Origin: Kosakonia radicincitans DSM 16656
GTDB lineage: Bacteria > Pseudomonadota > Gammaproteobacteria > Enterobacterales > Enterobacteriaceae
Assembly (NCBI RefSeq): GCF_000280495.2
Contig: NZ_CP018016.1
Span: 806,001 to 870,000, forward strand
DNA: 64,000 nt
Reading direction: 5' to 3'
The stretch's first letter is position 1. Every line of letters begins with the position of its first letter. The translations under genes and the position numbers were made by a program. Shown in pieces: positions 1-64,000 of the stretch. A model generated the notes under the pieces. That model did not search any database, was not told the DNA's origin, and was given only the letters and a program-made list of their open reading frames with translations.

Positions 1-1920
1 CTGCTGCTCCGGGCGCAGGCGTCCGTTGAGCACATTTTGTACGCTCCAGGCCATTAATGGCTGGCTGAAACGCAGGGCAGGCATAATTTGTTGCGGATGA
101 CGGCGCGGCAGCCAGAAGTCGAACTCGTCGACGCCATAATCGCCATCGACAACCTGACGAGTGTGTTTCGCCACGCGTGCATTCAGGCTGTTAAATACCG
201 TCATCATGCCGGGCAGATGCGTATCCGTCAGAGCGATCTCGACCACATCCTGCACGTCGAAGGCGATAAACAGATACTGGTCGCGGTCACTCTGCCAGCG
301 GAATGACAAGGTGTGCCAGGCTTCGCCGGAAACCTGTAATACAGACTCGGCGTATTGATAATCGGGGGTAAAATTTCCGGCACGCGCGCTGCCGAGCAGG
401 GATACTGCCAGCGTTTGCGGCGTTTTGGCCCGCAGAAACAGCGCGATATCCGGCAACTGCGCACCAGCCTGTACCGGCAGCAGCAGCGCCATCCGCCCCA
501 TTAATGCGTGCCAGCGACCACTGGCAGGAAGTTCAGTCAGTTGATATTCACTACTGGCGCTGACCTCCGCTCCGGCCGCCGGATCGTTCAGCCAGCGTCG
601 TGCAATATAGCAGCCGTTAGCCTGTAACTGCTGTTGCAGTAAGCCGATGTGTGCAGGCTCCGCCAGTTCACGCGGGGTAAGGCGCTCTGTTTTACAAAGA
701 GCGGCGGCGCGGCCCACCACTTCACCCAGCAGACCGCAGGTGCACATCACGCGGGCGCTGCCAAACGCGACATGGGAGGCGGAAATCAGCCTGCCGGTGA
801 GGAACAGATTGTCCAGCGAGCGGCTATAAAGGCAGCGAAATGGAATGGTATAGGTACCTTTGCTGTGAAACTGGCGGCAGCCGTCGTGCGTGCTGTAAAC
901 GCCATCTGCCGGATGCAGGTCGATCGACCAGCCTCCGTAAGCCACGGCATCGTAGTGATCGCGTTGTTCGATAATATCCTGCTGGCACAGTAAATGATCG
1001 CCGAGGAAGCGGCGGCTTTCGCGCTTGCCAGGAATTGCGCCCACCCATTCGATGGTCATATTCGCAGCTTCCGGGAAGTTGCCGGAGTTTTTAATATGAT
1101 CCCAGACGCCCCAGACGATTTTCCACAGTTCCCATTTGATCTCTTCGCTTTCATGCACGGTATCCAGACGGCCTCCCCACTCCAGCCACCACAGATCGCA
1201 ACCGTTCAGCGTCGATGTCAGCCGCTTGTAGCGCGGGATTTCGGTTATATCTTGCAGCGCAAAAGAGGGCGGTACAAAGTTGACCGGTCCATCGGTTTGT
1301 TTGGTGTAGAAGTAGATCGAATGACCCAGCTTATGGCCGAAATGATCCCCCGGCGCCATTTTCTCGCCCAGCTCTTGTGCCTCTTCCGCGCCCTCGCGAT
1401 ATTCAGCGCCCGCCAGAAAACCCAGCACGCCATCGCCAGTGGCGTCGCAAAACTGCGCTGCATTTACGCTGTAAAAGGTTTCGTTGATCGGATTGAAGGC
1501 TTTGATCCGGGTAATGCGCTGCTGCTCTTTTTCCACTTCATAAACGGCGGTATTCAGCAAAAGCGTTAACCCCGACTGGCTTTTTGCCAGATCCAGCAGG
1601 ACCAGATCGAACATCACCGGGTTACCCTCTTTGTTGCGCCAGAGGTTCTCTTCCATGATTTCGCCCATGATGCCGCCTTCGCGCGCCCAGCGGTTATTGT
1701 TCCCCATATGCGACGTGGCGCCATTCGCCCACAGTCTTACTTCGCTGGAGGCATTCCCGCCAAGTACTGGCCTGTCCTGAATCAGCACCACTTGTAAGCC
1801 GTCGCGGGCAGCTGCAAGAGCGGCGCAAAGACCGGCAAGGCCGCCGCCTGCGACCAACAGATCGCAGCGAAGATGCTGCGTCGGAAAGGTTCTTGCCTCG
1901 CTATGGGGAAAGATCTTCAT
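1..1920 (-). CDS. FAD-dependent oxidoreductase, C-terminus beyond window
   Basis: The frame is open from an ATG at 1920 down to base 1, giving at least 640 residues with no stop, so the gene runs off the window edge. An N-terminal dinucleotide-binding glycine motif GGGLAG lies at about residues 25-30, followed by a GGNASSEVR-type segment and a conserved GDGVLGF stretch, which match the FAD_oxidored (pfam12831) family. Substrate is unknown; members are often found in sugar or polyol catabolic clusters. The gene is divergent from an IclR regulator 65 bp away, suggesting that regulator controls it. There is no signal peptide, so it is probably cytoplasmic. Family call firm, specific reaction not. 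Confidence 0.8.
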   Translation of the reverse strand, partial: MKIFPHSEARTFPTQHLRCDLLVAGGGLAGLCAALAAARDGLQVVLIQDRPVLGGNASSEVRLWANGATSHMGNNNRWAREGGIMGEIMEENLWRNKEGNPVMFDLVLLDLAKSQSGLTLLLNTAVYEVEKEQQRITRIKAFNPINETFYSVNAAQFCDATGDGVLGFLAGAEYREGAEEAQELGEKMAPGDHFGHKLGHSIYFYTKQTDGPVNFVPPSFALQDITEIPRYKRLTSTLNGCDLWWLEWGGRLDTVHESEEIKWELWKIVWGVWDHIKNSGNFPEAANMTIEWVGAIPGKRESRRFLGDHLLCQQDIIEQRDHYDAVAYGGWSIDLHPADGVYSTHDGCRQFHSKGTYTIPFRCLYSRSLDNLFLTGRLISASHVAFGSARVMCTCGLLGEVVGRAAALCKTERLTPRELAEPAHIGLLQQQLQANGCYIARRWLNDPAAGAEVSASSEYQLTELPASGRWHALMGRMALLLPVQAGAQLPDIALFLRAKTPQTLAVSLLGSARAGNFTPDYQYAESVLQVSGEAWHTLSFRWQSDRDQYLFIAFDVQDVVEIALTDTHLPGMMTVFNSLNARVAKHTRQVVDGDYGVDEFDFWLPRRHPQQIMPALRFSQPLMAWSVQNVLNGRLRPEQQ

Positions 1921-1985
1921 AACCTTGTATCCTTCTTTACTGACGGTAAAATCGAATTTTGAGCAATCTGATGAGCGAATCCTGA

Positions 1986-2678
1986 ATGTCCTCACAACCT
2001 AACCAAAGCCTGATTGATGGTATCCGCTGCCTGCAGTATCTGGTTTCCAGTGGCCGCGCCATTGGTTGCCGCGAGCTGGCTCGCCTGATGGGCATTAACA
2101 CTACGCGTGTCAACCGGTTGCTGATGACCATGGCGTCGATCGGCCTGACCATGCAGGATGCTCAGCGACGCTATCTGCCGGGGCCTGGTATCCATGCGCT
2201 GGCGGCGCAGGCGATTCGCGGCTCGGCGCTTTTCTCCCAGGCGCTCCCCCTGCTTGAACGCCACGCCCCGAAAGACATCGTGGTGGCGATGGGCGTGCTG
2301 TGGGAGGATCAGGTCATCTATATCTATCACTCCGAACCCGGTAGTCAGGTCAGCCAGGCGCTGGCTGGTTTTCATATGCTGCCCGCCTGGCAATCTGTCA
2401 TCGGCATGTCGCTGCTGGCGGCGGAAAGCGATGATGAACTGCAAAAACGCTTTACCGACGAGCAGTGGCAGCAGCTTGGCCCGCATGTCGCTCTTCAGCG
2501 TCAGCAGGGCCATGTGGTCTGGCATCATGACGACGGCGAAGTGTCGATGGCCAAACCCCTCGGCGCGCACTCTGCGGCGCTGGCCTTTGCCGGAATGTGG
2601 AACATCGAAGACGCTGAGGTCGAAACCCGCTTGCAGGCGCTTCATACACTGGCCAGCCATCTGACGGAAAAGGCCTGA
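1986..2678 (+). CDS. IclR-family transcriptional regulator
   Basis: This 230-residue protein has an N-terminal winged helix-turn-helix (about residues 8-60, with LARLMGINTTRVNRLL as recognition region) followed by an effector-binding region of IclR type (motifs VIYIYHSEPG and GMSLLAA). It is somewhat shorter than the usual 250-270 residues. It starts 65 bp from the divergent oxidoreductase start, the common arrangement of a local regulator with its target. The effector ligand cannot be read from the sequence. A long antisense ORF over this gene is a codon-bias shadow. Confidence 0.8.
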   Translation: MSSQPNQSLIDGIRCLQYLVSSGRAIGCRELARLMGINTTRVNRLLMTMASIGLTMQDAQRRYLPGPGIHALAAQAIRGSALFSQALPLLERHAPKDIVVAMGVLWEDQVIYIYHSEPGSQVSQALAGFHMLPAWQSVIGMSLLAAESDDELQKRFTDEQWQQLGPHVALQRQQGHVVWHHDDGEVSMAKPLGAHSAALAFAGMWNIEDAEVETRLQALHTLASHLTEKA

Positions 2679-2767
2679 CAGATTTATCGCTCTGTTATGT
2701 TTCTTTTATAGAAACAATCAGAGGAATGCAAAAAGGGCGGTCAGAAACTGTGAAAACGATCGGCAAA

Positions 2768-2791
2768 AAGCCGCGGTCGAGGCGCGGCTTT
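2768..2791 (-). terminator. Rho-independent terminator after ruvX
   Basis: A nine-base-pair stem (AAAGCCGCG / CGCGGCTTT) with a short loop is followed on the minus strand by a T run. It lies 41 bp past the ruvX stop and is placed to end the yqgE-ruvX transcript; it may also stop the converging IclR gene. Confidence 0.7.
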
Positions 2792-2831
2792 ATTCAGGTG
2801 AGGTTGTTACAAAATTGAATTGAAGCGAGGA

Positions 2832-3248
2832 TCAGGCGTGCTGCTCGAAATAGCTTTCGAGGATGATCACGGCGGAGGCGGAATCAACGCTGCCTTTGTC
2901 GAGTGCGCGAAAACCGCCGCGTTCGAACAAACCGGCGCGCGCTTCTACGGTACTTAACCGCTCATCATGCAGCGTAACTTTCACGCCAAAACGACCGTGC
3001 ACTTTATTGGCGAAATTGCGCGCGCGCGCCGTCAGCGGCTGTTCGGTGCCATCCATATTGAGCGGCAAACCGACGATGACCGTTTCCGGCTGCCACTCTT
3101 TCAGTAGTTTTTCGATAAGCTTCCAGTCTGGCGTGCCGTCCTGCGCTTTCAGCGCGGTGAGCGGACGCGCCGTGCCGGTGATGCGTTGCCCAATGGCGAC
3201 GCCAATACTTTTGGTGCCAAAATCAAAGGCCAGCAAGGTTCCGCTCAT
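2832..3248 (-). CDS. ruvX: Putative pre-16S rRNA nuclease / Holliday junction resolvase-like RuvX
   Basis: This 138-residue protein is full length for YqgF/RuvX. The RNase H-like fold is shown by the first-strand motif [14 protein letters not shown] (residues 5-18, catalytic Asp), GLPLNMDG in the middle and the late acidic segment [12 protein letters not shown]. The family is implicated in maturing the 5' end of 16S rRNA and was first annotated as a Holliday junction resolvase. Its ATG shares one base with the yqgE stop (TGATG), so the two are translationally coupled, as in E. coli. Confidence 0.95.
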
Positions 3249-3811
3249 CAGGCATGCCCCGCTACGCCAGGCATGGTGGAGATATCAATACCGATAAGTT
3301 TTGCCGCTTCGCGCCAGCGGTCGGCGATCGGCGTTTTGAACAGAATGTTGAGATCGGCCGGGGCGGTGAGCCAGGCGTTATCCATGATCTCTTGCTCCAG
3401 TTGCCCTTTTTCCCACGAGGCGTATCCCAGCGCGACCAGCACTTCGCTCGGCTGTTCTGCCGTTCCAAGGGTTTCCAGCACATCGCGTGAGGTGGTGACC
3501 ACGGTGTTATCCGAAACGCGAATGCTGGAAGCGAATGTGGCGGGCGGCGTATGCAGGATAAAACCACGATCTTCCGCCAGCGGGCCGCCCAGCAGCACCG
3601 GTTTGTCCAGACGGATGGCTGGATCCCGCGCTTCTGGCTGGATTTTGAGTTTTTCCAGGACACCGTCAACTTTCAGGTTTTCCAGCGGCTTATTAATAAT
3701 CAGCCCCATTGCACCTTCGTCGTTGTACTCGCAGATATAGACTACCGAGCGCCGAAAGAGAGGATCCTGAAGAGCAGGCATGGCAATAAGAAAGTGATGC
3801 TGTAAATTCAT
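3248..3811 (-). CDS. yqgE: UPF0301/YqgE family protein
   Basis: The 187-residue product starting [12 protein letters not shown] matches the usual YqgE length. I chose the ATG at 3811 over one nine codons upstream because family members begin with this sequence. Conserved segments [17 protein letters not shown] and [13 protein letters not shown] are present. The biochemical function is not established; the gene is regularly found next to ruvX and gshB. It overlaps ruvX by one base. Confidence 0.93.
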
Positions 3812-3929
3812 TGTCAGAGGTTCTGTTTCCTGGTTCAAAAAAGCGACAGCCTAGTATGGGGGGAAAGCGCAGATCTGTCACCTGGCAATGCTGTCATGGG
3901 CGGGATCCTTCCCGCCCCGTGCGCTGAGA

Positions 3930-4877
3930 TTATTTACCCAGACGTTTTTCGATGGCATCCATCAGCATGCCGGTGATGGAGATCGGGAATTCAGCCTCAA
4001 TTTCACGTACGCAGGTTGGGCTGGTTACGTTAATTTCGGTCAGGCGGTCGCCGATAATATCCAGGCCAACAAAAATCAGCCCTTTGGCTTTCAACACCGG
4101 CGCAACTTTGCGCGCAATCGCCCAGTCGCTTTCGCTTAACGGACGTGGTTCGCCGCGGCCGCCCGCCGCCAGATTGCCGCGGGTTTCGCCGCCCTGCGGG
4201 ATGCGCGCCAGGCAGTAAGGCACCGGTTCACCGTCAACCACCAGCACGCGTTTGTCGCCGTCTTTGATCGCTGGCAGATAGTTTTGCGCCATGCAATAGC
4301 GGCTACCCAGTTCGGTCAGCGTTTCCGTAATCACCGACAGGTTCGGATCGCCCTCTTTGACGCGGAAAATCGACGTGCCGCCCATGCCGTCCAGCGGTTT
4401 AAGGATGATGTCGGTGTGCTTTTGCCAGAACGCTTTCAACTGCGCTTTGTTGCGCGTAACCAGCGTTTCCGGTGTCAGATCCGGGAACCAGGCGGTGAAC
4501 AATTTTTCATTACAGTCACGCAGGCTCTGCGGCTTGTTAACGATCAGCGTGCCTTTCTCTTCCGCACGCTCAAGAATGTAGGTCGCATAGATATACTCGG
4601 TGTCGAACGGCGGATCTTTACGCATCAGGATGGTGTCCAGATCGGCCAGCGCAATATCCTGCTCGCTGCCGAATTCGTACCATTTGTCGTAGTTCTGTTC
4701 GACGGAAAGCGTGCGGGTGCGGGCGCGGGCTTCACCATTGATCAGGTAAAGATCCGCCATCTCCATATAGTGCAGCTCATAGCCGCGGCGCTGTGCTTCC
4801 AGCAGCATGGCGAAGCTGGTGTCTTTTTTGATGTTAATGTCCGCGATGGGATCCATCACGATGCCAAGCTTGATCAT
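3930..4877 (-). CDS. gshB: Glutathione synthetase
   Basis: GshB performs the second step of glutathione synthesis, the ATP-dependent joining of glycine to gamma-glutamylcysteine in the cytoplasm. The 315-residue protein starts MIKLGIVMDPI, as in E. coli (about 316 residues). ATP-grasp features are visible: the KPLDGMGGTSIFR loop near residue 160 and the late EINVTSPTCVREIE segment that supplies metal and ATP ligands. It lies 13 bp after rsmE on the same strand, so the two probably share a transcript. An 11-residue upstream extension was rejected. Confidence 0.97.
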   Translation of the reverse strand: MIKLGIVMDPIADINIKKDTSFAMLLEAQRRGYELHYMEMADLYLINGEARARTRTLSVEQNYDKWYEFGSEQDIALADLDTILMRKDPPFDTEYIYATYILERAEEKGTLIVNKPQSLRDCNEKLFTAWFPDLTPETLVTRNKAQLKAFWQKHTDIILKPLDGMGGTSIFRVKEGDPNLSVITETLTELGSRYCMAQNYLPAIKDGDKRVLVVDGEPVPYCLARIPQGGETRGNLAAGGRGEPRPLSESDWAIARKVAPVLKAKGLIFVGLDIIGDRLTEINVTSPTCVREIEAEFPISITGMLMDAIEKRLGK

Positions 4878-4890
4878 TCTGCTTCTCCTT

Positions 4891-5622
4891 TCAACCCAGG
4901 TCGCCAAAGCGGACCTGAAGCGCGGTGATGGCGGTAAGCGCCGTAGTTTCTGTACGCAGTACGCGTGGCCCTAACAAAATATCCGTAAACTGGTAGCGAG
5001 CGGTCATGGCGATCTCATCGGCAGAGAGGCCGCCTTCCGGGCCTATCAGCAATCGAATGCGCTCAACCGGCAGCGGAAGCGTGTTGATGCTCTGGCTGGC
5101 ACGCGGATGCAGGTTCAGTTTCAGACCAGCATCTTCTTCGGCGCACCACGCTTCCAGATCCATCGCCGGGCGAATATCCGGAATACGGTTACGACCGCAC
5201 TGTTCGCAAGCGGCAATGGCGATTTTCTGCCACTGCTGGAGCTTTTTGTTCAGGCGTTCGGCATCCAGTTTAACCCCGCAGCGCTCAGAAAAAAGTGGCG
5301 TAATGAGGCTTACACCCAGCTCTATCGACTTCTGAATGGTGAATTCCATCTTTTCGCCGCGCGACATCACCTGGCCCAGATGGATATGCAGCGGGGATTC
5401 ACGGTCGTCCACTTCGCTACGCAAAATGTTGACCATCACGCTTTTCTTATCCGCGCGAACAATCTCGGCGTCGAACACCTGATTGGATCCGTCGAACAGT
5501 TGAATAGCCTGGCCCGGCCCCATACGCAGCACGCGGCCAACGTGGTTTGCAGCATCTTCGCTCAGCGCGATTTCATGGCCCGGCTGGAGAGGTTCAGGGT
5601 GATGGATGCGGGGAATACGCAT
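4891..5622 (-). CDS. rsmE: 16S rRNA (uracil-1498-N3)-methyltransferase
   Basis: RsmE methylates N3 of U1498 in the decoding region of 16S rRNA using S-adenosylmethionine. The protein is 243 residues, the family length, with an N-terminal PUA-like domain ([12 protein letters not shown] onward) and a C-terminal SPOUT knot marked by [13 protein letters not shown] and [13 protein letters not shown], the SAM-binding loops. It is directly upstream of gshB in the same orientation. The ATG at 5622 gives the conserved N-terminus. Confidence 0.96.
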
Positions 5623-5714
5623 GTTTTGAAATTCCGTCTGTCAGGAGATGCAGCGGCTCATGGGTGGAAAGTGCGCCACTGCACCTGTCGATAATCAATT
5701 GTCGCTAGTGTAGG

Positions 5715-6413
5715 TTAGCTCTTTCGCGCCATGCAAGCGCGCTGCACGTAAGGGTTGTGGTTGCCCTGCACCTCGGCAATGCGCGCATCGCGCGTGCATT
5801 CCCAGTCGGTCACCGGATACTGCTTATCCCACGCAGTAAACAGTTGCGTTTGCTGTCGTGAAAGGCTGAGCTGATATTGATCGCGCATATAGAAGTAGGT
5901 ACGGGCAATCGCACCGCGGGCGCGGGCTGGCGGCTCAGCAAGCTTCTCTTTGAAATCAATCTTCATGCCGCACTGGCCATACTGACCGTCGCCGCCATTC
6001 CACTGGCTATACATAAAGTTGCCGCGATCGCCATTCACTTCACCGACGGCAGGTTGCAGGTTGTGCATATCGCTTTCAATTTTGCGGTAGACCGGATCTT
6101 TGGCGCAGTTTTTCCGGCCGCCATCCTGCCAGCACTGGCGCAGATGGCCGAACTGCCATGCAGGCATCACGTGCTCCCATTCAATGCGGCTGGCGCGGTT
6201 TTCATTTTTTCGCACCTTGTAGCCGCAGGAAGCAAGGTCAACCACGCCTTTTTTACCCTGCCAGTTAATTTTGCAGCCGCAATAGAAGTCGCCCGGTGCG
6301 TCGGCGTTAACTTTGGCTCCCGCCGCTTTTGCCTGGGCAAAGCTGTTTATGCCATCTGCTGCGAAAGCGGGAATGGCGATCAGTGCGATGAAAAGTGAGA
6401 AAAGACGAAACAT
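5715..6413 (-). CDS. endA: Periplasmic DNA-specific endonuclease I
   Basis: EndA cuts double-stranded DNA in the periplasm. The 232-residue precursor (E. coli 235) has a clear signal peptide, [18 protein letters not shown], with a cleavage site near residue 18. The His-Me (beta-beta-alpha) catalytic motif appears as [14 protein letters not shown], and an Asn-rich stretch [13 protein letters not shown] supplies the metal-site Asn. Cysteines consistent with disulfides are present. It is followed downstream by rsmE after 92 bp, with sprT upstream, as in E. coli. Confidence 0.96.
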
Positions 6414-6499
6414 AGCGAACTCCCTGTGAAACGAGTTCGCAACGTAGCGGAAGGCGTTGTCTGATGCAATCAGTAAGAGCAGAAAATTTCTTAATGGAT

Positions 6500-7006
6500 T
6501 CAGTTAGTCGCGTCGGCAATGAGCGGTTCGCCACAGCGTACACAGCGGTAAACGGCCTCGCCGCGCAGCACGCGGTTGTGTCGGCGTACCGTAAGCTGGT
6601 GCTGCTGGCACCGACAATGGTATGGGAAAGTATTGCGTCTTACCGATTCCAGTTCGAACTGGTGCGTGCGGCGGGCAGGAACGCCAAGCACGCCCTCCAT
6701 CATCCATTTCCACTCTTTACCGTGCGGCGCAACGCGACCGAAGTGTTTCCACACCAGCAGATGCGCCAGCTCATGCGGAACCACTTCTTCAACAAATGCC
6801 TGCTGGTTTTCCAGCAGCAGCACAGGGTTGAGACGGATTTCGTAATCCGCCAGCCAGGCCGTGCCCGCAGCTGTGCCACGCTGTTGATACACCACTTTAG
6901 GTTCGGGATAGCTGCGCTCCAGTTTCTGGTTCGCAAGGGCAAGTTTATCCCGCAGGCTCTGCATGACGGCTTGCTGGATGGCGATGGGGAGACGGGGAGT
7001 TTTCAT
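6500..7006 (-). CDS. sprT: SprT family zinc-metallopeptidase-like protein
   Basis: This 168-residue protein has the zincin motif HELAH (in [16 protein letters not shown], about residues 75-90) and a C-terminal zinc-ribbon region with paired cysteines (CRCQQH and YRCVRCGE). It is about three residues longer than E. coli SprT. Bacterial SprT function is unclear; the fold is shared with eukaryotic Spartan proteases. It sits upstream of endA as in relatives. Confidence 0.94.
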
Positions 7007-7050
7007 AAGTGCTGAGAATAGGATCGGCGAAGCGCGAGTGCAACAGGCAA

Positions 7051-7079
7051 AACAGAGGCTTCCTCCGCAGAGGAAGCCT
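7051..7079 (-). terminator. Terminator after galP
   Basis: A perfect ten-base-pair stem (AGGCTTCCTC / GAGGAAGCCT) with a four-base loop lies just past the galP stop. On the minus strand it is followed by CTGTTTTG, a modest U run, so it probably ends galP transcription. Confidence 0.7.
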
Positions 7080-7085
7080 GAAGGG

Positions 7086-8480
7086 TTAATTGTGGGAACC
7101 GATCTCGCGCAGCGGACGGCCGCGCATCAGGTTACGCTCGATGTGCTCCAGCGAAACGTGTTTGGTTTCCGGCACCAGCCACAGGGTCAGTACAATGAAC
7201 AACAGGTTCAGCGCGCCGTAAACCCAGAAGGTATTGGCATTGCCCAGTGAGTTCAGCATCGTCAGGAAAGTTGCGCCGACGATCATATTGGCAATCCAGT
7301 TAGTGGCGGTGGAGCAGGTGATACCGAAGTCGCGGCCTTTCAGCGGCTGGATTTCGGAGCACAGTACCCAGATCAGCGGACCGGCGCTCATGGCAAAACC
7401 CACAATGAACATCAGCAACATGGCGACCGCAAAGTACTGCGCTGATGGTGAGTGGATGCCGAGGTGCAGCATCGTACCGAGAATACCCATCCCGGCGGCC
7501 ATTACCAGGAAGCCCAGCACCAGCGTCGGTTTACGTCCCCAGCGGTCTACCAGACCGATAGCGATAAAGGTTGCCAGCACGTTGGTCAGACCAACGATAA
7601 CGGTGCCCCACATCTGCTCGTTGGTATTGCTGTAACCCGCCAGTTCGAAGATTTTCGGCGCGTAGTACATGATGACATTCATACCGGTGAACTGTTGCAT
7701 GATTTGCAACAGCACGCCGAGGAACACCGCGCGGCGGAAATTGCTGTTCTCTTTAAACAGCGCCCAGCCGGTCTGTTTCACTTTCAGGCTTTCGCGAATC
7801 TCTTCCAGTTCATTTTTCGCTTCCGCGCTGGTGTCGCGCAGGCGTAGCAGCACGCGTTCGGCATCGTGGAAGCGGCGTTTAGCGGCAAACCAGCGCGGAC
7901 TGTCCGGCAGGAAGAAGACCCCAATCAGCAGCAGAATCGCCGGAATGATGATCACGCCCAGCATCCAGCGCCATGCACCGCTGTAGCTAAAGGCCGTGTC
8001 CGAGAGATACGCGCCGAGAATCCCGATGGTGATCATTAACTGATACATGGAGATCATGCTGCCGCGAATTTTTTCCGGTGCGATCTCGGAAAGGTAGAGC
8101 GGCGCGGTGTAGGAGGCGATCCCAACGGCCAGACCAAGCAGCACGCGGGAAATAATCAACACTTCCACATTTGGCGCAGCGGCAGAGCACAGCGATCCCG
8201 CCACAAACAACACGGCGCCAATCATCAAACTTTTTTTACGCCCCAGGCGCCAGGAGAGCCAGCCGCTACCAACAGCACCGACGGCGGCGCCGAACATCAT
8301 TGAACTGACCACCCACTCCTGGGTATGTGAGCTAATTTGAAAGTCTTTGGTGATAAAGGGCAGCGCACCAGCAATAACCCCAATATCCAGACCAAAAAGT
8401 AATCCTGCCAGTGCAGCGAGGAAACAAACAAAAAAGGTCATCGCCTTATTTGAATGCCCCTGTTTTTTATTGTCAGGCAT
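7086..8480 (-). CDS. galP: Galactose:H+ symporter GalP
   Basis: GalP is a 12-helix inner-membrane sugar porter of the major facilitator superfamily that imports galactose and glucose with a proton. The 464-residue protein starting MPDNKKQG matches E. coli length; the track-style upstream start four codons earlier was not used. Sugar porter signatures are visible: [22 protein letters not shown] and [10 protein letters not shown], plus the QQFTGMN helix 7 motif. It is monocistronic between sprT and metK. CRP and GalR-type sites lie 65-99 bp upstream of its start. Confidence 0.97.
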
Positions 8481-8544
8481 GATGCCCTCCATTGATGTAT
8501 TGGTTTTTCCGGTGACAAAAGTAGGCCAGTTACCGGCAAAATTA

Positions 8545-8560
8545 CGTGATTCACATCACA
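8545..8560. promoter_or_regulatory. CRP-binding site upstream of galP
   Basis: The sequence CGTGA-N6-TCACA differs from the CRP consensus TGTGA-N6-TCACA at one position. It lies about 65 bp upstream of the galP start and next to a gal operator. In E. coli galP is under cAMP-CRP and GalR/GalS control, so this assignment fits. Confidence 0.75.
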
Positions 8561-8563
8561 TGA

Positions 8564-8579
8564 GTGTAATCGGTTACAT
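8564..8579. promoter_or_regulatory. GalR/GalS operator upstream of galP
   Basis: GTGTAATCGGTTACAT matches the gal operator pattern GTGKAANCGNTTNCAC with a single mismatch at the last base. It is four bases from the CRP site, the usual arrangement for galactose-regulated promoters. Confidence 0.8.
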
Positions 8580-8820
8580 TACGCTAAGAACGGTAATGTA
8601 AATAAAAGTGTTAAATATTATAGGATTGTTTACGTTGAAAGGTGAGTGCCAAGGAGAAGTTTCAGACTAAGCCGAAACTTAATGTAACAACTCTGCTTCA
8701 TTCCTTTTTCAAAAGGAAAAATCTGAAAAAATCAGCGAAGCGGTGAGGTGTAATCGCTTTCAGAAAAATACCAGGCAGGCGTTAACAGTATAGACGGCGA
8801 AAATAACCGGACGAGAAATG
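8580..8820. other. Intergenic region galP-metK without a gene
   Basis: I find no convincing reading frame here. Two dyads stand out: AAGTTTC...GAAACTT near 8658-8681 and TTCCTTTT-TC-AAAAGGAA near 8702-8719. They could belong to the galP leader or to an unannotated small RNA; sequence alone does not decide. Confidence 0.4.
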
Positions 8821-8822
8821 CA

Positions 8823-8847
8823 AAAGGCCAGCACGAGGCTGGCCTTT
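8823..8847 (-). terminator. Terminator after metK
   Basis: A ten-base-pair stem (AAAGGCCAGC / GCTGGCCTTT) with a five-base loop lies 24 bp past the metK stop codon and is followed on the minus strand by TTTTGCATTT. It is well placed to end metK transcription. Confidence 0.8.
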
Positions 8848-8870
8848 AGAAGAAAACTGTCAGCGGATTA

Positions 8871-10022
8871 TTACAGGCCGGCAGCTTCACGCAGCAGAGC
8901 GGCTTTGTCGGTTTTTTCCCATGGGAAAGTTTCGCGACCAAAGTGACCGTATGCAGCGGTTTGTTTGTAGATCGGGTGCAGCAGATCCAGCATCTGGATC
9001 AGGCCATACGGACGCAGGTCGAAGAATTCGCGGACCAGCAGCGTCAGTTGCTCGGTTGGCACTTTCTCAGTACCGAATGTTTCCACCATGATGGACGTCG
9101 GTTCTGCGATACCGATAGCGTAGGAAACCTGAATTTCACAACGATCGGCCAGACCTGCAGCAACGATGTTTTTCGCCACGTAACGAGCGGCATATGCTGC
9201 GGAACGGTCCACTTTCGACGGATCTTTACCGGAGAACGCGCCGCCACCGTGACGAGCCATACCGCCGTAGGTATCAACGATGATTTTACGGCCGGTCAGA
9301 CCACAATCGCCCATTGGGCCGCCGATAACGAAACGGCCGGTCGGGTTGATAAAGAATTTGGTGGACGCGTTCAGCCACTCGGCTGGCAGGATCGGCTTGA
9401 TGATCTCTTCCATGACCGCTTCTTGCAGCGATTTCTGGTCAATCTCTTCAGCGTGCTGTGTAGACAGAACGACAGCATCGATGCCGGCGATTTTGCCGTC
9501 ATCATACTGGAAAGTGACCTGGCTTTTTGCGTCCGGGCGCAGCCACGGCAGGGTGCCGTTTTTACGCACTTCAGCCTGACGCTCTACCAGACGGTGGGCG
9601 TAGGTGATCGGTGCTGGCATCAACACGTCAGTTTCATTGGTCGCGTAACCAAACATCAGGCCCTGGTCGCCTGCGCCCTGTTCCAGCGGATCGGCACGGT
9701 CAACACCCTGATTGATGTCCGGAGATTGCTTACCAATGGCGCTCAGTACGGCGCAAGAATTGGCATCAAAGCCCATGTCGGAGTGCACATAGCCGATTTC
9801 GCGTACGGTGTTACGGGTGATCTCTTCGATATCGACCCATGCGCTGGTAGTGATTTCACCGCCAACCAGTACCATACCGGTTTTAACATAGGTTTCGCAT
9901 GCAACGCGCGCTTTCGGATCCTGTTCGAGGATGGCATCCAGCACGGCGTCTGAAATTTGGTCAGCAATTTTGTCAGGATGCCCTTCAGAAACGGACTCGG
10001 ACGTAAAAAGGTGTTTTGCCAT
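8871..10022 (-). CDS. metK: S-adenosylmethionine synthetase
   Basis: MetK makes S-adenosylmethionine from methionine and ATP in the cytoplasm. The 383-residue protein (E. coli 384) carries the signatures [15 protein letters not shown] near the N-terminus, [12 protein letters not shown] (ATP binding) and [16 protein letters not shown] (P-loop-like). It is monocistronic with its own terminator. A run of MetJ-type octamers lies 93-140 bp upstream of the start, indicating repression by MetJ with SAM as corepressor, the known control of metK. Confidence 0.98.
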
Positions 10023-10114
10023 AGTAAGTTTTCACCCTGGAGTAATACGGTTAGCTCGAATTCTGTGCCCGGATGTTTTCACGCCTGGCGGCGCAGATTG
10101 CAGATGATGGCACA

Positions 10115-10162
10115 AGAAGTCTGAGAGTTAATCAATCTGGATGGATTAACATCTGGACGGCT
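10115..10162 (-). promoter_or_regulatory. MetJ operator (tandem met boxes) of metK
   Basis: Read on the minus strand, six consecutive eight-base units in register can be aligned to the met box AGACGTCT: AGCCGTCC, AGATGTTA, ATCCATCC, AGATTGAT, TAACTCTC and AGACTTCT. The first and last match at six and seven of eight positions, the inner ones more weakly. MetJ binds such tandem octamers cooperatively, and metK is a known MetJ target. Confidence 0.7.
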
Positions 10163-10440
10163 ATTTTAGGTCACTTGTTGAACCCATTTCCAGCCTTTTT
10201 TTGATCCTGACCTCATCCTGACACAAATAGTGACGGAAATTTTTCCTGACAATGCGGCAAACACAGCTTTTTTATTTTGCATTTTCACCCCGTTGTCGGT
10301 ATAAAACGCCGCGCGCGGCTCTTAAAAAAAAGCGCACGGCCAAAACGCCGTGTCGCCACTTCCAGCCGGGTTAAGCAGTTGATTCAGGGCTTTGGCTTGT
10401 CGCGGGTCGCTATGGCTTGCGTTGGAGGTGATAAGAGATA

Positions 10441-10584
10441 ATGAACCGTCGTTTTCCGCAGAATCTGTCGCGCCGTTCTGGCGTGCGTTTATTCCCCGCA
10501 ACCTGCATTTCTAATCTGCAAACCTGCCGATGTTATACCCATTTCGGCGCTTCCCAGGACTCCAGGGCCGGTAAGGCGTTGTGA
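10441..10584 (+). CDS. Small Arg-rich leader ORF upstream of yqgB-speA
   Basis: A 47-codon ORF starts with ATG at 10441 and stops with TGA at 10582-10584. It is preceded by a strong ribosome-binding site, GGAGGTGAT, ten bases before the ATG. The product begins MNRRFPQNLSRRSGVR and contains seven arginines in 47 residues and four cysteine or aromatic-rich positions in its centre. A hairpin with a T run begins 17 bases after the stop, and yqgB and then speA (arginine decarboxylase) follow. The position resembles a leader peptide of an attenuator. It could correspond to the poorly defined small genes annotated between metK and yqgB in E. coli; I cannot confirm identity. Confidence 0.5.
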   Translation: MNRRFPQNLSRRSGVRLFPATCISNLQTCRCYTHFGASQDSRAGKAL

Positions 10585-10600
10585 TACCTGAACAAGGGCT

Positions 10601-10624
10601 CTCCTGCTAATACAGGAGTTTTCT
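10601..10624 (+). terminator. Attenuator-like hairpin in speA leader
   Basis: CTCCTG-CTAATA-CAGGAG forms a six-base-pair stem with a six-base loop followed directly by TTTTCT. It sits between the Arg-rich leader ORF and yqgB-speA on the coding strand. It could be a simple terminator of the leader transcript or a conditional attenuator. Confidence 0.5.
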
Positions 10625-10677
10625 CGTGGTTTCGCCGGGCTGTCATACAGACGTTCGGATGCGTGTTTTACAATGAT

Positions 10678-10860
10678 ATGAAAAAGAAACCGGTCGCACA
10701 GGCGTGGCGTTGGCCTGAAATCAGGCTATGCCAGGCTGTTTATGGGTTGTTATCGCTATGTGTCACTGCGATAGTAGTCAACTATTTTATTCCTGTGTCT
10801 CTTCGCGCTTCGGCAATCGCTCAGCGTGATGTGCGCAGGGTATACACTTTTATAGATTGA
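10678..10860 (+). CDS. yqgB: YqgB family small protein
   Basis: The frame starting MKKKPVAQ at 10678 encodes 60 residues. The N-terminus and the internal YGLLS and AIVVN segments resemble E. coli YqgB, a roughly 43-residue protein encoded just before speA and linked to acid adaptation; here the C-terminus is longer and different. The middle is hydrophobic (about residues 20-38) and might insert in a membrane. Its TGA stop overlaps the GAGG that serves as the speA ribosome-binding site, so translation of the two may be linked. The ribosome-binding site of yqgB itself is weak. Confidence 0.6.
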
Positions 10861-10868
10861 GGTTCGCT

Positions 10869-12845
10869 ATGTCTGACGACATGTCTTCGTTTTCGCCTTC
10901 GTCAGCAGGCGAACAGGGTGTACTACGTTCCATGCAGGAGGTTGCGATGAGCTCCCAGGAAGCCAGCAAGATGCTTCGTACTTATAACATTGCCTGGTGG
11001 GGCAATAACTACTACGACGTCAACGAGCTGGGCCATATCAGCGTTTGCCCGGATCCGGACGTCCCGGAAGCCCGTGTCGACCTGGCACAGCTGGTAAAAG
11101 CACGTGAAGCACAGGGGCAACGTCTGCCCGCATTGTTCTGCTTCCCGCAGATCCTGCAACACCGTCTGCGCTCGATTAATGCCGCGTTCAAACGAGCGCG
11201 TGAGTCCTACGGCTACAACGGCGATTATTTCCTGGTTTACCCGATCAAGGTGAACCAGCATCGCCGTGTGATTGAATCCCTGATCCATTCCGGCGAACCG
11301 CTGGGGCTGGAAGCCGGTTCCAAAGCGGAATTGATGGCCGTTCTGGCACATGCCGGCATGACCCGTTCGGTGATTGTCTGTAACGGTTATAAAGATCGTG
11401 AATACATTCGTCTTGCGCTGATTGGCGAAAAGATGGGCCACAAGGTCTATCTGGTGATTGAGAAAATGACCGAAATCGCCATCGTACTGGAAGAAGCTGA
11501 ACGCCTGAACGTGGTGCCACGCCTCGGCGTACGCGCGCGTCTGGCATCGCAAGGTTCCGGCAAATGGCAATCCTCCGGCGGCGAGAAATCGAAATTTGGC
11601 CTTGCGGCAACGCAGGTGCTGCAACTGGTGGAGATCCTGCGCGAGCGCGGGCGTCTCGACAGCATTCAGTTGCTGCACTTCCACCTCGGTTCGCAGATGG
11701 CCAACATCCGTGATATCGCGACGGGCGTGCGTGAATCCGCGCGTTTCTACGTCGAGCTGCATAAGCTGGGCGTCAATATCCAGTGCTTCGATGTCGGCGG
11801 CGGTCTGGGCGTGGATTATGAAGGTACACGCTCGCAGTCCGACTGCTCGGTCAACTATGGCCTGAACGAGTATGCCAACAACATCATTTGGGCGATTGGC
11901 GATGCCTGCGAAGAGCATGGCTTGCCGCATCCGACGGTAATCACCGAATCCGGTCGCGCGGTGACGGCGCATCACACTGTGCTGGTTTCTAACATTATTG
12001 GCGTTGAACGTAACGAGTACACGCAAGCGACTCCACCGGCGGAAGATGCGCCGCGTGCGCTGCAAAGCATGTGGGAAACCTGGCAGGAGATGCACGAGCC
12101 TGGCACCCGCCGTTCGCTGCGTGAATGGCTGCATGACAGCCAGATGGATCTGCATGATATTCATGTCGGCTATTCCTCTGGCGCTTTCAGCCTGCAAGAA
12201 CGAGCCTGGGCCGAGCAGCTCTATCTGAATATGTGCCATGAAGTGCAGAAGCAGCTCGATCCGAGCAACCGCGCGCATCGCCCGATTATCGACGAATTGC
12301 AGGAACGTATGGCGGACAAAATGTACGTCAACTTCTCGCTGTTCCAGTCGATGCCGGATGCCTGGGGTATCGATCAACTGTTCCCGGTGCTGCCGCTGGA
12401 AGGGCTGAACCATGCGCCGGAACGCCGCGCGGTGCTGCTCGATATCACCTGTGATTCAGACGGCGCCATTGATCATTACGTGGATGGCGACGGCATCGCG
12501 ACCACCATGCCGATCCCGGAGTACGATCCGGAGAACCCACCAATCCTGGGCTTCTTTATGGTGGGCGCGTATCAGGAGATCCTCGGCAACATGCATAACC
12601 TGTTTGGTGATACCGAAGCGGTTGACGTGTTTGTCTTCCCGGATGGCAGTGTGGAAGTTGAACTGTCTGACGAAGGGGATACGGTGGCGGATATGTTGCA
12701 GTATGTGCAACTCGATCCGAATACGTTACTGACGCAGTTCCGCGATCAGGTGAAGCAGACCGGTCTGGACGAAGCGCTGCAACAGCAGTTCCTTGAAGAG
12801 TTCGAATCGGGCCTGTACGGTTACACCTATCTGGAAGATGAATAA
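10869..12845 (+). CDS. speA: Biosynthetic arginine decarboxylase
   Basis: SpeA decarboxylates arginine to agmatine, the first step of the putrescine route through agmatine. The 658-residue length equals E. coli SpeA when started at MSDDMSSF (10869), eight bases after yqgB. It is a fold-III PLP enzyme: the PLP lysine lies in [10 protein letters not shown] (about residue 127) and the glycine-rich phosphate site in [13 protein letters not shown]; a catalytic cysteine occurs in [10 protein letters not shown]. An in-frame start four codons upstream was rejected because GAGG is best spaced for 10869. The upstream leader suggests post-initiation control. Confidence 0.97.
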
Positions 12846-12870
12846 CACAGTAATGACGCTGTGATGAAAT

Positions 12871-12909
12871 AAATCCCTTCCCGCCAGCAGGCGCGGAAGG
12901 GATTTTTTT
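12871..12909 (+). terminator. Terminator after speA
   Basis: An 11-base-pair stem (AAATCCCTTCC / GGAAGGGATTT) closed by a 13-base loop ends in a run of seven T. It lies 26 bp past the speA stop and directly before the converging porin gene end. Confidence 0.9.
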
Positions 12910-12910
12910 A

Positions 12911-14179
12911 TCAGAATACGTTGAACGGATATTCTGCGTAGAGGCGAACTTCGTTGCCGCCAATATTGTAATCGCTGGCATTGTCGGAAACGCGCAGTAC
13001 GGAGTAGCGCACTTTCAGTTTCAGATCTTTCGCCGGGCCACTCTGCACCTGGTACTGAAGCTGGTTGAACCATTCATGCTCTTTACCGTTACTGGTTTCG
13101 GTGGTTTTGATGTTGTCGCCGCGTACATAAGCGGTGGTCCAACTCAGACCCGGTAAGCCCAGACCGGCAAAATCCAGCCCGTAAGAAGCCTGCCACGAAC
13201 GCTCATCTTCACCGTTAAAATCCGACCAGTAGGAGTTCGCCAGCCAGATGGTGTTGCCACCATCGCCGACGCCGCCCACGTTTTTGTAGCTGCCGTAGTG
13301 ATAGCCGGTGCTGCCGCTACTCTGCTGGTACGCCAGTTTAAAGGTGTGAATATCCCAAATATAGCTGGCGGCCAGGCTCTAGATACTGTTGCTGCGGCCG
13401 GTATTCTGGCTGTCTGCATAACCCTGATCCAGACGCGAGTTATAACCGTTGAAATCCAGAACCACCTGCTGGCCGGTGCTGAACGGTTGTTTGAAATTCA
13501 GACCGAGGTATTGTTTATTCAGTACGTCTTCCACGCGGGATGCATAGAGCGCACCGCTGAATTGATCGTTAAATTGATAGCTGGCTCCGCCGAAGCTCAG
13601 GCTTTTCAGCCCAGTGTTGTGGCTGTCATCACTTTTACGCTGCTCATCAGTGAAGTAACCGGCGTTTACTTCCAGACCGTCAACCTCTTTCGAGGTCAGC
13701 ATCGTACCGGTATAGGTTTCGTACAGTAAACGGGAGCTGTCGGCATTCAGGATGGGCAGTTCCGGGCGCTGGGTACCATAGCTCAGTACGGTATTGGAGA
13801 TACGCATTTTGGCGGTCGCACCAAATTTAGCCAGATCGGATTTTGCTTTGCCGTCATTATCCTGAGCAAAGAAGTCGATACCGCCTGCGCCGCTGCGGCC
13901 ACGGCCGCCATCGAGGCGTACTCCGTATTGCGCAATACCGTCAACACCAAAACCTACCAGCCCCTGAGTGAAGCCAGATTGAAAGGTGGTAATAAATCCC
14001 TGACCCCATTCCGCTTTATTATCTGCGCCGCTGCGATAATCACGATTAATATAAGCATTGCGTAAAAAGAGATCTAAATGACTGTCGTCAATAAAACCCT
14101 GGCTTGAGGATTGCTGACTGGCGAATGCCGGAACTGCCAGAATAATACTTAAAGCGAGTAAGGATAATTGTTTTTTCAC
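12911..14179 (-). pseudogene. OprD-family outer-membrane porin, interrupted by an in-frame amber codon
   Basis: A porin-like frame runs from a GTG at 14179 (signal peptide VKKQLSLLALSIILAVPAFA) to a TAA ending at 12911 with the C-terminal aromatic NVF typical of beta-barrels. A single TAG at 13381-13379 (codon 267) breaks it; the frame stays open and homologous on both sides with no shift. With a sense codon there the product would be 422 residues, normal for OprD/ChiP-type specific porins (motifs LFLRNAYINRDY, GFGVDGIAQYGVRLDGGRGRSG). A TGG to TAG change is the simplest origin. As read, it is a truncated, probably non-functional barrel; a sequencing error is possible. Confidence 0.75.
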
Positions 14180-14520
14180 TGAGGGAACTTCTCTGTCTGT
14201 AGAATGCCAAAAGAAATAACTTGCTGATTTATAGTTACCTGAAACGATCCCGAAAGCAATCGTTGTCTGCTGCACTGCTGGCTTGCCATCGGCTTGTCCC
14301 AGAAAGTAGCAGAGCAGGGGTAGATTATTTATTATCTGGACATACCCCAATATTTAAGTGGGGAAATATGTTTGTGATTCTGCTCTGCGAAATAAATTAC
14401 TGCATCAGATTTTTTTAAAAAATAATACACTTGTGGTAACGGGATTTCTATTTGGCGTTCCGTGCTATTGTTTTGGCAATTAATGCGTTTTTTCTGAGAT
14501 GAATATTTTTCAGGCCTGGC
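14180..14520. other. Leader and promoter region of the porin, no gene
   Basis: This AT-rich stretch of about 340 bp holds no credible reading frame. It must contain the porin promoter on the minus strand. I could not identify a confident operator in it. Confidence 0.4.
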
Positions 14521-14545
14521 AAAAAGGGAGGCTATATTGCCTCCC
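14521..14545 (-). terminator. Terminator after loiP
   Basis: On the minus strand GGGAGGC-AATATA-GCCTCCC is followed by TTTTT. The hairpin starts eight bases past the loiP stop. Confidence 0.9.
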
Positions 14546-14552
14546 AATGCGA

Positions 14553-15311
14553 TTATTTAATTCCGTCTGCGGCCATGCGATCGCGAATATGCTGGGCGCG
14601 CTCCGCCGATGCCGGATGATCGTCAAACATCGAACTCTGCCGACCCTCTTCCATTTTTGCCAGTTTCTCAAAGCTGGTCGCCAGCCCTGCCGGGTTGATG
14701 CCGCGTTTGCGCAACAGATCGTAGGAGTAGTCATCCGCTTCGGATTCCTGGCGCTGAGAGAACTGTGAATTTACCAGTTGTTCGCCCAGTGCGCCGAGCT
14801 GCGACTGCGACAGGCTGCCGACAATACCGCCTGCTGACGCTGCGGCTGCGCGTATCGCATTGGTGCCCAGCGCCACCTGCATCCCTTTTTTCACATGGCC
14901 CAGCGCAACGTGGCCCATTTCGTGGCCGATCACCGCTTCAACTTCGTTGTCGGTCATCATATCCATCAGCGCGCTGTAGACGCGGATGCAGCCGTTTGCC
15001 ATGGCAAAAGCATTCACGTCTTTTGCCACATAAATCTTGTAGTTGACCGGCTGGCCGTTGATGTTATCGCCGAGCGCAGCAGCAATTTTAGCCAGGCGCT
15101 GGCTGTAGGTGCTGCTGGCGGGCGCGATGGTTGCTTTACTGTCCATCTGTTTACAGGCGTCATCACTTAATGCTTTTACTTGCGCATCGCTCAGCGTGTA
15201 GGCCTGAAAAGCTTCTGCGCCGGAGCTGAGAAAAGCATTTGAGTCCATATTCTGGCAGCCAGCAAGGACGGTTGTTATTCCCAGAGCAAAGAGAAGCGGG
15301 CGAATTTTCAT
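14553..15311 (-). CDS. loiP: Outer-membrane M48 metalloprotease LoiP
   Basis: LoiP (YggG) is a lipoprotein zinc protease linked to low-osmolarity and envelope stress. The 252-residue protein has a lipoprotein signal with lipobox LAGC (Cys19), then the M48 zinc motif HEMGH in VIGHEMGHVALGH at about residues 130-142, with a third ligand in the downstream EADDYSYD segment. Length and sequence match E. coli. It is a single gene with its own terminator. Confidence 0.95.
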   Translation of the reverse strand: MKIRPLLFALGITTVLAGCQNMDSNAFLSSGAEAFQAYTLSDAQVKALSDDACKQMDSKATIAPASSTYSQRLAKIAAALGDNINGQPVNYKIYVAKDVNAFAMANGCIRVYSALMDMMTDNEVEAVIGHEMGHVALGHVKKGMQVALGTNAIRAAAASAGGIVGSLSQSQLGALGEQLVNSQFSQRQESEADDYSYDLLRKRGINPAGLATSFEKLAKMEEGRQSSMFDDHPASAERAQHIRDRMAADGIK

Positions 15312-15590
15312 TTGTTATTTTCCGTAATGGTTGAGTCAATATGCTGCTAACTACGCCGGCTCAAGACGAACCTGCAGATTGTCAGTATAAGGAAGAGTCA
15401 GAGTGCCAGGCGAGTAGATTGCGCAACATGCGAGCGGCTTCCAGAGATTTCTGAATCGGCAAAAGGATGCTCCATGTACATGGCATGCCGCTTGGGTTAC
15501 ATTGTTGGCACTTTTTTCCGGCGTAGCCCAAAACGCGCTGTCGTCAAGTCGTTACGGGAACAGCCCTTAACAGTCCGATCTGGAGTCAAA

Positions 15591-17582
15591 ATGTCCTCAC
15601 GTAAAGAGCTTGCCAATGCTATTCGTGCGCTGAGCATGGACGCGGTACAGAAAGCCAAATCCGGTCACCCGGGAGCCCCGATGGGTATGGCGGACATCGC
15701 CGAGGTCCTGTGGCGTGATTTTCTGAACCACAACCCGACGAATCCGGCCTGGGCCGATCGCGACCGCTTTGTGCTGTCCAACGGCCACGGTTCGATGCTG
15801 ATTTACAGCCTGCTGCACCTCACCGGCTATGATCTGCCGATGTCCGAGCTGCAGAACTTCCGTCAGCTGCACTCGAAAACTCCGGGCCACCCGGAAGTGG
15901 GTTACACCGCGGGTGTGGAAACTACCACTGGTCCGCTGGGGCAGGGCATTGCCAACGCCGTGGGCATGGCGATTGCAGAGAAAACTCTCGCAGCGCAGTT
16001 CAACCGTCCTGGGCACGAGATTGTTGACCACTTCACCTACGCCTTTATGGGCGACGGCTGCATGATGGAAGGCATTTCCCATGAAGCCTGCTCCCTGGCC
16101 GGTACGCTGAAACTGGGCAAACTGGTTGCGTTCTACGATGACAACGGCATCTCCATCGACGGCCATGTTGAAGGCTGGTTCACCGATGACACGGCGAAAC
16201 GCTTTGAAGCCTACGGCTGGCACGTAGTGCGCGGCATTGACGGCCACGACGCGGACGCCATCAAACGTGCAGTGGAAGAAGCCCGTGCTGTTACCGATAA
16301 ACCGTCGCTGCTGATGTGCAAAACCATCATCGGTTTCGGTTCGCCGAACAAAGCCGGTACCCACGATTCCCACGGTGCGCCGCTGGGCGATGCTGAAATC
16401 GCTCTGACCCGTGAAGCGCTCGGCTGGAAATACGCGCCGTTTGAAATCCCGTCTGAAATCTATGCACAGTGGGATGCGAAAGAAGCCGGCCAGGCCAAAG
16501 AAGCGGCGTGGAACGACAAATTCGCCGCTTACGCCAAAGCCTTCCCGCAGGAAGCCGCTGAGTTCACCCGCCGTATGAAGGGCGAACTGCCGTCTGATTT
16601 CGATGCCAAAGCGCAGGCGTTTGTCGAGAAGCTTCAGGCTAACCCGGCGAAAATCGCCAGCCGCAAAGCGTCGCAAAATGCCATTGAAGCTTTCGGTCCG
16701 CTGTTGCCGGAATTCCTCGGCGGCTCCGCTGACCTGGCGCCATCCAACCTGACTATCTGGTCCGGTTCGAAAGCGATTAACGAAGACACTGCCGGTAACT
16801 ACATTCACTACGGCGTGCGCGAGTTCGGTATGACGGCAATTGCCAATGGTATCTCGCTGCATGGCGGTTTCCTGCCGTATACCTCGACCTTCCTGATGTT
16901 CGTTGAATATGCCCGTAATGCGGTGCGTATGGCGGCGCTGATGAAACAGCGTCAGGTGCTGGTTTACACCCACGACTCCATCGGTCTGGGCGAAGACGGC
17001 CCGACGCACCAGCCGGTCGAGCAGGTAGCTTCCCTGCGCCTGACCCCGAACGTCAGCACCTGGCGTCCGTGTGACCAGGTGGAATCCGCAGTGGCGTGGA
17101 AATATGGCGTTGAACGTGCTGACGGTCCGACTGCGCTGATCCTTTCCCGTCAGAACCTGGCGCAGCAGGAGCGTACGGCACAGCAACTGGCAGATGTCGC
17201 CCGTGGCGCCTACGTGCTGAAAGAGAGTGCTGGTCAGCCGGAACTGATCCTGATTGCTACCGGTTCCGAAGTGGAACTGGCGGTTGCTGCTTATGAAAAA
17301 CTGACTGCCGAAGGCGTGAAGGCGCGCGTGGTTTCCATGCCGTCGACCGACACCTTCGACAAACAGGATGCGGCATACCGTGAATCCGTGCTGCCGAAAG
17401 CGGTTTCTGCCCGTGTGGCTATCGAAGCCGGCATTGCGGACTTCTGGTACAAATACGTCGGCCTGAACGGCGCGGTAGTGGGTATGACCACCTTCGGCGA
17501 ATCTGCTCCGGCAGAACTGTTGTTTGAAGAGTTTGGTTTTACCGTTGACAATGTGGTGGCAAAAGCGAAAGCGCTGCTGTAA
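15591..17582 (+). CDS. tktA: Transketolase A
   Basis: Transketolase moves two-carbon ketol units between sugar phosphates in the non-oxidative pentose phosphate pathway, using thiamine diphosphate. The protein is 663 residues from [10 protein letters not shown], identical in length to E. coli TktA; a 39-residue upstream extension without family similarity was rejected. The cofactor motif GDGCMMEG...NGISIDG lies near residues 154-190, and conserved histidines appear in [14 protein letters not shown] and [16 protein letters not shown]. Downstream epd provides and uses erythrose 4-phosphate chemistry, and rpiA lies in the same window. Confidence 0.98.
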
Positions 17583-17591
17583 CCACTCTTG

Positions 17592-17709
17592 CCCGGCGGC
17601 GCTCCGCCTGCCGGGCCTGCATGAAAAGTCATTTCGGATGGCGCTTGAGCATTATCAAGTCTACGGGGTTGCAGAATATGTAGACCGGATAAGCGAAGCG
17701 CCATCCGTC
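17592..17709. repeat. REP/BIME-like palindromic repeat cluster after tktA
   Basis: Directly after tktA comes a strong hairpin (GCCCGGCGG...CCGCCTGCCGGGC, 17592-17617), then two inverted REP-type units: GGATGGCGCTTGAG near 17637 and TGTAGACCGGATAAGCGAAG starting at 17679. Their opposite orientation makes a BIME-like unit. Such elements stabilise or terminate upstream transcripts and can bind gyrase in E. coli. Confidence 0.7.
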
Positions 17710-17803
17710 ATTCAGCTATACCCCTAATCTTCTGCCTCCTGACCCAACACTCTCTTCTTAGTGACTCGACTAAAACGACATTGATCCGTGCATGAAAAAT
17801 ATA

Positions 17804-17819
17804 CTGGATATACATCCAG
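17804..17819. promoter_or_regulatory. LexA (SOS) box before the antirepressor gene
   Basis: CTGGATATACATCCAG is a near-perfect palindrome that fits the LexA pattern CTG-N10-CAG. Its GG/CC positions match accepted SOS boxes such as that of ruvAB. It ends seven bases before a TATAAT (17827-17832), so a bound repressor would cover the -35 region of the promoter for the gene at 17878. Confidence 0.75.
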
Positions 17820-17877
17820 TAAGTTGTATAATAATTCTGCAAATTATCCAGGGTGAATGTGAGTAAGGAGTGAACCT

Positions 17878-18627
17878 ATGATAATTCCTGGTGACAATCT
17901 CAATTCTCAGCCTGTGCTGGCGACAATCAGCAGCCGTGAAATCGCAAAATTGACAGGCGTGACGCATGGCGAAGTGAAGCGGATGGTGAAAAGCCTGGAA
18001 ACCGCGCAGCGGCTCTCCCAGCCGGTGAAAGAGCACCCGTACGAGCGAGAAGGCGAGATGCGACAAGAATTTTTGCTTAATAAACGAGACTCATTGCTGA
18101 CGGTTTCGCGCCTCTCGCCGACCTTTACGGCAGAAATGCTCGATCGCTGGCAGGAGAAAGAGAAGCTTATCAGTCTGCCCGATTTTACGAATCCTGCCGC
18201 CGCCGCACGCGCCTGGGCTGAGCAGTACGAAAAACGTCAGCGAGCGGAAGAGTTACTTGCTCTCTCAGCCCCAAAGGCGGAGTTCTTTGACCGCTATGTC
18301 AGGGTTGAAGAGTCGCTTGGTTTTCGTCAGCTTTGCAAGATGCTGCGCGTGAAAGAGTCTCTGTTCCGACGCTTTTTGCTTGAGCGCAATATTATGCAGC
18401 GTGTAAACGGTGCATTGATGCCGCAGCAGTACCATATTGATGAAGGTTACTTCACTGTCCATGGTGGCGTCGGGGAAAACAAACGTAGCTGGTCTCAGGC
18501 GCGTTTCACCGCGAAGGGGGTGAAGTGGGTGGCCGATCTGTGGGCTAAGCAACTCTCGTCGCAGCCGGTTGAGATGCCGCGCGCAGAACGCACCGAGCCG
18601 AAGGCGCTGGAGCATAGCTGGTTTTAA
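17878..18627 (+). CDS. Phage-type antirepressor with KilA-C (ANT) domain, orphan
   Basis: The 249-residue product has an N-terminal helix-turn-helix-like segment of Rha type (about residues 17-45, TISSREIAKLTGVTHGEVKR), a charged linker with coiled-coil character (AEQYEKRQRAEELLAL), and a C-terminal KilA-C/ANT-like domain (about 131-240, with FRQLCKMLRVKESLFRRFL and FTAKGVKWVADLW). Such proteins are antirepressors or regulators of temperate phages. Here it stands alone between tktA and epd with no integrase, structural or lysis gene. GGAG lies ten bases before the ATG, and a LexA box overlaps its promoter, so induction by DNA damage is expected. Domain call good; role inferred. Confidence 0.7.
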   Translation: MIIPGDNLNSQPVLATISSREIAKLTGVTHGEVKRMVKSLETAQRLSQPVKEHPYEREGEMRQEFLLNKRDSLLTVSRLSPTFTAEMLDRWQEKEKLISLPDFTNPAAAARAWAEQYEKRQRAEELLALSAPKAEFFDRYVRVEESLGFRQLCKMLRVKESLFRRFLLERNIMQRVNGALMPQQYHIDEGYFTVHGGVGENKRSWSQARFTAKGVKWVADLWAKQLSSQPVEMPRAERTEPKALEHSWF

Positions 18628-18762
18628 TCAGCGCCAGAAAAGGATTTTGCTTTTCTTCATCAACCGGGTCATGCAGGGACGCTTTGTTGCGCTCATCCTC
18701 TTTCTGTCGGTTATTTTCCTCACGAAAGAACCTTCTGGCCGCGCTGATTATTCCTGCAAAAA

Positions 18763-18778
18763 TGTGATGCAAGTCAGA
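18763..18778. promoter_or_regulatory. CRP-binding site upstream of epd
   Basis: TGTGA-TGCAAG-TCAGA differs from the CRP consensus at one base in the second arm. In E. coli a CRP-dependent promoter precedes epd, which supports the assignment. Confidence 0.6.
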
Positions 18779-18837
18779 TTACTGGCGAAACCGTCTGGAC
18801 AATCATTCCTTTTATTCCTTGTTTCGCTTATTCTAGC

Positions 18838-18849
18838 TGAAGCGTTTCA
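18838..18849. promoter_or_regulatory. Cra (FruR) operator upstream of epd
   Basis: TGAAGCGTTTCA, on the reverse strand TGAAACGCTTCA, fits the Cra consensus TGAAWCSNT. Cra is known to control the epd-pgk region in E. coli in response to glycolytic flux. Confidence 0.7.
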
Positions 18850-18971
18850 GTCGATTAAATGTTCGACAATTAACCAAACAAACGCAGTTTAAGGCAGGCG
18901 AGGATTCCCCTTCTGTGGTGGCTGGATTACTCTGTCATCCACTTCAGGCCAGCTAGCCTTGCAGGAGAATT

Positions 18972-19991
18972 ATGACCGTACGCATAGCGATTAATGGTTT
19001 CGGTCGCATTGGGCGCAACGTGGTTCGTGCTTTATATGAATCCGGGCGTCGGGCGGAAATCACCGTGGTGGCAATCAATGAACTGGCCGATGCTGTGGGC
19101 ATGGCGCATTTATTGAAATATGACACCAGCCACGGGCGTTTTGCCTGGGATGTTCGCCAGGAGCGCGAACAATTGTTTGTGGGTGACGACGTAATTCGCA
19201 TCCTGCATGAGCGCTCAATTGCGGCACTGCCGTGGCGCGAGCTGGGTGTAGATGTGGTGCTCGACTGTACCGGCGTATACGGCAACCGTGAGGATGGCGA
19301 GGCGCATCTGGCGGCAGGCGCGAAAAAAGTGCTCTTTTCCCATCCTGGCAGCCACGATCTCGACGCAACGATTGTTTTCGGTGTTAACCAGGAAACCCTT
19401 CGCTCTGAAGACCTTCTGGTCTCTAATGCCTCCTGTACGACAAACTGTATTATTCCGGTCATAAAACTGCTCGACGATGCTTATGGCATTGAGTCGGGAA
19501 CGGTGACAACTATTCACTCCGCGATGCATGACCAGCAAGTGATTGACGCTTACCATTCCGATCTGCGGCGTACGCGTGCGGCCAGCCAGTCGATCATTCC
19601 GGTGGATACCAAACTGGCGGCGGGCATCACGCGAATTTTCCCGCAGTTTAATGACAGATTTGAAGCGATAGCGGTGCGCGTACCGACAATTAACGTGACC
19701 GCGATCGATCTGAGCGTAACGGTGAAAAAACCTGTAAAAGCTATGGAAGTCAACATGTTGCTGCAAAAAGCAGCGCGTGGGACATTTCATGGTATAGTTG
19801 ATTATACGGAATTACCGTTGGTTTCAACCGATTTTAATCACGATCCGCACAGCGCCATTGTTGATGGCACACAGACGCGGGTAAGTGGTGCGCACCTTAT
19901 TAAAACCCTTGTGTGGTGCGACAACGAATGGGGCTTTGCTAACCGGATGCTCGACACGACGTTAGCAATGTCGGCTATTGGTTTCAGGTAG
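18972..19991 (+). CDS. epd: D-erythrose-4-phosphate dehydrogenase
   Basis: Epd oxidises erythrose 4-phosphate to 4-phosphoerythronate with NAD, the first step toward pyridoxal 5'-phosphate. It is 339 residues, a GAPDH-like fold: the Rossmann motif [11 protein letters not shown] at residues 7-17 and the catalytic cysteine in SNASCTTNC (about residue 155). The order epd-pgk-fbaA is conserved; pgk follows after 48 bp, so they are probably cotranscribed. The ATG is preceded by AGGAG. Confidence 0.97.
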
Positions 19992-20039
19992 GGCGCGACA
20001 GCGCTCGCAAAACTTTAAGAATCATTGAGAGGATTCACC

Positions 20040-21203
20040 ATGTCTGTAATTAAGATGACCGATCTGGATCTGGCTGGTAAACGCGTTTTCATCCGTGCTG
20101 ATCTGAACGTGCCGGTTAAAGATGGCAAAGTCACCAGCGACGCGCGTATCCGTGCTTCCCTGCCAACTATTGAACTGGCGCTGAAGCAGGGTGCGAAAGT
20201 GATGGTAACTTCCCATCTGGGTCGTCCGACCGAAGGCGAGTACAACGAAGAATTCTCTCTGCTGCCGGTTGTTAACTATCTGAAAGACAAACTCTCCAAC
20301 CCGGTTCGTCTGGTTAAAGATTACCTGGACGGCGTTGAAGTGGCTGCCGGTGAACTGGTTGTTCTGGAAAACGTTCGCTTCAACAAAGGCGAGAAGAAAG
20401 ACGACGAAGCGCTGGCGAAAAAATACGCTGCGCTGTGCGACGTATTCGTTATGGACGCATTCGGTACTGCTCACCGTGCGCAGGCTTCTACTCACGGTAT
20501 CGGCAAATTCGCTGACGTAGCGTGCGCAGGCCCGCTGCTGGCTGACGAACTGGACGCGCTGGGTAAAGCGCTGAAAGAACCGGCTCGTCCGATGGTTGCT
20601 ATTGTTGGCGGTTCTAAAGTTTCCACTAAGCTGACCGTTCTGGACTCTCTGTCCAAAATTGCTGACCAGCTGATCGTTGGTGGCGGTATCGCTAACACCT
20701 TCGTCGCTGCTCAGGGCCACAACGTAGGTAAATCCCTGTACGAAGCTGACCTGGTTGACGAAGCAAAACGTCTGCTGGGCACTTGCGATATTCCGGTCCC
20801 GACTGATGTTCGCGTAGCCACCGAGTTCTCTGAAACCGCAACGGCAACCCTGAAATCCGTCAATGACATCAAAGATGATGAGCAAATTCTGGATCTGGGC
20901 GATGCATCTGCTGAAAAACTGGCTGAAATTCTGAAAAATGCCAAAACTATTCTGTGGAATGGTCCGGTTGGCGTGTTTGAATTCCCGAACTTCCGTAAAG
21001 GTACTGAAATCGTGGCTAACGCTATCGCCGACAGCGACGCGTTCTCCATCGCAGGCGGTGGTGACACTCTGGCTGCTATCGACCTGTTCGGTATTGCTGA
21101 CAAGATTTCCTACATCTCTACTGGCGGCGGCGCATTCCTCGAATTCGTGGAAGGCAAAGTTCTGCCTGCAGTAGCCATGCTCGAAGAGCGTGCTAAGAAG
21201 TAA
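20040..21203 (+). CDS. pgk: Phosphoglycerate kinase
   Basis: Pgk transfers phosphate between 1,3-bisphosphoglycerate and ADP in glycolysis. The 387-residue protein starting [11 protein letters not shown] is exactly the E. coli length; an upstream ATG five codons earlier was rejected because GAGAGG is best placed for 20040. Signatures [22 protein letters not shown] and [10 protein letters not shown] are present. The codon use is that of a highly expressed gene. A terminator follows, but fbaA may also be reached from the epd promoters. Confidence 0.98.
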
Positions 21204-21210
21204 AATTGTT

Positions 21211-21236
21211 CAGGCGGGATAACCCCGCCTGTTTTT
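21211..21236 (+). terminator. Terminator after pgk
   Basis: CAGGCGGG and CCCGCCTG form an eight-base-pair stem with a five-base loop and a following TTTTT, eight bases past the pgk stop. Confidence 0.85.
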
Positions 21237-21404
21237 CAAAACGATTCAATTGTTGCTCTAACTAATTCGCGCTGCCAGAAGACGGTGACGCAGCGAAACT
21301 CCAAAAACTCGCCATAGTGAGTCACTGGAGGCGCGAGAGAAGCCAGCCCACTGGCAGCACGAATTATGACGAGCTGAAACGGCCGAAGATACAGGACTAC
21401 GTAC

Positions 21405-22484
21405 ATGTCTAAAATTTTTGATTTCGTAAAACCTGGCGTGATCACTGGTGATGACGTTCAGAAAGTGTTCCAGGTAGCTAAAGAAAATAACTTTGCTCTG
21501 CCAGCGGTTAACTGCGTGGGTACTGATTCCATCAACGCCGTTCTGGAAGCTGCTGCCAAAGTTAAAGCACCGGTTATCGTTCAGTTCTCTAACGGCGGCG
21601 CTGCGTTTATTGCCGGTAAAGGCGTGAAAACTGACGTTCCTCAGGGCGCAGCAATCCTCGGCGCAATCTCTGGCGCCCACCATGTTCATCAGATGGCAGA
21701 ACATTACGGCGTTCCGGTCATTCTGCACACTGACCACTGCGCGAAAAAACTGCTGCCGTGGATTGACGGTCTGCTGGACGCGGGTGAAAAACACTTCGCT
21801 GCAACCGGTAAACCGCTGTTCTCTTCTCACATGATCGACCTTTCCGAAGAGTCTCTGGAAGAGAACATTGCCATTAGCTCCAAATATCTGGCGCGCATGT
21901 CCAAAATGGGCATGACTCTGGAAATCGAACTGGGTTGCACTGGTGGTGAAGAAGATGGCGTGGACAACAGCCATATGGACGCTTCTGCACTGTACACCCA
22001 GCCGGAAGACGTTGATTACGCTTACACTGAGCTGAGCAAAATCAGCCCGCGTTTCACCATCGCAGCTTCCTTCGGTAACGTACACGGTGTCTACAAACCG
22101 GGTAACGTGAAACTGACCCCGACTATCCTGCGCGATTCTCAGGAATATGTTTCCAAAAAACATAACCTGCCGCACAACAGCCTGAACTTCGTATTCCATG
22201 GCGGTTCCGGTTCTACTGCTCAGGAAATCAAAGACTCTGTAAGCTACGGCGTTATCAAAATGAACATCGATACCGACACCCAATGGGCAACCTGGGAAGG
22301 TATCCTGAAGTACTACAAAGAAAACGAAGGCTACCTGCAGGGCCAACTGGGCAACCCGAAAGGCGCAGACCAGCCGAACAAAAAATACTACGATCCGCGT
22401 GTATGGCTGCGTGCAGCGCAGACCAGCATGGTGACTCGTCTGGAGCAGGCTTTCAAAGAACTGAATGCAGTAGACGTTCTGTAA
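21405..22484 (+). CDS. fbaA: Class II fructose-bisphosphate aldolase
   Basis: FbaA cleaves fructose 1,6-bisphosphate reversibly and needs zinc. The 359-residue protein has the class II metal site HTDHCAKK (about residues 108-115) and the glycine-rich FHGGSGST segment plus NIDTDTQWA for phosphate binding. Length and position after pgk match E. coli. Highly biased codon use indicates strong expression. A 200-bp gap with the pgk terminator separates it from pgk, so it probably also has its own promoter. Confidence 0.98.
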   Translation: MSKIFDFVKPGVITGDDVQKVFQVAKENNFALPAVNCVGTDSINAVLEAAAKVKAPVIVQFSNGGAAFIAGKGVKTDVPQGAAILGAISGAHHVHQMAEHYGVPVILHTDHCAKKLLPWIDGLLDAGEKHFAATGKPLFSSHMIDLSEESLEENIAISSKYLARMSKMGMTLEIELGCTGGEEDGVDNSHMDASALYTQPEDVDYAYTELSKISPRFTIAASFGNVHGVYKPGNVKLTPTILRDSQEYVSKKHNLPHNSLNFVFHGGSGSTAQEIKDSVSYGVIKMNIDTDTQWATWEGILKYYKENEGYLQGQLGNPKGADQPNKKYYDPRVWLRAAQTSMVTRLEQAFKELNAVDVL

Positions 22485-22502
22485 TTTCCGCTGCTTTATC
22501 TG

Positions 22503-22531
22503 AAAAGGCCCGCAAAATGCGGGCCTTTTTT
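22503..22531 (+). terminator. Terminator after fbaA
   Basis: AAAAGGCCCGC-AAAAT-GCGGGCCTTTT is an 11-base-pair stem with a T run, 18 bases past the stop. Confidence 0.9.
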
Positions 22532-22670
22532 ATTGCCATTTCAATAAGCTGGCGTAGAGCACAAAGTGTGATCTACTTGGCGTAAATGCGGCTTTTTGTT
22601 TACCCTTTAGGGATCTCTCCTTGCTTGAAGGGGTGGTTTTCCCATTTTGGAACAACATAAGGAAGCACGA

Positions 22671-23531
22671 ATGGAAGATCTTAACGTTGTTGACAGCATT
22701 AACGACGCAGGCTCGTGGCTGGTGAACAATCAGGCGCTGCTGCTGAGCTATGCCGTTAACATTGTGGCGGCTATCGCCATCATTATTGTCGGTATGATTG
22801 TGGCGCGTATTGTCTCGAATACGGTTAATCGCGTGATGGTTGCGCGACACATCGACGCTACCGTGGCTGATTTTCTCTCCGCGCTGGTACGCTATGGCAT
22901 TATCGCCTTTACCCTGATTGCCGCGTTGGGTCGCGTCGGCGTGCAGACGGCCTCGGTGATTGCCGTACTGGGTGCCGCCGGTTTAGCCATCGGTCTGGCG
23001 TTGCAGGGTTCGCTTTCGAACCTCGCCGCTGGCGTGCTGCTGGTGACTTTCCGCCCGTTCCGTTCGGGGGAATATGTCGATTTGGGTGGCGTTGCCGGAA
23101 CCGTGTTGCAGGTGCAGATTTTCTCCACCACTATGCGTACGGTGGACGGGCGTATCGTGGTGATCCCAAATGGTAAAATCATTGCCGGAAATATCGTGAA
23201 CTTCTCTCGTGAGCCGGTGCGTCGCAACGAATTTATTATCGGTGTGGCTTACGATTCTGATATCGACCAGGTGAAACGCATTCTGACTGAAATTATCCAG
23301 GCTGATGAACGCATTATCAAAGATCGCGAAATGACGGTGCGTCTGAATGAACTGGGGCCGTCCTCCATTAACTTTGTGGTGCGTGTCTGGAGTAAGAGTA
23401 GCGATCTGCAAGCCGTTTACTGGGATGTGCTGGAGCTGATCAAACGTCGCTTTGACGAGAATGGCATCAGCTTCCCGTTCCCGCAGATGGACGTAAACCT
23501 CAAACGTTCTCATGAGCAGACAGAGCAGTAA
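22671..23531 (+). CDS. mscS: Small-conductance mechanosensitive channel MscS
   Basis: MscS opens under membrane tension to release solutes during osmotic downshock. The 286-residue protein starting [10 protein letters not shown] has three membrane segments (about 28-55, 65-88, 95-125); the pore helix has the glycine/alanine pattern [19 protein letters not shown]. The cytoplasmic cage follows with [14 protein letters not shown]. The ATG eight codons upstream was rejected by comparison with E. coli. Confidence 0.97.
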
Positions 23532-23538
23532 GATATGG

Positions 23539-23563
23539 GGCCGGCGGCGCCGGCCTTCTTTTT
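23539..23563 (+). terminator. Terminator after mscS
   Basis: GGCCGGC-GGC-GCCGGCC is a GC-only stem followed by TTCTTTTT, eight bases past the mscS stop. Confidence 0.85.
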
Positions 23564-23669
23564 GCTCATCAACATTAGCATTGCTACTTAACGATTAAAA
23601 TTATCAATTTCCGCTAATGATGTTCCCGCGCTATAGTCTGCTTCCGAAACAATCTGACGGAATTACGAC

Positions 23670-24305
23670 GTGTTATCTTATTACTTTCAAGGCCTTATGC
23701 TTGGGGCCGCGTTGATCCTGCCGCTTGGGCCGCAAAACGCTTTTGTGATGAACCAGGGGATCCGCAGGCAGTATCACATCATGACTGCCTTTTTATGCAC
23801 GATGAGCGATGTGGTGCTGATCTGCGCTGGCGTGTTTGGCGGCAGCGCGCTGTTGATGCAATCCCCGTGGCTGCTGGCGCTGGTGACCTGGGGCGGTGTG
23901 GCGTTTCTGCTATGGTACGGTTTTGGCGCACTGAAAACGGCACTGAGTAGTCATCTCGAACTGGCAAGCGCCGAAGCATTACGCCAGGGGCGCTGGCGTA
24001 TCATTGCGACCATGCTGGCGGTTACCTGGCTCAACCCGCATGTCTATCTCGACACTTTCGTGGTGCTGGGTAGTCTCGGCGGACAGCTGGATGCGGAGCC
24101 AAAGCGCTGGTTCGCGCTGGGAACGGTGAGCGCTTCTTTCCTGTGGTTCTTCAGCCTTGCGTTACTCGCTGCCTGGCTTGCTCCGCGTTTGCGCACGGCG
24201 AAAGCGCAGCGGCTAATCAATGCTGTGGTTGGGTTGGTGATGTGGTTTATTGCCTTCCAGCTTGCGCATGAAGGTATTCATCATGTACAGGGATTATTCA
24301 GTTAG
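23670..24305 (+). CDS. argO: Arginine exporter ArgO
   Basis: ArgO is an inner-membrane LysE-family exporter of arginine (and canavanine). The 211-residue protein has six hydrophobic segments and the family motif [23 protein letters not shown] at its N-terminus. In E. coli it is activated by ArgP with arginine and blocked by lysine; argP lies about 0.9 kb downstream here. The start at 23670 follows the family length. Confidence 0.96.
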
Positions 24306-24399
24306 GGTAAGTCCGATGGACAATTCACGCTGAGCCGCTAAGCTTGCTGCCAAGGCGTCTGCGTATTCGGACGTATTAACGCAACATGGAGGAGCAACT

Positions 24400-25140
24400 G
24401 TGAAATTTAAAGTGATGGCCCTGGCGGCGGCAGTCGGTTTCAGCGCAATGGCGGTACAGGCAAACGAATTGCCTGACGGTCCGCATATCGTCACCTCAGG
24501 CACGGCTAGCGTGGATGCGACTCCGGATATCGCCACGCTGGCGATTGAAGTGAACGTCGCTGCAAAAGACGCCGCATCAGCGAAAAAACAGGCCGATGAC
24601 CGCGTTGCGCAATACCTGAGTTTTCTTGAGCAAAATGGTATTGCCAGGAAAGACATTAATTCCGCAAACTTACGCACCCAGCCAGATTACGATTACCAGA
24701 ACGGCAAAAGCATCCTGAAAGGTTATCGCGCTGTGCGTACGGTTGAAGTGACATTGCGCGAGCTGGATAAGCTTAACTCACTGCTGGATGGCGCGCTGAA
24801 AGCGGGTCTGAACGAGATTCGCTCCGTGTCGCTGGGCGTTGCGCAAGCGGACTCTTTCAAAGATAAAGCGCGCAAAGCAGCGATCGATGATGCGACCCAT
24901 CAGGCGCAGCAGCTGGCAGCCGGTTTCAATGCCAAACTCGGCCCGGTTTACAGCATTCGCTACCATGTTTCTAATTATCAGCCAAGCCCAATGGTCCGGA
25001 TGATGAAAGCGGATGCCGCGCCGGTTTCCACCCAGGAAACCTACGAGCAGCCGACGATTCAGTTTGACGATCAGGTTGATGTGGTGTTCCAGCTTGAGCC
25101 TGCTCAAGCTGAGCAGCCGGCAGCCACCGCGGCGAAGTAA
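24400..25140 (+). CDS. yggE: SIMPL domain-containing protein YggE
   Basis: The 246-residue precursor has a signal peptide (MKFKVMALAAAVGFSAMAVQA, too long to be cytoplasmic) and a periplasmic SIMPL/DUF541 domain, marked by ATPDIATLAIEVNV and LREIRS-like segments. E. coli YggE lowers oxidative stress damage; the mechanism is unknown. GGAGGAG lies seven bases before the ATG. It converges on argP. Confidence 0.94.
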   Translation: MKFKVMALAAAVGFSAMAVQANELPDGPHIVTSGTASVDATPDIATLAIEVNVAAKDAASAKKQADDRVAQYLSFLEQNGIARKDINSANLRTQPDYDYQNGKSILKGYRAVRTVEVTLRELDKLNSLLDGALKAGLNEIRSVSLGVAQADSFKDKARKAAIDDATHQAQQLAAGFNAKLGPVYSIRYHVSNYQPSPMVRMMKADAAPVSTQETYEQPTIQFDDQVDVVFQLEPAQAEQPAATAAK

Positions 25141-25150
25141 AGTTGTTCAT

Positions 25151-25172
25151 CCTCTCCCCGGTCGGGGAGAGG
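25151..25172. terminator. Dyad between yggE and argP
   Basis: CCTCTCCCC and a matching GGGGAGAGG arm form a hairpin between two converging genes. There is no T run, so it may be a repeat-type dyad acting as a bidirectional stop rather than a standard terminator. Confidence 0.5.
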
Positions 25173-25180
25173 TTAGCTGT

Positions 25181-26074
25181 TCAATCCTGCCTTAATACCC
25201 GATGTCCATACTCCAGCAGCGCATCCGTCACGTTGCGCATCATCCGGCTTTCCGGCGCAAAACGGTGCCAGTAGAGCATACGGCGCTGTAACAGGCCTGG
25301 CGTCAGATCGATCAAATCACCGCTCTTTAACTCTTTCTCGATTTGCAGGTGCGGGATCATACAGCAGGTCGTGCCCTGGCGCGCCAGTTGCACAAACGCT
25401 TCCGATGAATTCACGATATGACAGGGCACGCTACCCGGCGGTAAATCGAAATATTGCTGCAAAAATGCCTGATGCATATCATCCAGATGGTCGAACGCCA
25501 CCGCCGGGGCTTTCAGCAGCGCTGAGCGGGTTACGCCATTAGGAAAATAGCGTTCGGCGAATTCTCTGGAACCGACAAACAGGTAATCCAGCGCGCCAAG
25601 TTGATCGACAAGGCAGCTCGGCAGCGCCTGCGGCTGAATACTGACCGCACCAACCACTTCGCCGCGACGCAGTCGCTCCTGGGTGCGGGTTTCATCCTCA
25701 ACCTGCAAGTTCAGCCGGATAGGCGAATCCACCAGTACCGGCGCCAGCGCAGGCAGCAGCCAGGTTGCCAGGCTGTCGGCATTGACCGCCAGCGACAACA
25801 GCAACGGCGTCGAGCCTGTTTGCTCATCGCCCAGCCACTCTTCTTCCAGCAGCTCGACCTGACGCAACAGCGCCAGCAGTTTCTGCCCTTGTTCGGTGGG
25901 ACGCGGCGGAACAGTACGTACCAGCAATGGCTGGCCGAACATGTTTTCGAGCTGTTTTATGCGCTGCGACACGGCGGACTGAGTAATACACAGTTTTTGC
26001 GCGGCGCGCTCAAACCCACGCTCACGAATGACCGCATCAAGCGCCTGTAAGGTTCTGTAGTCCGGACGTTTCAT
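25181..26074 (-). CDS. argP: LysR-family regulator ArgP
   Basis: ArgP (IciA) senses lysine and arginine and controls argO, dapB, lysA and others. The 297-residue protein has the LysR winged helix at residues 1-60 ([24 protein letters not shown], with [11 protein letters not shown] as recognition helix) and an effector domain. Length and sequence match E. coli. It is divergent from rpiA and converges with yggE. Confidence 0.96.
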
Positions 26075-26159
26075 TGCTCGGCCAATCTCCTGAAAAATGA
26101 TTACTCAGCACTATGACATAAATTTTTATTAGAATCAGACGAAATTGGACGTCGCGTAA

Positions 26160-26175
26160 TGTGACACTGGTCACA
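26160..26175. promoter_or_regulatory. CRP-binding site between argP and rpiA
   Basis: TGTGA-CACTGG-TCACA is a perfect match to both CRP half-sites. A TATAAT lies at 26200-26205, so the site is centred about 44 bp before the likely rpiA start of transcription, close to a class II activator position. No good -35 hexamer is visible, which fits activator dependence. Confidence 0.7.
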
Positions 26176-26238
26176 GGGACATTTAGGCGAAGGGTGGTCT
26201 ATAATGCGCCTGAAATTTCACACCACAGGCGAACGACC

Positions 26239-26898
26239 ATGACGCAGGATGAACTCAAAAAGGCAGTGGGCTGGGCGGCACTCAAGTATGTTGAGCCCGG
26301 AACTATTGTCGGCGTAGGCACTGGCTCCACTGCGACGCACTTTATTGATGCGCTCGGCACGATGAAAGGCCAGATCGAAGGCGCGGTTTCCAGTTCGGAT
26401 GCCTCCACCGCGAAACTGAAAAGTCTTGGCATTACCGTGTTCGATCTCAACGAAGTGGATAAACTGGGTATCTACGTTGATGGCGCGGACGAAATCAACG
26501 GCCAGATGCAGATGATCAAAGGCGGCGGCGCAGCGCTGACGCGTGAGAAAATTATCGCCTCGGTAGCGGATAAATTTATCTGTATCGCTGATGCATCCAA
26601 GCAGGTTGATATCCTGGGGAAATTCCCGCTGCCGGTGGAGGTTATCCCGATGGCTCGCAGCGCCGTTGCGCGTCAACTGGTGAAGCTGGGCGGTCGCCCG
26701 GAATATCGTCAGAACGTTGTCACCGATAATGGCAACGTGATCCTCGACGTTTATGGGCTGGAGATCATCGATCCGATTGCACTGGAAAACAGCATCAATA
26801 GCATCCCGGGCGTAGTCACTGTAGGGTTATTCGCCAATCGTGGCGCGGATGTGGCGCTGATCGGCACCGCCGATGGTGTGAAAACCATCATAAAATGA
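26239..26898 (+). CDS. rpiA: Ribose-5-phosphate isomerase A
   Basis: RpiA interconverts ribose 5-phosphate and ribulose 5-phosphate in the pentose phosphate pathway. From [11 protein letters not shown] at 26239 it is 219 residues, the family length; a 26-residue upstream extension was rejected. Motifs [13 protein letters not shown] (phosphate loop), DGADEIN (active site Asp) and [11 protein letters not shown] are present. The tktA product uses the same sugar phosphates. Confidence 0.97.
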
Positions 26899-26949
26899 TC
26901 TGACGGGGAGGCGTTCGCCTCCCTGTAAAAAAACACGATCGGCAAATTT

Positions 26950-26965
26950 GGTGATATCTGTCACA
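26950..26965. promoter_or_regulatory. CRP-like site upstream of serA
   Basis: GGTGA-TATCTG-TCACA differs from the CRP consensus at one base. It lies about 200 bp before the serA start in the rpiA-serA gap. serA of E. coli has a CRP/Lrp-affected promoter, so this is plausible. Confidence 0.5.
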
Positions 26966-27165
26966 TTTATCCGCTGATTATGCACTACCTGCCACTACTC
27001 CACGCTTTAACAGCATTTTTATCTGCCATTCCTCGCTGTATGACATTTCTTCAGAGTGCGCACGCAAACGTTCATATTGCTGCAATAGTTTTTTTTGATA
27101 TGTTGACTGAAGAAAATTGCATTTCGCACAACATCACAGTCAAGACAAAAAACAGGGTCGGGTAA

Positions 27166-28398
27166 ATGGCAAAGGTATCACTGGAGAAAGACAAGATTAA
27201 ATTTCTGCTCGTCGAAGGGGTGCATCAGAAAGCACTGGATAGCCTCCGTGCGGCGGGTTATACCAACATTGAATTCCACAAAGGTGCGCTGGACACCGAG
27301 CAGCTTAAAGAGTCCATCCGTGATGCCCACTTTATCGGCCTGCGATCCCGTACTCAACTGACTGAAGATGTTATCGCGGCGGCGGAAAAATTAGTCGCTG
27401 TGGGCTGTTTCTGTATTGGTACTAACCAGGTGAATCTGGACGCGGCTGCAAAACGTGGTATCCCGGTGTTCAATGCACCGTTCTCCAACACCCGTTCCGT
27501 GGCGGAACTGGTTATTGGCGAACTGTTGCTGCTGATGCGTGGTATTCCTGAAGCGAACGCGAAAGCGCACCGTGGTGTCTGGAACAAACTGGCGGTCGGT
27601 TCTTACGAAGCGCGCGGTAAAAAGCTCGGTATTATCGGTTATGGTCATATCGGTACGCAGTTGGGTATTCTGGCGGAATCGCTGGGGATGCACGTTTTCT
27701 TCTACGATATTGAAAGCAAACTGCCGCTGGGCAACGCCACGCAGGTACAGCATCTTTCTGATCTGCTGAACATGAGCGATGTGGTGAGCCTGCATGTGCC
27801 GGAAACCCCGTCAACCAAAGATATGATTGGCGTTGAGGAGCTGAAATTGATGAAGCCTGGCGCGCTGCTGATCAACGCTTCTCGCGGCACGGTGGTCGAT
27901 ATTCCGGCGCTATGTGATGCGCTGAAAAGCAAACATCTGGCCGGTGCGGCAATTGACGTCTTCCCGACGGAACCTGCCACCAACAGCGATCCGTTTGATT
28001 CCCCGCTGTGTGAGTTTGACAACGTGCTGTTGACGCCGCACATCGGCGGTTCAACGCAAGAAGCGCAGGAAAATATCGGTCTTGAAGTAGCAGGTAAACT
28101 GATTAAATATTCTGACAACGGTTCTACGTTGTCGGCTGTTAACTTCCCGGAAGTTTCTTTGCCGATGCACGGCGGCCGTCGCCTGCTGCACATCCACGAA
28201 AACCGTCCTGGCGTGCTGACTGCACTCAACCAAATCTTTGCCAGCCAGAATATCAACATCGCGGCGCAGTACCTGCAAACAACGCCGTACATGGGTTATG
28301 TCGTGGTTGATATCGAAGCGGAAGAAGATGTTGCGCAAAAAGCGTTGCAGAGCATGAAAGCGATTCCCGGCACGATTCGCGCCCGTCTGCTGTTCTGA
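27166..28398 (+). CDS. serA: D-3-phosphoglycerate dehydrogenase
   Basis: SerA catalyses the first committed step of serine synthesis, oxidising 3-phosphoglycerate with NAD. The 410-residue protein has the substrate domain, the Rossmann motif LGIIGYGHIGTQLG (about residues 155-168), the catalytic His in TPHIGGSTQEAQ and a C-terminal ACT domain (NRPGVLTALNQIF) that binds serine for feedback inhibition. Length equals E. coli. Serine made here feeds glycine and the gcv system encoded nearby. Confidence 0.98.
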   Translation: MAKVSLEKDKIKFLLVEGVHQKALDSLRAAGYTNIEFHKGALDTEQLKESIRDAHFIGLRSRTQLTEDVIAAAEKLVAVGCFCIGTNQVNLDAAAKRGIPVFNAPFSNTRSVAELVIGELLLLMRGIPEANAKAHRGVWNKLAVGSYEARGKKLGIIGYGHIGTQLGILAESLGMHVFFYDIESKLPLGNATQVQHLSDLLNMSDVVSLHVPETPSTKDMIGVEELKLMKPGALLINASRGTVVDIPALCDALKSKHLAGAAIDVFPTEPATNSDPFDSPLCEFDNVLLTPHIGGSTQEAQENIGLEVAGKLIKYSDNGSTLSAVNFPEVSLPMHGGRRLLHIHENRPGVLTALNQIFASQNINIAAQYLQTTPYMGYVVVDIEAEEDVAQKALQSMKAIPGTIRARLLF

Positions 28399-28410
28399 TA
28401 AGTATTGTGT

Positions 28411-28438
28411 TTTCCTCTCCCACAAGGGAGGGGGAAAC
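28411..28438. terminator. Dyad between serA and fau
   Basis: TTTCCTCTCCC-ACAA-GGGAGGGGGAAA is an imperfect inverted repeat between two converging genes. It resembles the dyads after yggE and ubiI. Confidence 0.5.
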
Positions 28439-28441
28439 CTG

Positions 28442-29038
28442 TTACCACTCCCACACTTTTGATGGTGTGACTACCGCAGGTAGCGGAATATCCCACTCTT
28501 CCACAGGCAGGGCCTGAACGCCCTGACAGTCATGCGCGTAGCCCACGGGCTGTAAGTTGTAAGCGCGCCAGTTTTGCAGGGTGCGATCGTAAAAACCGCC
28601 GCCCATACCTAAACGCTGGCCTTGTTCGTCGAACGCCACCAGCGGCGTAACCAACACATCCAACTGATTAAGCGGCAGGACATCGCGCACGTCCAGTTTC
28701 GGCTCCTGAATCTTCAGGCGATTAATCACCAGTTCGCTGTGCGGGTGGTAATGCAGAAAGAGCAGATTGCCCGGGCTAAACGGGTGCAGCACCGGCAGGT
28801 AAACCCGTTTTCCGCTGCGCCAGAGTTGTTCAATCAACGGCTGGGTATCCAGTTCACCATCGAAAGAGAGAAACAACGCCACGGTATGCGCCATCACGAC
28901 GGGCGGATATGCCATCATGCGCGCGGCGGCCTGCTGGGCAAAATGCGCCTGCTGCTCGCTGCTTAGCGCACGTCGACGCTGGCGGATAAGTTTGCGGATT
29001 TCTTGTCGCGAAGAGGGAAAATCAGGAAGTTGTGTCAT
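28442..29038 (-). CDS. fau: 5-formyltetrahydrofolate cyclo-ligase
   Basis: This enzyme (YgfA) converts 5-formyl-THF to 5,10-methenyl-THF using ATP. The 198-residue product from MTQLPDFPSS has the family motifs at RRALSSEQQAHFA, the phosphate loop and GMGGGFYDRTL (about residues 145-155). It lies just downstream of 6S RNA, with which it is cotranscribed in E. coli. A 24-residue extension into the 6S gene was rejected. It links to the one-carbon genes in the window. Confidence 0.95.
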   Translation of the reverse strand: MTQLPDFPSSRQEIRKLIRQRRRALSSEQQAHFAQQAAARMMAYPPVVMAHTVALFLSFDGELDTQPLIEQLWRSGKRVYLPVLHPFSPGNLLFLHYHPHSELVINRLKIQEPKLDVRDVLPLNQLDVLVTPLVAFDEQGQRLGMGGGFYDRTLQNWRAYNLQPVGYAHDCQGVQALPVEEWDIPLPAVVTPSKVWEW

Positions 29039-29059
29039 GGTTTTGGGTAGAAAAAGAAG

Positions 29060-29243
29060 GGAATCTCCGAGATGCCGCCGCAGGCTGTAACCCTTGAACC
29101 CTTGGTTCAAGGTGAATGCGTCGTCATGATTTTAAGGCTTCTCGGACGGACCGAGCATGCTCACCAACCATGGATCGCCACATTCTTGTGGTATGAAATA
29201 TCGGCTCAGGGGACTGGCCCGCTTGCAAACATCTCAGAGAAAT
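29060..29243 (-). ncRNA. ssrS: 6S RNA
   Basis: The minus strand from 29243 begins ATTTCTCTGAGATGTTTGCA and ends CATCTCGGAGATTCC, 184 nucleotides, the E. coli 6S length. The ends pair into the closing stem (ATTTCTCTGAGATG with CATCTCGGAGATTC), and the central region is open, mimicking an open promoter. 6S RNA binds sigma-70 RNA polymerase and lowers transcription in stationary phase. It sits between zapA and fau, its conserved location. Confidence 0.97.
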
Positions 29244-29284
29244 TTTGTCTTCACGATCACTCTACCACAGTTGATCCTGAAGTG

Positions 29285-29728
<444 letters not shown>

Positions 29729-29841
29729 TTAATGACTCATGTCACATGCAATGGCATGTAACGTGAAGTATCACGGGTATATCACCAGGGGCCAAAGTGG
29801 TAGCATATCATGAATATTCCCCCCAACGACGACGAATGCGT

Positions 29842-30420
29842 ATGTCTATACAGAACGAAATACCTGGTTACAACGATGTAGGCCAGTTGCTTAACCAACA
29901 GGGCGTGGGGCTGCTTCCTGCCGAAATGCATGGGCTTATCGCGGGGATGATCTGCGGTGGCAACAATGACAGCTCCTGGCAGCCGTTGCTGCATGATTTA
30001 ACTAATGACGGGCTGGCTTTTGGTCATGAGCTGGCACAGGCACTGCGGGCAATGCACGCGGCGACCAGCGATTCACTGGAAGACGACGGCTTTTTGTTCC
30101 AGCTCTATTTGCCGGAGGGCGATGATGTTAGCGTTTTCGACAGAGCCGATGCACTGGCTGGCTGGGTAAACCATTTCCTGCTCGGGTTAGGCGTCTCGCA
30201 ACCGAAGCTCGACAAAGTGACTGGCGAAACCGGCGAAGCGATTGACGATTTGCGTAACATCGCACAACTGGGTTATGACGAAGAAGAAGATCAGGAAGAG
30301 CTGGAAATGTCGCTTGAAGAGATCATCGAATACGTCCGCGTTGCTGCGTTGCTGTGCCACGATACGTTCACGCACCCGCAGCCGACCGCGCCGGAAGTGC
30401 GTAAGCCGACGTTACATTAA
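29842..30420 (+). CDS. ygfB: YgfB family protein (UPF0149)
   Basis: The 192-residue protein starting [12 protein letters not shown] is full length for the UPF0149/YecA-like family, all-helical, with an acidic stretch [17 protein letters not shown] near residue 150 and a C-terminal HPQPTAPEV tail. Its function in enterobacteria is unclear. It heads the ygfB-pepP-ubiH-ubiI cluster with 24 bp to pepP. ATGs 15 and 2 codons upstream are less likely. Confidence 0.93.
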
Positions 30421-30444
30421 TTCGTCTTGTAGGAAGGAGGTGTC

Positions 30445-31758
30445 ATGACACAGCTTGAGTTTCTCCGTCGTCGCCAGACATTGCTGGCGCAGATGGTTCC
30501 GGGTAGCGCGGCATTGATCTTTGCCGCGCCGGAAGCGACCCGCAGCGCAGACAGTGAATACCCGTATCGTCAGAACAGCGATTTCTGGTACTTCACCGGT
30601 TTTCACGAACCCGAAGCGGTGCTGGTGCTGATAAAGAGCGATGACACCCACAACCATAGCGTGCTGTTCAACCGTGTGCGTGATAAAACCGCCGAGATCT
30701 GGTTTGGCCGCCGCCTTGGTCAGGAAGCCGCGCCGGCAAAGCTGGGCGTCGACCGTGCGCTGGCGTTCCCGGAGATCAACACCCACCTTTATCAGTTGCT
30801 CAATGGCCTCGACGCGGTTTATCACGCGCAGGGTGAGTATGAGTACGCGGATACCATCCTGTTCACTGCGCTGGAGAAGCTGCGCAAAGGCGCGCGACAG
30901 AATCTGACAGCGCCTGCCACGCTGACTGACTGGCGTCCGATCGTCCACGAGATGCGTCTGTTTAAGTCGGCCGAAGAGATCGAGGTGATGCGTCGCGCCG
31001 GGGAGATCTCCGCGCTGGCTCATACCCGTGCCATGCAGGTTTGCCGACCTGGCCTGTTCGAATATCAGCTTGAGGGTGAAATTCAGCATGAATTTAACCG
31101 CCACGGCGCGCGTTTCCCGTCCTACAACACCATCGTCGGTTCGGGGGAGAACGGCTGCATCCTGCACTACACCGAAAATGAAAGCCAGATGCGTGACGGC
31201 GATTTAGTGCTGATTGATGCTGGCTGCGAATATATGGGATACGCCGGGGATATTACCCGCACCTTCCCGGTAAACGGGAAATTCAGCCCGGCGCAGCGTG
31301 AAATTTACGACATTGTGCTGGCATCGCTGGAACGTGCGCTGGAACTGTTTCGTCCGGGCACCTCCATCCAGGCCGTCACCGGCGAAGTAGTGCGCATTAT
31401 GATCACCGGTCTGGCGAAGCTTGGCATTCTGCAGGGCGAAGTCGATGAATTGATCGCAAAAAATGCCCACCGCCCATTCTTTATGCACGGGTTAAGCCAC
31501 TGGCTGGGGCTGGATGTTCATGACGTCGGCGTTTACGGCCAGGACCGTTCCCGCGAGCTGGCGCCAGGCATGGTGTTGACCGTTGAGCCGGGCCTCTATA
31601 TTGCCCCGGATGCGGATGTTCCCGAGCAGTATCGCGGCATTGGTATTCGCGTGGAAGATGACATCGTTATTACCGAAGAGGGTAACGAGAATCTCACCGC
31701 CAGCGTGGTTAAAAAGGCGGATGATATCGAAGCACTGATGGCGGCGAGCCGTTCATGA
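30445..31758 (+). CDS. pepP: Xaa-Pro aminopeptidase
   Basis: PepP removes N-terminal residues that precede proline. The 437-residue protein (E. coli 441) has the pita-bread M24 domain in its second half: metal ligands in LIDAGCEYMGYAGDITRTF, HGLSHWLGLDVHDVG, TVEPGLYI and GIRVEDDIV. It shares the ATGA junction with ubiH, so the two are translationally coupled. AGGAAGGAGG precedes the start. Confidence 0.97.
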   Translation: MTQLEFLRRRQTLLAQMVPGSAALIFAAPEATRSADSEYPYRQNSDFWYFTGFHEPEAVLVLIKSDDTHNHSVLFNRVRDKTAEIWFGRRLGQEAAPAKLGVDRALAFPEINTHLYQLLNGLDAVYHAQGEYEYADTILFTALEKLRKGARQNLTAPATLTDWRPIVHEMRLFKSAEEIEVMRRAGEISALAHTRAMQVCRPGLFEYQLEGEIQHEFNRHGARFPSYNTIVGSGENGCILHYTENESQMRDGDLVLIDAGCEYMGYAGDITRTFPVNGKFSPAQREIYDIVLASLERALELFRPGTSIQAVTGEVVRIMITGLAKLGILQGEVDELIAKNAHRPFFMHGLSHWLGLDVHDVGVYGQDRSRELAPGMVLTVEPGLYIAPDADVPEQYRGIGIRVEDDIVITEEGNENLTASVVKKADDIEALMAASRS

Positions 31759-32933
31759 GTGTGATTATTGTTGGCGGCGGCATGGCCGGTGCGACGCTCG
31801 CGCTGGTCATTTCACATCTGACGCAGGGGAAATTACCGGTTCACCTGGTAGAGGCTACAGCACCGGGTGCTCACCATCATCCTGGTTTTGATGCCCGTGC
31901 TATTGCGCTGGCGGCAGGCACGTGCCAGCAGCTTGCGCGCGTCGGGATCTGGCAGGCGATAGCCCGTTGTGCAACGCCCATTTCAACCGTTCATGTCAGC
32001 GATCGTGGTCACGCCGGTTTTGTCACGCTGGATGCGCAGGATTATCACCTTGATGCGCTGGGCCAGGTGGTTGAGCTGCATGATATCGGCCAGCGGCTCT
32101 TTACCTTGCTGCAAAATGCGCCGGGCGTGACGCTGCATTGCCCCGATCGGGTCAGCAGTTTTACCCGTAATGAGCAACAGGTATCGGTAACGCTGGAAAG
32201 CGGCGAGCTGATTATTGGCCAGTTGCTGGTCGCGGCGGACGGTTCCCGTTCGGGCATGGGCGAGCAACTGGGGATCCTCTGGCAGAAAACGCCCTATCAC
32301 CAGGCCGCAGTCATTGCCAACGTCACTACCTCTGTTCCGCACCAGGGACGCGCATTCGAACGTTTCACCGAGCACGGGCCGCTGGCGATGTTGCCGATGT
32401 CGCAGGGGCGCTGCTCACTGGTGTGGTGTCATCCGCTGGAAAAACAGCAGCAGGTGACTGGCTGGTCTGACGAACGTTTTTGCCATGAGCTACAAAAAGC
32501 TTTCGGCTGGCGTCTGGGACGTATTGAACACGCCGGAAAACGCAGCGTTTATCCCCTGATGTTGACTAACGCGTCGTCGCCGGTTTCTCATCGCGCGGTG
32601 CTGGTCGGCAATGCGGCTCAGACGCTGCATCCTATCGCCGGACAAGGGTTTAACCTCGGCATGCGCGATGTTATGACGCTGGCGGAAACGCTGGCGGAGG
32701 CATGGGCGAAGCAGAAAGATGTCGGCTGTTATCCGGTGCTGACGCGCTACCGTCACCAGCGCCAGGCGGACAAAAGCGCCACCATAGGCGTTACCGACGG
32801 GCTGGTGCATCTGTTTGCCAACCGCTGGGCGCCGCTTGTCGTCGGGCGCAATATCGGGCTGATGGCGATGGAACTATTTACCCCGGCGCGCGATGTGCTG
32901 GCGCAGCGTACCCTCGGTTGGGTAGCCCGTTAA
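31755..32933 (+). CDS. ubiH: 2-octaprenyl-6-methoxyphenol hydroxylase
   Basis: UbiH is an FAD monooxygenase that adds an oxygen to the ubiquinone ring. The 392-residue protein has the N-terminal GGGMAGATLAL motif (residues 7-17), the DG motif AADGSRSGMGE, and the late GNAAQTLHPIAGQGFNLGMRD-type FAD motif. It overlaps pepP by four bases and is followed 15 bp later by the paralogous ubiI. Confidence 0.96.
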   Translation: MSVIIVGGGMAGATLALVISHLTQGKLPVHLVEATAPGAHHHPGFDARAIALAAGTCQQLARVGIWQAIARCATPISTVHVSDRGHAGFVTLDAQDYHLDALGQVVELHDIGQRLFTLLQNAPGVTLHCPDRVSSFTRNEQQVSVTLESGELIIGQLLVAADGSRSGMGEQLGILWQKTPYHQAAVIANVTTSVPHQGRAFERFTEHGPLAMLPMSQGRCSLVWCHPLEKQQQVTGWSDERFCHELQKAFGWRLGRIEHAGKRSVYPLMLTNASSPVSHRAVLVGNAAQTLHPIAGQGFNLGMRDVMTLAETLAEAWAKQKDVGCYPVLTRYRHQRQADKSATIGVTDGLVHLFANRWAPLVVGRNIGLMAMELFTPARDVLAQRTLGWVAR

Positions 32934-32948
32934 TCAAAGGAGCAAAGA

Positions 32949-34151
32949 GTGCAGAGTGTTGATGTTGCGATTGTCGGCGGCGGCATGGTTGGTCTGGCGC
33001 TGGCTTGCGGGTTGCAGGGGAGTGGTTTACGGGTTGCGGTGCTGGAGCAGAATGTTCCGCAGCCGCTGGCGGAAGATGCACCACCGGCGCTGCGCGTATC
33101 GGCGATTAACGCCGCCAGCGAAAAACTTCTGACGCATCTTGGCGTGTGGTCAAACATCATTGCCCATCGCGCGGGACGCTATCACGGCATGGAGGTGTGG
33201 GACAAAGACAGCTTTGGCCGCATCTCCTTTGACGACCAAAGCATGGGCTATCCTCACCTTGGCTATATTATTGAAAACGCAGTGATTCATCAGGCGCTGT
33301 GGGATAAAGCTCAGCAGTGTCAGGATGTCACTATGATTGCCCCTGCCGAATTACAGCAGGTGGCCTGGGGTGAGAACGACGCGTTCCTCACCTTAAAAGA
33401 TGGCACGATGCTCACGGCCCGGCTGGTGGTCGGGGCGGATGGCGCGAACTCCTGGTTGCGTAACAAAGCGGATATTCCGCTAACTTTCTGGGATTATCAC
33501 CATCACGCGCTGGTAGCGACCATTCGCACCGAGGAGCCACATCAGGCCGTCGCGCGGCAGGTGTTCGATAACGATGGCATTCTGGCGTTTCTGCCGCTGA
33601 ACGATCCACATTTATGCTCGATCGTCTGGTCGTTGCCGCCGGATCAAGCGAAAACGCTGCAACAGGCCAGCGATGAGACGTTCAACCAGGCGCTGTGCGT
33701 GGCCTTTGATAATCGTCTTGGTCTGTGCCGCGTGGAAAGCGAGCGCCAGGTCTATCCGCTCACCGGTCGCTATGCGCGCCACTTCGCCGGTCATCGTCTG
33801 GCGCTGGTGGGCGATGCTGCGCATACCATCCATCCGCTGGCCGGGCAGGGCGTAAATCTGGGCTTTATGGATGTTGCGGAATTGATTACCGAGCTGCGCC
33901 GTCTTCGCCGTGAAGGAAAAGATATCGGCCAGCATCTCTATCTGCGTCGCTACGAGCGCAGCCGTAAACACAGTGCGGCGCTAATGCTGGCGGGAATGCA
34001 GGGCTTCCGCGAACTGTTTGCCGGATCGAACCCGGCGAAGAAGCTGCTGCGTGATATTGGTCTGAAACTGGCGGATACCCTTCCGGGGGTAAAAACACAA
34101 CTGCTGCGCCAGGCGCTCGGCCTGAATGACCTTCCGGAGTGGTTACGTTAA
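32949..34151 (+). CDS. ubiI: 2-octaprenylphenol hydroxylase
   Basis: UbiI (VisC) is the FAD monooxygenase for C5 hydroxylation in ubiquinone synthesis. The 400-residue protein starts with GTG, preceded by AGGAG, and has GGGMVGLALACG near its N-terminus, VGADGANSWLR, and GDAAHTIHPLAGQGVNLG near residue 290. It is the last gene of the ygfB cluster and a paralogue of ubiH. An inverted repeat follows. Confidence 0.96.
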   Translation: MQSVDVAIVGGGMVGLALACGLQGSGLRVAVLEQNVPQPLAEDAPPALRVSAINAASEKLLTHLGVWSNIIAHRAGRYHGMEVWDKDSFGRISFDDQSMGYPHLGYIIENAVIHQALWDKAQQCQDVTMIAPAELQQVAWGENDAFLTLKDGTMLTARLVVGADGANSWLRNKADIPLTFWDYHHHALVATIRTEEPHQAVARQVFDNDGILAFLPLNDPHLCSIVWSLPPDQAKTLQQASDETFNQALCVAFDNRLGLCRVESERQVYPLTGRYARHFAGHRLALVGDAAHTIHPLAGQGVNLGFMDVAELITELRRLRREGKDIGQHLYLRRYERSRKHSAALMLAGMQGFRELFAGSNPAKKLLRDIGLKLADTLPGVKTQLLRQALGLNDLPEWLR

Positions 34152-34573
34152 CCCCATCACATTTCCCTTCCCGCAAACGGGAAGGGGACTCCCTGCCTCA
34201 TTTGAAATATTCTAATTTCACCTCGTTTTTCGGATTAGATTTACTCATGTATGATTTTTCGCACTGCAGAAAAAATGATGCTTTTGCGGAGTGAAATATT
34301 GAAATAGGGCGCAACTACGTCGCTTTATTGATGTTTTGTGTGGGTGATTTCGTTTTTATCTGGCACAAAATTCTGTTGCTGTTTTTAGCTAAATAGGTCA
34401 TAAGCTAATGTGATGGCCCATTTTCTCTTATGGTTAAGTGCCGCTTTCGGTGTTAAGTTCAGGCAAAAGATAACGTTTGCGTCGGCGTCCGAAATGGCCG
34501 TTGACGCTGGTCGTTTTGGCGAAATGAACGCCGCCGAAAAACGTGATAGCGCAGCTTATTCGACGAGGACAAG
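34152..34573. other. gcvT leader and promoter region
   Basis: This 422-bp gap is AT-rich and contains the control region of the gcv operon. A dyad CCCTTCCCG-CAAA-CGGGAAGGG (34165-34186) ends the ubiI side. CTAAT elements that GcvA favours occur near 34212 and 34402, with ATTAG near 34235. The PurR site is listed separately. Lrp binding is expected from AT-rich character but not demonstrable by eye. Confidence 0.6.
34467..34482. promoter_or_regulatory. PurR operator of gcvTHP
   Basis: AAGATAACGTTTGCGT matches the PurR consensus ACGCAAACGTTTGCGT at 13 of 16 positions, with the right half perfect. PurR repression of gcvTHP is known in E. coli. The site lies about 90 bp before the gcvT start. 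Confidence 0.8.
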
Positions 34574-35668
34574 ATGGCTCAGCAGACCCCTTTGTATGAA
34601 CAACACAAGCTATGCGGCGCCCGCATGGTGGATTTCCATGGCTGGATGATGCCGCTGCATTACGGCTCGCAGATTGATGAGCACCACGCAGTGCGTAGCG
34701 ATGCCGGGATGTTCGATGTTTCGCACATGACTATCGTCGATCTGAAAGGCAGCCGCACCCGGGAGTTTCTGCAATATTTGCTGGCAAACGATGTGGCCAA
34801 ACTCACGAAGCCCGGCAAAGCCCTCTACACCGGCATGCTGAATGCCTCGGGCGGCGTGATTGATGATTTGATCGTCTACTACTTTACCGAAGACTTCTTC
34901 CGCCTCGTTGTAAACTCCGCCACCCGCGAAAAAGACCTCTCCTGGATTACCCAACACGCCGAACCTTTTGCCATTGATATCACCGTCCGTGACGACCTGT
35001 CGCTGATCGCGGTTCAGGGGCCAAACGCGCAGGCGAAAGCCGCCAGCCTGTTTACCGATGCGCAGCGCAGCGCGGTCGAGGGAATGAAACCGTTCTTCGG
35101 CGTTGAAGAGGGCGAGCTGTTTATCGCGACCACGGGCTACACCGGTGAAGCGGGTTACGAGATTGCCTTGCCGAACGAAAAAGCCGCCAGCTTTTGGCAG
35201 GATCTGCTGAAAGCGGGCGTAAAACCTTGCGGACTCGGCGCCCGCGATACGCTGCGCCTGGAAGCGGGCATGAATCTTTATGGCCAGGAGATGGATGAAA
35301 GCATCTCTCCGCTGGCTGCCAATATGGGCTGGACCATCGCCTGGGAACCGCAGGATCGCCAGTTCATCGGTCGTGAAGCGCTGGAGCAACAGCGCGAAAA
35401 AGGCACCGAACAGCTGGTTGGTCTGGTGATGACGGAAAAAGGTGTGCTGCGTAATGAGTTACCTGTGCACTTTACTGATGCGCACGGCAACGTGCAAAAA
35501 GGTGTGATCACCAGCGGGACCTTCTCGCCGACGCTTGGCTACAGTATTGCACTGGCGCGCGTTCCGGCCGGAATTGGCGAAACGGCAATTGTGCAGATCC
35601 GTAACCGCGAAATGCCGGTCAAAGTGACCAAACCTGTTTTTGTGCGCAACGGCAAAGCTGTCGCGTAA
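34574..35668 (+). CDS. gcvT: Glycine cleavage system T protein (aminomethyltransferase)
   Basis: GcvT transfers the methylene group from aminomethyl-lipoyl GcvH to tetrahydrofolate, releasing ammonia. The 364-residue protein (E. coli 364) starts [13 protein letters not shown] and contains [10 protein letters not shown] and the folate-binding [13 protein letters not shown] region (about residues 192-205). gcvH follows after 26 bp. GACGAGGAC precedes the ATG as its ribosome-binding site. Confidence 0.98.
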
Positions 35669-35694
35669 CGTAATTTTTATCTGGAGAGAATAAA

Positions 35695-36084
35695 ATGAGC
35701 AACGTACCGGGCGAACTGAAATACAGCAAAGAACACGAATGGCTGCGCAAAGAAGCAGACGGTAGTTATACCGTTGGCATCACTGAGCATGCTCAGGAAC
35801 TGCTGGGTGATATGGTGTTTGTCGACCTGCCGGAAGTGGGCGCGACCGTTAGTGCTGGCGATGACTGCGCCGTTGCCGAATCGGTAAAAGCCGCTTCTGA
35901 TATCTACGCGCCGATTGGCGGTGAAATCGTAGCCGTTAACGATGCGCTGAATGACTCTCCGGAGCTGGTTAACAGCGAGCCGTACGGCGAAGGCTGGATC
36001 TTCAAAATCAAAGCCAGTGACGAATCGGAAGTTGCTGCGCTGCTGGATGCAACGGCATACGCCGCATTGTTAGAAGACGAATAA
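35695..36084 (+). CDS. gcvH: Glycine cleavage system H protein
   Basis: GcvH is the lipoyl carrier that shuttles the aminomethyl group between GcvP, GcvT and the lipoamide dehydrogenase. At 129 residues it is full length, with the lipoylation lysine in [15 protein letters not shown] (Lys at about residue 65). It is in the gcvTHP operon; a repeat-like hairpin region separates it from gcvP. Confidence 0.98.
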
Positions 36085-36090
36085 ATACGC

Positions 36091-36205
36091 GTCATCCTTC
36101 ACGTTGCAGGCGCGTTGGCTTGCTCGCTCACCCAGTTACTTACTGATGTAAGCGCCTGGGGATTTGCAGCATCGCCGCCTTCCTGCAACGCGAAAGCTTT
36201 AGCGT
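36091..36205. repeat. Intergenic inverted-repeat element between gcvH and gcvP
   Basis: A roughly 110-bp non-coding element has outer arms CGTTGCAGG (36102-36110) and CCTGCAACG (36182-36190) and an inner pair CCCAG/CTGGG. Its layout, including GCGTTGGCTTGCTCGCTCAC, looks like a dispersed intergenic repeat that I recall from enterobacterial genomes. It lies inside an operon, so it would be transcribed and could set the relative level of gcvP. Confidence 0.55.
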
Positions 36206-36257
36206 ATTCAGATAATTTCCGAATACGATTCACCGCACGTTTCAGGAACCATCGCTC

Positions 36258-39131
36258 ATGACTCAGACGTTAAGTCAGCTTGAAAATCGCGCCGCATTTA
36301 TCGGCAGGCATATTGGCCCGGACGCATCGCAACAGCAGGAGATGCTGAACACCGTAGGGGCAGATTCGCTAAATGCCCTGATTGCGCAGATCGTACCGAA
36401 AGATATTCAGCTCGCCACGCCGCCGCAGGTGGGTGAAGCTACCACCGAATTCGCCGCGCTTGCCGAACTGAAAGCCATCGCGGGCCGCAACAAGCGCTTT
36501 AAGTCTTACATTGGCATGGGCTACACCGCAGTGCAGTTACCGCCGGTGATCCTGCGTAATATGCTGGAAAATCCAGGCTGGTACACCGCGTATACGCCGT
36601 ATCAGCCGGAAGTATCGCAAGGGCGCCTGGAAGCGCTGCTCAACTTTCAGCAGGTGACGCTGGATTTGACCGGCCTGGATATCGCCTCTGCTTCCCTGCT
36701 GGATGAAGCGACCGCCGCTGCTGAAGCGATGGCGATGGCGAAGCGCGTGAGCAAACTGAAAGGCGCTAACCGTTTCTTCGTTGCCGATGATGTGCACCCG
36801 CAAACGCTGGATGTCGTGCGCACGCGCGCCGAAACCTTCGGGTTTGAGGTGATTGTTGATGCGGCTGACAAAGTGCTGGATCACCAGGATGTTTTCGGTG
36901 TTCTGCTGCAACAGGTTGGCACCACCGGCGAAGTACACAATTACAGTGCGCTGATTGCGGAGCTGAAAGCCCGCAAAATCGTGGTTAGCGTCGCCGCCGA
37001 TTTTATGGCGCTGGTACAGTTGACGGCGCCAGGCAAGCAGGGTGCCGACATCGTGTTTGGCTCCGCTCAGCGTTTCGGCGTGCCGATGGGCTACGGCGGT
37101 CCGCACGCGGCATTCTTTGCTGCTAAAGATGAATTCAAACGCTCCATGCCTGGGCGCATTATCGGGGTTTCCAAAGATGCTGCCGGTAACACTGCGCTGC
37201 GCATGGCGATGCAGACCCGCGAACAGCATATCCGCCGCGAGAAAGCCAACTCTAACATCTGTACTTCACAGGTGCTGCTGGCCAATATCGCCAGCCTGTA
37301 CGCGGTGTTCCACGGCCCGGAAGGGCTGAAACGCATTGCGGGCCGCATTCACCGCCTGGCCGACATTCTCGCTACCGGCTTGCAGCATAAGGGGCTGAAA
37401 CTGCGTCATGCGCACTACTTCGATACGCTGTGCGTTGAGGTCGCGGATAAAGCCGCCGTGCTGGCGCGCGCTCAGGCGCATGAGATCAACCTGCGCAGCG
37501 ACATTCTGAACGCGGTGGGTATTACGCTGGACGAAACGACCACTCGCGAAGATGTGCTGGCGCTGTTTAGTGTTCTGCTGGGTGACAATCATGGTCTGGA
37601 TATTGATGCGCTGGACAAAGATGTTGCGCTCGATAGCCGTTCCATTCCGCAGGGGATGCTGCGCGATGATGCGTTCCTGACGCACCCGGTTTTCAACCGT
37701 TATCACAGCGAAACCGAGATGATGCGCTATATGCACTCTCTGGAACGCAAAGATCTGGCGCTGAATCAGGCGATGATCCCGCTGGGTTCCTGCACCATGA
37801 AACTGAACGCGGCAGCCGAAATGATCCCTATCACCTGGCCGGAGTTCGCGGAACTGCATCCGTTCTGCCCGCCGGAACAGGCTGAAGGCTATCATCAGAT
37901 GATTACTCAGCTTTCCGAGTGGCTGGTCAAGCTCACCGGTTACGATGCGCTCTGCATGCAGCCAAACTCCGGCGCGCAGGGAGAATACGCAGGCCTGCTG
38001 GCCATTCGCCACTACCACGAAAGCCGCAACGAAGGCCATCGCGATATCTGTCTGATCCCAAGTTCCGCGCACGGCACTAACCCTGCGTCGGCGCAGATGG
38101 CGGGGATGCAGGTGGTGGTCGTTGCCTGTGATAAAAACGGCAACATCGACCTTGCCGATTTGCGCGCGAAAGCTGAGCAGGCGGGTGATAACCTCTCCTG
38201 CATTATGGTGACCTATCCGTCCACTCACGGCGTATATGAAGAGACGATCCGTGACGTGTGCGAAGTGGTGCATCAGTTTGGCGGCCAGGTTTACCTCGAT
38301 GGCGCAAACATGAACGCCCAGGTGGGCATTACTTCGCCGGGCTTTATCGGCGCGGATGTGTCCCACCTCAACCTGCATAAAACGTTCTGTATTCCGCACG
38401 GCGGTGGCGGTCCGGGTATGGGGCCGATCGGCGTGAAAGCGCATCTGGCGCCGTTTGTTCCGGGGCACAGCGTGGTGCAAATCGAAGGCATGTTGACGCG
38501 CCAGGGGGCGGTTTCTGCCGCACCGTTTGGCAGCGCGTCGATTCTGCCGATTAGCTGGATGTATATCCGGATGATGGGCGCGGAAGGGTTGAAGCAGGCC
38601 AGCCAGGTGGCGATTCTCAATGCTAACTACATCGCCAGCCGTCTGAAAGAGGCGTTCCCGGTGCTGTATACCGGGCGCGATGGCCGTGTGGCGCATGAAT
38701 GCATTCTCGATATTCGTCCGTTGAAAGAAGAGACCGGGATTAGTGAACTGGATATTGCTAAGCGTTTGATTGACTATGGTTTCCATGCTCCAACCATGTC
38801 TTTCCCGGTTGCTGGTACGCTGATGGTGGAGCCGACAGAATCGGAAAGCAAAGTCGAACTGGATCGTTTTATCGATGCGATGCTGGCGATCCGTGGCGAA
38901 ATCGACCGCGTGAAGCAGGGCGAATGGACGCTGGAAGATAACCCGCTGGTGAACGCGCCGCACACCCAGAATGAGCTGGTGGCGGAGTGGAACCACGGTT
39001 ATACCCGCGAGCTGGCCGTATTCCCGGCAGGCTTCACAAACAAATACTGGCCAACCGTCAAACGTCTGGATGATGTCTACGGCGACCGTAACCTGTTCTG
39101 CTCCTGTGTACCGATGAGCGAATATCAGTAA
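36258..39131 (+). CDS. gcvP: Glycine dehydrogenase (decarboxylating), P protein
   Basis: GcvP decarboxylates glycine using PLP and passes the aminomethyl group to GcvH. The 957-residue protein equals E. coli in length and has the two duplicated fold-I halves of the one-chain form. The PLP lysine lies in [20 protein letters not shown] (about residue 708). Last gene of gcvTHP; a terminator with a UUCG loop follows. Confidence 0.98.
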
Positions 39132-39153
39132 TTCGCTGATTCAGCTATTTTTT

Positions 39154-39180
39154 AAGGGCGCTTCGGCGCCCTTTGCTTTT
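39154..39180 (+). terminator. Terminator after gcvP
   Basis: AAGGGCGC-TTCG-GCGCCCTT is an eight-base-pair stem with a stable UUCG tetraloop followed by TGCTTTT. Confidence 0.85.
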
Positions 39181-39293
39181 GGGGAACGGTGATGATTGTA
39201 GTAGTGATGCGCGCCGCGTCAGGCAAGAAGCAGCTGAACGCTTTACCATGATTCACATACTGCAGTGCTCGTTATGTTTTGATCTGCAGCAGC

Positions 39294-40745
39294 TCAGGGA
39301 AAACCCTTCGTCACCGGCGTTAACCCAACAGGTTGCCGGATAAGTCTGATACTTAACCCTGCTCCCGCAGCGAGGCAGCACGCCATTGTCAGGACTGCGA
39401 CGACAAACGCATGGGTGATATCCGTCGCGCTATGGCTGTCGCCCACAATACTGTAAAAAATACCGCCCATCACCGCGACGCTGAGCGCGGTGCTGACTTG
39501 CAAAGCTGAGCTGGTGATGCCGGCAATCATGCCTGCAAATTCCGGTGCGACGCGGCCTGTTAGCATGCGCATCAGCATTGGCATCGCCAGACCCTGGCCA
39601 AAACCGGTGATAAACAGTAGCGCGGCGAGTAGCGTCATTGCGGGAGTCGCGCCCGTCGCCGTTGCGGTTACCAGCCATGCCAGTCCTGCTAACCCGATGG
39701 TTTCGCATCCCATCCCGATCGTGCTCAGGTAATTTCCGGCAAAACGCCGCAGGTACGGGGTGAGCAACGGCCCAATCAGAAAACCGGCACCAAAAGGCAG
39801 AAAAATCAGGCCAGCCGTTAGCGCATCGACATGCAGTGCGCTTTGCAGGTAAACCGAAAACAGTAAAAAGAATGCGGCGATGGAATAGAACAACAGCGCG
39901 ATCGCCAGCCCGCAACCCAGCCCTGGCGCTCGTAACGCGACAGGATCCAGCAGCGGTGAGCCGCCATGACGGCTGAGGCGTATTTCATAACGCCATAACA
40001 GCGAGGCCAGCAGCGGAGCTGCAAGGAATAACAGGCACGTCCACCAGGGCCAGCCCGCCTCACGGCCTTCAATCAACGGAATAATCAGTGCGCTCAACGT
40101 TGCTGTTGCCAGCAGCATGCCGCCGGGATCAAGTTTGCGGGCATGTGGCGCCCGTGTCTCTTTCAGCAATGGAATACCAAAAACAATCACCAGCAGCGCC
40201 ACTGGCAGGTTAACAAGAAAAATGGCCCGCCATCCCAGGTTGAACAGATTCAATGTAATCAGGATGCCGCCCAGCGCCTGTCCGATAACGGAGGCAAGGC
40301 CAAACACGGCACCATATAAACCCAGCGCTAACGGCTTCTCTGTTTCAGGAAAAATGGCCTGCACGGATGCAAGTGCCTGCGGAGCCATGACGGCGGCCGA
40401 AGCGCCCTGGAGTGCGCGCCCGACAATCAACACCCACGGCGATCCGGCGATCCCGCACAACAGTGATGCAGCCGCAAAACCAATCAGCCCAAGGAAAAAC
40501 ATCCTGCCACGACCATACAGATCACCCAGCCGTCCACCAGTGATTAAGGTGGTCGCATATACCGCGGCATACGATGAGATAACCAGTTGCTCCGCAGAAG
40601 ACGAAGAGGCTAAATCGCTCTGGATTGACGGGAGCGCCACATTAACGATAAAAAAATCGAGTGGTGGCAGGAAAGCTCCCACCAATAAAATTACGAACAT
40701 CGCCCAGCGACGAGGTTCAGCGTGCGTCATGTTATGTGCTGACAT
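39294..40745 (-). CDS. MFS transporter, DHA2 (14-helix drug exporter) family
   Basis: The 483-residue protein has about 14 hydrophobic segments and the DHA2 signatures LDFFIVNVALPSIQ in helix 1 and TGGRLGDLYGRGRMFFLG in the first loop (motif A). These are proton-driven drug or metabolite exporters such as EmrB/QacA. The ATG at 40745 was preferred over one ten codons upstream. It lies 138 bp downstream of an SDR gene on the same strand and near a divergent LysR gene, which probably regulates both. Substrate unknown. Confidence 0.8.
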   Translation of the reverse strand: MSAHNMTHAEPRRWAMFVILLVGAFLPPLDFFIVNVALPSIQSDLASSSSAEQLVISSYAAVYATTLITGGRLGDLYGRGRMFFLGLIGFAAASLLCGIAGSPWVLIVGRALQGASAAVMAPQALASVQAIFPETEKPLALGLYGAVFGLASVIGQALGGILITLNLFNLGWRAIFLVNLPVALLVIVFGIPLLKETRAPHARKLDPGGMLLATATLSALIIPLIEGREAGWPWWTCLLFLAAPLLASLLWRYEIRLSRHGGSPLLDPVALRAPGLGCGLAIALLFYSIAAFFLLFSVYLQSALHVDALTAGLIFLPFGAGFLIGPLLTPYLRRFAGNYLSTIGMGCETIGLAGLAWLVTATATGATPAMTLLAALLFITGFGQGLAMPMLMRMLTGRVAPEFAGMIAGITSSALQVSTALSVAVMGGIFYSIVGDSHSATDITHAFVVAVLTMACCLAAGAGLSIRLIRQPVGLTPVTKGFP

Positions 40746-40883
40746 AACCCCTCCCGGAAACCCTGCGGTTTCCAATCAAGCAAAATGGGTAGAACAAATG
40801 AAACATGTGGATTCGTGTGCGGAGGTATCCCGGCTCTCTCCTGCATGCGAACAGCCTGGCAGCCTTTATTGAATTGCGGCGGG

Positions 40884-41630
40884 TTAGCGCATGCCGCCAG
40901 ACGCCATAATGACCTCGCCGGTCACCCATCCTGAGTCGTCTGATGCAAGGTAAGAGACTATCGGCGCGATGTCCTGCACCTGACCGATACGACCAAGCGG
41001 CGTCTGCGCTTCGTTCCAGGTCTGGAAGTCCGAACCCATCGCCCCGGTAGCGTGCGTACCTTCAGTTTCGACAAGACCAGGGTTAACGGCGTTAACGCGG
41101 ATGCCGCGCGGACCAAGCTCGCGCGCGAGTACGCCGGTAATGGCGTCAATGGCACCTTTGGAGCCGCTATAAATAGCGCTCTCTGGCATAAATACGCGTG
41201 TGACGAACGAACTGATGTTGATGATGCTCCCGCCTTTCTCCAGATGTGGCACGGCGGCGGCGCAGACCAGCAACGGGCCAAGCACATTGATGTCGAACTG
41301 CTTGCGGTACAGCGCTTCGGTGGTTTCTTCGATCCTGGCGAACTGATAAATCCCCGAGTTATTCACCACAATGTCCAGCCGCCCAAAATGTTCAATCGCT
41401 GAGCTAACCAGCGCCTCAACCTCGCGCTGGTTGGTAACGTCTGCGGCGGCCGCCACGGCCTCTCCGCCTGCGGCTTTGATATCCGCAACCACGCTGTCTG
41501 CACCGGTTTTGCTGGTGGCGTAGTTGACGATAACCCTTGCTCCCTCCGCTGCCAGTTGGCGGGCAATCCCGGCACCGATACCTTTGGATGCACCTGTGAC
41601 GATGGCAACTTTGTTTTTTAATTTGTTCAT
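40884..41630 (-). CDS. Short-chain dehydrogenase/reductase (SDR) family oxidoreductase
   Basis: This 248-residue classical SDR has the cofactor motif TGASKGIG (residues 13-20), NNSG in place of the usual NNAG, the catalytic Ser in INISSF and the YSGSK active-site pair. The NxATS-type residues after strand 2 suggest NADP preference. It is divergent from a LysR regulator 126 bp away and upstream of an MFS exporter. Substrate unknown. Confidence 0.85.
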   Translation of the reverse strand: MNKLKNKVAIVTGASKGIGAGIARQLAAEGARVIVNYATSKTGADSVVADIKAAGGEAVAAAADVTNQREVEALVSSAIEHFGRLDIVVNNSGIYQFARIEETTEALYRKQFDINVLGPLLVCAAAVPHLEKGGSIINISSFVTRVFMPESAIYSGSKGAIDAITGVLARELGPRGIRVNAVNPGLVETEGTHATGAMGSDFQTWNEAQTPLGRIGQVQDIAPIVSYLASDDSGWVTGEVIMASGGMR

Positions 41631-41756
41631 ACTTTCAGATCCTGGATGAGGCCATAGCAGCCGGTTCAGTGAAGAGACATTATGGTGATGCCTGCATAAT
41701 TGTTAGGGAACTGCCATTTATGTATATTTGATGTTCATTTTTGAATGGGGGCGGGT

Positions 41757-42626
41757 ATGGAGTGGAGCGACGTACGGATATTTCTGGCGGTGATCCGCAA
41801 AGGATCGTTCGGCGAGGCCGCCCGAAGCCTGGGCGTGAGCCATCCGACGGTGGGCCGACGGATCAAAGCGCTCGAAGATGAGGCACAACAGCCGCTGTTT
41901 CGCCGCACGCGTGAGGGGCTGGTGCTGACCGATGCCGGAGACGCGGTGCTGAACCTGGCGGAATCGATGGAAAATTCTGCGCTGGCACTGGAAAGACGCC
42001 TGGCGGGTAATCACCAACGGCTCGAAGGTATTTTGCGGATTTCATGTGCCGAGTGGTTTGCGGGTTATGTGCTGGCACCGGTGCTGGTCGAATTGACGCG
42101 CCGTCATCCGGCCGTGGTACCGGAGATCATCGCCAGCTACCGCTTACTTAATTTATCCCGGCGCGATGCCGATGTGGCCTTTCGTCTCGTGCCTTTTACC
42201 GAGCCGGACATTGTCCAGCGTCGCCTGATGACCATTTCCTATGGTCTTTACGGTACGCCTGAAACCGCACAGACACTGCACCACGATCCGGCGTCAGTGG
42301 GGCTTATTCTGATGAACACCGCCCAGTCACATTTTCCTGACGTCACATGGTTGCTCGACAGATTTCCCCGCTCCAGGCGTGTTTTCACCAGCACAAGCCG
42401 GGCTGTTCAGGCGCAAATGTGCCTGCGAGGGATGGGAGTGGCCGTGCTACCACGGCCACTGGGAGACGCCGTTTCCGGGCTGCAACGTATTCAGACTGAA
42501 GATCAACTGCCATCCAGAGAGATATGGGTCGGCTACCACCAGGATCTCCGGCATATGGACCGCTTGCGCGCCATGCTGGATATCGCCGATACGCTGCTTG
42601 CCGACCCGGCGACGAGAGCACCGTGA
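41757..42626 (+). CDS. LysR-family transcriptional regulator
   Basis: The 289-residue protein starts MEWSDVRIFLAV and has the LysR helix-turn-helix at residues 18-40 (GSFGEAARSLGVSHPTVGRR). The rest is a substrate-binding-like effector domain. An ATG four codons upstream is less typical. Divergent orientation to the SDR gene suggests it regulates the SDR-MFS pair. Inducer unknown. Confidence 0.82.
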   Translation: MEWSDVRIFLAVIRKGSFGEAARSLGVSHPTVGRRIKALEDEAQQPLFRRTREGLVLTDAGDAVLNLAESMENSALALERRLAGNHQRLEGILRISCAEWFAGYVLAPVLVELTRRHPAVVPEIIASYRLLNLSRRDADVAFRLVPFTEPDIVQRRLMTISYGLYGTPETAQTLHHDPASVGLILMNTAQSHFPDVTWLLDRFPRSRRVFTSTSRAVQAQMCLRGMGVAVLPRPLGDAVSGLQRIQTEDQLPSREIWVGYHQDLRHMDRLRAMLDIADTLLADPATRAP

Positions 42627-42728
42627 ACCCGCGTGTCATTTTACTGAGCACCGCACAAAGAAAACATGTCCCGCTCTGGTTAGCCCACGATGCTTTGTGC
42701 CGCTGGCATCCGGCAACGTCTCAAAGCA

Positions 42729-44252
<1,524 letters not shown>

Positions 44253-44278
44253 TTACACCAGAAAAACACTCTGTTTTT

Positions 44279-45013
44279 TTATGCTATTTTCTTCGCCAGC
44301 TTGCGCCCCAGCGATTCCAGAATATAAATGACCGGAATTTGCGTCGTAATATCGTAGCCGCCGGGAATACGCGTAGGAGGAATATGCCAGGAGAGATTGA
44401 AATCCGCCAGTTTCGCCAGGCGCGACTGTTCGTGGCTGGTAATCGACAGCACTTTGCAGTGATGCAGGCTGAACTGCCCGGCAAAACGCAGGATCTCCTC
44501 GGTCTCACCAGAGACGGAAAGGACAATTGCCAGGGCATTTTTTGCCATATCATTGGTGACCGGGAAATAAGGGTCATCAATATGGTTGCTGAATTTTCCA
44601 ATATTAGAGAAGAAACGGGCGCCATATTTTGCCAGTGCGCCGGATGTGCCAGCGCCAACAAAGATAATACGCTCTGAGGATAATATTATATCGACGGCTT
44701 TATTCAGCAGGGCATCAAATTCATCGTTATTTACGCTTTTAAAAAAACTAATAACTTCACTGGCACCAAAATTCGCCTGTGGTAACTCATTTTGCTCTAA
44801 ATATAATTTGAAGCGGACGCGAAACTCCGAATAGCCTTCACAGTTGAGCTTGCGGCAAAAGCGTAGCACCGTAGTGGTGGAGACGCCCGCCGCATCGGCC
44901 AGTTCGCGGATCGTCATATACATCACTTTGTCGCGGTTTTTGACTACATAGTGATAGACCATCATCTCCAGATTATTGAGGCTGGCGATGGCAGAGTGGG
45001 TAAACATCGTCAC
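44279..45013 (-). CDS. MurR/RpiR-family transcriptional regulator
   Basis: The 244-residue protein has the N-terminal HTH_6 domain (about 1-75, DAAGVSTTTVLRFCRKLNC) and a SIS sugar-phosphate-binding domain (about 95-230, FVGAGTSGALAKYGARFFSN). It starts with GTG at 45013, seven bases after AGGA; an ATG two codons later is an alternative. It lies 116 bp upstream of bglA on the same strand, so a phospho-sugar response that controls bglA is likely. E. coli has yqfB at this place. Confidence 0.83.
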   Translation of the reverse strand: MTMFTHSAIASLNNLEMMVYHYVVKNRDKVMYMTIRELADAAGVSTTTVLRFCRKLNCEGYSEFRVRFKLYLEQNELPQANFGASEVISFFKSVNNDEFDALLNKAVDIILSSERIIFVGAGTSGALAKYGARFFSNIGKFSNHIDDPYFPVTNDMAKNALAIVLSVSGETEEILRFAGQFSLHHCKVLSITSHEQSRLAKLADFNLSWHIPPTRIPGGYDITTQIPVIYILESLGRKLAKKIA

Positions 45014-45358
45014 GGTGGTGTCCTTTACTCTCTGTTAACGTTGCCAGCCAGTGTGTAATTGCGTGACTACATGCTGCCATAACTCTGGCTGGCTTGCCCT
45101 GAGTTTTGTTCCCGGCATAAGAATCTGATTTAGCGGCCTGCATATTGTCATTTCCGCTTCATACTTTCATCCTACATTCACGTTTTATGGGCGTATGTTC
45201 CTTGCGAGAAGGTTGAACAGTTGTAACGCCAGTCGTCGGCTTAAATGCTGCCGTGAATATATATTGATACGAATTTTTTTAGCGTACAGGTGTGCACTGG
45301 AATCATTCTCAGTTACTCTAGTGACGCAATGTTTTTTTGAGTTCTCCCGGAGTTAGCT
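45014..45358. other. Divergent intergenic region RpiR-trhA
   Basis: These 345 bp hold the promoters of two divergent genes. I see no reading frame, tRNA or convincing operator. Confidence 0.4.
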
Positions 45359-46018
45359 ATGGCCAAGAAACCCTTAATCGCACAGGGATACACACTGGCA
45401 GAAGAAATCGCCAACAGCATTAGCCACGGAATTGGGCTGGTGTTCGGTATCGTCGGGCTGGTACTGCTGCTGGTACAGGCGGTAGATGCAAAGGCCAGTA
45501 CAATGGCTATCACCAGTTACTCGCTTTATGGCGGTAGCATGATTTTGCTGTTCCTTGCCTCTACGCTTTACCATGCCATTCCGTACCAGCGTGCCAAGGC
45601 GTGGCTGAAGAAATTTGACCACTGTGCCATTTATCTGCTGATTGCCGGAACGTATACACCGTTTCTGCTGGTTGGGCTGGATTCGCCGCTGGCGCGCGGG
45701 CTGATGATCGTCATCTGGAGCCTCGCTCTGCTGGGGATCTTATTTAAACTTACCATTGCCCATCGCTTTAAAGTGCTGTCGCTGGTGACCTACCTGACCA
45801 TGGGCTGGCTGTCGCTAATTGTGATTTATCAGCTTGCCACGCGCCTGTCGGTTGGAGGCGTAACGCTACTGGCTGTGGGTGGCCTGGTCTATTCGCTCGG
45901 CGTGATTTTTTACGTCTGCAAACGCATCCCTTATAACCACGCAATCTGGCACGGCTTCGTGCTGGGCGGCAGCGTCTGTCACTTCCTGGCGATTTATTTG
46001 TACGTCGGACAGCTTTAA
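45359..46018 (+). CDS. trhA: PAQR family membrane protein TrhA (hemolysin III family)
   Basis: TrhA (YqfA) is a seven-helix inner-membrane protein of the PAQR/hemolysin III family. The 219-residue protein has the conserved metal-site motifs SHGIG near the N-terminus, STLYHA after helix 2, [15 protein letters not shown] and the final [13 protein letters not shown]. Function in membrane homeostasis is proposed. GGAG lies eight bases before the ATG. Confidence 0.93.
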
Positions 46019-46057
46019 GTTAAAGCCGGTGGCGGTTTCCGCCCCGGCTTAGCGCGT

Positions 46058-47038
46058 TTACTCTTCCAGTGAATAAGGCAGCGGCTCGATGCTCAACGTA
46101 TTCGCATCGTCGCGCACGCGGAAAACGCTGCCAGGTTCCATATCGTTGTTCATCACCACCTGAACCAGAAGGCGTCCGTCATCAAGCTGCACAGATGCCA
46201 GCACGGTACCGGTACGGCGCCAGTTGTCTCCCATCTTCAACTCAAGATCTTCTCCCGCTTCCGGCACCCGGCTGGCTGTCCCTGCCAGATACCACAATGC
46301 GCGCTTGTTGGCGCCGCGGAATTTTGCTCGTGCCACCATCTCCTGGCCGGTGTAACAGCCTTTTTTAAAGCTGATGCCGCCCAGCGCCTGTAGGTTAGTG
46401 GCCTGTGGGATAAACTGCCCGCTGTTTGGCGCATCAATAACCGGCAAGCCCGCTTCGATATTCAGCGCCAGCCACTGTTGACTGTTATTAAGCTGCGCTT
46501 CGCCACGCAGTTTTTCGGCCACCAGTTCCGCTGTTGCTGCGTTGGTTACCAGCAGGAAACGCTCGGCAGGGTGTGCAAACCACAACAGGGTGGTATCGCC
46601 TTCCTGCACAACCTGTTTTTCACTGTCCGGAAGGATGGTAAAGAGATTCGCCAGCGCCGCGCGCGCCTGAAAACCGGCCACGCCCAGTAGCACGTGTTCA
46701 TCGTCTTGTGCAATGGCGACTTTAGAGAATACGGCGTATTTCTTCAGTTCACGAAGCTGCGCTTCACGCACGCTGCGGCGCAGGATCCAGGCAAAACCGT
46801 CCTGAAAGTGGAACAACCGCATATTGCTCCACATTTTCCCTTTAGAATCACAGTGTGCCGCCAGCAGGTGCTGTTCAGCCATCATAGTGGTGACATCGGC
46901 GGTCACCTGGCCTTGCAGGTATTTTTCGCTATCTGCGCCGGTAATCGTTGCCAGCGCCCAGTCATCGAGCGTCATAAGCGTCAGCGGCAGACGTGATGAT
47001 GCGGTCGGCTGGCGCGGAGGAAACGGAGTAAAAGGCAT
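46058..47038 (-). CDS. ygfZ: tRNA-modifying protein YgfZ (folate-binding)
   Basis: YgfZ is a folate-dependent iron-sulfur cluster protein needed for full activity of enzymes such as MiaB. The 326-residue protein equals the E. coli length and has the signature [17 protein letters not shown] with its conserved cysteine (about residue 228). It resembles GcvT in fold. It is divergent from sdhE, whose product also serves flavoenzyme maturation. Confidence 0.95.
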
Positions 47039-47285
47039 AATAATGTCCTGATTAGCTTAACGCTGTGTTGGTTCTTAATGGTAAAAGAGCCGTTGTTCAA
47101 TGCAAGTAATAAAGCATGCGTTTTGTGCCATTGTGCATGCGTTGCGAAGCATTACGCAGCGCAATGATATTTTTTGCAGTGGGTGCGATTAATTCTGGAA
47201 GCGGCCCCGCGAAGCGAAATATTCCGCAAAAGGAATATTAAAAACACGTTACAATGGGCCATTATGCCGATGAAGGGAGAAGATC

Positions 47286-47552
47286 ATGGATATTAACAAC
47301 AAAGCCCGTATCCACTGGGCGTGCCGCCGTGGAATGCGTGAACTCGACATCTCAATAATGCCTTTTTTCGAACATGAGTACGACACGCTGAGCGATGATG
47401 ACAAACAGCTGTTTGTTCGTCTGCTGGAAAGTGACGATCCTGATTTATTCAACTGGTTAATGAATCACGGTAAGCCTCAGGACACGGAGTTACAAAGAAT
47501 GGTGCAGTTAATCCAGACACGGAATCGGGATCGTGGTCCTGTGGCAATCTGA
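47286..47552 (+). CDS. sdhE: FAD assembly factor SdhE
   Basis: SdhE helps attach FAD covalently to SdhA and FrdA. The 88-residue protein has the key RGMRELDI motif (conserved RGxxE, about residues 15-22). It overlaps the following ygfX by 20 bases, so the two are translationally coupled. AGGGAGAAG precedes the ATG. Confidence 0.95.
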
Positions 47553-47949
47553 GTTACGCGTCTCCTGGCGCGCACAATGGATTTCGCTTTTGCTCCACGG
47601 TCTGGGCGCTGCACTCATTTTGCTGATGCCCTGGCCTTTGAGTTACACACCGCTGTGGCTGCTGTTGCTGTCGCTGGTGGTTTTTGATTGCGTGCGCAGC
47701 CAGCGGCGGATCAATGCCTGTCATGGCGAACTCAAACTGCTGATGGATTCCCGCCTGCGCTGGCAGGGCATGGAATGGGATATCATCGGAACGCCGTGGA
47801 TGTTACGTAGTGGAATGATGCTGCGCTTGCGCCGTGAAGAGGATGGGCGCCGTCAACATTTATGGCTGGCGGCAGACAGCATGGATGCGCAGGAGTGGCG
47901 CGATCTGCGCCGGGTGATATCACAGAAACCGGCGCAGGGGCTGCATTAA
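47533..47949 (+). CDS. cptA: YgfX family inner-membrane protein (CptA)
   Basis: The 138-residue protein starts with GTG ([11 protein letters not shown]) and has two close membrane helices (about 18-35 and 38-52) followed by a soluble tail with [20 protein letters not shown]. In E. coli it is paired with SdhE and was described as a toxin-antitoxin partner that affects cytoskeletal proteins; this role is debated. It overlaps sdhE by 20 bases. Confidence 0.92.
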
Positions 47950-47967
47950 CAGGGGATGTGGCTGCCT

Positions 47968-48489
47968 TTAAACCAGCCGTTCCGCCATCTCTGTCAGGAT
48001 TTGCTCACACCATGACTGAATGCGCGAATCGCTCAGGTCATACTGATTGGTTTCGTCCAGCGCCAGGCCGACAAACAGTTGACCATTGGCAATTACCGGT
48101 TTGCTGCTGGTAAATTCGTAACCTTCCGTCGGCCAGTAGCCGATGAACGTCACGCCTTTGGGTGCCAGTTTGTCATGCAGCATGCCCAGTGCATCAAGGA
48201 ACCATTCGCCGTAGCCGAGCTGATCGCCCATGCCGTATAGCGCGATGATTTTGCCGTCAAGATTGAGGTCATCAAGCTGATCCCAGATGGCTTCCCAGTC
48301 TTCCTGCAATTCGCCAAAATCCCAGGTCGGAATGCCGAGGATAAGCGCATCATATTGCTCCATCAGCGCGGGTGCGTCATCTTTCAGATTGTGCAGCGTC
48401 ACCAGTTCCGGCCCGATAATTTCGCGAATTTTCTCCGCCGCCATTTCGGTATAGCAAGTGCTGGAACCGTAAAACAGGCCAATATTCAT
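47968..48489 (-). CDS. fldB: Flavodoxin FldB
   Basis: FldB is a long-chain FMN flavodoxin of the SoxRS regulon in E. coli. The 173-residue protein begins [20 protein letters not shown] with the phosphate loop SSTCYTE, and has the FMN-contact segments [12 protein letters not shown] and YGMGDQLGY. It converges with cptA and is divergent from xerD, as in relatives. Confidence 0.96.
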
Positions 48490-48589
48490 AACGTAAACTT
48501 CTCAATTCCGGATGTCTCTTTGTGAGCAGTGTACCAGAATCGTACGGCTATCAGGCATAATGCAGCGATTGAGAAACGGAGGCGTTTCA

Positions 48590-49486
48590 ATGGAACAGGA
48601 TTTCGCACGTATCGAACAATTTCTTGATGCGCTCTGGCTGGAAAACAATCTGGCGGACAACACGCTCAGCGCCTACCGTCGCGATTTGCAAGGCGTGGCC
48701 GAGTGGCTGCATCATCGTGGAAGTAGTCTGGCCCTGGCGAGAAGTGATGATTTACATGCGCTGCTGGCCGAACGCGTGGATGGTGGCTACAAAGCTACCA
48801 GTTCAGCGCGTCTGCTCAGCGCCGTGCGAAGACTCTTCCAGTACCTGTACCGGGAGAAAATCCGTAGTGACGATCCCAGCGCGCAACTGGCCTCGCCGAA
48901 GCTGCCGCAGCGTCTGCCAAAAGACTTAACGGAAGCGCAGGTTGAGAGACTTTTACAGGCGCCGGTAGTTGACCAACCGCTGGAGTTACGCGATAAAGCC
49001 ATGCTTGAGGTTTTATATGCCACCGGGCTTCGCGTCTCTGAACTGGTCGGGTTGACCATGAGCGATATTAGCCTGCGCCAGGGCGTGTTGCGGGTGATTG
49101 GTAAAGGTAATAAAGAACGGCTGGTACCGTTGGGTGAAAATGCGGTGTACTGGGTGGAAAACTACCTTGAACACGGGCGTCCGTGGCTGCTGAACGGCGT
49201 ATCGATTGATGTGCTATTCCCCAGCCAGCGCGCTCAGCAGATGACGCGCCAGACTTTCTGGCACCGTATCAAGCACTATGCTGTGCTGGCGGGGATTGAC
49301 AGCGAAAAGCTTTCCCCTCACGTTTTACGTCATGCTTTTGCCACGCATTTGCTCAATCACGGCGCGGATCTGCGCGTGGTGCAAATGCTACTGGGGCATC
49401 AGGATCTTTCTACAACGCAAATTTATACGCATGTGGCTACCGAGCGGCTGCGTAAGCTTCATGAACAGCATCACCCGCGGGCGTGA
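48590..49486 (+). CDS. xerD: Site-specific tyrosine recombinase XerD
   Basis: XerD works with XerC and FtsK to resolve chromosome dimers at dif. The 298-residue protein has the N-terminal SAM-like core-binding domain (about 1-85) and the catalytic residues Arg in GLRVSEL, Lys in GKGNKER, HVLRHAFATH, LGHQDLSTTQIYTH with the nucleophilic Tyr. An upstream 26-residue extension was rejected; GGAGG precedes 48590. It leads xerD-dsbC-recJ. Confidence 0.97.
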   Translation: MEQDFARIEQFLDALWLENNLADNTLSAYRRDLQGVAEWLHHRGSSLALARSDDLHALLAERVDGGYKATSSARLLSAVRRLFQYLYREKIRSDDPSAQLASPKLPQRLPKDLTEAQVERLLQAPVVDQPLELRDKAMLEVLYATGLRVSELVGLTMSDISLRQGVLRVIGKGNKERLVPLGENAVYWVENYLEHGRPWLLNGVSIDVLFPSQRAQQMTRQTFWHRIKHYAVLAGIDSEKLSPHVLRHAFATHLLNHGADLRVVQMLLGHQDLSTTQIYTHVATERLRKLHEQHHPRA

Positions 49487-49510
49487 TGGCTGATAATTAA
49501 AGGATGTTTT

Positions 49511-50224
49511 ATGAAAAATGGTTTGATTATGTTCACCCTGCTGGCAGCGGCTTTTTCTGGCGTTGCGCATGCAGACGACGCCGCTATCAAGCAGTCGTTG
49601 GCAAAACTGGGTGTACAGAGCTCTGAGATATTGCCCGCTCCCGTCGCCGGAATGAAAGCGGTATTGACCAACAGCGGCGTGCTGTATGTGACCGAAGACG
49701 GCAAACATATTATCCAGGGGCCGATGTACGATGTCAGCGGCGCGCAGCCGGTGAACGTCACCACGCAAATGCTGTTGCCGCATCTTAACGCGCTGGAAAA
49801 AGAGATGATTGTCTACAAAGCGCCGAAAGAAAAACATGTGATCACTGTGTTCACCGACATCACCTGCGGCTACTGCCAGAAACTGCACAGTGAGATGGCG
49901 GATTACAACGCGCTGGGTATCACCGTCCGCTATCTGGCGTTCCCGCGTCAGGGTGTGCCGAGTGAAGTTGAAAACCAGATGAAAGCGATCTGGTGTGCTA
50001 AAGATCGCAATAAAGCCTTTGATGACGCGATGGATGGCAAAGGCATCAAACCGGCCAGTTGCGATATTGATATTGCTAACCACTATGCGCTGGGTGTGCA
50101 GTTTGGCGTCAACGGAACACCGGCCATTGTGCTGAACGATGGCTACCTTGTTCCGGGCTATCAGGCACCGGCTGAGATGAAAGCCTTCCTCGACAAACAT
50201 CAGCAAGCCACCAGCGGTAAATAA
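49511..50224 (+). CDS. dsbC: Thiol:disulfide isomerase DsbC
   Basis: DsbC reshuffles wrong disulfides in periplasmic proteins. The 237-residue precursor has a signal peptide ending AFSGVAHA, an N-terminal dimerisation domain and a thioredoxin domain with the active site TCGYC (about residue 118). A second disulfide pair is present (ICWCAKD-like and PASCDID). It sits 24 bp after xerD and five bases before recJ. Confidence 0.96.
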   Translation: MKNGLIMFTLLAAAFSGVAHADDAAIKQSLAKLGVQSSEILPAPVAGMKAVLTNSGVLYVTEDGKHIIQGPMYDVSGAQPVNVTTQMLLPHLNALEKEMIVYKAPKEKHVITVFTDITCGYCQKLHSEMADYNALGITVRYLAFPRQGVPSEVENQMKAIWCAKDRNKAFDDAMDGKGIKPASCDIDIANHYALGVQFGVNGTPAIVLNDGYLVPGYQAPAEMKAFLDKHQQATSGK

Positions 50225-50229
50225 GACGC

Positions 50230-51963
50230 GTGAAAGCTCAGATACAACTTCGCCGCCGTAAGGTGGATGATTCGGCGGAACTGGCGGAAGACTTACCGCC
50301 GTTACTGCGTCGGCTCTACGCCAGCCGCGGCGTGCGTAAGGCCAGCGAACTGGAGCGCAGCGTAAAAGGCATGCTGCCCTGGCAGCAACTTACCGGCATT
50401 GATGAGGCGGTTTCGCACCTTTATCACGCGCTGCGCGAAGGTTTACGCATTATCGTGGTCGGTGATTTTGACGCCGATGGCGCAACCAGCACGGCGCTCA
50501 GCGTCCTGGCGCTGCGCGCGCTGGGCTGTGAAAATGTGAGCTACCTGGTGCCGAATCGTTTTGATGACGGTTACGGTCTCAGCCCGGAAGTGGTCGATCA
50601 GGCGCATGCGCGCGGCGCGCAGTTGATCCTGACAGTCGACAACGGTATTTCCTCGCATGCCGGGGTGGAGCGGGCGCACGAACTGGGTATTCCTGTGGTC
50701 GTGACGGATCACCACTTGCCTGGTGATACCCTGCCTGATGCGGAAGCCATCGTGAACCCCAACCTGCGCGACTGTGATTTTCCGTCGAAATCGCTGGCGG
50801 GCGTCGGTGTCGCTTTTTATCTGATGCTGGCGCTACGCGCTTTTCTGCGCGACAACGGCTGGTTTGAATCGCGCGGGCTGGCTATGCCGAATCTTGCGGA
50901 ACTGCTCGATCTTGTCGCTCTGGGAACAGTAGCAGACGTGGTGCCGCTTGATGCCAACAACCGTATTCTCACCTGGCAGGGCCTGAGCCGGATCCGCGCC
51001 GGGCGCTGTCGGCCTGGCATTAAAGCGCTGCTTGAAATCGCCAACCGTGACGCGCAGAAACTGGCGGCGAGCGACCTGGGTTTTGCGCTGGGTCCACGCC
51101 TGAATGCGGCGGGCAGGCTGGATGATATGTCGGTGGGTGTTGCGCTGCTGTTATGCGATAACCTCGGCGAAGCACGTCAGTTGGCTAACGATCTGGATGC
51201 GCTGAATCAGACGCGCAAAGAGATCGAACAAGGTATGCAGGCCGAGGCGCTAACCTTGTGCGAGCAGCTTGAACGAAGCCGCGATACCTTGCCCGGTGGG
51301 CTGGCGATGTACCATCCCGAATGGCATCAGGGTGTGGTGGGGATTCTTGCCTCGCGAATCAAAGAGCGTTTTCATCGGCCGGTGATTGCCTTTGCGCCTG
51401 CTGGCGATGGCGTTCTGAAAGGTTCCGGGCGTTCGATTCAGGGGCTGCACATGCGTGATGCGCTGGAGCGCCTGGATATGCTCTATCCTGGCATGATGCT
51501 TAAATTCGGCGGTCATGCGATGGCTGCCGGTTTGACGCTCGAAGAGCAGCGTTTTGAAGAGTTTCAACAGCGCTTCGGCGAACTGGTGACGGAATGGCTG
51601 GATCCGGCGCTGTTGCAGGGTGAAATTGTTTCTGACGGCCCGCTAACGCCGCAAGAGATGACGCTGGATGTCGCCGAAATGCTGCGTGAAGCCGGGCCGT
51701 GGGGGCAAATGTTCCCGGAGCCGCTGTTCGATGGCGAGTTTCGGCTGTTGCAGCAGCGGCTGGTGGGCGAGCATCACCTGAAGGTGATGCTTGAGCCGGT
51801 TGGAGGCGGTCCGCTGCTTGATGGCATTGCATTTAACGTCGATACCACCTGCTGGCCGGATAACGGCGTGCGGCAGGTGAATATTGCTTATAAACTTGAT
51901 GTCAACGAGTTCCGCGGGAATCGTAGCGTACAGCTTATCATCGAAAATCTCTGGCCACTTTAG
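50230..51963 (+). CDS. recJ: Single-stranded-DNA-specific exonuclease RecJ
   Basis: RecJ is a 5' to 3' single-strand exonuclease in recombination and mismatch repair. The 577-residue protein equals E. coli RecJ; GTG start at 50230. The DHH phosphoesterase motifs are visible: [12 protein letters not shown] (about 75), [20 protein letters not shown] (about 160) and the DHHA1 motif [11 protein letters not shown]. It is the last gene of xerD-dsbC-recJ. Confidence 0.97.
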
Positions 51964-52054
51964 CGCCAGTATTCGCTACAAAAAAGGGCGTGGATCCGGT
52001 AAACTCCCGCCCTTATCACCGCATTTTGACAAGTCCATTAAAAGAAATCAGACC

Positions 52055-53153
52055 ATGTTTGAAATTAACCCGGTAAAAAATCGTATTCAGGACCTCACGG
52101 AGCGCTCCGACGTTCTTAGGGGGTATCTTTGACTATGACGCCAAGAAAGAGCGTCTGGAAGAAGTAAACGCCGAGCTGGAGCAGCCGGACGTCTGGAATG
52201 AGCCAGAGCGCGCACAGGCGCTGGGCAAAGAGCGCTCCTCACTTGAAGCTATCGTCGATACCCTCGATCAAATGTCGCAGGGGCTGGAAGATGTCTCCGG
52301 CCTGCTGGAGCTGGCGGTAGAAGCTGACGACGAAGAAACCTTTAACGAAGCGGTCGCCGAGCTGGACGGGCTGGAAGAGAAGCTGGCGCAACTTGAGTTC
52401 CGTCGCATGTTCTCCGGCGAGTATGACAGCGCCGATTGCTACCTCGATATCCAGGCGGGCTCCGGTGGTACCGAAGCGCAGGACTGGGCGAGCATGCTGA
52501 TGCGCATGTATCTGCGCTGGGCGGAAGCTCGCGGCTTCAAAACTGAAATTATCGAAGAATCTGAAGGTGAAGTCGCGGGTATTAAATCTGTGACCATCAA
52601 GATTATCGGCGATTACGCCTACGGCTGGCTGCGTACCGAAACCGGCGTTCACCGCCTGGTGCGTAAGAGCCCGTTCGACTCCGGCGGCCGTCGTCATACC
52701 TCCTTTAGCTCCGCATTTGTCTACCCGGAAGTGGAAGACGATATTGATATCGAGATTAACCCGGCGGATCTGCGTATTGACGTCTATCGCGCATCCGGCG
52801 CGGGCGGCCAGCACGTTAACCGTACGGAATCTGCGGTACGTATTACCCATATTCCGACCGGACTGGTAACGCAGTGCCAGAACGACCGTTCTCAGCATAA
52901 AAACAAAGACCAGGCCATGAAGCAGATGAAAGCGAAGCTTTATGAACTGGAAATGCAGAAGAAAAATGCGGAGAAACAGGCGATGGAAGACACCAAGTCC
53001 GATATCGGCTGGGGAAGCCAGATCCGTTCTTATGTCCTGGATGATTCCCGCATCAAAGATCTGCGTACCGGGGTTGAAACCCGCAATACGCAGGCGGTGC
53101 TGGACGGCAGCCTGGATCAATTCATCGAAGCAAGTTTGAAAGCAGGGTTATGA
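52055..53153 (+). CDS. prfB: Peptide chain release factor 2 (programmed +1 frameshift)
   Basis: RF2 recognises UAA and UGA stops. Reading starts at ATG 52055; after 25 codons comes CTT TGA at 52127-52132. A +1 shift that skips T52130 continues at GAC 52131 to TGA ending at 53153, giving 365 residues, the E. coli length. The tripeptide SPF (anticodon mimic) occurs in RKSPFDSGG, and GGQ in [12 protein letters not shown]. The frameshift makes RF2 set its own level. lysS follows nine bases after the stop, probably in one operon. The first 25 codons lack a strong ribosome-binding site beyond AAAGAAA. Confidence 0.97.
52118..52132 (+). promoter_or_regulatory. prfB programmed +1 frameshift site
   Basis: AGGGGG (internal Shine-Dalgarno-like) is followed three bases later by CTT and the in-frame TGA C, the classic signal that shifts ribosomes when RF2 is scarce. 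The C after TGA makes termination weak. Confidence 0.97.
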
Positions 53154-53162
53154 GGAACCAAC

Positions 53163-54680
53163 ATGTCTGAACAACAAGCACAGGGCGCTGACGCGGCAGT
53201 CGATCTTAACAATGAACTGAAAACCCGCCGCGAGAAGCTGGCGCAACTGCGCGAGCAGGGTGTGCCGTTCCCGAACGATTTCCGTCGTGACCAGACCTCT
53301 GACAAGCTGCACGCTGAATTTGATGGCAAAGAGAACGAAGAACTGGAAGCCCTGGGCATTGAAGTGGCCGTTGCTGGCCGCATGATGACCCGCCGCATTA
53401 TGGGTAAAGCCTCATTCGTAACCTTGCAGGATGTGGGCGGTCGAATTCAGCTGTACGTTGCGCGCGATGATCTTGCAGAAGGCGTGTATAACGAGCAGTT
53501 CAAAAAATGGGACCTCGGCGATATCCTCGGCGCGCGCGGCAAGCTGTTCAAAACCAAGACCGGCGAACTTTCCATTCACTGCACCGAACTGCGTCTGTTG
53601 ACTAAAGCTCTGCGTCCGCTGCCGGATAAATTCCACGGCTTGCAGGATCAGGAAGCGCGTTATCGCCAGCGTTACCTGGACCTCATCTCTAACGATGAAT
53701 CCCGCAATACCTTTAAAGTGCGTTCGCAGATCCTGGCCGGTATTCGCCAGTTTATGGTGAGCCGCGACTTTATGGAAGTTGAAACGCCGATGATGCAAGT
53801 GATCCCTGGCGGTGCGTCCGCGCGTCCGTTTATCACTCATCATAACGCGCTTGATCTGGACATGTATCTGCGTATCGCGCCGGAACTGTACCTCAAACGT
53901 CTGGTGGTTGGCGGCTTCGAGCGCGTGTTCGAAATCAACCGTAACTTCCGTAACGAAGGTATCTCCGTTCGCCATAACCCTGAGTTCACCATGATGGAAC
54001 TCTATATGGCGTATGCGGATTATAAAGATCTGATCGAACTGACCGAATCGTTGTTCCGCACGCTGGCGCAGAACATCCTCGGCAAAACCGAAGTGCCTTA
54101 CGGCGATGAAGTTTTCGACTTCGGCAAACCGTTCGAAAAACTGACCATGCGCGAAGCGATCAAGAAATACCGTCCGGAAACCAACATGGCGGATCTGGAT
54201 AACTTCGACAGCGCGAAGGCGATTGCTGAAAGCATCGGTATCAAAGTTGAGAAGAGCTGGGGTCTGGGCCGTATCGTGACCGAAATCTTCGAAGAAGTGG
54301 CCGAAGCACATCTTATTCAACCGACCTTTATTACGGAATACCCGGCGGAAGTTTCCCCGCTGGCGCGCCGTAACGACGTTAATCCGGAAATCACCGATCG
54401 CTTCGAGTTCTTCATCGGCGGTCGTGAAATTGGTAACGGCTTTAGCGAGCTGAATGACGCGGAAGATCAGGCGCAGCGTTTTGCTGACCAGGTTGCAGCG
54501 AAGGATGCGGGCGACGACGAAGCGATGTTCTTCGACGAAGACTACGTGACCGCGCTGGAACACGGTCTGCCGCCGACGGCGGGTCTGGGCATTGGTATCG
54601 ACCGTATGGTAATGCTGTTTACCAACAGCCACACCATTCGCGACGTGATTCTGTTCCCGGCAATGCGTCCGGTGAAGTAA
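53163..54680 (+). CDS. lysS: Lysyl-tRNA synthetase
   Basis: LysS charges tRNA-Lys. The 505-residue protein is E. coli LysS length, a class II enzyme: N-terminal OB-fold anticodon domain (about 65-145), motif 2 [19 protein letters not shown] and motif 3 [13 protein letters not shown] near the C-terminus. It directly follows prfB. A strong bidirectional terminator lies after it. Confidence 0.98.
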
Positions 54681-54692
54681 TCGCCCAGCGAT

Positions 54693-54730
54693 AAAAAAAG
54701 CCCCGGCGTGAACAACGTCGGGGCTTTTTT
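54693..54730. terminator. Bidirectional terminator between lysS and idi
   Basis: AAAAAAGCCCCG and CGGGGCTTTTTT form a 12-base-pair stem around a GCGTGAACAACGT loop, with T runs on both strands. It separates converging lysS and idi. Confidence 0.9.
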
Positions 54731-55280
54731 ATACCTGCAATGTGGCGGCAAAATTTCTGAGCGCGGGCTGCGCAGTGGCTGCTTCTGCCACCATCCAGGG
54801 GCTAAAAGCCCAGGGCGTAGCATTGAGCGCCTGCAATAACGCTTCCAGATCCACCCACTGATATTCCATCACTTCATCGTAGTTAATCGTCAACGGCGTT
54901 GTGATTTGTGCGGCGAAGACCGGGCAGATTTCGTTTTCCACGATGCCGGAAGGATCGGTTTCACGGTAACGGAACTCTGGTGCGATGGCGGTAATGTGCC
55001 CGAGCCCGGCGCCGACTTCATAACGGCAGCGGCGAATAAGAGCCTGTTCGGTGGTTTCCCCTTTTTGCGGATGCCCGCATACGGAGTTCGTCCAGACGCC
55101 TGGCCAGGCTTTTTTGCTTAATGCACGCCGTGTCACCAGAGACTGCCCTGCGGCATTAAAAATCCAGCATGAAAAAGCCAGATGTAACGGCGTTTGCGAT
55201 GTATGTGCGGCGTACTTTTCCTGCGTACCGGTTACCACTCCCTGCTCATTCACTAAAATAACGTGCTCTTGTTTACCCAT
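54729..55280 (-). CDS. idi: Isopentenyl-diphosphate delta-isomerase
   Basis: Idi interconverts IPP and DMAPP, the isoprenoid building blocks. From [14 protein letters not shown] it is 183 residues (E. coli 182), type I with a Nudix fold: catalytic Cys in [11 protein letters not shown] and Glu in [18 protein letters not shown] 33-residue upstream extension was rejected. It is in the same orientation as the downstream gene cluster on its upstream side but separated by 118 bp. Confidence 0.95.
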
Positions 55281-55398
55281 AACGGCTCCCGAACGTAAAA
55301 CGCCGGGTGGCGCTGGACTTAGCCAGTTTACAGGGAACACGATCTCTGCAAACCAGCCAGCCACAGCGCCACCGGGCAAACGCGATTATAACCAACTA

Positions 55399-56115
55399 TC
55401 AGGCGAAAAGTTTTGCCCAGAGAGCGGAAAAGGGCATTACCAGTACCAGTCCGGGCAACATATTCGCCACCGGGAACGGCTTGATATTACAAATCCGCAG
55501 CCCCGTTGCGACCATGATTAGCCCTCCCGCGCAGGAGAAATCCCCCATCATGTCCGGAGTGATCATGTGCAGGATGTAAACCGCCAGCGTTGCCAGCGCA
55601 ACCTGCACGGCAATCAGTGGTAAACCGATGGTCATGACTGAGAAGCCCAGCATGGTGGCGAAAATGGCGGCGGTAAACAAATCGAGCACCGTTTTGATAT
55701 ACAGGATGGAGGGATCGCCAGTCATGCCTTCATGCATCGCACCGAAGATACCGGTGCCGCTGGCGCAAAACAGCACCAGAATCGCGACAAATTTCTCCGT
55801 AAATTCATCGTGGCCCAGGCCCTGAACCGGTGGGAACACGCGGTTGATTAAGCCGCGTGTTGTGCCTGCCGCTCTACCGATCTGTTTTTCCAGAAAGAAT
55901 GCTTCGCCAATGACTGCGCCCAGCACCATCGCCAGAACCACGGCAGGCATGAACTTCACTTTTATCACCAGGTTGATACCAAGACCGACCGAACAGAGAC
56001 CAAAGGTCAGGGGCAGCGCCACTTTCACGCGCTCCGGAATACGTTTGCCAACGAGTGAACCCAGCAAACCGCCGACAATAACGGCAGCGCCATTCACATA
56101 AGGACCGATTAACAT
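55399..56115 (-). CDS. DUF554 family membrane protein
   Basis: The 238-residue protein is hydrophobic throughout with about seven helices and matches the DUF554/YqgA family by segments GPYVNGAAVIVGGLLGS and CASGTGIFGAMHEGMTGD. Family function is unknown; transport is suggested. It lies 16 bp after the UbiX-like gene and 11 further after the UbiD-like gene in the same orientation, so it probably belongs to that aromatic-acid decarboxylase operon. Confidence 0.8.
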   Translation of the reverse strand: MLIGPYVNGAAVIVGGLLGSLVGKRIPERVKVALPLTFGLCSVGLGINLVIKVKFMPAVVLAMVLGAVIGEAFFLEKQIGRAAGTTRGLINRVFPPVQGLGHDEFTEKFVAILVLFCASGTGIFGAMHEGMTGDPSILYIKTVLDLFTAAIFATMLGFSVMTIGLPLIAVQVALATLAVYILHMITPDMMGDFSCAGGLIMVATGLRICNIKPFPVANMLPGLVLVMPFSALWAKLFA

Positions 56116-56131
56116 AATATTTCCTGCATGA

Positions 56132-56719
56132 TTACGCGTTATGAGCCAGGTTGCCCTCGCCCCAACGCGGAAGGTTTTTCACATCAATACCAAACAGGTC
56201 TAACGCGCGGCTGACGCTGTGGGTAATGATTTCATCAGTGGTTTGCGGGCGCTGGTATAGCGCCGGAACCGGCGGGAAAATAATTCCGCCCATTTCTGTT
56301 ACCGCCAACATGTTGCGAATATGTCCGAGGTTAAGTGGCGTTTCGCGCGCCAGCAGCACCAGACGGCGGCGCTCTTTAAGCACCACGTCGGCGGCCCGGG
56401 TTAGCAGGTTATCTGTCAGGCAGTTTGCGATGGATCCCAGCGAACGCATGGAACAGGGGGCAACGAGCATGCCCATTGTTTTAAACGATCCGCTGGAAAT
56501 GGCTGCGCCAAGATTACCAATAGGGTGAACCACATCTGCCAGTGCCATCACCTCATCCAACTGATAGTCCGTTTCCAGCTCACAGGTTTTTTCCGCCCCT
56601 TTTGAGATAACCAGGTGGACTTCAGGAGCCTGCGCACGTAAAAGCTCAAGTGCCTTTACGCCATACTGAAAACCAGAAGCACCGCTAATGCCGACAATGA
56701 TGCGTTGAGATGCCGCCAC
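56132..56719 (-). CDS. UbiX-family flavin prenyltransferase
   Basis: These enzymes join dimethylallyl phosphate to FMN and make the prenylated FMN cofactor of UbiD decarboxylases. The 195-residue protein has [11 protein letters not shown] at residues 8-18 (FMN loop), [20 protein letters not shown] and [14 protein letters not shown], all family signatures; it matches LpdB/KpdB/Pad1 types. It lies ten bases downstream of the UbiD-like decarboxylase gene. It would serve that partner; a separate housekeeping ubiX is expected elsewhere. Confidence 0.88.
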
Positions 56720-56729
56720 ATTGTTCCCC

Positions 56730-58223
56730 TTACTCGAAATCTGGCAGGAAGCGTTTCACATCAACCTCTTTAAACTTCGAGCGTTCAAAATGGCTTTTCA
56801 GGTGGAATGGCACCGTACAGTCAAAGAGGGTTTTGCAGGACATTCCCTGCTGCAAAATGCTCGGGCTGTAAGCCGGGATCTGCGAGGGATCGAGCGGATG
56901 ACAGCGAACCCCGGGAATCGTGACGGTATCGACATCACCCTGATATCGGGTTTGCATCGCCCACAGCACATCGTCGCTGTCGAAAATATCCACGTCTTCA
57001 TCAACCAGAATCACGTGTTTCAGTTCCGGGAAGGCAGAGAATGCCAGCAGGGCTGCCTGGCGCTGACGGCCTTCATCCGCCGGGGAGAATTTTTTGAATT
57101 GCATCACCGCCAGAAGTTTACCGCCACCCGCAGAGTGAGCGAACACGTTGAGCAGCTTGCCCGGCATTGCACGGCCCACCATATCGAGGATACTGGCTTC
57201 CGTCGGGATGCCCGCCATATTGACGTGTTCTTCGCCTGGACCCACAGTGGTACGCCAGATCGGGTTGTAGCGATGGGTGACGGCTTTGACTTTGATTACC
57301 GGCAGTGCATCTTTGGCCTCGCCGGTATAGCCGGGAAATTCAGGCATCGCTTTACCGGTATTGGTGTTCTGATCTTCACGCAGACGTACGTTCGGCAGCA
57401 GTTCGCCTTCGATAACGATCTCCGCATGCGCAATGGCGCGTTCGTTGATGGTTTTACACTGCACCATTTCTACAGCCTTGCCGCGCAGGGCACCGGCAAC
57501 GCTCAGTTCGTCATAACCCAGCGGGGTGGTTGGTGGCTCAAAGCAGGCGGCGATTTCGATAGCAGGATCGACGCCAATGCTGATCGAGATCGGCAGTGGT
57601 TTCCCGGCGGCTTCCGCTTTCATGCGGAATGCATCGATATGGCGACCCGGGGTTAACCACATCGACAGCTCGTCGCGGCTCTGTACGCAAAGGCGATGAA
57701 TGGTGATATCGGATTCGTGTGTTTCAGGATCGGAAGCGTAGCATAGACCCATTGTGATGTACGGGCCGGCATCCTCTTCGGTATTGGTTGGTGCTGGTAG
57801 CAGTTTGCGCAGGTCGAAGTTAGCGTCGCTGGCCAGATGAACCACCTGTTGGCAGACGGCATTGTCTTTGGTCAGTACTGGCGGAATAGGGTTCTGCACG
57901 GAATCTTTCAGCAGGTGGCCCAATTTTTCCGGCGCGCAGTTGAGGAAATGGCTGACGCGTTTACGCGAGCCGTTCAGGCCGATAGCCACGCTGATATCCT
58001 GGAAGCCCTTCACTTTGTTGAACATCATCACCGGGCCGTTTTTACGTGTTGGGCGCTGGCAGGTGCCGCCCGCGCCAACGTAACGGTAAACACCGGAAAG
58101 TTCGGCGTGTGGATCAACTTCAGTATCGGTTTCGACATATTCGCCGGGCAGTGTTTTTAATAATTCAATCGCCGAGCGTAAATCTGTAACGCCGCTGGTA
58201 TTTTTATTTTCGCTATTTGACAT
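56730..58223 (-). CDS. UbiD-family hydroxyarylic acid decarboxylase (AroY/LpdC-like)
   Basis: The 497-residue product resembles AroY of Klebsiella (protocatechuate to catechol) and LpdC (gallate decarboxylase) more than the shorter 4-hydroxybenzoate enzyme KpdC. Shared segments are [57 protein letters not shown] and [18 protein letters not shown]. The Glu-Arg-Glu triad of UbiD fits IHRLC and EIVIEGE. The prenylated-FMN cofactor would come from the adjacent UbiX. No small KpdD-type subunit is seen. An upstream ATG four codons earlier is an alternative; GGAACAG favours 58223. A LysR regulator is divergent. Confidence 0.85.
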
Positions 58224-58439
58224 AGTCTGTTCCATCGGAAAAAGGGTTTACTGTCGGTGGCTACCTTATTTTTCCAGGGAACATTAAACAAATACCGTTT
58301 TCCTGACTCAGACCAGATCAAAAAAGTACTATTTATAAAATTGTTAAATTTAGGTTTCTAATTTGATTAAAAAACCAGACTTTTCCTTTGCTGCGCTAAG
58401 TGTGATACTGAGCGCCGGGGGATCGTGGAGTAGATCTGT

Positions 58440-59339
58440 ATGGATTTGAAAAGGTTGCGCTATTTTTGCCGCGTTATAGAGCAGGGATCCGTAAGCCAGG
58501 CCGCGAAAGTGCTGAATATGGCGCAGCCGCCATTGAGTAAACGGATCCAGGAACTGGAAGAAGAGCTACAGGTTTCACTGTTTACCCGCCAGGGAAATCG
58601 TATTGAGCCAACCGATGCCGGATATTTTCTTTATCGTAAAGCATGCGAAATATTACGTCAGGTTGAAGACACCGCCCGCGAAACGATCGCTATTGCTAAT
58701 AAAGAAAAATTCAAGTTAAGAATCGGCTTAACCCATCTTTTTCAATCGTATTTCAAGCCATTGTTGCTGGAGCTTTATAAGCGTCATCCCGATGCGGAGA
58801 TTAATATTTCGGTAACGGATTCCAGCCATCTGGAAACCATGCTTAACGAAGGTGCGATCGATCTGGCGTTGATCCAGCGCCCCTACCGCAGTGAAGGCTT
58901 TGATTATGTCTCCTTCGATCCGGTACGGCTGGTTGCGGTGATCAGCAAACAGTGTTTGCCTGAAATGCCAGCGAGCCCATTTGATTACCAGGCGCTGGCG
59001 GCATTTCCGCTGGTGCTGCTGCACCGGGCAAAAGATGCCGGAACGTATGAGATGTTAATCGACCTGTTCCGTAAAGCGGGTGGGAATCCGCGGGTGATCA
59101 TGCATATCACCCAGCCTGGTGTGATTCTGGAATGGCTGGAGTCTGGTCTTGCTGCGGCAACGCTGCTGCCGTCATCAGAGGTGGATGCAGCTAAATTAAT
59201 AAACTGCCACGTAGTGGATGTTTTTCCGTCGCCACAGGTATTTTACCCGGCTCTGGTGAAGATGCCGGCGATGCCGTATCTGCCGGAAATGATGGAAATC
59301 ATTGCTCAGGGCTACCCGATGCCGCGCCATTCATCGTGA
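58440..59339 (+). CDS. LysR-family transcriptional regulator of the decarboxylase locus
   Basis: The 299-residue protein starts MDLKRLRYFCRVIEQGSVSQ with a LysR winged helix at residues 1-60 (NMAQPPLSKRIQELEEEL) and an effector domain of the BenM/CatR-like kind. It is divergent from the decarboxylase gene with 216 bp between them, where its operators should lie. A phenolic acid inducer is inferred from context. Confidence 0.82.
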   Translation: MDLKRLRYFCRVIEQGSVSQAAKVLNMAQPPLSKRIQELEEELQVSLFTRQGNRIEPTDAGYFLYRKACEILRQVEDTARETIAIANKEKFKLRIGLTHLFQSYFKPLLLELYKRHPDAEINISVTDSSHLETMLNEGAIDLALIQRPYRSEGFDYVSFDPVRLVAVISKQCLPEMPASPFDYQALAAFPLVLLHRAKDAGTYEMLIDLFRKAGGNPRVIMHITQPGVILEWLESGLAAATLLPSSEVDAAKLINCHVVDVFPSPQVFYPALVKMPAMPYLPEMMEIIAQGYPMPRHSS

Positions 59340-59404
59340 AAGTATTGGCATCCGGATTGTGGCTGTTATCATAGGTCGCCATTTATTTTAATCGAGGATC
59401 TGTT

Positions 59405-60145
59405 TTGCGCGCAGGACGCCTGATGAGTAACCCGTTCCGCATTGCCTTTTGCCTGGCGTTCGCTTTATTGCTGGCAGGTTGCGCCGGGAAATCCTCTTCC
59501 GGAGGCAATTATTCCGGCTCCACCTATACGGTTAAGCGGGGCGATACGCTGTACCGTATTTCACGCATTACCGGAACCAGCGTGAAAGATCTCGCCAGCA
59601 TGAACGGGATCTCCCCGCCATATACCATCGAAGTGGGGCAGCGGTTGAAGGTTAATGGTTCTAAAGCCAGCGCATCCTCGGGTAAAACCAGCACGAAAAC
59701 CGCTAAAGTCACGCCTTCCTCCGCCGTGCCGCAATCCTCATGGCCGCCGGTAGGGCAACGCTGCTGGCGATGGCCGACCAGCGGGAAAGTGATTATGGGT
59801 TACTCCACGTCCGACGGCGGGAATAAGGGGATTGATATTGCAGGTTCGCGCGGGCAAGCCATCTATGCTGCTGGTGCAGGGAAGGTGGTATACGTTGGTA
59901 GCCAGCTTCGTGGCTACGGTAATCTGATCATGATTAAGCACAGCGAAGATTACATTACGGCCTACGCGCACAACGATACGATGCTGGTGAATAACGGACA
60001 GAACGTGAAAGCGGGGCAGAAGATCGCCACCATGGGCAGCAGTGATGCGGATTCTGTTCGCTTGCACTTCCAGCTGCGCTACCGGGCAACGGCGATTGAT
60101 CCGCTGCGTTATTTACCGCCGCAGGGCAGCCCACCCAAATGTTAA
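59405..60145 (+). CDS. actS: Amidase activator ActS (LysM/M23 lipoprotein)
   Basis: ActS (YgeR) is an envelope lipoprotein that activates the amidase AmiC. The 246-residue protein starts with TTG, as homology to E. coli indicates; an ATG six codons later is possible. Lipobox LLAGC (Cys25), LysM domain (about 40-85, [14 protein letters not shown]) and an M23-type LytM domain (about 130-240) follow. The LytM zinc residues are partly degenerate ([11 protein letters not shown]), so it activates rather than cuts. E. coli product is 251 residues. Confidence 0.93.
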
Positions 60146-60192
60146 AAATGCGCCGAACAGACGATAAATTAACCTGTTAGCGCAGGCGTATC

Positions 60193-60220
60193 TTGCCAGA
60201 CGGTGCGTAAAGACTATAAT
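60193..60220 (+). promoter_or_regulatory. Promoter of tRNA-Gly(CCC)
   Basis: TTGCCA and TATAAT are separated by 16 bases, with a GC-rich discriminator (GCGTTACGCAC) typical of stringently controlled stable-RNA promoters, 17 bases before the tRNA. Confidence 0.85.
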
Positions 60221-60237
60221 GCGTTACGCACTTCGAC

Positions 60238-60311
60238 GCGGGCGTAGTTCAATGGTAGAACGAGAGCTTCCCAAGCTCTATACGAGGGTTCGATTCCCTT
60301 CGCCCGCTCCA
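60238..60311 (+). tRNA. glyU: tRNA-Gly (anticodon CCC)
   Basis: The 74-base gene starts GCGGGCGTAGTTCAATGG, has anticodon loop CTTCCCAAG with anticodon CCC, a T arm GAGGGTTCGATTCCC and an encoded CCA end; all four stems pair. It matches E. coli glyU. tRNA genes of this kind are frequent integration sites, and a foreign-looking segment begins just after it. Confidence 0.98.
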
Positions 60312-60812
60312 GAATTTCCCCTTGTGGAGAAGCCTTAAAAGCCTTCTCTATCAGCAACTTAAATAGTTACCTATTTTAGTCGCCTATGGGTTCTACCATT
60401 GTGATCCGCCCTTGGTAACTGTCACGCTAAGTTACATGGTGAGATGACAGTATAACTCAGCGTTGGCGGCAGTTGCATCCTCACACCGCGATAGAAAACG
60501 TGAAGAAAAAGCCCATCCAGGCATCGTTATGTCATCGACAGATTGAACACACGCATTAAAGCCCGACGTGCGGCCCTATGAGCCACGTAAACAGGTTTAT
60601 GGTGATAACGTACCTACAAACGACATGTAGGCTCTATCAGCGCTTCAGCCACGCTCCCGCAAGGGTACACGGTTATCCTGATAAGGTGTGATCCCTCTGA
60701 CAGTCTGATGAAGTCGCTACGCTTGTTGCTGTATCACCAACGGGGCTTTATGGCTTCTATTGTCTAAAATTAGGGAAAAGGGGAAAGGCAGGATCTCTCC
60801 AGCCTTTGGCGG
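60312..60812. other. Non-coding start of the accessory segment after glyU
   Basis: About 500 bp show no credible full gene. Short broken frames occur, for example a 25-codon open stretch near 60504-60577 that ends in an Arg/Lys-rich tail; it may be debris of an integrated element. I saw no integrase and no clear second copy of the tRNA 3' end in the window. Confidence 0.4.
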
Positions 60813-61076
60813 TCATCTCACTTTCTTGAAGATAAGCAGGATCAGAGGGACGCAGACAGCGAAACCAATGATAGAGGCTAAAGCCGAATCAGAGTGATTT
60901 TGCGATAGCTCCTTAACAAACCAAGTGCATTGAGAAGGGGTAAATTCTCCTCCTTGGCTCATTGTCTCTGAAAAGTTAAGAGCGAAGACCAGATCGAAAT
61001 AAAGCACGATAACGTAATACGCTACGCAGATCAGCGCGATACTCATCCACCTGATCCAGAACTTCTTATTCATCAT
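60813..61076 (-). CDS. Small membrane protein, candidate immunity protein
   Basis: The 87-residue product has two hydrophobic segments (about 8-34 and 66-83) separated by a roughly 30-residue polar loop. Its ATG overlaps the 3' end of the PAAR effector gene by 11 bases with GGAAG before it, so the two are coupled in translation. Effector and immunity genes of type VI secretion are arranged this way, and a membrane immunity protein fits a periplasmic target. The family is not recognised; function inferred from place only. Confidence 0.45.
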   Translation of the reverse strand: MMNKKFWIRWMSIALICVAYYVIVLYFDLVFALNFSETMSQGGEFTPSQCTWFVKELSQNHSDSALASIIGFAVCVPLILLIFKKVR

Positions 61077-61689
61077 CGTAAGTGCTTCCCAATGAACCGC
61101 CTACTGTACCGCCTGAGTATGGGGATGTTGAGCCAGCAACAGCAGCGGAATCGGCAGCAGCTTGTTGAATTTTTGCACTCCCTCCCATTGGTTGAGGGCT
61201 TTTGTTCTCGGTGTTAGGGTACTGCTGTTTGAATGTATTAGTCATTTCGACAACGAGCATTGAGGAGAAGTCTGCACTCTTTGATTCAAGATAACTTTGC
61301 AGTGATACCGGAATAGTGAAATCTTCTTCTATGTCGATTGGTAGCTGTGTTGTCGTGGATGTGTAACCGTGATCGAATAACTTTGAGCCAGCAAACTTGA
61401 TCCCCTCAACTGAGTGGGTGGTACAGTTGCTACCAGTCACATCATACTTATCAATCGTGCGGCCTCTTCGCTTTGTACCGTCTTGCATGTTTGGCGTTTG
61501 AATTGGTGCTACACCGCCATTCCAAAGGTTTTCGAAGAAGTTACGGGTTATTTTAGGATCTGCATCATCAATGCGGAAAGCGCGAGCACCCATTTCATAA
61601 AGTTCGTATCGGTAATACTTACGCGCATCTTCATCTTGGAAAAAGTCTAAAATCCCATCCCCAGTGAAGGTACTTTTATCAGTGCGTCC
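61066..61689 (-). pseudogene. PAAR-type T6SS effector, 3' fragment
   Basis: This fragment continues the frame of the 5' fragment (62919-63431) exactly across the IS: the shared GGA target triplet is a glycine codon and the frame resumes RTDKSTFTGDGILDFF. It would add 206 residues after Gly171, giving 377 in total. It contains NCTTHS with Cys259, which with His151 (GHAFV) in the 5' part suggests a permuted papain-like (NlpC/P60-related) catalytic pair. The C-terminus is Gly/Ser-rich. An internal ATG at 61593 could give a fragment, but with no PAAR domain. Confidence 0.7.
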
Positions 61690-61722
61690 TGAATCGCCAC
61701 GGGTTTAACAGACACCTCAGAG
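61690..61722 (+). repeat. IS left terminal inverted repeat
   Basis: The first 13 bases TGAATCGCCACGG match the right end perfectly, then AGACAC and other bases also agree after a short mismatch stretch. Confidence 0.85.
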
Positions 61723-61752
61723 TCATTTAAGATGGCTTAAAGAGAGGTGCCC

Positions 61753-62031
61753 ATGAGCGGTAAGCGTTATCCCGAAGAGTTTAAAACTGAAGCAGTCAAA
61801 CAGGTTGTTGATCGCGGTTATTCTGTTGCCAGCGTTGCAACACGTCTCGATATCACCACCCACAGCCTTTATGCCTGGATAAAGAAGTACGGTCCGGATT
61901 CTTCCACTAATAAAGAACAGTCAGATGCTCAGGCCGAGATCCGCCGTCTCCAGAAAGAGCTGAAACGGGTTACCGACGAACGGGACATATTAAAAAAAGC
62001 CGCGGCGTACTTCGCAAAGCTGTCCGACTGA
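61753..62031 (+). CDS. IS3-family transposase OrfA
   Basis: The 92-residue protein starts MSGKRYPEEFKTEAVKQV with AGAGAGG before it. It has an N-terminal helix-turn-helix (about 5-50) that binds the IS ends and a leucine-zipper-like helix (IRRLQKELKRVTDERDILKK). A run of seven A (61992-61998) near its end is the slippery site for a -1 shift into OrfB. Confidence 0.92.
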   Translation: MSGKRYPEEFKTEAVKQVVDRGYSVASVATRLDITTHSLYAWIKKYGPDSSTNKEQSDAQAEIRRLQKELKRVTDERDILKKAAAYFAKLSD

Positions 62032-62900
62032 GGTACGCCTTTATCCGTGACAACTCCTGTTGCTGGCCTGTTCGCCTGCTCTGTCGGGTGCTGGATGTTC
62101 ATCCCAGTGGTTTTTACGCCTGGCTTCAGCAGCCGCATTCACAACGCCATCAGGCAGACCTGAGACTGACAGGACAGATTAAACAGTTCTGGCTGGAGTC
62201 GGGATGCGTCTATGGTTATCGCAAAATCCATCTGGATCTGCGTGACAGCGGGCAACAGTGCGGAGTAAACAGAGTCTGGAGACTGATGAAACGTGTCGGA
62301 ATAAAGGCTCAGGTCGGATACCGAAGCCCGCGGGCACGTAAAGGCGAGGCCAGTATCGTGTCACCCAACAGGCTCCAGCGACAGTTCAATCCGGATGCTC
62401 CTGATGAGCGTTGGGTAACGGACATAACCTACATCAGGACCCACGAAGGCTGGCTGTATCTTGCCGTTGTTGTTGATCTGTTCTCACGCAAAATTATCGG
62501 CTGGTCCATGCAATCCCGGATGACAAAGGACATTGTCCTGAACGCACTGCTGATGGCTGTATGGCGGCGTAATCCCGAAAAACAGGTGCTGGTTCATTCG
62601 GATCAGGGCAGTCAGTACACAAGCCATGAGTGGCAGTCGTTCCTGAAATCACACGGCCTGGAGGGTAGCATGAGCCGTCGCGGTAACTGCCATGATAATG
62701 CGGTTGCAGAAAGTTTTTTCCAGTTGTTGAAACGTGAACGGATAAAGAAAAAGATCTACGGAACGCGGGAAGAAGCCCGCAGTGATATTTTTGATTACAT
62801 CGAAATGTTTTATAACAGTAAGCGTCGGCATGGTTCTAGCGAACAGATGTCACCGACAGAATATGAAAACCAGTATTATCAACGGCTCGGAAGTGTCTAG
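61753..62900 (+). CDS. IS3-family transposase OrfAB (by -1 frameshift)
   Basis: OrfB is open in the -1 frame from the A7 run (about 61998) and contains an ATG at 62088; its 270-residue listed part carries the DDE integrase core: Asp in WVTDITYI, Asp in VHSDQGSQY and Glu in NAVAESFF, with D-35-E spacing intact. The stop is at 62898-62900. Fusion with OrfA by frameshift makes the active transposase in IS3 elements. No inactivating change is seen. Confidence 0.88.
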
Positions 62901-62918
62901 ATTATCCGTGGCGATTCA
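62886..62918 (-). repeat. IS right terminal inverted repeat
   Basis: Read on the minus strand it begins TGAATCGCCACGG and continues ATAATCTAGACAC, pairing with the left end. Confidence 0.85.
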
Positions 62919-63431
62919 TCCATAGCGTCCATAGGTGTAGAGATAGATGCTGTTATTCTCATGCACTGAAACGAAAGCATGACCTGCACTTGTTGTTTCA
63001 GTCCAGAGGTAAACGCCGTTCAATAGCTGGTTATCTTCTGGCTTGCAGGTATCAGCAAAGGTGTTTTGCTTCTTCGCTGCCTGTGCATGTTGCACTGGCT
63101 CTACAGGCGCTGTCGCCCAAGAAGGGGTATTCACCTCAACGGTGCCAGGCGCGATAAGAAAATTAGTACCCTGTGGACAACCGCAGTGGATTTCTGCACC
63201 GTCCACGGCGACTGCGGCGCTATTTGAGCAGCGAGGATCACCGCTCACTATCACCCCCACTTTCCCGCATTTCGGGCAAGGGGTGGTCTTATCGCCGATA
63301 TAGAGTTTCCACTTGCCCATGACAGACATACCGGGGCGGGCGGCAATACATTGTGCGCCTGTAGATGTTTTATCTCCATGTAGACCAACGTTCTTACCGT
63401 GAACTGTGCAGCCTCTGTTAACCGATGCCAT
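62916..63431 (-). pseudogene. PAAR-type T6SS effector, 5' fragment with PAAR domain
   Basis: The fragment starts MASVNRGCTVHGKNVGLHGD at 63431 and has a PAAR-like region (about residues 1-97) with the repeated glycine/cysteine elements CPKCGKVGVIVSG and GAEIHCGCPQG. PAAR proteins cap the VgrG spike of type VI secretion systems and often carry C-terminal toxins. After a linker rich in Ala/Gln comes SAGHAFVSV (His151). The reading stops at 62916 because the IS begins with TGA directly after the target GGA. The upstream gene is 10 bp away. Confidence 0.75.
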
Positions 63432-63441
63432 AGTGACCGCC

Positions 63442-63903
63442 TTATTTCAGAAAGTTTTCTGGCAACGATTCCCCTGCTCGGACTACTCTTCTTCCGGCAT
63501 TCTGTGGGCTACTGATAATTTCGTCGCCGTTGTCGAGTAAGCTACCGACAAGAGCGGCGGAGTCACCAGAGGTATTGCCTACTCCAGTGCTGATTTTCGC
63601 GGTGGTTCCATCTGGATAACGAACTTCATCACCCACAAGAGATACATTTAGGCGTGTTCCGTCTTCAATTTCGATCTGCTGCCCGTTGTATTCACTGATA
63701 ACCGTTCCCCCGTTGCGGGTTAAGCTACCCTCTGTAGCAATCAGATAAGCGGCTGTAACTGGGTGAGCGAGGTTGTAGGCGTTTCTTTCAGCGATCAGAT
63801 TACGGGCTTCTTCGTTCATTTCCGCGAGCTGTTCAGCTGTTAATGGTGACTGGTCAAATGCTGCCAGCATTTCGGCGGTGAGTTCATTGGTGTATTGCTT
63901 CAT
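63442..63903 (-). CDS. Hypothetical protein upstream of PAAR effector
   Basis: The 153-residue product has a helical N-terminal part (about 1-45, acidic and Leu-rich) and a beta-rich C-terminal part with GGTVISEYNGQQIEIEDGTRLN, NGDEIISSP and a PENFLK end. No signal peptide or membrane segment is seen. It ends 10 bp before the PAAR gene in the same orientation, so it is probably an adaptor, chaperone or structural partner of the PAAR effector. Family not recognised with certainty. Confidence 0.55.
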   Translation of the reverse strand: MKQYTNELTAEMLAAFDQSPLTAEQLAEMNEEARNLIAERNAYNLAHPVTAAYLIATEGSLTRNGGTVISEYNGQQIEIEDGTRLNVSLVGDEVRYPDGTTAKISTGVGNTSGDSAALVGSLLDNGDEIISSPQNAGRRVVRAGESLPENFLK

Positions 63904-64000
63904 AAGTCCCTCTACTTGCTATGGAAATAATTTCAGTGGCTATTTTACAAGCAATGACCACATGGGCAACAAGTATTAGACTTAAGCAAAATTATGTTTC

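Follow-up and report, generated by a model that had tools for sequence, protein, structure and literature searches.

A phage antirepressor-family gene under a conserved LexA-like box between tktA and epd of Kosakonia radicincitans and at other non-phage sites in part of the Enterobacterales

The window analysed here is a stretch of 64,000 nucleotides from the genome of Kosakonia radicincitans DSM 16656 (6,122,453 bases in 3 contigs). Between tktA and epd it contains a gene for a 249-aa protein of a phage antirepressor family, preceded by a LexA-like (SOS) box that overlaps the -35 region of its promoter. Related copies form a clade that is placed outside phages in one copy per genome at nearly all loci examined, is under purifying selection, and has conserved the box. 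We hold with roughly even confidence that the gene is a domesticated phage antirepressor-type regulator that has become part of the LexA regulon in some Enterobacterales, with the repressors of temperate elements as its likeliest target. The features of the locus are as follows (coordinates of the window).

17597..18746, no strand: segment that has no equivalent between tktA and epd in two other Kosakonia genomes (G001 and G005) or in a genome of another genus (G015), from blastn alignment of the flanks
17802..17821, + strand: LexA-like (SOS) box TACTGGATATACATCCAGTA with 8-bp perfect inverted arms; matches the consensus and is kept across the clade
17805..17810, + strand: -35-like hexamer TGGATA within the SOS box, from a consensus scan only (10/12 together with the -10 element, spacer 16)
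17827..17832, + strand: -10 element TATAAT, in a block largely kept among 61 clade upstream regions
17865..17870, + strand: ribosome-binding site AAGGAG, 7 bases before the ATG, read from the sequence; the following GTGAA block is largely kept in the clade alignment
17878..18627, + strand: antirepressor-family gene, 249 aa, from the ORF, Pfam and PHROG matches and dN/dS
17926..18156, + strand: N-terminal pRha-like domain, residues 17-93 (Pfam, 29.3 bits against a cut-off of 29.9)
18250..18549, + strand: C-terminal KilAC/ANT domain, residues 125-224 (Pfam, 79.1 bits against a cut-off of 25.3)

The open reading frame is intact (ATG at 17878 and stop codon ending at 18627 in the ORF list) and is the only gene between tktA (stop at 17582) and epd (start at 18972). 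Its C-terminal match to ANT (KilAC, PF03374) exceeds the curated cut-off, and the N-terminal match to Phage_pRha (PF09669) is just below the curated value; precomputed Pfam assignments give this domain to many close homologues. Helix-turn-helix models produced weak matches at residues 15-42, all below their cut-offs. The best PHROG was phrog_63, 'anti-repressor Ant' (E 1e-48); NCBIfam contained no convincing model (best E 0.058), and a sequence search of solved structures with the protein yielded no convincing relative (best E 0.028). Antirepressor activity is attributed to the 249-aa protein because of its family, as annotated, and both this activity and its target are putative assignments taken from that annotation; no cognate repressor or other target was found.

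By eye, the neighbours in the ORF list from 13 to 24 kb are ordinary chromosomal genes, and no phage gene was seen among them. The initial annotation, which described a KilA-C/ANT gene standing alone between tktA and epd with no other phage gene present, is thus borne out within this region. No mobility gene was seen beside the gene in the same by-eye reading of the ORF list, and no repeats flanking the insert were found; one direct (72%) and one inverted (75%) repeat pair lie inside or across it (repeat search). Between tktA and the box, positions 17634-17708 form what we take, by eye, to be a REP-like inverted stretch, which might bear on how the promoter and gene entered the site. The genome encodes no second ANT protein. 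It encodes five S24-type proteins, namely one of LexA size, three beside UmuD boxes and a 231-aa frame that appears CI-like by eye, and gave 16 phage-integrase-type matches, of which two fall in a single frame and one scores under the cut-off.

A CTG-N10-CAG box just before a TATAAT had been reported in the initial annotation, and both elements were located, CTGGATATACATCCAG at 17804-17819 and TATAAT at 17827-17832. The bare CTG-N10-CAG pattern is not significant in the window (22 matches compared with 15.8 expected, a number reached by 11 of 100 shuffles), nor is the promoter scan by itself (2 promoter-like sites compared with 1.1 in shuffles). TACTGGATATACATCCAGTA, in contrast, is the only match in the window with three or fewer mismatches to the LexA consensus as printed in PMC8072944, and no such match occurred in 100 shuffles. 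A LexA box overlapping the promoter, the arrangement that marks members of the Enterobacterales LexA regulon, is present at this gene.

In the whole 6.12-Mb genome, 14 sites have three or fewer mismatches to the LexA consensus, and the backwards control gave 0. Seven of the 13 other sites precede genes whose best NCBIfam matches are DinI, UmuD-type polymerase V subunit (three genes), SulA, SbmC and YebG; the YebG match is below its cut-off, and a truncated SulA piece scores above the cut-off of one SulA model (TIGR00623) and below that of a second. One site (L094, G000:C1:2706093; 3 mismatches) lies 21 bp before an alpha/beta-hydrolase-like gene, all NCBIfam matches of which are below their cut-offs and which, to our knowledge, is not an SOS gene. 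The remaining five are L084-L087 and L095. The genome contains two copies of the exact core CTGGATATNNATCCAG, the one at this gene and another that lies 52 bp upstream of a 203-aa ORF with a GTG start codon, read by eye as RuvA, in agreement with the earlier remark that the box resembles that of ruvAB. A chance match to the LexA consensus was considered as an explanation of the box and was rejected by the window shuffles, the genome-wide count and the clade-wide conservation described below. Four of the strong boxes (L085, L086, L087 and L095; G000:C1 near 642519, 1315669, 2042260 and 3629737, respectively) are located ~5-15 kb from integrase-type genes, so several integrated elements in this genome may have an SOS input of their own.

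The related copies share 54-100% identity and form one clade apart from the phage and prophage copies. In a midpoint-rooted tree of 78 rows, 52 orphan-labelled loci and 7 further proteins are separated from 19 phage/prophage-type proteins with branch support of 100/100; the 'orphan' label needs five changes on the tree, since the seven proteins without it are nested within the clade. At the boundary of the clade, full-length identity drops from ~54 to 49% (best 120 of 406 proteins). Within the clade, the branching order broadly runs from Chimaeribacter/Sodalis and their kin to Mixta and Pantoea and then to Enterobacteriaceae. One member (P0032) is labelled Salmonella enterica and comes from a 4.68-Mb record, yet it branches with the copies of Enterobacter sp. 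ENT03 and Franconibacter, which may reflect either a mislabel or a transfer.

The distribution of the gene is patchy. Matches at 1e-3 were found in 15 of the 58 relatives searched, and the copy in G018 (L014) has 57% identity. Among the 15 Kosakonia genomes, 13 contain the gene (85-100% identity). In the family sample, 57 of 392 genomes, representing 21 of 154 genera, match at 1e-60, each of the 57 with a single match, and 335 have no match at this threshold, an absence that counts against the reading that we favour. At 1e-12, 30 of 394 genomes of the order gave a match; six of these have clade-type copies (67-100%), and the other 24 have copies of 27-45% identity only. A peptide-pattern scan of genome contigs gave 37 loci, distributed over records titled Kosakonia, Silvania, Pseudenterobacter, Leclercia, Phytobacter, Dryocola, Franconibacter, Pantoea, Superficieibacter, Mixta, Chimaeribacter, Sodalis and Enterobacter. 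None of 5,426 E. coli genomes has a counterpart at the tktA-epd place covering 80% of the query, and the 20 E. coli matches listed cover only the epd side of the query (1159-1381).

The box is conserved throughout this clade. A CTG-N10-CAG site with seven or fewer mismatches lies within 300 bp of 80 of 81 clade loci, and the exception, L107, begins at a contig edge. The 81 loci include some genomes fetched twice; after removal of duplicates, 65 distinct copies with upstream sequence remained, and all 65 have the box, starting at -89 to -73. These copies contain 38 different box sequences, with 2 (1 copy), 3 (6), 4 (16), 5 (20) or 6 mismatches (22). By contrast, a comparable box (seven or fewer mismatches, within 300 bp) precedes none of 34 distant copies (25-44% identity), four of which have a bare CTG-N10-CAG with 11-13 mismatches. 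The distant set comprises 23 copies from order genomes, six from relatives (prophage-like or distant) and five from phage records, 'distant' being defined by identity and not by a confirmed prophage location; L132, which gave no match, was left out of the count, and L130 has <300 bp of upstream sequence. The promoter is thus not visibly inherited from the sampled phages. In the alignment of 61 clade upstream regions, ACTGG and CAG are invariant, the -10 element and the Shine-Dalgarno sequence are largely kept, and the outer flank varies by genus. By eye, no sequence 3' of the stop codon is common to the genera in 28 loci, so the conserved unit appears to consist of the promoter and the gene. 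The comparison lends strong support to the proposal of LexA control made in the initial annotation, and such control is probable to the degree that sequence allows.

The initial annotation had suggested a search for the gene at the same place in related genomes, and all 13 Kosakonia loci (L001-L013) have it in the tktA-epd gap. The promoter and gene occur elsewhere in the other genera examined, in about a dozen chromosomal or megaplasmid arrangements (hand count). The neighbours, named partly by eye and partly from NCBIfam matches of flanking proteins, are trehalase-like, DUF1264-like and metallo-hydrolase-like genes in Leclercia, a 2-dehydropantoate-reductase-type gene in Phytobacter and 'Kosakonia sp. 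S29', a zinc alcohol dehydrogenase gene in Pantoea, a potassium/proton antiporter gene and a YeaH-type gene in Mixta, and chemotaxis receptor and phosphoketolase genes in Enterobacter sp. ENT03. As read, the flanks of the clade copies contain metabolic, transport or regulatory genes, and a comparison of ten flanking proteins from five loci with NCBIfam at E 1e-20 revealed no phage protein (two had no match). In Dryocola, Leclercia and Pantoea (L031, L029, L032 and L037), the DUF1264-like and zinc alcohol dehydrogenase genes are found repeatedly near the antirepressor-family gene, in differing order and perhaps as remnants of an earlier common neighbourhood. Pantoea accounts for 94 of the 223 matching plasmid records and for all 15 of those listed, 14 of which are >450 kb; on P. 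vagans pPag3, the neighbours encode 6,7-dimethyl-8-ribityllumazine synthase and MetQ.

In G001 and G005, both flanks of the tktA-epd gap align with ~90-120 other bases between them, and in G015 with ~150 (blastn). In an epd tree, G001 and G005 branch at two separate positions within Kosakonia, on support values of 57-80 (weak to moderate), and the basal pair L012/L013 has the gene; the simplest reading is two losses within the genus. The patchy presence, the many places and these apparent losses amount to accessory behaviour. We also weighed the idea that the gene is a single-gene accessory module that has spread laterally between genera and acts against other elements or in its own interest, e.g. 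by forcing out prophages or blocking lysogeny. The restriction of the conserved unit to the promoter and ORF, between outer flanks that vary from genus to genus, the copies on large Pantoea plasmids and the empty sites all agree with this idea. The window copy, however, has neither flanking repeats nor a visible mobility gene beside it, and the tree, judged from its branching order, broadly follows the families, so that frequent recent transfer is not indicated. We consider a laterally spreading module improbable.

Family members were also found in 727 of 50,697 phage records, all with <60% identity. The gene adjoins a CI-like repressor gene and replication genes in phiPSA1, follows lysis genes in ENT47670 and follows a methyltransferase gene in Flotzy. 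In three Kosakonia prophages (L142-L144), the family copy resides by eye among replication-region and lysis-side genes, and no SOS box precedes it in any of the three, so these copies do not visibly perform SOS-triggered antirepression. A box with 4 mismatches lies ~3 kb from the copy in L143 (L143:5891), and one with 3 mismatches ~2 kb downstream of the gene in the phage locus L104. At least three Kosakonia genomes that carry the gene (G004, G009 and G014) also hold a prophage-borne relative. A scan of IMG/VR for close relatives matched one stretch, at a contig edge: the viral contig L107 (IMGVR_UViG_2791355151_000001) ends in a Mixta-type copy that is apparently split by a frameshift and adjoins an integrase-like frame. 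This locus is the exception to the absence of phage genes near clade copies and argues against the favoured reading; it seems to represent a prophage integrated beside the orphan gene.

Because the family is phage-borne, no other use of the gene is proven and L107 adjoins an integrase-like frame, the gene might be regarded as a recent remnant of a decayed prophage with an open frame kept by chance and an old SOS promoter. We judge this very improbable. A remnant should show nearby phage genes or a decayed frame, whereas the window copy has an intact frame among ordinary neighbours, the clade occupies many non-phage neighbourhoods under purifying selection, and the distant copies lack the box from which an old promoter could have come. 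Across 78 Kosakonia pairs, the median dN/dS (Nei-Gojobori) is 0.076 and the largest value 0.19; by stretch, it is 0.40 for residues 1-14, 0.080 for pRha (15-100), 0.047 for ANT and 0.17 for the tail. Together with the single match per genome at 1e-60 and the ordinary neighbours at many sites, this selection gives strong comparative support to the earlier suggestion of recruitment by the host, and it is well supported that the gene is by now a bacterial gene.

The N-terminal domain appears nearly frozen in the clade and variable in phages, a comparison that is only suggestive because the phage-type set has only 19 members, from a mixture of hosts. Among pairs with an ANT identity of 0.55-0.75, the pRha identity is 0.72 in the clade (1,197 pairs, ANT mean 0.68) and 0.55 among the phage-type proteins (ANT mean 0.64 over 123 pairs). 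Apart from the initiator Met, nine residues are fixed in the clade (98-100%) and rare in the phage-type set, and three of these (E32, E41 and T42) are in the weak helix-turn-helix stretch. A fixed target would account for such freezing no less well than would a changing set of prophage repressors, which does not predict it, and the freezing thus weighs against a prophage-directed role. An SOS effector of phage origin that acts as a switch on a conserved gene or protein of the chromosome, and not on prophages, would also agree with the low dN/dS and with a branching that broadly follows the families. Against such a fixed host target are the absence of the gene from most family genomes and of a tktA-epd counterpart from E. 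coli, the roughly dozen different places, the apparent double loss in Kosakonia (on weakly supported branches) and the fact that no candidate target was found. We regard a fixed host target as rather unlikely, although it is a serious rival; prophage repressors remain the likeliest target, and the link to prophages is supported by the best PHROG, anti-repressor Ant, and by the trans-acting precedent described for the Gifsy prophages (PMC3121763).

Under the favoured reading of a domesticated antirepressor directed at temperate elements, LexA in an undamaged cell would occupy the box over the -35 region and keep the gene off, and DNA damage would lead to LexA cleavage and synthesis of the protein; LexA binding and induction would follow from known SOS biology. 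Acting by way of its KilAC domain and the pRha-like domain at its N terminus, the protein would then relieve the repression imposed by a phage-type repressor, the likeliest targets being repressors of resident or incoming temperate elements; action in trans on resident prophages, as previously suggested, is one form that this could take. Damage would thereby trigger or synchronise the induction of such elements, or disfavour lysogeny, under the control of a gene owned by the host. More broadly, and tentatively, it is possible that many Enterobacterales in several families own a host-controlled prophage trigger, a domesticated antirepressor kept as one chromosomal or megaplasmid gene and wired directly to LexA, so that, once DNA is damaged, the decision to induce or reject temperate elements would rest with the host and not with the prophage. 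A clade outside phages, with a LexA box in every copy that has readable upstream sequence and under strong purifying selection, would add an unrecognised member to the SOS regulon and, if the proposal is true, might provide a host-side switch over prophages. Because G001 and G005 naturally lack the gene at the same site, the proposal is directly testable.

SOS-controlled antirepressors are known as prophage genes. The phage Rha/KilAC proteins (PHROG 63), such as those of Escherichia phage Flotzy, Pseudomonas phage phiPSA1 and Cronobacter phage ENT47670, share the domain order with the Kosakonia protein at 40-44% identity, but their genes reside among phage genes, have no SOS box within 300 bp upstream (five phage loci) and encode a more variable N-terminal domain. 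Tum of phage 186 and the antirepressor of N15 are SOS-regulated phage antirepressors and, compared by description, are likewise under SOS control, but they are part of the phage. In literature searches among CC-licensed PMC papers for a chromosomal or orphan SOS antirepressor, none of the titles and abstract openings listed describes the family outside phages. A functional precedent is given by the Salmonella Gifsy antirepressors GftA, GfoA and GfhA, which, according to Lemire et al. 2011 (PMC3121763), are SOS-induced and can act in trans on the repressor of another prophage. The likeness lies in LexA-dependent expression and antirepressor class, which for the Kosakonia gene are predicted from sequence and family annotation. 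The Gifsy proteins are small and encoded inside prophages near a dinI homologue, whereas the gene described here, with no phage gene seen beside it, has tktA and epd as neighbours in Kosakonia and other non-phage genes elsewhere, and encodes a 249-aa KilAC protein.
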